NCBI GenBank assembly: GCA_021788175.1
Contig: JAJYKX010000007.1
Location: 1 to 32,078, forward strand
Direction: 5' to 3'
From: Chloroflexota bacterium
GTDB lineage: Bacteria > Chloroflexota > Limnocylindria > Limnocylindrales > CSP1-4
DNA: 32,078 nt
Part shown: positions 1 to 32,078 of the stretch, piece after piece
Position numbering within the stretch: position 1 is the first letter of the stretch
Layout: each line of letters opens with the position of its first letter
The notes under the pieces: model-generated
Database searches by the model: none
What the model saw: only the letters and a program-made list of their open reading frames with translations
What the model was told of the DNA's origin: nothing
Program-made: the position numbers and the translations under genes

Positions 1-2
1 TC

Positions 3-452
3 AGCTGGAGCGTCGACCCAGCCGCCGGCACGATCAACACCTCGGGCCTGTTCACGGCCGGCGCCACCTCGGGTGGCCCGTACACGGTCAGGGCCACGTC
101 GGGGAGCGTGAGCGGCACGGCCTACGTCACCGTGACCGCGCCGGTCCCCGCGAGCTTCACGCTCTCGGCCAGCCCGTCGTCGCGGACGATCAAGCCCGGC
201 CGGTCCACGAGCTACACGATCTCGATCACGCGCTCGAGCGGGTTCACCGGCGAGGTGACCTTGACGATCGCTGTCAGTGACAGCCCGTCCGACGTCCTCG
301 GCACGTTCTCGCCGAACCCCGCGACCGGCACGAGCGCGAAGCTGACCATCACGACGACCAGCCAGAGTCCGGGCGGCACGTACACCCTGACGATCACCGG
401 CACCAGCGGTGGCCTCAGCGCCACGACCACCGCCACGCTCACGCTCCGCTGA
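3..452 (+). CDS. C-terminal part of a secreted/surface protein with Ig-like (Big-type) beta-sandwich repeats; 5' end outside window
   Basis: Frame 3 is open from the window start (SWSVDPAAGTINTSGLFTAGATSGGPYTVRATSG...) through ORF 108..452; Ser/Thr-rich, Big_2-like 'GTINTSGLFTAG' motif and 'SGTAYVTVT' strand pattern. Confidence 0.7.
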   Translation, partial: SWSVDPAAGTINTSGLFTAGATSGGPYTVRATSGSVSGTAYVTVTAPVPASFTLSASPSSRTIKPGRSTSYTISITRSSGFTGEVTLTIAVSDSPSDVLGTFSPNPATGTSAKLTITTTSQSPGGTYTLTITGTSGGLSATTTATLTLR

Positions 453-500
453 CCTCGGTCGCGCCAGGATCGCCGGGCTGACACGCAGAAGGAGGCGAGT

Positions 501-914
501 CTGATCGAGCAGGATCCGTGGGACGCGCTGCTGGCGGAGATCCGCGGCCAGTGCCGCGCCGTCGGCTGGTGGGCCGGCGAGGCGCGTCGGCTCCGCGACG
601 CGGTGGGTGCCCGGCGGATGAGCCCCCCGGTGGCCGCTCGCATCGCCGAGCGGCTTGCGGGGGCCGGTTACGAGCTCGACGGGGAGATCCGGCTCGAGAG
701 CGATGAGCCCATCGTGGTACCCGCCGGCGCCCGTGCCCTGGCGGCCAGCCTCGAGGCCGTGCTGGAGGACGTGCGCGCCTTCGACGCGGCGATCCCGCCG
801 GGCCTGGCGTGGCGGGACGTGCTCATCGCGCGGGGTGCCGCCGGCCGGTACCTCGAACGGGCGCGGCATGCGCCCGTCGGCGGACCGCGGGGGAGGGAGC
901 AGCGCGTTCCCTGA
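501..914 (+). CDS. Hypothetical protein (~137 aa); probable CTG start at 501, alternative GTG at 603
   Basis: Frame open upstream of the listed GTG at 603; AAGGAGG (489-495) lies 5 nt upstream of CTG 501 (LIEQDPWDALLAEIRGQCRAVGWW...). Confidence 0.5.
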   Translation: MIEQDPWDALLAEIRGQCRAVGWWAGEARRLRDAVGARRMSPPVAARIAERLAGAGYELDGEIRLESDEPIVVPAGARALAASLEAVLEDVRAFDAAIPPGLAWRDVLIARGAAGRYLERARHAPVGGPRGREQRVP

Positions 915-1038
915 ACGCGGAGATCGCCTCACCGGTCGTGTCGCGCAAGCTGGCACGGTCCGGGTGGCGACCGGGGCGGCAGCGCGCCCGGCCACGCGCC
1001 GCGGACCGGACGCGTAGCGGCCCCCGCCCGCCCCTCGC

Positions 1039-1392
1039 TCAGCGCAGCTGGGCCAGCAGCTCCCCCGTCCCGATGAGCACCACGTGGTGGCGCGCCCGGC
1101 TCGACCCCACGTAGAGGAGCTGGCGCAGGCGGGGGTCGTCGGCCCACAGCTCGACCAGGACGACGCACGGCCAGTCGAGGCCCTTGGCGCGGTGGATGGT
1201 GTCGCACAGGATGGTGTCGGAGGGCTGCGGTGCGACCGCCTCGGCGGCCAGCCCGAGCGGGTGCCCGGCATCGTCGACGTGCCCGTTCCAGAGCACCTCG
1301 TCGCCGAGGGTGCGCCGCTGCCAGTCAGGAATCGACCTGGACCAGAAGATATGCTTCAGTGTGGTTCGATCGGCTCCACGGGCGCGGCGCAC
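1039..1392 (-). pseudogene. C-terminal remnant of a UvrD/PcrA-type superfamily 1 DNA helicase
   Basis: Encodes 'DTIHRAKGLDWPCVVLVELWADDPRLRQLLYVGSSRARHHVVLIG', resembling SF1 helicase motifs V/VI; no Walker A or other N-terminal motif upstream on this strand. Homology is likely to end near 1320-1340. Confidence 0.65.
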
Positions 1393-1455
1393 TGTCCGTC
1401 ACGGGCCTGCACTTTGGCGCCGCTGGACGACCCCCCGGCGGAGCGGGGGTTGTCC

Positions 1456-1596
1456 ATGAACCAGGTGCTCCTGACAGGCCGTGTCACCCGGGAACACGGC
1501 CTTCGCAGGACTCCGAGAGGCGAGTCGGTCGCGCAGTTCACGATCGCGACGCACGACCACCGGTCCGGGTCGGAGAAGGCGGAGTACCAGGGGGTT
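1456..1596 (+). pseudogene. ssb: 5' fragment of a single-stranded DNA-binding protein (SSB) gene
   Basis: MNQVLLTGRVTREHGLRRTPRGESVAQFTIATHDHRSGSEKAEYQG is the N-terminal OB-fold start of SSB; the following residues (VRHLAPPAPSDVVWCS) are not SSB-like. Confidence 0.65.
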
Positions 1597-1635
1597 CGCC
1601 ACCTTGCCCCGCCAGCGCCCTCTGATGTGGTATGG

Positions 1636-1692
1636 TGTTCCACGAATTGGCCTTGTTCCGCAAGGAGTGGAACAGCGCACATGGCTGGAACA
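1636..1692 (+). promoter_or_regulatory. Candidate operator: TGTTCCAC/GTGGAACA inverted repeat plus additional half-sites
   Basis: TGTTCCAC (1636-1643) and GTGGAACA (1667-1674) are perfect reverse complements; extra half-sites TTGTTCC (1653-1659) and TGGAACA (1686-1692), immediately at the start of the AbiEi-like gene. Confidence 0.45.
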
Positions 1693-2835
1693 GTGGAGGA
1701 CCTTCTCGCGCCATCGAGCGAACGCGAGCTCCTCGGTTCGCTCGAGAAGCTACTAATCGACAGACTGCCAGATGGCTGGTCGATCGCTATCGAGCGCGAG
1801 CCCCGAGGCCAGACCCCGAGCGAATGGCGGCCCGATGCGTTCATTGCCGTCCAGGCCCCCAACAGGGCGCGAGCGCGTTTGGCCGTCGAAGCACGCGCAA
1901 GCCTCTACCCGCGCGACACGTACGCGTTGTCGAGCGAGCTCGGCTCGCTGTGGCTGCGTCCGCCGGTCCCGAAGGGCCGAGTGGCAACCTTCCCAGGGGT
2001 CGATGGCGTGCTTGTACTGAGCCGCTTCCTAACGGCGAGGACTCGCACGATGCTGGACAAACTCGGGTTCTCGTACGCGGATGCCACCGGCAACCTGCGC
2101 ATCGCGACGCGCGTGCCGCCGATCTTCATCGAGCTCTGCGGAGCGGAATCGAACCCGTGGGCTGAGGATCGGCCGCTGCGATCGCTGCGAGGACCGGCGT
2201 CCGCTCGAGTCGTCCGCGCTCTGCTGGACTTCAGGCCGCCATATCCGCTCCGTCTGCTGGCCGAGACGGCCGAATTGCCCCTCGGAAGTGCGTCGCGGGT
2301 CGTCGCCTTCCTCGTGAGCGAGGCGCTCGTCGAGCGAAGCGGACGCGGACCGATCGAGAGCGTCGACTGGAAGGCGCTCCTGCGGCGATGGACGCAGGAC
2401 TACTCACTCCTGAAAACCAACAGATCGCGGTTCTTCCTCGAACCTCGGGGCCCGCGGGCCTTGGAGGCTCGCCTTCGAGAGTTGGATGCTCCGTACGCCG
2501 CGACGGGGAGCCTTGCTGCAGCACGCCGAGCCGAGGCCGCCCCGGCGGCGCTCGCCGCCGTGTACGTGCCGAACATTGACAAGGCGGCGAGTCGCCTCGG
2601 GTTGCGCGACGCACCGAGCGGCGGCAACGCGGTGCTACTCGAGCCCCTCGCTGACGTTGTATTCGAGCGGACCTGGGATCAGGACGGCATCACGTACGCG
2701 GCCCTGCCACAGGTCGCCGCGGATCTGTTGACCAGCCCCGGCCGCGGCCCGGCGGAGGCCGAGGCGCTTGTCCAGTGGATGGAGGACAACCAGGATGCCT
2801 GGCGGGTCTCCCTGCGCATGCGAGGCAAGACCTAA
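1681..2835 (+). CDS. AbiEi-like (type IV antitoxin-like) protein with possible REase-like N-terminal region and winged-helix domain
   Basis: C-terminal part of ORF 1084..2835; ATG at 1681 follows a putative operator. 'FSYADATGNLRI', 'RPLRSLRGPASARVVRALLDFRPPYPLRLLAETAELPLGSASRVVAFL', 'YAATGSLAAARRAEAAPAALAAVYV' resemble AbiEi-family regulators. Assigned by pattern recognition only. Confidence 0.55.
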   Translation: MAGTVEDLLAPSSERELLGSLEKLLIDRLPDGWSIAIEREPRGQTPSEWRPDAFIAVQAPNRARARLAVEARASLYPRDTYALSSELGSLWLRPPVPKGRVATFPGVDGVLVLSRFLTARTRTMLDKLGFSYADATGNLRIATRVPPIFIELCGAESNPWAEDRPLRSLRGPASARVVRALLDFRPPYPLRLLAETAELPLGSASRVVAFLVSEALVERSGRGPIESVDWKALLRRWTQDYSLLKTNRSRFFLEPRGPRALEARLRELDAPYAATGSLAAARRAEAAPAALAAVYVPNIDKAASRLGLRDAPSGGNAVLLEPLADVVFERTWDQDGITYAALPQVAADLLTSPGRGPAEAEALVQWMEDNQDAWRVSLRMRGKT

Positions 2836-3224
2836 TGGCTTGGCCGGTCGTCTACTACCGAGCCTCGGACCGGTCCGAGCCGGTGAACGATGAGATCGAC
2901 CGCCTGCCACCCAGGGCACAAGTCGCCATCGACAACCAGATCGAGCGGCTCGGCCTCTTCGGTCCGAACCTCGGCTTCCCGTACACCAGCCAGATCGAAG
3001 GTGAGCTCCGCGAACTGCGGTGTCACCTCGGCGATGACCTCTACCGGATCCTCTATCGGCGCTCGCGGAACCTGTTCGTGCTCCTGCACTTCATCGAGAA
3101 GCGGACGGACAAGGTACCCGCCGAGGATATTCGAATCGCCCAAGCTCGCTGGGACGAGTTTGTCCGGCGGATGAACGAGCGTCCGCGTCGACCGCCACGT
3201 GCGGCAGGCCACGATGCTCCTTGA
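2835..3224 (+). CDS. HigB/RelE-like toxin (phage-derived Gp49-like family)
   Basis: 'IERLGLFGPNLGFPYTSQIEGELRELRCHLGDDLYRILYRRSRNLFVLLHFIEKRTDKVPAEDIRIAQARWDEF' matches the typical HigB/Gp49 pattern. ATG overlaps the upstream stop (TAATG). Confidence 0.8.
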   Translation: MAWPVVYYRASDRSEPVNDEIDRLPPRAQVAIDNQIERLGLFGPNLGFPYTSQIEGELRELRCHLGDDLYRILYRRSRNLFVLLHFIEKRTDKVPAEDIRIAQARWDEFVRRMNERPRRPPRAAGHDAP

Positions 3225-3248
3225 CGAACTTCTCAATAGTGGTAATCT
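3221..3248 (+). promoter_or_regulatory. Candidate internal promoter for the XRE antitoxin gene
   Basis: TTGACG (3221-3226), 16-nt spacer, TAATCT (3243-3248), 18 nt before ATG 3267; the -35 overlaps the toxin stop codon. Confidence 0.45.
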
Positions 3249-3266
3249 CACGCCGACACCTACCGC

Positions 3267-3629
3267 ATGAGAACAGCCACCGTGACAGCTAAGCAGGAGT
3301 GGGTAAGCCCCGTCGGCAGCACCAGTCGCACAGCGAGGCGACGTCGCGCGGGACGGAGTGCGGAGTATCGGGCCGAGCAAGAGCGACTGGCCCCGTACGA
3401 GGCATTGGCGAGGATGGTCATCGCTCGTCGGATCCGATATAGCCTGACCCAGGAGCAGCTGGCCGATCGGATGAGCACGAGTGTCTCGGCGATCAGCCGG
3501 CTCGAGAGTGGTCAGCACCGCCCGAACGTTGAGACCCTCGAGAAGTTGGGCCTGGCATTCGGGGAACGGTTCGTCTTCGGATTCGAGGATCAGGCCGGCG
3601 AGCGCGAGCTCGCGGGTGTCGGGCGCTGA
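3267..3629 (+). CDS. XRE-family HTH antitoxin (HigA-like)
   Basis: 'ARMVIARRIRYSLTQEQLADRMSTSVSAISRLESGQHRPNVETLEKLGLAFGERFVFGF' is a classic Cro/CI HTH; directly downstream of the HigB-like toxin. Confidence 0.8.
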   Translation: MRTATVTAKQEWVSPVGSTSRTARRRRAGRSAEYRAEQERLAPYEALARMVIARRIRYSLTQEQLADRMSTSVSAISRLESGQHRPNVETLEKLGLAFGERFVFGFEDQAGERELAGVGR

Positions 3630-3667
3630 TTCGTCCAGGTTTGCTGTCAGGCCGGGCTGCGCCAGAC

Positions 3668-5989
3668 TCAGCCGCGCTGCTCGCTGGCAGCCAGGAACGC
3701 GGCTGCGGCCGCCCTCACCGTGTATGCGATGTGGGCGGCCGCTACCCGGGATGCGCGCGCGTCTAGCTCGGTTTCGAATGCCTCACCAGAGCGGCGACTC
3801 TGCGCGAGGCCGAGCCACACCGCCCTCGGGACCAGCTCCCCGGGCTCCTCAAGCAATTCAGAAATGCGCGCCTGCCGCAGCTCGGGGGCGACGTCAACCG
3901 TGGCAGCCCCAAGGGCGTTCCCGGCAGCCGCTCGGACGAACGGGTCCGGGTCGTGGGACAGGCCAATCAGGACTGCCGCAAGGGTCGAAGAGTCCAGGCT
4001 CCCGCGAATAACGCCAAGGGACCGGATGGCCTGTAGGCGCGCCTCTTGACTCGGTGAGTGCGCGAGCCGCAGGAGATGGCTCAGGGCCACGCTCGTGCTG
4101 ACGTCACCAAACACGGCTTCCAGCTGAAGATTCACTCCGAGGAGATCGGCCTGCGTGCCAAAGATTGGCATACCGATCTGAGCCGCGGGCAGGCCGGCGG
4201 CGAGCCGTCGCCGGTGCCTAGACGGGACCTCTCCTGGCTCGGCGATGAAAGGCACAACGGTCGCTATTCGTTCGTCGAGTGACACCTTGGGGTCCATCGC
4301 GAAATCAAGGGCTTCATCGAACAGGCCGCGACGCCGGCTAGTTAGCGCGAGCCGACCCAGGAGCCCGCCAACCCTGATGAGTCCCATCGTGTACCGACCC
4401 GCGGACGCCTCACGCCGCATCGACTGAGCGAGATCAATGACCGCATTCTCGACAGCTTGCCGATCGTCGGAACGCAGCGAGCCACGACGCAGCAGCAGGG
4501 AGACGAGATACAGAGACCGCGTCTCGCGAAACGCGGCCAGGGCGACCCTTGAGATTGCGATGGGATGGAGCGACATCAACTCATGGGCGGCGGCCATCGC
4601 TGGGAACACGTGATCATCGCGCGCGCCGAGGTTGTCTTGTACATACCCAAGCCAAAGGCGGACTTCGGTCCGGCCGAGGCGTTCCCAATCGAGGCTGTGC
4701 AGCACCCGCCCGATGGATTGATGAACCATTGGGTCTGGCGGCGCCGAGGCGAGTTCGCGGATGGCGCGGGACATCCGGCGCTGGTGTAGTGGCCCTGCAG
4801 GCGGTGCTAGTGCGGCGAGCGCCTTCATGATGGGATCGACAACCCAGCCACTGCCAGGCACGAACCGAAGCATGTCTGGCAGGCTTCCGAGGATTCTGTC
4901 AAGAGCGCGCTCCACGGCAGCCGCGTCGAGGGCTGTGGCGGCGTGTTCGAGTATCGAGAGGTCCGCCCTTAGCTCGATCGGCCACCATGGCATTGAACTC
5001 ACACGGTCTCCGGCTCCCCTCAGCGGTTCGAGAGGGCCGGCAGCTCGAAACACGCTCAGGGCACGGTCGAGGCCTTCGACGTCGCGGCCACGCCGGAGCT
5101 GCTCAAATCCAAACGCGGCGCCCGGCGAGCTTCTTCCAGCCTCGCTCAACAATCGGTACCGCCCGAGGCTCTTCCTCGCTCGTGCCACGCCCTGCCAGTC
5201 CGCGAGACACTCCGCCCGGAACAGCGATCGGGACAGCCCTCGATCTGTCTGATCCTCCCTCGCGAACGTCACCGACCGGGTGAAAGGCTGCTCGAAGAAG
5301 GCCTTGAAGTGGCCGTCGAGGTAGTCCTCGAGTGCATCAACCGCAAGGAGGTCGATCCACGCGATCGCCTTCGAGTCAGCGCGGCGCGGCATATCTGGCG
5401 GAACCGCATGCCCGACGATCCAGCCGAACTGCGCCGCGTTGTGCCTGGCGATCGTCTGGATGGCCAGATGGGGTTCCGAGCGGTCGTCAGTCGCATCGCC
5501 CGCTGCGGTCGAACGAGCCTCTGCCTCGGCGAACAGACCGCACTCGGCTGCCCGGAATGCCCAATGCACGTCGAGCAGCGCCTTCTCGGCCGGCTCGTTG
5601 ACGTCCCGTGCGCGCTCGTCGAGAAGCGGGAGCGCAAGGTCAGGGCGCCCACTATCGCTCAGCGCGGCTCCGCTGAGGATGGCGGCGATGGAACGGATCC
5701 CGGACTCCACCTCCGGAGACGCGGCTATGGACGACAGGCCGTCCAGCGCCTCTCGATGCCCGCCCACGAGAAGCGAGATAGCAGCGACGAGCCTCGACTC
5801 GCCGTCACGACGAGCCTCGGCCGTTGCGCTGGCGAATGCGGGCAGGCCGGCGTCAGGCGCACGACGCTCGTAGTCATCCAAACGACCGTCGAGCAAGAGC
5901 GCAATCGCTGACTTCCGCTGCTCGTCGGGACCTGCGGAAGCGATCACAGACGGCGGGTCGACAAGAACCTGAACCCAGGACGTGGCCAT
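3668..5989 (-). CDS. Large helical-repeat (TPR/HEAT-like) protein of unknown function, 773 aa
   Basis: Almost entirely alpha-helical-looking; HEAT-like C-terminus 'LAAVLIGLSHDPDPFVRAAAGNALGAATVDVAPELRQARISELLEEPGELVPRAVWLGLAQS'; TPR-like N-terminal half. No enzymatic motif recognised. Confidence 0.75.
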   Translation of the reverse strand: MATSWVQVLVDPPSVIASAGPDEQRKSAIALLLDGRLDDYERRAPDAGLPAFASATAEARRDGESRLVAAISLLVGGHREALDGLSSIAASPEVESGIRSIAAILSGAALSDSGRPDLALPLLDERARDVNEPAEKALLDVHWAFRAAECGLFAEAEARSTAAGDATDDRSEPHLAIQTIARHNAAQFGWIVGHAVPPDMPRRADSKAIAWIDLLAVDALEDYLDGHFKAFFEQPFTRSVTFAREDQTDRGLSRSLFRAECLADWQGVARARKSLGRYRLLSEAGRSSPGAAFGFEQLRRGRDVEGLDRALSVFRAAGPLEPLRGAGDRVSSMPWWPIELRADLSILEHAATALDAAAVERALDRILGSLPDMLRFVPGSGWVVDPIMKALAALAPPAGPLHQRRMSRAIRELASAPPDPMVHQSIGRVLHSLDWERLGRTEVRLWLGYVQDNLGARDDHVFPAMAAAHELMSLHPIAISRVALAAFRETRSLYLVSLLLRRGSLRSDDRQAVENAVIDLAQSMRREASAGRYTMGLIRVGGLLGRLALTSRRRGLFDEALDFAMDPKVSLDERIATVVPFIAEPGEVPSRHRRRLAAGLPAAQIGMPIFGTQADLLGVNLQLEAVFGDVSTSVALSHLLRLAHSPSQEARLQAIRSLGVIRGSLDSSTLAAVLIGLSHDPDPFVRAAAGNALGAATVDVAPELRQARISELLEEPGELVPRAVWLGLAQSRRSGEAFETELDARASRVAAAHIAYTVRAAAAAFLAASEQRG

Positions 5990-5991
5990 CG

Positions 5992-6600
5992 TCAGGCAGC
6001 CGATCCCAGCGGCCCATGGCCTACGCCGACGCGCGTCATGAGGAACGGAAAGAGGGTGGTCATCAGACTCGCTTGAAAGTCCAGCTCAGTCTCGCTTCGG
6101 CGATAGATCAGCTCGCGGCCAAAGTCTCGGCGGACCTCGTCCACGAATTCTCGGATCGTCGGCGCCCCTGCAGGAACGGGTGTCGCCCCGCGAGACGGCG
6201 ATCGAACGAAGACCCACAGCTCACGGGCTTGGCCAAGCTGCCGCAGCTCGAATACGCGCCGAATCTCGAGACGCGTGACTTCGGGAACGCTTCGTCCGAG
6301 GATGGCAATCACGCCCTCGGACTCGTCGACCTGCCGAAGGCTGCGATCCGGGACGTGACCAACCGGCTCGTCGCGCGACGGATCCAGCCGATAGTCCCAC
6401 TGGTTCAGGTTGTACTTGGTTGCGAGGTCAAACCGCAGCACGTGATCGAGGCGGCGGATGACGTCGCTCGAGATGTCACGGAGGCGGTTCATCTCGCCGC
6501 CACAGCTCACCAAGAGGAGGATCTCCTCACGCAGCACACCGCCGCCTGCGGGCGGCGGCGTGGCAACGAACGCGCCCGCGCTGGCGAACGCGAAGGTCAT
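5992..6600 (-). CDS. Small Rossmannoid protein, possibly DUF4062/TIR-like; upstream partner of the helical-repeat protein
   Basis: 'EEILLLVSCGGEMNRLRDISSDVIRRLDHVLR...NLNQWDYRLDP...DRSLRQVDESEGVIAILGRSVPEVTRLEIRRVFELRQLGQARELWVFV': strand-helix-strand layout with Dx(S/E)D..I.IlG and T..EI..a elements as in DUF4062/TIR-like folds. True start uncertain. Confidence 0.6.
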   Translation of the reverse strand: MTFAFASAGAFVATPPPAGGGVLREEILLLVSCGGEMNRLRDISSDVIRRLDHVLRFDLATKYNLNQWDYRLDPSRDEPVGHVPDRSLRQVDESEGVIAILGRSVPEVTRLEIRRVFELRQLGQARELWVFVRSPSRGATPVPAGAPTIREFVDEVRRDFGRELIYRRSETELDFQASLMTTLFPFLMTRVGVGHGPLGSAA

Positions 6601-6686
6601 GGCGCGCGTCGGGAGAGCGCTGTCATCGATTGCAGCGTACCAACGTCACGGGTCGTTTTCCGGTCGTGGCATCCGCCATCGAACCT

Positions 6687-7631
6687 TCAAAGCCGGTCGC
6701 CCGGGCTGAGCCGCTTGCACGCCTCACGTGCCCGCTCGTCGGCCGCCGAGGCGCCGTACCGGGCAAGCATCTGGCGGCTCTTCCAGCCGGCGAGGCGCAT
6801 GAGGTCGCCCTCGGTTCCACCCGCAGCGAGCCATTGATGGGCGTACGTGTGGCGGAACTGATGCGGATGGATGTCGGGCAGGCCGGCTTCGCGCCCGCGG
6901 CGCTTGATGGCCTGCTCGACGCCGGTCTCGGTCAGCCGGCCCCGCTTCCCGAGCCACAGCCAGGGCTCGGCAGCATCGGGCCGCTTCGATCGCACCCGGA
7001 GATACCGGTCGATTGCCTGGCCGGTCTTGTGGCCGAACGGGCACGCTCGCGGCCGGCGGCCCTTGCCGAGAACGACGGCGGTCTCCTGGTCGAGGTCGAC
7101 GTCCTCCATCTCCAGTCCGGCGAGCTCGCCGCGGCGCATCCCCGTGTCGAGGAAGAGCCGGATCATGGCGTTGTCGCGACGGTCCTCGAAACCGGTCCCG
7201 GCGCAGGCATCCAGCAGCTTTCGCAGGTCGGCCTCGCGCAGGACGGGCGGGGGAGTCTCGGGGACGAGTGGCGGACGCATCGTCGCCATCGGGCTCGCCG
7301 CGATCTCGCCTTCGGCGGCCAACCACTTGAAGAACTGCTGGAGCGAGCGGAAGCGCTGCGAGAGTGTGGCCGGGCGCATCCCGGCGTCGGAGCGCTCGAC
7401 GAGGAAGGCCTCGACGTCCTCGCGCCGGACGCCGGCGACCCGGCGCGGTCGGTGGCGGCGCGGCTCGGCCAGGAACGCGTCGAACTGCTCGACCGCCTTG
7501 GCATAGGTCACGATCGTCGAGGGCGCTTTGTTTTCGGCCCGGAGGTGGCGGATGAACGAGGCGAGGTTGGCGGTGACGTCGGGTTCGGCTATAGAATCAG
7601 CCGGAGCCCGACCGCGGGCGCTAGGACTCAT
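6687..7631 (-). CDS. Tyrosine recombinase/integrase (phage integrase family)
   Basis: N-terminal SAM-like domain '[29 protein letters not shown]'; catalytic pattern '[12 protein letters not shown]', '[18 protein letters not shown]', '[14 protein letters not shown]'. Confidence 0.93.
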
Positions 7632-7723
7632 AACTATCGGCCGCCGTGCGTGGAACCATGGCGACAGTTATGAGCTCGACATCGACTGCGGTCAAGCTCT
7701 GCGCCAGTTATGAACTGTAACTG
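7624..7723. repeat. Repeated AGTTATGA(G) motif, candidate integrase arm-type sites
   Basis: CTCATAACT (7627-7635, inverted), AGTTATGAG (7666-7674), AGTTATGA (7706-7713) with centre spacings of about 39-40 bp; the first contains the integrase start codon. CAGTTA/TAACTG inverted repeat at 7705-7723. Confidence 0.55.
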
Positions 7724-7736
7724 TGCGTGAATCGGC

Positions 7737-7811
7737 GGCGGAGTAGCTCAGTGGTAGAGCAGGGGACTCATAAGCCCTTGGTCGCAGGTCCGAATCCTGC
7801 CTCCGCTACCA
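7737..7811 (+). tRNA. tRNA with CAU anticodon (elongator Met or Ile2), CCA encoded; noncanonical at positions 39 and 55
   Basis: GGCGGAG/CTCCGCT acceptor, GCTC/GAGC D-stem, loop CTCATAA, T-arm GCAGG-TCCGAAT-CCTGC, ACCA end. A31/G39 mismatch and C at T-loop position 55. Confidence 0.9.
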
Positions 7812-7829
7812 GCCCTCTCGAGACACCTC

Positions 7830-7863
7830 ACGGCCGGTTCCCCGTCACGGGGGAGCCGGCCGT
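7830..7863 (+). terminator. Strong hairpin downstream of tRNA, candidate terminator
   Basis: ACGGCCGG (7830-7837) / CCGGCCGT (7856-7863) with additional inner C/G pairing; no clear U-tract. Confidence 0.5.
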
Positions 7864-7972
7864 CGCGATTCCGCGGCGCGGCTGAGCGCCAACCGCCGGT
7901 CCCGCCGTGCCTGCCGCCGACCCATCCGCGCGCCCCGCTGCTTCGTAAACGTCGGAGGAGGATGCCGGGGCC

Positions 7973-7978
7973 TATAAT
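7973..7978 (+). promoter_or_regulatory. -10 element of candidate ftsH promoter (TATAAT)
   Basis: Perfect TATAAT about 60 nt upstream of ftsH, flanked by TGCCGG (7963-7968) / CCGGCA (7980-7985) inverted repeat; no good -35 seen. Confidence 0.45.
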
Positions 7979-8038
7979 TCCGGCACGCCACCGCGGTCGC
8001 CGCGGGGCGCCCCGCCATGACCCGGAGGGTCTCCCTTC

Positions 8039-10018
8039 TTGAACACGCGATTCCTCAGAAACGGCATCGTCATGCTGATCCTCGTCGTGGGAGCGGCTGC
8101 GCTGCTGTACACCGTCTTCGTTCCCCCCACCACCACCCAGGACATCCCCTACAGCGGTGGGTCGAACTCGTTCCTCGGGCTCGTCAAGGCCGGCCAGGTG
8201 GACCAGGTCATCGAGCAGGGGACCTCGCTCACCATCACCCTGAAGGATCCCGCCAACAGCCAGAAGACCAGCCAGGTGCCGGGCACGCTCGGTGATCAGC
8301 TGATGGCGGACATCCGCGCCACCTGCGCGGAGCCCGGCGCGGTGGCCAACTGCGAGAACGTCACCGTGATCCCGCAGCAGGCCTCGCAGACCGGCCAGTG
8401 GCTGGGCCTGCTCATCAGCGCCCTGCTCCCGGTGCTCCTCATCGGCGGCTTCATCTTCATCATGATGCGGCAGGCCCAGGGCACCAACAACCAGGCCATG
8501 AGCTTCGGCAAGAGCCGGGCGCGCATGTTCCTGGGCAACAAGACCGTGGTCACGTTCGCGGACGTGGCCGGCGTCGACGAGGCCAAGGCGGAGCTCCAGG
8601 AGGTCGTGGAGTTCCTGAAATACCCCGAGAAGTTCAACTCGCTGGGGGCGCGCATCCCGCGCGGGGTGCTCCTGATCGGCTCGCCCGGCACCGGCAAGAC
8701 GCTCCTCGCGCGCGCCGTGGCCGGGGAGGCCGGGGTGCCCTTCTTCTCCATCTCCGGCTCCGAGTTCGTGGAGATGTTCGTGGGCGTGGGCGCGTCCCGC
8801 GTGCGCGACCTCTTCGACCAGGCCAAGCGCAACAGCCCCTGCATCGTCTTCGTGGACGAGATCGACGCGGTGGGCCGCCAGCGCGGCGCAGGGTTGGGCG
8901 GCTCCCACGACGAGCGCGAGCAGACCCTCAACCAGATCTTGGTCGAGATGGACGGCTTCGACACCAACACCAACGTGATCGTGGTGGCCGCCACCAACCG
9001 GCCCGACGTGCTCGATCCGGCGCTGCTGCGCCCCGGGCGCTTCGACCGCCAGGTGATCCTGGACCGGCCGGACATGAAGGGGCGCCTCGAGATCCTGCGG
9101 GTGCACGTGCGCGGCAAGCCGCTCGACAAGGCGCTCGACCTCGAGTCCATCGCCCGCCAGTCGCCCGGCTTCAGCGGGGCCGACCTGGCCAACCTGGTGA
9201 ACGAGTCGGCCATCCTCGCCGCCCGGCGCAACAAGAAGGTGATCGGCGCCTCGGAGTTCGCGGAGGCGCTCGACCGGGTGATGGCCGGCCCCGAGCGCAA
9301 GTCCCGCATCATCAGCGACGCGGAGAAGGCGATCATCGCCTACCACGAGGGCGGCCACGCGCTGGTCCAGCGCATCCTGCCCAAGTGCGACCCGGTCACC
9401 AAGGTGACCATCATCAGCCGGGGCATGGCCCTGGGCTACACCATGGCCCTCCCCGAGGAGGACCGCTACCTGCAGAGCAAGTCCGAGTTCGAGGACAAGA
9501 TCGCCGGGCTCCTGGGCGGCAACGCCTCGGAGAAGCTCGTCTTCGGGGACACCACCACCGGTGCCTCCAACGACATCGAGAAGGCCACCAACCTCGCCCG
9601 CAAGATGGTCACCGAGTACGGCATGAGCGAGAAGCTCGGGCCGCTCGCCCTGGGCAAGCGCGAGGAGATGGTCTTCCTCGGGCGCGAGATCGGCGAGCAG
9701 CGCAACTACAGCGACGAGGTCGCCAAGCAGATCGACGACGAGGTGCGCACCATCATCGACCGCGGCTACGCGCGGGCGATGGAGGTGCTCTCCCGCTACC
9801 GGGACCGCCTGGACACCCTCGCCCAGCGCCTGGTGGCCGAGGAGACGCTCGACCACGTGGAGTTCGAGAAGATCTTCGCGGACCTGCCCGACCCCCGCCG
9901 CGACGAGGGCGGGCCCACCCCCCGGCCGCTCGGCGTGCTGACGCCGGACCACCGGCTCCCGGCCGACGGCTCCTCGCCGTCCGGCTCGGCGCCGGCACCG
10001 TCGCCCTCGCCGGCATAG
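8039..10018 (+). CDS. ftsH: ATP-dependent zinc metalloprotease FtsH
   Basis: Two N-terminal TM segments, Walker A GSPGTGKT, Walker B '[16 protein letters not shown]', SRH '[23 protein letters not shown]', zinc motif HEGGH; TTG start. Confidence 0.97.
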
Positions 10019-10072
10019 CCGGGGATCCACCGGTCGCCGGAGGCACGGCGACGAACAGCATCATCGACGATC

Positions 10073-10095
10073 GAGGCGGGCCGGGGGCCCGCCTC
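10073..10095 (+). terminator. Hairpin downstream of ftsH, candidate terminator
   Basis: GAGGCGGGCC-GGG-GGCCCGCCTC, perfect 10-bp stem. Confidence 0.55.
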
Positions 10096-10154
10096 GTCGT
10101 GTCCAGCCGGTGACGGCCACGGACGGACGGCCACGCACAGGAGGAACCCGGAAG

Positions 10155-11543
10155 ATGGCGAGCGGCTTTGCCGATATCGAGCAGCACCTCGACGCGACCA
10201 GCGGGGCCCGCCTCGCGGACTACGTGGAGTTCCTGCGGATCCCGAGCGTGTCGACGCTCCCGGAGCGCGCCGCCGACTGCCGGCGCGCGGCCGGGTTCCT
10301 GGCCGATCGGCTGCGGCAGGCCGGCCTGGAGCACGTCGAGGTGTCGGAGACCGAGGGGCATCCCGTGGTCTATGCCGACTGGCTGCACGCGGACGGCGCG
10401 CCGACGGTGCTGGTCTACGGGCACTACGACGTGCAGCCCGCCGAGCCGCTCGAGCTGTGGGAGAAGCCGCCCTTCGACCCGCGCGTGGAGAACGGCCGGG
10501 TCTACGCCAGGGGCGCGGCCGACGACAAGTCCAACGTGCACGTGCACGTCCAGGCCGCGGCGGCCTGGCTCCGCATCCGGGGCGCCCTGCCCCTGAACCT
10601 GAAGTACGTCTTCGAGGGCGAGGAGGAATCGGGCTCCGAGCACCTGGACCGCTGGCTCGCCGACAACCGCGAGCGGCTGGCCGCGGACCTCGCCGTGGTG
10701 AGCGACACGGGGTTCTTCGAGGGCAACCTGCCCGCCATCACGGTCGGGCTGCGCGGGATCATGTACGCCCAGCTGGACGTCTCCGGACCCACCGTGGACC
10801 TGCACTCCGGCGGGTACGGCGGCGCGGTGCGGAACCCGGCCACGGTGCTCGCCGAGATCATCGCCGGGCTCCACGACGCGGACGGGCGGGTGGCCGTCCC
10901 GGGCTTCTACGACGACGTGCGGCCGCTGAGCCAGCGCGACCGGGACGAGCTGGCGCGCCTGCCATTCGACGAGGCCGACTACCTCGCCTCGATCGGGGTC
11001 GACACCCTCTGGGGCGAGACGGGCTACACCACGCTGGAGCGCCGCGGCGCGCGCCCGACCCTCGAGGTCAACGGGATCTGGGGCGGCTTCCAGGGCGAGG
11101 GCGCCAAGACCATCATCCCGGCGCACGCGCACGCCAAGATCAGCTGCCGGCTGGTGCCGGACCAGGATCCCGAGCGCGTCTTCGGCCTGGTGCGGGACCG
11201 CATCGCCGCCCTGGCGCCGGCCGGCGTCCGCGTGGAGACGCGGTACATCCACGGCGGCCGCCCGTCGCTGACGCCCATCGACCACCCGGCCACGCGCGCG
11301 GCCGCCGCGTGCCTGCGCGAGGTCTTCGGGACCGAGCCGGTCTACATCCGCGAGGGTGGATCCGTGCCGGTCACCGCCTCGTTCGAGTCGACCCTGGGGC
11401 TCCCGGTCGTGCTGCTGGGCTTCACCCCGCCGGACGACCACGCGCACGCCCCCAACGAGTCGATGCGCCTGGACAACTACGAGGCCGGGATCCGCACCAT
11501 CGTCCGGTACTGGGACGCGCTCGCCAGCACCCGCCTGCGCTGA
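10155..11543 (+). CDS. M20 family metallopeptidase/dipeptidase
   Basis: 'VLVYGHYDVQP', 'GRVYARGAADDKSNVHVHVQA', 'FEGEEESGSEHL', 'CRLVPDQDPERV'; SD AGGAGGA upstream of ATG 10155. Confidence 0.92.
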   Translation: MASGFADIEQHLDATSGARLADYVEFLRIPSVSTLPERAADCRRAAGFLADRLRQAGLEHVEVSETEGHPVVYADWLHADGAPTVLVYGHYDVQPAEPLELWEKPPFDPRVENGRVYARGAADDKSNVHVHVQAAAAWLRIRGALPLNLKYVFEGEEESGSEHLDRWLADNRERLAADLAVVSDTGFFEGNLPAITVGLRGIMYAQLDVSGPTVDLHSGGYGGAVRNPATVLAEIIAGLHDADGRVAVPGFYDDVRPLSQRDRDELARLPFDEADYLASIGVDTLWGETGYTTLERRGARPTLEVNGIWGGFQGEGAKTIIPAHAHAKISCRLVPDQDPERVFGLVRDRIAALAPAGVRVETRYIHGGRPSLTPIDHPATRAAAACLREVFGTEPVYIREGGSVPVTASFESTLGLPVVLLGFTPPDDHAHAPNESMRLDNYEAGIRTIVRYWDALASTRLR

Positions 11544-11655
11544 CCACGCCCCGGCGCCGAGCACGCCGCTGCGCTGACCACGCCGCTGCGCTGACCACGC
11601 CGCTGCGCCGGGCGTGCCGCCGCGCCGGCCAGGCCGCTGTGCCGAGGGCGCCGCG
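11537..11655. repeat. Degenerate 17-bp tandem repeat, 7 units (consensus GCGCTGACCACGCCGCT)
   Basis: Units at 11537, 11554, 11571, 11588, 11605, 11622, 11639; units 3 and 4 identical; unit 1 contains the M20 stop codon. Confidence 0.85.
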
Positions 11656-11666
11656 GGCCGGCGGCC

Positions 11667-11702
11667 GGGTACGACCGGGGCAATCCCGGGGTACGACCGG
11701 GG
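11667..11702. repeat. Direct repeat GGGTACGACCGGGG x2, 22-bp period
   Basis: Copies at 11667-11680 and 11689-11702, upstream of candidate -10 TATGAT and the gene at 11765. Confidence 0.7.
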
Positions 11703-11764
11703 TCCGGAAGGCCACAGACCGGATGCTATGATCGGGCGGCTGCACGTCCGGAGGTGAGGACCAG

Positions 11765-12868
11765 GTGGAGACCACTGCACGACCCACGGGCACTCCCGAG
11801 CCGTCCGACGGGGGGACCGTCGGCGACGCGGCCTGGCGGCTGGAGTCGGATGGCGGGTCGATGCGTCCGCGCTCGGCCATGGACGTCCTCAGCACGCTGA
11901 ACGAGCGGATCTCCACCGGGGACGTGGGGCGCTACCAGCCCGTCCCGCTGGGCTTCACGCCGCTCGACAAGACCATCGGCGGGGGCCTGCGCCCGGGCGA
12001 GATGCTGCTGCTCGGCGGCGCCCAGGGCACCGGCAAGACCACCATGGCGCTCCAGATGGCCCGCAACATCGCGTCGGGCGGGCTGGCCAACGTCCTCTAC
12101 ATCTGCTTCGAGCACGACGAGGAGTACCTGCTCAACCGCCTGATCGCCCTCGAGTCCGCCCTGGTGCACCTGCCGCAGACCACCGGCGCGATCAAGATCC
12201 AGGACGTGCGCCGCGAGATCCTCGGCAGCTGGATGGCGGAGGGCGACATCACCCAGCACCTCGTGTCGAACCCCCGGCTGCGCCCGGCGCTGGAGCGCAT
12301 CGCGCGCTACGGGGACGGCCTCTTCCTGATGCGCGGCTCGCAGACCGCGTCCACCGTGGAGAACATGCGGCTGCTGGTGCAGCAGCACCGTGCCCTCTCC
12401 AACGACCGGCCCCTGGTGGTCTTCGTGGACTATCTCCAGAAGGTGCCGGTCATCCCCGAACCGCCCACGGAGACCGAGAAGGTCACCTTCGTGGTGAACG
12501 GGCTGAAGGACGTGGCGCTCTCCGAGGAAGTGCCGCTGATCTCGATCGTCGCTGCGGACAAGGAGGGGCTCAAGGCGTCCCGCCTGCGCAACCACCACCT
12601 GCGCGGCTCGTCGGCGATCAACTACGAGGCGGACATCATCCTGATCCTCAACGAGAAGTACCACATCGTCGCCAAGGTCAACATCGAGTTCAACCCGTAC
12701 CAGGCGCAGCGCTTCCGGGACTGGATCGTGGCCTCGGTCGAGAAGAACCGCGGCGGCAAGGACAACGTGGACCTGGAGTTCGAGAAGCACTTCGAGTACT
12801 CGTGCTTCGATCCGGACGGGCGGACCGTGCAGGAGAAGCTGATCGAAGAGCGCCTCTACAACGACTGA
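11765..12868 (+). CDS. DnaB C-terminal-domain-like RecA-fold ATPase lacking the DnaB N-terminal domain
   Basis: 'PLGFTPLDKTIGGGLRPGEMLLLGGAQGTGKTTMALQMARNIA', 'VVFVDYLQKVP', 'LRGSSAINYEADIILILNE'; GTG start. Confidence 0.8.
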   Translation: METTARPTGTPEPSDGGTVGDAAWRLESDGGSMRPRSAMDVLSTLNERISTGDVGRYQPVPLGFTPLDKTIGGGLRPGEMLLLGGAQGTGKTTMALQMARNIASGGLANVLYICFEHDEEYLLNRLIALESALVHLPQTTGAIKIQDVRREILGSWMAEGDITQHLVSNPRLRPALERIARYGDGLFLMRGSQTASTVENMRLLVQQHRALSNDRPLVVFVDYLQKVPVIPEPPTETEKVTFVVNGLKDVALSEEVPLISIVAADKEGLKASRLRNHHLRGSSAINYEADIILILNEKYHIVAKVNIEFNPYQAQRFRDWIVASVEKNRGGKDNVDLEFEKHFEYSCFDPDGRTVQEKLIEERLYND

Positions 12869-12872
12869 TCCG

Positions 12873-13415
12873 ATGGCCCCCGTACAGCAGTTCCCGGACG
12901 TCCTCGAGGCGGTCATCGAGATCCCGGCCGGCAGCCGCAACAAGTACGAGTACGACGAGCACCACGACGTCTTCCGCCTCGACCGCGTCCTGAGTTCCGC
13001 CGTCTACTACAACTTCGACTACGGCTTCATCGAGGGGACCCGAGCCGACGACGGCGACCACACCGACGTGATGGTGCTGATCGCGCAGCCCACCTTCACC
13101 GGCTGCCGGATCTGGGTTCGGCCCGTGGGCGGCCTCGCGATGCGGGACGAGCACGGGGACGACTTCAAGGTCCTGGGCGTGGCGATCGGCGATCCCCTCT
13201 GGGCGCACCTCGAGTCCCTGGCGGACGTGTCGCCGCACCGGCTGGTGGAGATCGAGCACTTCTTCGAGACGTACAAACTCCTGGAGAACAAGGCGGTGGA
13301 GGTCCTCGGCTGGCAGAGCCGAGACCGGGCGCTCGAGATCCTGCGGGCGGATCGCGCCCGGTGGGAGCGCGAGCAGGCCGGGCGGCCCGACCCGCACGGT
13401 GCCGGGGGAGCATGA
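12873..13415 (+). CDS. ppa: Inorganic pyrophosphatase
   Basis: 'EIPAGSRNKYEYDEHHDVFRLDRVLSSAVYYNFDYGFIEGT', 'DGDHTDVMVL', 'RPVGGLAMRDEHGDDFKVLGV'. Confidence 0.93.
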   Translation: MAPVQQFPDVLEAVIEIPAGSRNKYEYDEHHDVFRLDRVLSSAVYYNFDYGFIEGTRADDGDHTDVMVLIAQPTFTGCRIWVRPVGGLAMRDEHGDDFKVLGVAIGDPLWAHLESLADVSPHRLVEIEHFFETYKLLENKAVEVLGWQSRDRALEILRADRARWEREQAGRPDPHGAGGA

Positions 13416-14227
13416 CGGCGCCTCGAGCAGCCCGCCCTGCACCGGTTCCTCTCGCGCCCCTTCCCGGACCGCGGCCCGAGCTGGTCTTCTTCGACATCGG
13501 CGACACGCTGGTGCGGGTGGATCCCTCCTGGACCGGCGCCTACCTGGCCGCCGCCACCTCCTGGGGGCTCGACGTGGAGGCGCAGGCGCTGGCCACGGCC
13601 TTCGCGACCGCGCTGGGGGAGGGGCTGTGGGATTCGCTCGGCCCGTTCGAGGCGACGCCGGAGGGTTCCTACCAGCGGATCAAGCAGTTCGACGTGCGCG
13701 CGATGGCCCTCCTGGGCTACCACGACCTGCCCGACGAGTTCTACCGGCACCTGGGGCGCTTCTTCGAGCAGCGCGCCGCGTGGCACGTCTTCCCCGACGT
13801 GACGCCCGTGCTGGAAGCGCTCGCCGCCGCCGGGTTCCGCCGCGCGGTGATCAGCAACTGGGTCTGGGCGCTGCCCGAGCTGCTGCACGACCTGGCACTG
13901 GCACACCACTTCGAAGCCATCGTGGCCTCGGCGCGGGTGGGCTACGTCAAGCCGCAGCGGGAGATCTTCGAGCACGCCCTCCAGCTCACCGGGGTGCCGC
14001 CGGAGCGGGCGGTGCACGTGGGCGACAATCCCGACGCGGACGTGTCGGGCGCGAGCGCGGTGGGGATCCGGCCCATCCTCCTGGACCGCGGCGCCCGCTT
14101 CCCGGACGGATCGCCCGGTCGGCCGGACGTCCCGGTGGTGGGCGACCTCTACGGGCTGCTGCCCCTGCTGGGCGTGACGGATGGCCCGTCGCCCTCCGGT
14201 GCCGGAGGGCAGGTCGCCCGTGCCTGA
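13412..14227 (+). CDS. HAD family hydrolase
   Basis: 'LVFFDIGDTLVRVD', 'AVISNWVW', 'VKPQREIFEHAL', 'VHVGDNPDADVSGASAVG'; ATGA overlap with ppa. Confidence 0.9.
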   Translation: MTAPRAARPAPVPLAPLPGPRPELVFFDIGDTLVRVDPSWTGAYLAAATSWGLDVEAQALATAFATALGEGLWDSLGPFEATPEGSYQRIKQFDVRAMALLGYHDLPDEFYRHLGRFFEQRAAWHVFPDVTPVLEALAAAGFRRAVISNWVWALPELLHDLALAHHFEAIVASARVGYVKPQREIFEHALQLTGVPPERAVHVGDNPDADVSGASAVGIRPILLDRGARFPDGSPGRPDVPVVGDLYGLLPLLGVTDGPSPSGAGGQVARA

Positions 14228-14858
14228 CGAGGCGTGGCGCCTCTTCGTGGCGATCCCCGTCCCCGGGGAGGTGCGGGACGCCCTGGCGCGGGCCATCGAG
14301 CCGGTGCGGCGCCGCGTGCGAGGCGGTCGCTGGCAGTCGCCGGAGACGTGGCACCTGACGCTCCGGTTCCTGGGGGACACCCCCACCGGCGCGATCCCCC
14401 CGATCGAGCGGGCCGTGGGCGCGACGGCCGCCGGGCGTCCGCCGTTCCGGCTCGAGCTGGGGCGGGCGGGCTCCTTCGAGCACCGCCGCGGTGGCCGCAT
14501 CGCCTGGGTCGGCCTGGTGGAGGGCGAGCAGGAGGTGGCGGCACTCGCCGAGCGGCTGGCACGGGCGATCGCACCCAACGAGCCCACGGCGCCGCTGCAG
14601 GCCCACCTCACCATCGCCCGCGAGGCACCCGACGGGCTGGTGGAGGCACTGGCCGCGGTGCTGGCGGGGCTGCGCTCGGCGGACGTGCCGCGGGGGGCGG
14701 TGCCGGGACGGGTCGGGCTCGGATCGCGGCCGCCGGCGCCGGTCGACCGGCCGGAGCCGCTGGCGTGGACGGCCGACCGGCTGGTGCTCTACCGGAGCGT
14801 GCTGGGGCCGTCCGGCGCGACGCACACCCCGCTGCTCGAAGCGCCGCTCGGGGGCTGA
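14181..14858 (+). CDS. thpR: RNA 2',3'-cyclic phosphodiesterase (2'-5' RNA ligase family); start may be GTG 14220
   Basis: Two HxTx motifs 'HLTLRFLG' and 'HLTIAR', 'RLFVAIPVP' N-terminus. Confidence 0.88.
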   Translation: MARRPPVPEGRSPVPDEAWRLFVAIPVPGEVRDALARAIEPVRRRVRGGRWQSPETWHLTLRFLGDTPTGAIPPIERAVGATAAGRPPFRLELGRAGSFEHRRGGRIAWVGLVEGEQEVAALAERLARAIAPNEPTAPLQAHLTIAREAPDGLVEALAAVLAGLRSADVPRGAVPGRVGLGSRPPAPVDRPEPLAWTADRLVLYRSVLGPSGATHTPLLEAPLGG

Positions 14859-14904
14859 TCGCGCCGGGCCCTTGCAGGCAGCGTCGTCGACCGCTAGATT
14901 CCGC

Positions 14905-15190
14905 GAACCAGTCGGTGACCGGGACGAGTACCCGTCAACCGCGGGCCACAGCGAGCCGGGGTGGTGAGAGCCGGCGCCGACGGCGGGACGGGGAATGGAC
15001 CCGCGAGACGCCAGGGCGAACCGCGTGGGGGCGCGCAGTAGTCCGGGCCGGAGGCCCCCCGTTAGCGCAGGGCAGGTTCGGCGATCAGGCACCCCGAACC
15101 GCGGAATGAGCGGCCGCCATGCGGCCGGAACGAAGGGTGGCACCACGAGGCCTCGACCTCGTCCCTCGCGGGACGGGGTCGATTCATGTC
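14905..15190 (+). promoter_or_regulatory. T-box riboswitch leader with putative UGG (Trp) specifier
   Basis: T-box core AAGGGTGGCACCACG (15133-15147), stem-I-like GAGCCGGGGTGGTGAGAGCCGGC (14953-14975), putative specifier context GGGAA-TGG-ACCC with TGG at 14996-14998. Confidence 0.85.
15154..15181 (+). terminator. T-box regulatory terminator hairpin
   Basis: CGACCTCGTCCC-TCGC-GGGACGGGGTCG (one G:U pair) immediately after the T-box core. Confidence 0.75.
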
Positions 15191-15225
15191 AGGGCCGCGA
15201 GGCCGGCAGCGAGAGGTGCACCCGC

Positions 15226-16584
15226 ATGAGCGCGCAGACGAAGTTCATCCTCGATGAGTCCCGCATTCCGCGAGCCTGGTACAACATCGTGCCGGACCTG
15301 CCCGTCCCGCCCGCGCCGGTCCTCCACCCGGGCACCGGCCAGCCGATCGGGCCCGACGACCTGGCGCCGCTCTTCCCGATGGCGCTCATCGCGCAGGAGG
15401 TGAGCGGGGACCGGGATATCGAGATCCCGGGGCCGGTGCGCGACGCGTACCGCCTCTACCGGCCGGCGCCGCTCCACCGGGCCCACCGCCTCGAGCGCGC
15501 CCTCGATACCCCGGCGCACATCTACTACAAGTACGAGGGCACCAGCCCGGCGGGCAGCCACAAGCCGAACACCGCCATCGCGCAGGCGTTCTACAACCAG
15601 CAGGAGGGCGTGCGCCGGCTCGCCACCGAGACGGGTGCCGGCCAGTGGGGCAGCGCCCTGGCCTTCGCCGGCGCGCTCTTCGGGCTCGAGGTCAAGGTCT
15701 ACATGGTGCGCGCCAGCTACGACCAGAAGCCGTACCGGCGCAACCTGATGGAGCTCTACGGCGCCGAGGTGGTGGCCAGCCCGAGCCCCACCACGAGCTA
15801 TGGACGGCGCGTCCTGGAGGAGCATCCGGGCAGCCCGGGGTCGCTCGGGATCGCCATCAGCGAGGCGGTCGAGGATGCGGCCGGGCGGGACGACACGAAG
15901 TACTCCCTGGGCTCGGTGCTCAACCACGTGATGCTCCACCAGACCGTGATCGGCCAGGAGGCGATCGAGCAGATGGAGCTGGCCGGCGAGCGGCCCGACG
16001 TGATCATCGGCTGCGCCGGCGGCGGCTCCAACTTCGCGGGGCTGACCTTCCCGTTCATCGGCCAGATGCTGCGGGGCGAGGCGTCCTACCGGGTGGTCGC
16101 CGTGGAGCCGGAGGCGGCGCCGAGCCTGACCCGCGGCGTCTACGAGTACGACTTCGGCGACACGGCGCGCCTGACGCCGCTGGTCAAGATGTACACCCTC
16201 GGGCACGACTTCGTTCCCGAGCCGATCCACGCCGGCGGGCTCCGGTACCACGGGATGTCCCCGCTGGTGAGCCTGCTCAAGGCGCACGACATCATCGAGG
16301 CGCGCGCCGTCCACCAGCGGCCCACCTTCGACGCGGGCGTGCAGTTCGCGCGCACCGAGGGGATCGCCCCGGCACCCGAGTCGGCCCATGCCATCCGTGC
16401 CGCGATCGACGAGGCGCTGGATGCCCGCGAGCGTGGCGAGGCACGGGTGATCCTCTTCGGGCTCTCCGGCCACGGGCACTTCGACCTGTCGGCCTACGAG
16501 CGCTACCTGTCCGGTCAGCTGGAGGACTACGAGTACCCCGCCGACCGCGTGCGCGAGGCGCTGGCGGCCGTTCCGGTCGTCTGA
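15226..16584 (+). CDS. TrpB-like pyridoxal-phosphate enzyme (TrpB2-type tryptophan synthase beta)
   Basis: '[25 protein letters not shown]', '[20 protein letters not shown]', '[12 protein letters not shown]', '[13 protein letters not shown]'; length and N-terminal extension as in TrpB2. Confidence 0.92.
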
Positions 16585-16600
16585 GCCTCGTGATCTCGAA

Positions 16601-16692
16601 CGGGAGCCGGCCGGGCCGCGCGTCGGTCCACCGGCTCCCGGCTGCCCCGCGCCCGCCGCGCGTCGGTCCACCGGCTCCCGGCTGCCCCGCGC
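16601..16692. repeat. 38-bp exact direct repeat (40-bp period) combined with an inverted repeat; likely terminator region
   Basis: GCCGCGCGTCGGTCCACCGGCTCCCGGCTGCCCCGCGC at 16615-16652 and 16655-16692; CGGGAGCCGG (16601-16610) pairs with CCGGCTCCCG (16631-16640 or 16671-16680). Confidence 0.85.
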
Positions 16693-16710
16693 GCGGGTAG
16701 ACTGCCGGCC

Positions 16711-17583
16711 ATGCGGCTGGCCATCGTCGGGTTCGGGCTCATCGGGGGATCCATCGCGCGCGCCCTGGCGGCCCGGGACGCGGGCCGCTGGCACATCACG
16801 GCGTGGAGCCGTTCGGCGGACGGGCCGCGGGCCGCCCTCGCGGACGGCGCGATCGACGTCGTCGCGCCGTCTGCCGCCGGTGCGGTCGCCGAGGCCGAGC
16901 TGATCGTGCTCGCGGCGAGCCCGCTGGCGAACCTGGGCCTGGTCACGGAGATCGGACCGGCGATCGCCGCCGCGGGCGCCACCCTCTCCGACGTCACCTC
17001 GGCCCAGGGCGCGATGGCGCGGGCCGCTGCCGCCGTGCCGGGGCTGCGGCACGTGGGCGGGCATCCCATGGCGGGGATCGAGGCCCGCGGCTACGAGGCC
17101 GCACGGGCCGACCTGTTCGTGGGGCGGCCCTGGATCGTGCTCCCCGGGTCCGCGGCGCTCCCGGACGACGTGGCCCGCGTGGACGAGCTGGCATCGGCAT
17201 GCGGCGCGCGGCCCGTGGAACTGGATCCGGATGCACACGACCGGCTGGTGGCGGCGATCAGCCACCTCCCGCTGGTCGTCGCGGCCGCCCTCGCGGAGAC
17301 CGTCACCGGGACCGACGCGTGGGACGGTGCGGCGCCGCTTGCGTCGGGCGGGTGGCGGGACGCCACGCGGGTCGCCCGCGGCGACCCGGACCTCGGCGCC
17401 GGCATCGCGGCGCTCAACCGGGACCGGCTGCTGGAGTGGCTCGACCGCTTCTCCACGGTGCTGGACTCCTGGCGGGCGGATCTCGCCGGGCTGCCGCCGA
17501 CGCCGGACGCTCCCTCCACGGAGGTGCTGCGCACGCGGTTCGAGCGCGTCCGGTCGGCCCTGGAGGGCCCGGGACGGCGATGA
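16711..17583 (+). CDS. tyrA: Prephenate dehydrogenase
   Basis: 'LAIVGFGLIGGSIARAL', 'DVTSAQGAM', 'HVGGHPMAGIEARGYEAARADLF', 'LDPDAHDRLVAAISHLPLVVAAAL'. Confidence 0.93.
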   Translation: MRLAIVGFGLIGGSIARALAARDAGRWHITAWSRSADGPRAALADGAIDVVAPSAAGAVAEAELIVLAASPLANLGLVTEIGPAIAAAGATLSDVTSAQGAMARAAAAVPGLRHVGGHPMAGIEARGYEAARADLFVGRPWIVLPGSAALPDDVARVDELASACGARPVELDPDAHDRLVAAISHLPLVVAAALAETVTGTDAWDGAAPLASGGWRDATRVARGDPDLGAGIAALNRDRLLEWLDRFSTVLDSWRADLAGLPPTPDAPSTEVLRTRFERVRSALEGPGRR

Positions 17584-18218
17584 CCGGAGCGAGCGCCCGC
17601 GGGGACGAGGGGGCGGCGCAGGCCGACCGGACGGGACCCGGCGAGGAGGCGGTCCTCGGCGTGGCGCGCAGCCGGCTCTGGTCCGGGCCGGGGTGGCGCG
17701 GCGTCCGGCAGGACGGCGTGGCGGCCCTCCTCGGACTGGCGCTGGCAGGGGCCGGCTACCGGCCGCGCCGCGAGGCGGAGACGGACCCTTCCTGGAAGCA
17801 GCTGATCCCGTACCTGGTGCTCCGCGACGGGCAGCGGATCTTCCTGATGCACCGCACGAGCGCGGGAGGCGACGCGCGGCTCCACGAGCGCTTCACCGTC
17901 GGGATCGGCGGGCACATGAACCCGGGCGACGACGGGATCGAGGGCGCCCTGCGCCGGGAGTGGCACGAGGAGATGCTGGCCGGCTTCGACCCGGAGCCGC
18001 GGCTGGTGGGGCTCCTCAACGACGACACCGACCCGGTCGGCGCGGTCCACCTGGGGATCGTGTACGAGGCCGAGGCGGGCGGCCGTCCCGTGTCGATCCG
18101 GGAGACGCACAAGCTGCGGGGCGCGTTCGCCACCCCGGACGAGGCGCGGGCGGTTCGCGACCGGATGGAGACCTGGAGCCAGATCCTCCTCGACCACCTG
18201 CTGCCACCGGATCGCTGA
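17580..18218 (+). CDS. NUDIX hydrolase-like protein
   Basis: 'GIGGHMNPGDDGIEGALRREWHEEML' Nudix-box-like; ATGA overlap with tyrA. Confidence 0.82.
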   Translation: MTGASARGDEGAAQADRTGPGEEAVLGVARSRLWSGPGWRGVRQDGVAALLGLALAGAGYRPRREAETDPSWKQLIPYLVLRDGQRIFLMHRTSAGGDARLHERFTVGIGGHMNPGDDGIEGALRREWHEEMLAGFDPEPRLVGLLNDDTDPVGAVHLGIVYEAEAGGRPVSIRETHKLRGAFATPDEARAVRDRMETWSQILLDHLLPPDR

Positions 18219-18338
18219 GCACCGGGCCGCTGGTGGGCGCCCACCGCCCGCCGAGTGCCGCCCACCGCCCGCCCGGCCCGGCGGGCAATCCATCCGGCCC
18301 TTGGGGTTCGACGTAGGATGGTCGGGGAGGCACGCGTG

Positions 18339-19715
18339 ATGCGCCGAGCGATGCGCCTGGTGGCGCTCCTGTCCGCCTCGCTGGGGATGGTCCTGCTGTC
18401 GGCCGGGGCGGCGCGTGCGACTGCGCCTCGCGTCGTGGTCCTCCCGCTCACCGGGATCGTGGACCAGGTGATGGCCAGCTACGTGCACGACGGCATCGCG
18501 CACGCCACCGCGGAAGGTGCCAGCGCCGTCGTCTTCGAGATCGACACGCCCGGGGGCTCGCTCGACGCGATGCGCTCGATCACCCAGGACATCCTTGGGT
18601 CGCCCGTCCCAGTGATCACGTGGGTTGCGCCCCAGGGGGCCTGGGCGGCGAGCGCGGGCACCTTCATCACCCTCGCGGGCGCGATCGCCCTGATGGCGCC
18701 CGGCACGAACATCGGCGCTGCGTCGCCGGTCGGGTCGGGGGGCCAGACGCTCACCGGGACCGAGGCGGCGAAGACGATGAGCTTCGCGATCTCGAGCATC
18801 ACGTCGATCGCCGAGGCCCGCGGCCGGAACGTCTCGTGGGCCGTCTCGGCGGTCAGGGACGCCAGCTCGTCGTCGGCTACCGAGGCGGTCGCGGCGCACG
18901 CGGTCGACGGGATCGCCGCGACCCTGCCGGACGTGCTCGCCTACGCCTCGGGCCGCCAGGTGACCGCCGGGTCGCGCGTCGTCACGCTCGACCTCACGGG
19001 CGCGTCCGTGGAGCAGATGGCGATGAACCCGCTCCAGCAGATCCTCCACCTGCTCGCCGACCCGAACCTCGCGTTCGTCCTCTTCGTGCTCGGCGCCTAC
19101 GGCCTGATCCTGGAGTTCGTGCACCCGAACCTGGCGAGCGGGACGCTGGGCGGGATCGCCCTGATCCTCTCGTTCATCGGGTTCGGCAGCCTGCCCCTCA
19201 ACATCGCCGGGCTGCTCCTGATCGTCCTGGCGCTCGCGCTGTTCGTGCTGGACCTGACGGTCACGAGCCACGGGCTGGTGACGCTGGTCGGGCTGGGGTG
19301 CTTCATCCTGGGCGCCGGGGCGCTGTACACGCAGCCGGGGCCCGCGGGCGCCGGGATCGGCGTGGCCTGGCCGATCATCGCCGCGATGTCCGGCCTGACC
19401 GCGGCGTTCATGCTCGTGGTGGTGGCAACCGCGTGGAGACTCCGCCACCGTCCCAGGCTGCCGCTCGGGATCGGTGGGAGCTCGGCCGGCGGGACCACCT
19501 CGATCCCCGTCGGGATGCCGGCCAGCGTGCGCCGCCCGCTGGTGCCGGTCGGGACGGTCTTCGCGGGCGGCGAGGAATGGAGCGCGCGGAGCGCGGACGG
19601 CGCCGCGCTGGATCGCGGGGTCGCCGTCCGGGTCGTCGGGCAGGACGGCCTGATGCTGGTGGTGGAACGCGCCGGTCCCGAGGGGTCGGCTGAGCAGGAG
19701 GTATCCGGCCGATGA
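18339..19715 (+). CDS. NfeD/ClpP-like membrane-bound serine protease
   Basis: 'VVFEIDTPGGSLDAMRSITQDI', 'WAASAGTFITLAG', C-terminal multi-TM NfeD region and OB-like tail; SD GGGGAGG upstream. Confidence 0.9.
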   Translation: MRRAMRLVALLSASLGMVLLSAGAARATAPRVVVLPLTGIVDQVMASYVHDGIAHATAEGASAVVFEIDTPGGSLDAMRSITQDILGSPVPVITWVAPQGAWAASAGTFITLAGAIALMAPGTNIGAASPVGSGGQTLTGTEAAKTMSFAISSITSIAEARGRNVSWAVSAVRDASSSSATEAVAAHAVDGIAATLPDVLAYASGRQVTAGSRVVTLDLTGASVEQMAMNPLQQILHLLADPNLAFVLFVLGAYGLILEFVHPNLASGTLGGIALILSFIGFGSLPLNIAGLLLIVLALALFVLDLTVTSHGLVTLVGLGCFILGAGALYTQPGPAGAGIGVAWPIIAAMSGLTAAFMLVVVATAWRLRHRPRLPLGIGGSSAGGTTSIPVGMPASVRRPLVPVGTVFAGGEEWSARSADGAALDRGVAVRVVGQDGLMLVVERAGPEGSAEQEVSGR

Positions 19716-20731
19716 ATCTCGACCCGATCGCACTTGGCGCGCTCGTGCTCGTCATCGTCGTCCTGCTGGTCCTGGTCTACCTGTCGGTCCGCATCGTCAA
19801 CGAGTACGCCCGGCTGGTGGTCTTCCGGTTCGGCCGCACCGGGCCGGACCTGGTGCGGGGGCCCGGCCTGGTCTTCCTCATCCCGATCGTGGACCGGCCG
19901 GTGACGGTGGACCTGCGCGAGCAGTTCATCGAGGTCCCCAGCCAGACCACGATCACCAAGGACAACGCCCCGATCAACGTCGACTTCCTGATCTACTGGC
20001 GCATCGTCGATCCCTTGAAGAGCGTGGTGCAGGTGGCCTACTTCGCGGGCGCCCTGCAGGGTGTGGCGACCACCACGCTGCGCGCCGTGATCGGCGACAT
20101 CCTGCTCGACGAGGTGCTCTCCAAGCGCGAGCAGATCAACGAGATCCTGCGGGCCAAGCTCGACGAGGTCACGGAGCGCTGGGGCGGCAAGGTCACCACG
20201 GTCGAGATCCGGGAGATCACCCCGCCGCGCGACGTGCAGGAGGCGATGAACCGGCAGCTCTCCGCCGAGCGGACGCGGCGCGCGGTCATCACCGAGTCGG
20301 AGGGCACGCGCCAGTCCACCATCAACGTGGCCGAGGGCGACAAGCAGTCGGCGATCCTCCGCGCCGAGGGCGATCGCCAGGCGGCGATCCTGCGGGCGGA
20401 GGGCTTCAGCGAGGCGCTGAACCGGATCTTCGCGGCCGCGAAGGGCGTGGACCAGAAGACGATGGCGCTGCAGTACCTCGACGCGCTCAAGACCCTGGGG
20501 ATGGGTCCCGCCACGAAGTTCGTGATCCCGCTCGAGTTCACCGAGCTCCTCCGGCCGATCTCCGGTTTCGTGAGCGGCGGGATGTCGACCGGCACGGGAG
20601 GCGGCGCGGGAGGCGGCGCGGCGTCCGGCGGGACGGGCAGCGGAGCGGCCGGCGTCGCCGGTGCGGCGGGGGGAGCGGAGGTGCCGGCTTCGTCCGGCGA
20701 GCCTGCCGAGCCGCCCCCTGGCGACGCATGA
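19712..20731 (+). CDS. SPFH/Band 7 (slipin/stomatin-like) protein
   Basis: 'VNEYARLVVFRFGRTGPDLVRGPGLVFLIPIVDRPVTVDLREQ', 'EITPPRDVQEAMNRQLSAERTRRAVI'; ATGA overlap with NfeD gene. Confidence 0.93.
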   Translation: MNLDPIALGALVLVIVVLLVLVYLSVRIVNEYARLVVFRFGRTGPDLVRGPGLVFLIPIVDRPVTVDLREQFIEVPSQTTITKDNAPINVDFLIYWRIVDPLKSVVQVAYFAGALQGVATTTLRAVIGDILLDEVLSKREQINEILRAKLDEVTERWGGKVTTVEIREITPPRDVQEAMNRQLSAERTRRAVITESEGTRQSTINVAEGDKQSAILRAEGDRQAAILRAEGFSEALNRIFAAAKGVDQKTMALQYLDALKTLGMGPATKFVIPLEFTELLRPISGFVSGGMSTGTGGGAGGGAASGGTGSGAAGVAGAAGGAEVPASSGEPAEPPPGDA

Positions 20732-20837
20732 CGTCCGTGGCGGGTGCGTGACACCCGCGGGGCGCCGCGTGCCCCCGCCGGCGATCTCTCGACAGGAGGC
20801 CGCGCGTCGCCGAGAATCGGCGGATACATCCCGGGAT

Positions 20838-20858
20838 CGGGCGGGTATCATCCGCCCG
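20838..20858 (+). promoter_or_regulatory. Hairpin-like inverted repeat CGGGCGG-gtatcat-CCGCCCG; candidate operator/promoter
   Basis: Perfect 7-bp arms flanking TATCAT (-10-like), about 30 nt upstream of ATG 20888. Confidence 0.4.
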
Positions 20859-20887
20859 ACTCGAGGCACGCCGCCCAGAGAGGTCAG

Positions 20888-22081
20888 ATGGCCGCCGCCA
20901 AGATCCTGATCGTCGACGACGATCCCGACACCCAGCGGGTGCTGGGGTACACCCTGAAGCAGGAAGGGTTCGAGGTCCTCGCGGCCGTCGACGGCGCGGA
21001 GGCGCTCCGCGTCCTGGAGCGGGACCATCCCGACCTGATCCTGCTCGACATCATGCTGCCCAAGCTCGATGGCTACCAGGTGGCCGAGCGGATCCGCGCG
21101 GACGAGGGATCGACCGCGCACATCCCGATCATCATGGTCACCGCCGAGACGGACATCGAGCAGAAGGTGCGCGGCCTCCGGGCCGGTGCCGACGACTACC
21201 TCGTCAAGCCCTTCCACCCGGCGGAGCTCCTCGCCCGCATCCGCAGCCTGCTCGCCCGGTTCGCACCGCGCTACGTGGAGACGGCTCCCCAGCAGCCGGC
21301 GGCGGGCCGCGTCATGGCCTTCTACGGGGCGAAGGGCGGCGTCGGCACGACCACCCTCGCCATCAACGCGGCCATCGCGCTCCAGCGCGACCAGGGGCGG
21401 CGGGTGGCCCTGGTGGACGGCAACCTCCAGTTCGGCGACCACCGGGTCTTCCTCGACCTCGGGCTCGACCGCAAGTCGATCGTCGATGTCGTGGCGGCGC
21501 CCTCCATCGACCAGGACATCCTGAAGTCCGTGCTGATCCACCACGAGGCAGGGATCGATCTCCTGCTGGCGCCGCCGTCCCCCGAGATGGCGGAGCTCGT
21601 GAGCGCCGACCAGCACCACATGACGCAGATCATCGAGCTGCTCCGCCAGCGCTACGACTATGTGATCATCGACATCGACAAGCGCCTGGACGAGACCAAC
21701 CTCGATGTGATCGCGGCGGCCGACGTGGTCTTCGTGGTGATGACGGCCGACCTGTCCTGCCTGAAGAACGTGCGGCTGGTGCTGGAGACGATGTCGCAGC
21801 TCGGGATCGGCTCGGGGCGCGTGCAGCTGGTCCTGAACCGCTCCACCGCCTACACCGGGATCACGGTGAAGAACGCGGAGAGCGCGCTGCGGCGGCGGAT
21901 CTCGTACCAGGTGGTCAACGACTACCGGGTGGCGATCACCTCGCTCAACACGGGGGCGCCGTTCGCGGTCGCCAAGACGGACACGGCGCTCGGGAAGTCG
22001 GTGCTGGAGTTCGTCCGCCAGCTCGACCGGCTGGACACCACGGCCGCGGATGCCGCGGCGCTGGCGCCGGCGACCAGCTGA
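20888..22081 (+). CDS. Response-regulator receiver domain fused to CpaE/TadZ/MinD-like ATPase
   Basis: REC 'ILIVDDDPDTQRVL...LILLDIMLPKLDGYQVAERI...VTAE...VKPFHPAELLARI' followed by deviant Walker A 'FYGAKGGVGTTTLAINAAIAL'. Confidence 0.92.
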   Translation: MAAAKILIVDDDPDTQRVLGYTLKQEGFEVLAAVDGAEALRVLERDHPDLILLDIMLPKLDGYQVAERIRADEGSTAHIPIIMVTAETDIEQKVRGLRAGADDYLVKPFHPAELLARIRSLLARFAPRYVETAPQQPAAGRVMAFYGAKGGVGTTTLAINAAIALQRDQGRRVALVDGNLQFGDHRVFLDLGLDRKSIVDVVAAPSIDQDILKSVLIHHEAGIDLLLAPPSPEMAELVSADQHHMTQIIELLRQRYDYVIIDIDKRLDETNLDVIAAADVVFVVMTADLSCLKNVRLVLETMSQLGIGSGRVQLVLNRSTAYTGITVKNAESALRRRISYQVVNDYRVAITSLNTGAPFAVAKTDTALGKSVLEFVRQLDRLDTTAADAAALAPATS

Positions 22082-22229
22082 GGGCGCCTCGGGGGGGTTT
22101 CCCTCGTGCAGCCCCCGGAACCGCGGGGGCACCGGACGCCGGCCCGGTAAGCGCGGGTGAAGGCCGCGGCAAGCGGCGGTAGAGCCGCCGGGCGGCGGGG
22201 GTGGAGGCGTCCCTCCTACGCTCCGCGTC

Positions 22230-23807
22230 ATGCTGGCGACGCTCGTGACGGCGGTCGTGGAAGGGCTCCAGGGAGCGCTGGTGCGCGTCGAGGTGGACGT
22301 CGCGCCGGGCCTGCCGGTGTGCCAGATCGTCGGGCTGCCGGACGCCGCCCTGTCCGAGGCCCGCGAGCGGGTCCGGGGCGCGATCCGGAACAGCGGGTTC
22401 GCGTATCCCGCGCAGCGGATCACGGTGAACCTCGCCCCGGCCGGGCGCCGGAAGCACGGGGCGGCGTACGACGTCGCCATCGCGGTCGGGATCCTGGTCG
22501 CGTCGGGGCAGGTGGCGGCCTCCGGCGGCGACTGGGCCCTGCTCGGTGAGCTGTCCCTCTCCGGCGAGGTGCACCCGGTGCCGGGCGTGCTGCCCATGGT
22601 CCACACCCTGGCCCGCGCGGGCGCCCGGAGGGTGGGCGTCCCGGCGGCCAACGTCGCCGAGGCCGCGCTGGTGGAGGGGATCGAGGTCGAGCCGCTCCGC
22701 GGTCTCGACGATGCGGCGAGGCTGGTGGCCGGTCCGCGCGGGCGGCGGGCGGCCCGGGCGTCGCGCGCGGCGCCGGTCGCGGTCTCGGGGGTGATCGCGG
22801 CGGGTGCCACCGGCAGCGCCCCGCTGGTGGAGGCAGGGCCACCGGTCGACCTGGCAGATGTCCGGGGCCAGGCGGCTGCGCGCTGGGGCCTGGAGATCGC
22901 GATGGCGGGAGGACACAGCCTGCTGCTGGTGGGCCCGCCCGGCGCGGGCAAGACGCTCCTGGCGGGGACGATCCCGGGACTGCTCCCGGCGCTGGACGAC
23001 CGGGAGGCGCTCGAGGTGACGGTCATCGCCAGCGTCGCGGGGCTGCTCGGCCCGGGGGACGGCCTCCGGCGCGGGCGACCCTTCCGAGCCCCGCACCACA
23101 CGGCCTCCTATGCCGCGCTCGTGGGCGGCGGGCCCCGCCTCGCCCCGGGCGAAGTGAGCCTCGCCCACGCGGGCGTCCTGTTTCTCGACGAACTCGCCGA
23201 GTTCGACCGGGACGTCCTCGAGGCGCTGCGCCAGCCGCTGGAGGAGGGGAGCGTGGTGGTCGCGCGGGCGCAGGGAACCCTGCGCTTCCCGGCGCAGGTC
23301 CAGCTGGTGGCCGCCATGAACCCGTGCCGGTGCGGCTACTTCGGCGACCCGGACCGCGCGTGCACGTGTGCGCCGGGGGACCCGGAGCGGTACGTCCGGC
23401 GGGTGAGTGGACCCCTGCTGGACCGGCTGGACCTGCGGATCGAGATGCCCAGGGTGCGGCCGTCCGAACTCCTGCTCGGTCCGGACCCGGAGTCGAGCGC
23501 TGCGGTCGCCGCCCGCATCGCCGAGGCGCGTGCCCGCTCCCTGGCGAGGAACGGCGGCCGCCTGAACGCCCGCCTGGGCGGTCGCGAGACGGTGGAGCTG
23601 GGCCGGCTCGGAGATCCGGCGCGGGAGTTGCTGGCCGCGGTCGCCATCCGGCGCAGCCTCACGGCCCGCGGCGTGCATCGCATCCTGCGCGTGGCGCGGA
23701 CCATCGCGGACCTGGCCGGGCGGGATCCCGTCGACACCGGGGACGTGCTCGCGGCGGCGGACCTGCGAGACCCCGCGGCTGCGGCGCGGCCGGGACTGGC
23801 GGCCTGA
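22230..23807 (+). CDS. comM: YifB/ComM family Mg chelatase-like AAA+ ATPase
   Basis: 'VEVDVAPGLPVCQIVGLPDAALSEARERVRGAIRNSGF', 'LLLVGPPGAGKTLLAGTIPGLLP', 'RPFRAPHHTASYAALVGGG', 'AAMNPCRCGYFGDP'. Confidence 0.95.
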   Translation: MLATLVTAVVEGLQGALVRVEVDVAPGLPVCQIVGLPDAALSEARERVRGAIRNSGFAYPAQRITVNLAPAGRRKHGAAYDVAIAVGILVASGQVAASGGDWALLGELSLSGEVHPVPGVLPMVHTLARAGARRVGVPAANVAEAALVEGIEVEPLRGLDDAARLVAGPRGRRAARASRAAPVAVSGVIAAGATGSAPLVEAGPPVDLADVRGQAAARWGLEIAMAGGHSLLLVGPPGAGKTLLAGTIPGLLPALDDREALEVTVIASVAGLLGPGDGLRRGRPFRAPHHTASYAALVGGGPRLAPGEVSLAHAGVLFLDELAEFDRDVLEALRQPLEEGSVVVARAQGTLRFPAQVQLVAAMNPCRCGYFGDPDRACTCAPGDPERYVRRVSGPLLDRLDLRIEMPRVRPSELLLGPDPESSAAVAARIAEARARSLARNGGRLNARLGGRETVELGRLGDPARELLAAVAIRRSLTARGVHRILRVARTIADLAGRDPVDTGDVLAAADLRDPAAAARPGLAA

Positions 23808-23810
23808 GCG

Positions 23811-25271
23811 ATGCTGGGCGTCGGTCTGTTCGGGCCGCTGGGGCCCGCGCCGGGCGGGACCCGCCACCGTGCCGCCGAGGTCGGGGACGTCCGGGCGCGC
23901 GCTGCCGGCGACCCGCAGACGGGCGGACCGCGGGACGGCCGTGCGAGCTTTTCCCCTCCCGGGCCCGCGGGCGCGCCCGCGGCCGAGGCTCGGAGCGGCA
24001 GACCGGCCGGGATCCACCCGGCATCCGGGCACCCGGAGCTCGCCGAGGAGCGGCAGGCCTGGATCGTCCTCGCCACGGTGGACGGGGTCGGGGAGAGGAC
24101 GCTCGCAGGGCTGGTGGCCGCCCACGGCAGTGCCCGGCACGCGCTCTGGCTCGCCGCCCGCGGCCGGCTCGGGCGGGCGCTGGGAGGAGTGGCGGATGGC
24201 CGGCGGGGCATCATCCCGGCGGCGACGATCGCGGGGATCGAGCGGGCCGCCCGGGAGCCGGGAGCGCGGCTCTCCGCGCTGGCGGCGCGGGGCGTGTGGA
24301 CCCTGACGCTGCTCGACCCCGACTACCCGCGGCGGCTCCTGACGCTCCTCTCGCCGCCGCCCGTCCTGTTCGGCCAGGGCGACGCGCGCGCCATGGAGAC
24401 ACCTCGGTCGGTCGCCGTCGTGGGGACCCGGCGACCCTCGCCCGGCGGCCGGTGGGAGGCGGCCCGGACGGCCGCGGGGTTGGCGGCGCGCGGGGTGACG
24501 GTCGTCTCCGGCCTCGCGGTCGGGATCGACGGCGCGGCGCACGCCGCCGCACTGGACGCCGGAGGAATGACGATCGCGGCCATCGGTTCCGGGCACGCCC
24601 GCCCGGGGCCGGCCGCGCACCGGGGCCTGGCGGAGCGTATCCGGGCGAGCGGCGCCGTCATCGGCGAGCTCCCTCCCGACGCGCACGCCTCGCGGGGCAC
24701 ATACCCGAGGCGCAACCGGCTGATCGTCGCCCTGGCGGATGCCGTGGTGGTCGTGGAGGCGCCCGCCAGGAGTGGCGCGCTCATCACCGCGCATCTCGCC
24801 CTGGAACAGGGCGTGCCACTCTGCGTGGCCCGCGGCCAGGAGGGCGCCGAACGGTCCGCGGGTTGCCGCGCCCTCCTCGACGAGGCGTCGGCGTGGCCGT
24901 TCACCGATGTGACCTCCCTGTGCGACTCCATGGGCTGGCGCGCCGTCGCCGCCGATGGCAGCCAGGAGGGTGGCCGGCCGGGTCGCGCCGACCCGGGACT
25001 GTCCCCGGAGGAGAGCACGGCACCCGGGCCACCCACGGCCACGCCGGACGGGCACGAGATCACCCCCCTCCCGCCGCTCGGGGCGGCCGAGCGCATGATC
25101 GCCCGGCGCCTGGCCGGCGGTCCGGCCACGATGGACGAGCTGCTCGCCGTCACCGGCGCTGCGCCGGGCGAGCTGGCGGCGGCCCTGACGCTGCTCCAGC
25201 TGCGCGGCCTGGCCCGCACCCTCGGACCGCTCTACCTCCCGGCGGGGTCGCTGCTGCTGGCGGTGCCCTGA
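23811..25271 (+). CDS. dprA: DNA-processing protein DprA (with low-complexity N-terminal extension)
   Basis: 'SVAVVGTRRPSPGGRWEAARTAAGLAARGVTVVSGLAVGIDGAAHAAAL', 'YPRRNRLIVALADAVVVVEAPARSGALITAHLALEQG', C-terminal winged-helix 'MDELLAVTGAAPGELAAALTLLQLRGL'. Confidence 0.9.
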   Translation: MLGVGLFGPLGPAPGGTRHRAAEVGDVRARAAGDPQTGGPRDGRASFSPPGPAGAPAAEARSGRPAGIHPASGHPELAEERQAWIVLATVDGVGERTLAGLVAAHGSARHALWLAARGRLGRALGGVADGRRGIIPAATIAGIERAAREPGARLSALAARGVWTLTLLDPDYPRRLLTLLSPPPVLFGQGDARAMETPRSVAVVGTRRPSPGGRWEAARTAAGLAARGVTVVSGLAVGIDGAAHAAALDAGGMTIAAIGSGHARPGPAAHRGLAERIRASGAVIGELPPDAHASRGTYPRRNRLIVALADAVVVVEAPARSGALITAHLALEQGVPLCVARGQEGAERSAGCRALLDEASAWPFTDVTSLCDSMGWRAVAADGSQEGGRPGRADPGLSPEESTAPGPPTATPDGHEITPLPPLGAAERMIARRLAGGPATMDELLAVTGAAPGELAAALTLLQLRGLARTLGPLYLPAGSLLLAVP

Positions 25272-25386
25272 CACCGGTCGACGCCGTGCGCATCGCCCGA
25301 CGACGACCTCGCGCCCGGCCCTCGCGCCGGGTCCATCCCCTCCGGCGCCGCGCCGGGTTGCGCTCGTCTGCTACCCTGCACGGCGG

Positions 25387-27177
25387 ATGAAGCGGGTCGG
25401 GCGCTCCGCCGGGTCACGCATCACCAGTCCCGGGTCATCTGGGCCGGGACCGCTGCGGGCAGTCATCCTGGTTGCCCTGTCGTTACCCGTCCTCGCGAGC
25501 GTCTACATGCTGTCCCTGCGAAGCCACCCCCGTGCCCTCCGCGTCGCCGCGCTCGGCGTCGTGCTCGTCGTCGCCGTGTCGATCGCCGCCGTGCGGCTCG
25601 TGCCGCAGACTCAGGGCCACCTTCCTCCGCCGGTGGACACGCGGGCCGTGGGCCGGCTGGCAACCCCCATCGTCGCGGGGGTGCCGGGGGACCAGGGGAT
25701 CGACCTCGCGTTCAGCGCGGCGATGGACGCCCCGTCGGTCCAGGCCGCGCTCTCGGTCACACCGGCCGCCGCCGTGCAGCTCTCCTGGTCCGCCGGCGAC
25801 ACGCGACTCCAGATCGCGCCGCAGCAGGCATGGGCGGGGGGCACGGTCTACACCATCTCGGTGGGCCAGGCCGCGCGAACCGCGTCCGGGCAGACCCTCG
25901 CCGAGCCGGTTCGCGCCGTCTTCATGACGGAGGACGCGCCCACGGCGACGATCCAGGCCGCCTATCTCTCGGGGAAGCGCGCCGGCCTCACGCAGGGGTT
26001 CCGCCTCACGTTCAGCCGCTCGGTGAGCCTGGCGAGCGTGCAGGCCGCGCTGAGGATCACCCCGGCCGTCGACGGCCAGCTGACGACCGGCATGCAGCGC
26101 GGTGACCCCACCGAGATCACCTTCGTGCCGTCCACGGCCCTCGCCCCCGACACCACCTACGCGGTCACGTTCTCGTCGCCGGTCCTCTCGTCGGACGGGA
26201 TGGCCGTGGCCCCGGTGCCCCGGCTGGTCGTCCGCACGCTGGATCGCCCCTCCGTCGTGCGCACCCGGCCGGCCGACCACGCCCAGGGCGTGGCCGCCGA
26301 CGCGTCGGTGAGCATCCGCTTCGACCGCTCGATGGATCCGGCCACCACCCAGGCAGCATTCCGCCTTGTCGCGGCGGCCACCGGCGCCGCCGTCCGCGGG
26401 ACCTTCAGCTGGGTCGAGAACGGGACCGTGCTGGTGTTCAGTCCCACGCGGGCCTTCGAGGCAGGCCACGTCTACACGCTCACGCTGGCGTCGTCGGCCA
26501 CGTCGGCGGACGGCGCGACCGTGGCGCTGCCGGGCGGGGGGACCGCGCTGCGGGCATCCTTCCGCGTGGTGGCCCCGACGCCCGCGTCGGCCCGGAAGAC
26601 GACCGCGCCCGCGCCGACCACGAAGCCGGCGCCAGTGACCGCACCAGCATCCGGCAGCACGGCCCCCAGGGCCACGCCGACGCCATCCCCATCGGCCGGG
26701 TCGACGGCCAGCGCCCCCTGGCTGAGCGTGGAACGCTACGCGCTGCAGCTGCTGAACTGCACGCGGACCGGCGGCTGGGTCCGTGCGGACGGCACGTGCG
26801 ATGGGTACGGGTCCGGCAAGTACAGCTCCTACGTGGCGCCGCTCAGCCTGAGCGCGGGGATCTCCACCGACGTGTCGCGCCCGTACGCGAAGTACCAGGC
26901 GGTGCGCGACGCCTGCAGCCACTTCCTCGACGGGACGCCGGGCGATCGCCTCGCGCGCGCCGGCTACACCAGCTACCGCTGGGCGGAGAACATCGGCTGC
27001 CAGACCGGCGACCCGCGGCAGGTGGCCATCAACTCGCTCCTCTTCTTCCAGTCGGAGAAGTCGTACGACGGCGGCCACTGGGTCAACCTGAAGAACCCGG
27101 AGTACTCCACCGTCGGGATCGGTGTCTGGGACTACAACGGGTACGTCCTGGTCGTCTTCGACTTCTATCACCCGTGA
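25387..27177 (+). CDS. Membrane-anchored/secreted protein with Big_5 (SbsA Ig-like) repeats and C-terminal CAP (SCP/PR-1) domain
   Basis: Repeated '...RTRPADHAQGVAADASVSIRFDRSMDPATTQAAFRL' modules, Pro/Thr/Ala linker, CAP-like 'YRWAENIGCQ...NSLLFFQSEKSYDGGHWVNLKNPEYSTVGIGVWDYNGYVLVVFDFY'. Confidence 0.82.
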   Translation: MKRVGRSAGSRITSPGSSGPGPLRAVILVALSLPVLASVYMLSLRSHPRALRVAALGVVLVVAVSIAAVRLVPQTQGHLPPPVDTRAVGRLATPIVAGVPGDQGIDLAFSAAMDAPSVQAALSVTPAAAVQLSWSAGDTRLQIAPQQAWAGGTVYTISVGQAARTASGQTLAEPVRAVFMTEDAPTATIQAAYLSGKRAGLTQGFRLTFSRSVSLASVQAALRITPAVDGQLTTGMQRGDPTEITFVPSTALAPDTTYAVTFSSPVLSSDGMAVAPVPRLVVRTLDRPSVVRTRPADHAQGVAADASVSIRFDRSMDPATTQAAFRLVAAATGAAVRGTFSWVENGTVLVFSPTRAFEAGHVYTLTLASSATSADGATVALPGGGTALRASFRVVAPTPASARKTTAPAPTTKPAPVTAPASGSTAPRATPTPSPSAGSTASAPWLSVERYALQLLNCTRTGGWVRADGTCDGYGSGKYSSYVAPLSLSAGISTDVSRPYAKYQAVRDACSHFLDGTPGDRLARAGYTSYRWAENIGCQTGDPRQVAINSLLFFQSEKSYDGGHWVNLKNPEYSTVGIGVWDYNGYVLVVFDFYHP

Positions 27178-27181
27178 CCCC

Positions 27182-27493
27182 GTGATCCGCGACGCGATCC
27201 TGCACCTGCTCAACGAGCAGCCGCTGCTGGTCGACCTGCCGGCGCTGCCGGCGGCCGGCGACACGTGCGTCCTGTGCAGCAACGTGCGCACCACGGCCGG
27301 CAAGCGGCCCGTCTGGGTGGACCGCGGCGAGCATCTCTTCGTCTTCCCCCTCTCGCAGGTGCGATTCCTGGAGGTCCCGGCGACGGAGGCGGAGGCCGAC
27401 GAGCCGGCGCGATCCACGGGCCTGGAGCTGGCACCGGTGGAGCCCGAGCTGGAGCTGGACGAGGACCTCCTGCGACGCATCCGGGAGAGCTGA
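27182..27493 (+). CDS. Conserved-looking hypothetical protein (103 aa)
   Basis: GTG start right after the CAP gene; 'LVDLPALPAAGDTCVLCSNVRTTAGKRPVWVDRGEHLFVFPLSQVRFLEV'. Confidence 0.6.
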   Translation: MIRDAILHLLNEQPLLVDLPALPAAGDTCVLCSNVRTTAGKRPVWVDRGEHLFVFPLSQVRFLEVPATEAEADEPARSTGLELAPVEPELELDEDLLRRIRES

Positions 27494-27505
27494 CCGGACG
27501 CGCCC

Positions 27506-27524
27506 CCACCGCTCCCGGCGGTGG
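27506..27524 (+). terminator. Candidate terminator hairpin
   Basis: CCACCGC-TCCCG-GCGGTGG perfect 7-bp stem between the hypothetical gene and topA. Confidence 0.4.
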
Positions 27525-27593
27525 TGCGGCGAGCACGTCCGGAGCATCCGGGGGTGACGGAGCGGCAAGAGGCGGGTGCTACACTCCCGCGCG

Positions 27594-30062
27594 ATGACGA
27601 AGAACCTCGTGGTCGTCGAGTCGCCTGCCAAGGCGAAGACGATCGAGCGGTACCTCGGCCCGGAGTACCGCGTGCTGGCATCCTACGGCCACGTCCGTGA
27701 TCTCCCGGAGAACCCCGGTCGGGGCAAGCTGGGGGTGGACGTCGACCACGATTTCGCCCCCGAGTACGTGATCTCCGAGGACCGCCGCCGCCAGGTGGAG
27801 GCCATCCGGAAGGCGGCCCGCACGGCCGACCAGGTCTATCTCGCCACGGACCTCGACCGCGAGGGGGAGGCGATCGCCTGGCACGTCGCGGAGGCGGCGG
27901 ACGTCCCGGCCGAGAAGACCCGGCGGGTCACCTTCAGCGAGATCACGCAGGGCGCGATCCAGGATGCCTTCCGGCACCCGCGCGGGATCGACGTGCACCT
28001 CGTCGACGCGCAGCAGACGCGCCGGATCGTGGACCGGCTGGTGGGCTACACGTTGAGCCCGCTGCTCTCGCGCAAGGTCCGGGGCGGACTGTCCGCCGGT
28101 CGCGTGCAGTCGGTGGCGGTCCGGCTGGTCGTGGAGCGCGAGCGCGAGATCCGCGACTTCTCCGCGCGCGAGTACTGGACGCTGGAGGCCCTGCTCGAGA
28201 CCCGGGGGGGCGAGCGGTTCGCCGCCGACGTGGTCCGGTTCGACGGCGCGAAGCTCGAGATCGGCGACGGTCCCACCGCCGATGCGCACGCCACGGCCCT
28301 GCGGGCACTCCGGCCGCGCGTGGCGAAGGTGGCGGTGACCAGGCGGCGCACGAACCCGGCACCCCCGTTCACCACCAGCACGCTGCAGCAGGAGGCGAGC
28401 CGCAAGCTGGGCTTCTCGCCCAAGCGCACCATGTCCGTCGCCCAGCGGCTCTACGAGGGCGTGGAGACCGGCGAGGGTCAGGTCGGCCTGATCACGTACA
28501 TGCGCACCGACTCCACCGCGATGGCCAGCGTGGCCATGAGCGAGGCGCGCGACGTGATCCGCGATCGCTTCGGAACGCCGTACGTCATGCCGCGCGGGCG
28601 CGTCTACCGCACCCGCACCCGCGGGGCCCAGGAGGCGCACGAGTCGATCCGGCCGACCAGCTTCCGGCGCGACCCGGACTCCCTTGCCGGCCACCTGAAG
28701 CCTGACGAGCTGCGGCTCTACCGGCTCGTCTGGCAGCGGGCGCTCGCATCGCAGATGGCGTCGAAGGAGATCGAGACCACGGGCGTGGACCTCGAGGCCG
28801 GTCCCTACGGGCTGCGCGCCAGCGCGAGCCGGACGACGTTCGACGGGTTCGCGCGCGTCTACACCGAGGGCCGCGACGACGGCACGGAGGAGCGCGAGAG
28901 CCAGCTGCCGCCGCTCGCCGAGGGCGACGAGACGTCCGTGGCGGACGTCACGAGCACCCAGCACTTCACCGAGCCGCCGCCCCGGTACACGGAGGCGACC
29001 CTGGTGAAGGCGCTCGAGGAGAAGGGGATCGGCCGCCCGTCCACCTACGCGGCGATCATCTCGACCATCCAGGACCGGGGCTACGTCTCCCTGGTGGACC
29101 GGCGCCTCCGCCCCGAGCCGATCGGTGAGATCGTGACCGACCTGCTGGTGGAGCACTTCGGAGAGTTCGTCGACCCCGAGTTCACGGCCCGCATGGAGGA
29201 GCGGCTCGACGAGATCGCCCGCGGCGAGCGTGCCTGGGTGCCGCTGCTGCGCGAGTTCTACGGGCCGCTGCGGGACCTGGTGGACGCGAAACGCAAGGAA
29301 CTCCGCCGGCGCGACTTCACCACCGAGCCCTCGGACGAGGTCTGCTCGCTCGGCCATCCCATGGTCATCCGGCTGGGGCGCTACGGGCGCTTCCTCTCCT
29401 GCTCCCTCTACCCGGAGCACCAGGAGAGCCGGCCACTCCCTGGAGAGACCGGGGGCAGCGCGGGAGCCCCGGCCGAAGGCGCGGAGGCCCCGGCGGGCCT
29501 GCCGGGCACGGGCCAGCCATGCCCCGAGTGCGGCCAGGGAACCCTGGTGGAGAAGCGCGGGCGCTTCGGGCCGTTCGTGGGCTGCTCGCGCTACCCCGAA
29601 TGCACGTACATCCAGCGCCAGGGGCCGCCGCCCCCGCCCCCGCTGCCGTTCGAGGTGCCCTGCCCGAAGTGCGGAAAGGGGCACCTGGCGACACGGCGCG
29701 CCCGGCGGACCGGGAAGGTCTTCTGGGGCTGCTCCCGGTACCCCTCCTGCGACTTCACCACCGACTTCGAGCCGGTCGGCGCGCGGCACGGCGCCGACGC
29801 GGGCCCGGTCGCCCGGCACGGCGACGGCGGGATCTGCCTCCAGTGCGGCGCGGCCGTCCCGCTGCCGGAGGGGGACCTGGTCGGTCTCACCCTGCCCGGC
29901 GGGCCGCCGGATCCCGGCGCCCTCGCGCCGCGGAGGACGCGCTCCGGGGGCCGCTCGTCCGCGGCCCGGACCGCCCGGTCGCGACAGGGGGGTGCCTCGC
30001 GCCAGGCCAGCACGTCGCGCCGCACCACCTCCCGGCGCGGGGCGGATGCCGGCCCCGCGTGA
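27594..30062 (+). CDS. topA: DNA topoisomerase I (type IA) with C-terminal zinc-ribbon repeats
   Basis: 'NLVVVESPAKAKTIERYLGPEYRVLASYGHVRDLP', 'LATDLDREGEAIAWH', 'LITYMRTDST', Cys4 ribbons 'CPECGQGTLVEKRGRFGPFVGCSRYPECTY'. Confidence 0.97.
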   Translation: MTKNLVVVESPAKAKTIERYLGPEYRVLASYGHVRDLPENPGRGKLGVDVDHDFAPEYVISEDRRRQVEAIRKAARTADQVYLATDLDREGEAIAWHVAEAADVPAEKTRRVTFSEITQGAIQDAFRHPRGIDVHLVDAQQTRRIVDRLVGYTLSPLLSRKVRGGLSAGRVQSVAVRLVVEREREIRDFSAREYWTLEALLETRGGERFAADVVRFDGAKLEIGDGPTADAHATALRALRPRVAKVAVTRRRTNPAPPFTTSTLQQEASRKLGFSPKRTMSVAQRLYEGVETGEGQVGLITYMRTDSTAMASVAMSEARDVIRDRFGTPYVMPRGRVYRTRTRGAQEAHESIRPTSFRRDPDSLAGHLKPDELRLYRLVWQRALASQMASKEIETTGVDLEAGPYGLRASASRTTFDGFARVYTEGRDDGTEERESQLPPLAEGDETSVADVTSTQHFTEPPPRYTEATLVKALEEKGIGRPSTYAAIISTIQDRGYVSLVDRRLRPEPIGEIVTDLLVEHFGEFVDPEFTARMEERLDEIARGERAWVPLLREFYGPLRDLVDAKRKELRRRDFTTEPSDEVCSLGHPMVIRLGRYGRFLSCSLYPEHQESRPLPGETGGSAGAPAEGAEAPAGLPGTGQPCPECGQGTLVEKRGRFGPFVGCSRYPECTYIQRQGPPPPPPLPFEVPCPKCGKGHLATRRARRTGKVFWGCSRYPSCDFTTDFEPVGARHGADAGPVARHGDGGICLQCGAAVPLPEGDLVGLTLPGGPPDPGALAPRRTRSGGRSSAARTARSRQGGASRQASTSRRTTSRRGADAGPA

Positions 30063-31078
30063 GCCCGGAGGACGCCCTCGCGTCGTTCCTCGAGGCGCTC
30101 GTCGCCCGGGACGCGTCGCCGCACACGATCCGGGCCTACCGGACCGCGCTGCGCGACTACCTCGGGTGGCTGGCGTCAGCGCAGGCGGCCGCGCTGGCGC
30201 GTCCCGGTCGTGACGCCGACACGGCGTGGGATCGCCCGTCGCGGGCCGTGCTGCGCGGCTACCTGGGGCACCTCTCCACCCGCCTGGCGCGCCGCTCGGT
30301 GGGGAGCCGCCTGGGCGCCATCCGGTCCTTCTACCGGCACGCGCGCCGGGCAGGCTGGGTGGAGGGCGATCCGTGGGCCGGGCTCGCCACGCCTCGACAG
30401 GGCACCCGGCTCCCGAAGGTGCTGGAGGTCGGCGACGTCGAGCAGCTCCTGGACGCCACGGACGTCCGCGGCATGGCGCCCGGCGCGGAGACGGGCGGGC
30501 GGCGTGGCGGCGGACGCGCCGGGGACGCCGCGCGGCTCGCGGTGCGCGACCGGGCGATCGTCGAGACGGCCTACGCCGCGGGCCTCCGGATCAGCGAGCT
30601 GGCCGGGCTGCGGATGGGCAACCTCGACCTGCGGCACGGCGAGGTGCGCGTCCTGGGCAAGGGCCGCAAGGAGCGCGTCTCGCTGCTGGGGCGCCCGGCG
30701 GTGGAGGCGCTCTCCGAGTACCTCGCCGAGGTGCGCCCGGCGCTGCGCTCGCGGGCCGGTGGGGCGGACGAGGGGAGCGTCTTCCTTAACGCACGCGGGA
30801 CGTCGCTGGGCGTCCGCGGGATGCGCCTCCGGATCGACCGGCTGGCGCGGCTCGCGGGCCTCCCCGATGGGGTGAGCCCGCACACCCTGCGCCACTCCTT
30901 CGCCAGCCACCTGCTCGACGGCGGCGCCGACCTGCGCGTGGTGCAGGAGCTGCTCGGTCACAGCAGCCTCGCCACCACGCAGCTCTACACGCACGTGTCG
31001 CCGGGACGCCTGCGGAGCGCGTACGCCGCCGCACACCCGCGCTCGCGCCGCGCCCCGTCGGCGACGGACCGGCCGTGA
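30059..31078 (+). CDS. XerC/XerD-family tyrosine recombinase
   Basis: 'AYAAGLRISELAGL', 'LGKGRKERVSLLG', 'SPHTLRHSFASHLLDGGADLRVVQELLGHSSLATTQLYTHVS'; GTGA overlap with topA. Confidence 0.93.
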   Translation: MSPEDALASFLEALVARDASPHTIRAYRTALRDYLGWLASAQAAALARPGRDADTAWDRPSRAVLRGYLGHLSTRLARRSVGSRLGAIRSFYRHARRAGWVEGDPWAGLATPRQGTRLPKVLEVGDVEQLLDATDVRGMAPGAETGGRRGGGRAGDAARLAVRDRAIVETAYAAGLRISELAGLRMGNLDLRHGEVRVLGKGRKERVSLLGRPAVEALSEYLAEVRPALRSRAGGADEGSVFLNARGTSLGVRGMRLRIDRLARLAGLPDGVSPHTLRHSFASHLLDGGADLRVVQELLGHSSLATTQLYTHVSPGRLRSAYAAAHPRSRRAPSATDRP

Positions 31079-32078
31079 CCGAGGAGGCCACCGAGCGGTT
31101 CGGGGCGACGGTCAGCACGCGCACGCTCGCTCGCGCGGGGATGATCGTGACGGGCGCGTACCTGGGGTCGCGGATCCTGGGCTGGGTGCGCACCGCGGTC
31201 CTGCTGGCCGTCTTCGGCGCGGGGCGCGACATGGCCGCCTACCTCGCCGCCTTCCGCATCCCGGACGCGATCTTCCAGCTGGTGGCCGCCGGCGCCCTCA
31301 GCTCCGCGCTGATCCCGGTGCTGGCCGGGCTGCTGCACGAGGGGCGGCACCGGGAGGCCTGGCGGCTGGTCTCCAGCATCGTCAACCTGATGCTCGTCGG
31401 GCTGGCGGCGATGGGGGTCGTCTTCTTCGTGCTGGCGCCCTGGATCATGCCGCTGATCACCCAGGACTTCACCCGGGAGCAGATGGACCTGACCGTGCAG
31501 CTCTCCCGGATCATGCTCCTCTCGCCGATCCTGCTGGCCGTCTCGGCGGTGGCCACCAGCGTCCTCAACGCGGGCAACCGGTTCGTGGCCGCCTCGCTTG
31601 CGCCGTTGCTCTACAACCTCTCGATCATCGTGCCGGTCGTGCTGCTCGGCGGGAGCATGGGCGTGACCGTGGCGGCCATCGGCGTGGTCCTCGGCGGGCT
31701 GCTCAGCGTGCTGGTCCAGGTCATGCCCCTGGACGCGATGGGGTACCGCTACCAGCGCGTCGCCGACGTCCACGACCCGGAGACGCGCGAGGTGATCCGG
31801 CTGGTCGCGCCGCGCGCGGTCGGGCTGGGAGCCACCCAGATCACCTTCATCGTGAACACGCTCCTGGCAACCGGGCTTGGAGCGGCGGCGCTGCCCTGGT
31901 ACAGCGCCGCGTTCACCGCCTACCAGATCCCCATCGGGGTGATCGGGCTGCCGCTCGGCGTGGTCCTGCTCCCGTCGATGTCGACCGCCCTGGCGGCGGG
32001 GGAGCATGCGACGTTCGGGCGCCTGGTGACCCGGTCGCTGCGCCTCCTCCTCTTCGTGATGCTCTTCCTGACCGCGGT
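31075..32078 (+). CDS. murJ: MurJ/MviN lipid II flippase, N-terminal part (runs off window end)
   Basis: GTG 31075 overlaps the XerC-like stop; translation VTEEATERFGATVSTRTLARAGMIVTGAYLGSRILGWVRTAVLLAVFGAGRDMAAYLAAFRIPDAIFQLVAAGALSSALIPVLAGLL... Not in the supplied ORF list because there is no stop before the end. Confidence 0.92.
   Translation, partial: MTEEATERFGATVSTRTLARAGMIVTGAYLGSRILGWVRTAVLLAVFGAGRDMAAYLAAFRIPDAIFQLVAAGALSSALIPVLAGLLHEGRHREAWRLVSSIVNLMLVGLAAMGVVFFVLAPWIMPLITQDFTREQMDLTVQLSRIMLLSPILLAVSAVATSVLNAGNRFVAASLAPLLYNLSIIVPVVLLGGSMGVTVAAIGVVLGGLLSVLVQVMPLDAMGYRYQRVADVHDPETREVIRLVAPRAVGLGATQITFIVNTLLATGLGAAALPWYSAAFTAYQIPIGVIGLPLGVVLLPSMSTALAAGEHATFGRLVTRSLRLLLFVMLFLTA

What the first reader, a model, noticed from the sequence alone, without database searches (positions are those of the whole stretch)
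3668..6600. Two-gene unit: small DUF4062/TIR-like Rossmannoid protein + 773-aa helical-repeat protein on a recombinase-bearing island
Seen: minus-strand genes with only 2 nt between the first gene's TGA (5994-5992) and the second gene's ATG (5989-5987), adjacent to a tyrosine recombinase and next to a toxin-antitoxin cassette. The small protein has a strand/helix start (ILLLVSCGGEMNRLRDISSDVIRRL), a DESEGVIAILG segment and a TRLEIRRVFELRQ helix, as expected for a DUF4062/TIR-like fold. The large partner looks like a TPR/HEAT scaffold without its own catalytic motif. Established: nucleotide-processing or sensing Rossmannoids paired with helical-repeat sensors are common in bacterial conflict systems. 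Inference: this pair could be an undescribed abortive-infection-like module, with the repeat protein as sensor and the small protein as effector.
Basis: partly seen in the sequence, partly recalled or inferred. Interest (0 to 1): 0.72.

Follow-up and report, generated by a model that had tools for sequence, protein, structure and literature searches.

The report
Split TIR-like effector with HEAT-repeat partner
On a small mobile island of a soil-type Chloroflexota genome, a two-gene unit pairs a diverged member of a recently described family of NAD-destroying phage-defence enzymes with a large HEAT-repeat protein that probably senses the infection, so it is most likely a two-part variant of a defence system known so far only as a single protein.

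Summary
In detail: coordinates, the 2-nt gap, the recombinase and the toxin-antitoxin cassette all check out. The small protein (5992-6600, minus) matches no Pfam, PADLOC, NCBIfam or PHROG model. A two-sequence profile of it nevertheless aligns over 143 columns with DUF4062 (score 53.7; at most 20.2 in 60 shuffles). Its Glu112 falls on a Glu present in 29/29 Chloroflexota DUF4062 domains; the predicted fold is a five-stranded beta/alpha Rossmannoid. A May 2026 preprint shows DUF4062 to be a TIR-like NADase in antiphage defence (Swarozyc). The 773-aa partner is all-helical with C-terminal HEAT repeats. The pair recurs, linked, in one other genome of the class beside type I restriction genes. 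The partner's C-terminal ~230 residues also occur fused to a TrlF/Ppl-like PHP-ATPase in a third genome. The island sits at tRNA-Met; a 95%-identical integrase at the same site in a sister species carries AbiEi, PIN and RES genes, and a 90%-identical one elsewhere carries TrlF and AbiE. Best reading: an abortive-infection module with separate sensor (HEAT) and NADase effector (DUF4062-like) genes. New variant of a known kind; activity and phage defence are untested, and only two full copies are known.

The parts
5992..6600 (-). Small gene: DUF4062-like (TIR-like) Rossmannoid, 202 aa from ATG 6600 or about 181 aa from GTG 6537; Glu112 at the position of the invariant DUF4062 glutamate
   Evidence: no match in Pfam/PADLOC/NCBIfam/PHROG
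3668..5989 (-). Large gene: 773-aa all-helical protein with C-terminal HEAT repeats (residues about 638-698 matched by HEAT_2), putative sensor/scaffold
   Evidence: HEAT_2 2.5e-7; model almost entirely helices, mean pLDDT 51.6, residues about 440-700 mostly 65-79; weak matches to HEAT solenoids only
5990..5991 (-). 2-nt spacer between the small gene's stop and the large gene's ATG; the homologous pair overlaps by 4 nt
6687..7631 (-). Tyrosine recombinase (integrase) of the island, 86 nt upstream of the pair, same strand; 95% identical copy at the same site in G001
7737..7811 (+). tRNA-Met(CAT), integration site; its 5' 40 nt (7737-7776) are repeated at the far end of the related island in G001
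3267..3629 (+). Cro/C1-type HTH protein (HigA-like antitoxin), neighbouring cargo of the island, not part of the pair
2835..3224 (+). Gp49/HigB-like toxin, neighbouring cargo
   Evidence: Gp49 9e-19
1681..2835 (+). AbiEi-like protein (weak match), overlaps the Gp49 gene by one base; neighbouring cargo
   Evidence: AbiEi_2 0.0012, just under its cut-off

Best explanation
A two-gene anti-phage (abortive-infection type) module carried as cargo of an integrase island at tRNA-Met. The small protein is a diverged DUF4062, i.e. TIR-like, domain without any auxiliary domain and acts as the effector. When activated, most likely by being clustered, it cleaves NAD+ using Glu112, and the infected cell stops or dies. 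The large HEAT-repeat protein supplies what the auxiliary domain does in the one-protein form: it holds the effector inactive and/or recognises a phage component, then brings effector copies together. Shown: gene structure, remote homology to DUF4062 with the conserved Glu and Arg, Rossmannoid prediction, HEAT repeats, linked recurrence, island position, and domain sharing with a TrlF-type ATPase. Inferred: NADase activity, sensor role, phage trigger, physical complex.
For: Small protein vs DUF4062: hhalign probability 95.4, score 53.7 over 143 columns; 60 column-shuffled controls at most 20.2, reversed 16.9, TIR_2 profile 17.8; HMMER with a local DUF4062 model finds both family members and a TIR model does not. 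Glu112 aligns with a Glu present in 29/29 DUF4062 domains and Arg41 with an Arg in 28/29. AlphaFold model: five alternating strands and helices. DUF4062 proteins are NADases that give abortive defence dependent on one Glu and on an auxiliary domain (PMC13174449). Linked pair conserved in G021 with a 4-nt overlap, next to HsdR/M/S. In the class (177 genomes) only these two genomes have the small gene and both have the large one (chance of such overlap 6e-5). The partner's C-terminal region (residues 516-728, 32% identity, E 4e-15) is fused to a TrlF/Ppl-like PHP-ATPase in G055. Island: GC3 0.73-0.79 for the cargo vs 0.96-0.98 for ftsH and the following genes; occupied/empty tRNA-Met site in the genus; near-identical integrases carry AbiEi, PIN and RES genes (G001) and TrlF with AbiEi/AbiEii (G044).
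Against: Only two complete copies are known, so conservation statistics are thin. The small protein lacks the DUF4062 'YG' motif and the second Ser of 'SS', and is not detected by PF13271 itself. Its model is of moderate confidence (pLDDT 66) and Foldseek's best solved structures are flavodoxin-like reductases at TM about 0.4-0.5, not TIR domains. The N-terminal half of the large protein has no confident model. Not every DUF4062 is an active NADase: human NWD1, NWD2 and NPHP3 were inactive in PMC13174449. No known defence gene other than toxin-antitoxin genes lies beside the window's pair. No interaction between the two proteins was tested.
Confidence: 0.6

Rival explanations
1. The pair is a conflict module, but the DUF4062-like protein is catalytically dead or makes a signal: it is an adaptor that polymerises or binds a nucleotide, and the HEAT protein (or another gene) delivers the effect.
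For: Loss of the YG and second Ser positions; in PMC13174449 several human DUF4062 proteins had no NADase activity.
Against: The one Glu that is invariant in DUF4062 is kept in both copies at 36% overall identity. The large protein has no enzymatic family match, and no separate effector gene is seen next to both pairs, so there is no alternative effector in sight.
Confidence: 0.2
2. Toxin-antitoxin behaviour: the small protein is a constitutive NAD+-consuming toxin and the large HEAT protein its inhibitor, kept for island stabilisation rather than for phage defence.
For: The island carries other toxin-antitoxin genes, as does the related island in G001; toxin gene first, tight spacing.
Against: A 773-aa partner is far larger than known antitoxins; the partner's domain is shared with a TrlF/Ppl-like ATPase of a phage-defence type; DUF4062 proteins act as infection-triggered enzymes (PMC13174449). 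This rival overlaps with the main reading, since many toxin-antitoxin pairs act in defence.
Confidence: 0.15
3. The two genes have an unrelated housekeeping or regulatory role (for example a flavodoxin-like small protein with a scaffold) and sit on the island by chance.
For: Foldseek's best matches to the model are flavodoxin-type reductases.
Against: Those matches have TM about 0.4-0.5 and about 10% identity; sequence profiles point to DUF4062. The genes are absent from 175 of 177 genomes of the class, and both copies lie in low-GC3 DNA rich in defence or toxin-antitoxin genes.
Confidence: 0.05

Closest known systems
Swarozyc (Swz), DUF4062 NADase defence system (Osinski et al. 2026 preprint, PMC13174449)
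   Same: TIR-like DUF4062 Rossmannoid with a conserved Glu; found in mobile/defence DNA; expected NAD+ depletion.
   Different: Swz is one protein with a C-terminal helical stalk and an HTH/winged auxiliary domain that binds the phage portal. Here the domain stands alone and a separate 773-aa HEAT-repeat protein is encoded next to it; the DUF4062 sequence is diverged below Pfam detection.
Pfam PF13271 (DUF4062)
   Same: Collinear over the full domain by profile-profile alignment; Ser32, Arg41 and Glu112 at conserved positions.
   Different: No hit to the Pfam model itself; 'YG' after strand 3 and the second Ser of 'SS' absent.
TrlF / Ppl family PHP-ATPase
   Same: The partner's C-terminal HEAT region is fused to a TrlF-like N-terminal part in G055; an intact TrlF rides on the same integrase type in G044.
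   Different: No PHP or ATPase domain in the window's pair.
Classical TIR effectors (PF13676, Thoeris and others)
   Same: Fold class, catalytic Glu and expected NAD+ chemistry.
   Different: No direct profile similarity of the small protein to TIR_2 (score 17.8, background level); related only through DUF4062.

Membership tests
DUF4062 / TIR-like NADase | Sequence similarity to the DUF4062 family over the whole domain | tested here: met
   hhalign probability 95.4, 143 columns, score 53.7 vs at most 20.2 in shuffles; but PF13271 itself gives no hit
DUF4062 / TIR-like NADase | Five-stranded parallel beta/alpha (TIR-like) fold | tested here: inconclusive
   Five alternating strands and helices predicted, but model confidence is moderate and Foldseek ranks flavodoxin-like folds first
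DUF4062 / TIR-like NADase | Conserved catalytic Glu | tested here: met
   Glu112 aligns to a Glu in 29/29 DUF4062 domains and is conserved in G021
DUF4062 / TIR-like NADase | YG motif and 'SS' after strand 1, typical of PF13271 but not known to be required for activity | tested here: not met
   SC instead of SS, no YG; hence filed as DUF4062-like, not as a Pfam DUF4062 member
DUF4062 / TIR-like NADase | NAD+ hydrolysis dependent on the Glu | not testable with these tools
   needs biochemistry
Swarozyc defence system (as published) | DUF4062 and an HTH/winged auxiliary domain in one polypeptide | tested here: not met
   small protein ends with the domain; partner is a separate HEAT protein
Swarozyc defence system (as published) | Portal-triggered abortive infection | not testable with these tools
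   needs phage challenge
HEAT-repeat proteins | HEAT_2/HEAT model over cut-off, helical solenoid | tested here: met
   HEAT_2 31.3 bits (cut-off 27.7), HEAT 26.2 (cut-off 23.5); helical model; only the C-terminal part is assigned
Integrase-borne genomic island at a tRNA gene | Integrase next to a tRNA, foreign composition, occupied and empty sites, att repeat | tested here: met
   the att repeat was found for the related island in G001 but not in this contig, whose left end probably lies inside the island

The most novel reading that the evidence does not exclude
A family of split defence systems in which one exchangeable HEAT-repeat sensor module is paired with different effectors: a stand-alone DUF4062 NADase (this window, G021) or, by fusion, a TrlF-type PHP-ATPase (G055), in part spread by one tRNA-Met integrase lineage.
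Probability: 0.35. Interest if true: 0.7.

Novelty: new variant of a known kind. Interest (0 to 1): 0.52.

Why it matters
DUF4062 proteins were only just shown to be NADases of immunity, and also to sit in the human RNA vault (TEP1). A minimal bacterial DUF4062 that stands alone and relies on a separate HEAT-repeat partner would let effector and sensor be tested apart, and would show how far the family extends beyond what Pfam detects. The sharing of the HEAT region with a TrlF-type ATPase would suggest interchangeable sensors among unrelated effectors.

Tried and rejected
Weak search hits of the small protein in G179 and G349 (E about 4e-4 and 6e-4) were read and are chance matches inside or beside a membrane glycosyltransferase-like and a histidine kinase ORF; the short G030 hit (20 bits, 41% over 47 residues) was listed, not read further, and is taken as chance. 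NCBIfam/PDB hints to RNA-free RNase P (E 0.009-0.7) were dropped as non-significant. Large-protein HMM hits across the phylum are short, mostly generic HEAT matches (residues about 630-700), apart from G021 and G055. No relatives in plasmids, phages or viral contigs; the genome-collection scan found only the G021 record (PLZO01000043.1). The left att repeat of the window's own island was sought and not found in the contig, and the flanking dipeptidase gene is not found in the assembly. A comparison with two 'GWEDT'-type DUF4062 sequences looked attractive by eye but gave no profile signal and is not used. Recombinant or assembly origin of the G055 fusion (MAG 60% complete, 550 contigs) cannot be excluded.

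Full report
Observation. The window is one whole contig (C68) of a 2.8-Mb draft genome in 292 contigs; its relative G021 is recorded as a Chloroflexi metagenome-assembled genome. The recombinase at 6687-7631 and the Gp49/HTH cassette at 2835-3629 are confirmed by Pfam. The start of the small gene is uncertain: the first 22 residues are unstructured in the model and absent in the homologue, so GTG 6537 is a likely start.

The small protein. It matches no model in Pfam, PADLOC, NCBIfam or PHROG. One homologue, in G021 (same bacterial family, 36% identity), allowed a two-row profile. For comparison I collected 29 DUF4062 domains (PF13271) and 12 TIR_2 domains from the phylum. The profile aligns with DUF4062 over 143 columns with probability 95.4 and score 53.7. 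Sixty column-shuffled versions reach at most 20.2, the reversed profile 16.9, and the TIR_2 profile 17.8. Each of the two sequences alone also matches DUF4062 (36.7 and 42.7). DUF4062 and TIR_2 match each other (66.2), so the small protein is linked to TIR domains through DUF4062. The AlphaFold model shows strand-helix alternation five times; Foldseek places it among flavodoxin-like Rossmannoids without preferring TIR, so the fold evidence is compatible but not specific.

What DUF4062 does. A preprint of May 2026 (PMC13174449) shows that DUF4062 is a TIR-like NADase family; that a one-protein form from Klebsiella, Swarozyc, gives abortive defence that needs its Glu97 and an auxiliary domain; and that the phage portal activates it by assembly. 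The distance from the first strand to the invariant Glu in the domains collected here (76-80 residues in most) fits Glu97 of a protein whose domain starts near residue 15-20; that correspondence is my inference. The preprint mentions DUF4062 genes in operons with diverse enzymes but no HEAT partner in its main text; its supplement was not available.

The large protein. It is almost entirely helical, with HEAT repeats above cut-off near the C-terminus. No enzyme family is recognised. It is conserved end to end with its G021 homologue (30%). Its C-terminal part, residues 516-728, recurs at 32% identity (E 4e-15) at the end of an 859-aa protein in G055 whose first 555 residues are TrlF-like (NCBIfam 2.9e-81; PADLOC Ppl 1.3e-7). 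The TrlF part is cut short there, so this is either a true fusion or a recombinant; in either case the HEAT region is associated with a defence-type ATPase.

Linkage and distribution. In 177 genomes of the class, only G000 and G021 have the small gene, and both have the large one next to it in the same order; in G021 the genes overlap by 4 nt. The chance of that coincidence if the genes were independent is about 6e-5. In G021 the neighbours are HsdR, HsdM and HsdS and a stand-alone Cas1, and the region has low GC3.

The island. The cargo genes at 1681-6600 have GC3 0.73-0.79, ftsH and the next genes 0.96-0.98. In sister species G007, G004 and G006 a dipeptidase gene lies directly upstream of the same tRNA-Met, an empty site on that side (G006 has other genes between tRNA and ftsH). 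In G001 a 95%-identical integrase occupies the same place and a 40-nt copy of the tRNA's 5' half lies 4.8 kb away, so this lineage appears to integrate in the anticodon region of the tRNA and to restore the tRNA. Its cargo is AbiEi, an HTH protein, a PIN protein and a RES-domain protein. In G044 a 90%-identical integrase is followed by a full TrlF ATPase and AbiEi/AbiEii. This integrase lineage therefore carries conflict genes repeatedly. The left end of the window's own island probably lies beyond the contig.

Verdict. A two-gene, DUF4062-like effector plus HEAT-repeat partner module is well supported as a unit and as mobile conflict-island cargo. That it depletes NAD+ on sensing a phage is the best inference (about 0.6), not shown. 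It differs from Swarozyc in having the effector domain alone and a separate, unrelated partner. I rate it a new variant of a known kind; the small number of copies and the absence of any experiment keep the score moderate.

Noticed in passing
L006:13006-14655 (-), G021: A stand-alone Cas1 (549 aa, Cas_Cas1 6.9e-38) with a C-terminal Cys-rich extension lies next to the homologous pair, with no other cas genes noticed in 20 kb; an ORF at L006:7362-9275 (-) has a 'CDTDS' segment reminiscent of B-family DNA polymerases, but Pfam does not support it and no convincing terminal inverted repeats were found.
   Followed up: partly
L010:4136-6715 (-), G055: TrlF-like PHP-ATPase whose last ~400 residues are replaced by the HEAT region of the window's large protein.
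   Followed up: partly
window 7737-7776 and L048:10007-10046: Integrase lineage that uses tRNA-Met(CAT) upstream of ftsH and duplicates the 5' half of the tRNA; occupied, empty and otherwise-filled sites within one genus.
   Followed up: yes
L048:8674-9824, G001: Gene pair at the end of the G001 island: 208-aa unknown protein and RES-domain protein, likely an Xre-RES-type toxin-antitoxin pair (RES 1e-8); the 208-aa partner has no family match.
   Followed up: no
window 1681-3629: AbiEi-like gene overlapping a Gp49/HigB-like toxin by one base, followed by an HTH gene: an unusual three-gene toxin-antitoxin-like cluster.
   Followed up: no
window 1039-1600: Apparent remnants of a UvrD-type helicase C-terminus (1039-1392, -) and of a single-strand-binding protein N-terminus (about 1456-1600, +), judged by eye, suggesting repeated insertion and decay at the island.
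   Followed up: no
L077 (G012): A 934-aa open frame with a diverged DUF4062 domain in the same bacterial family.
   Followed up: no
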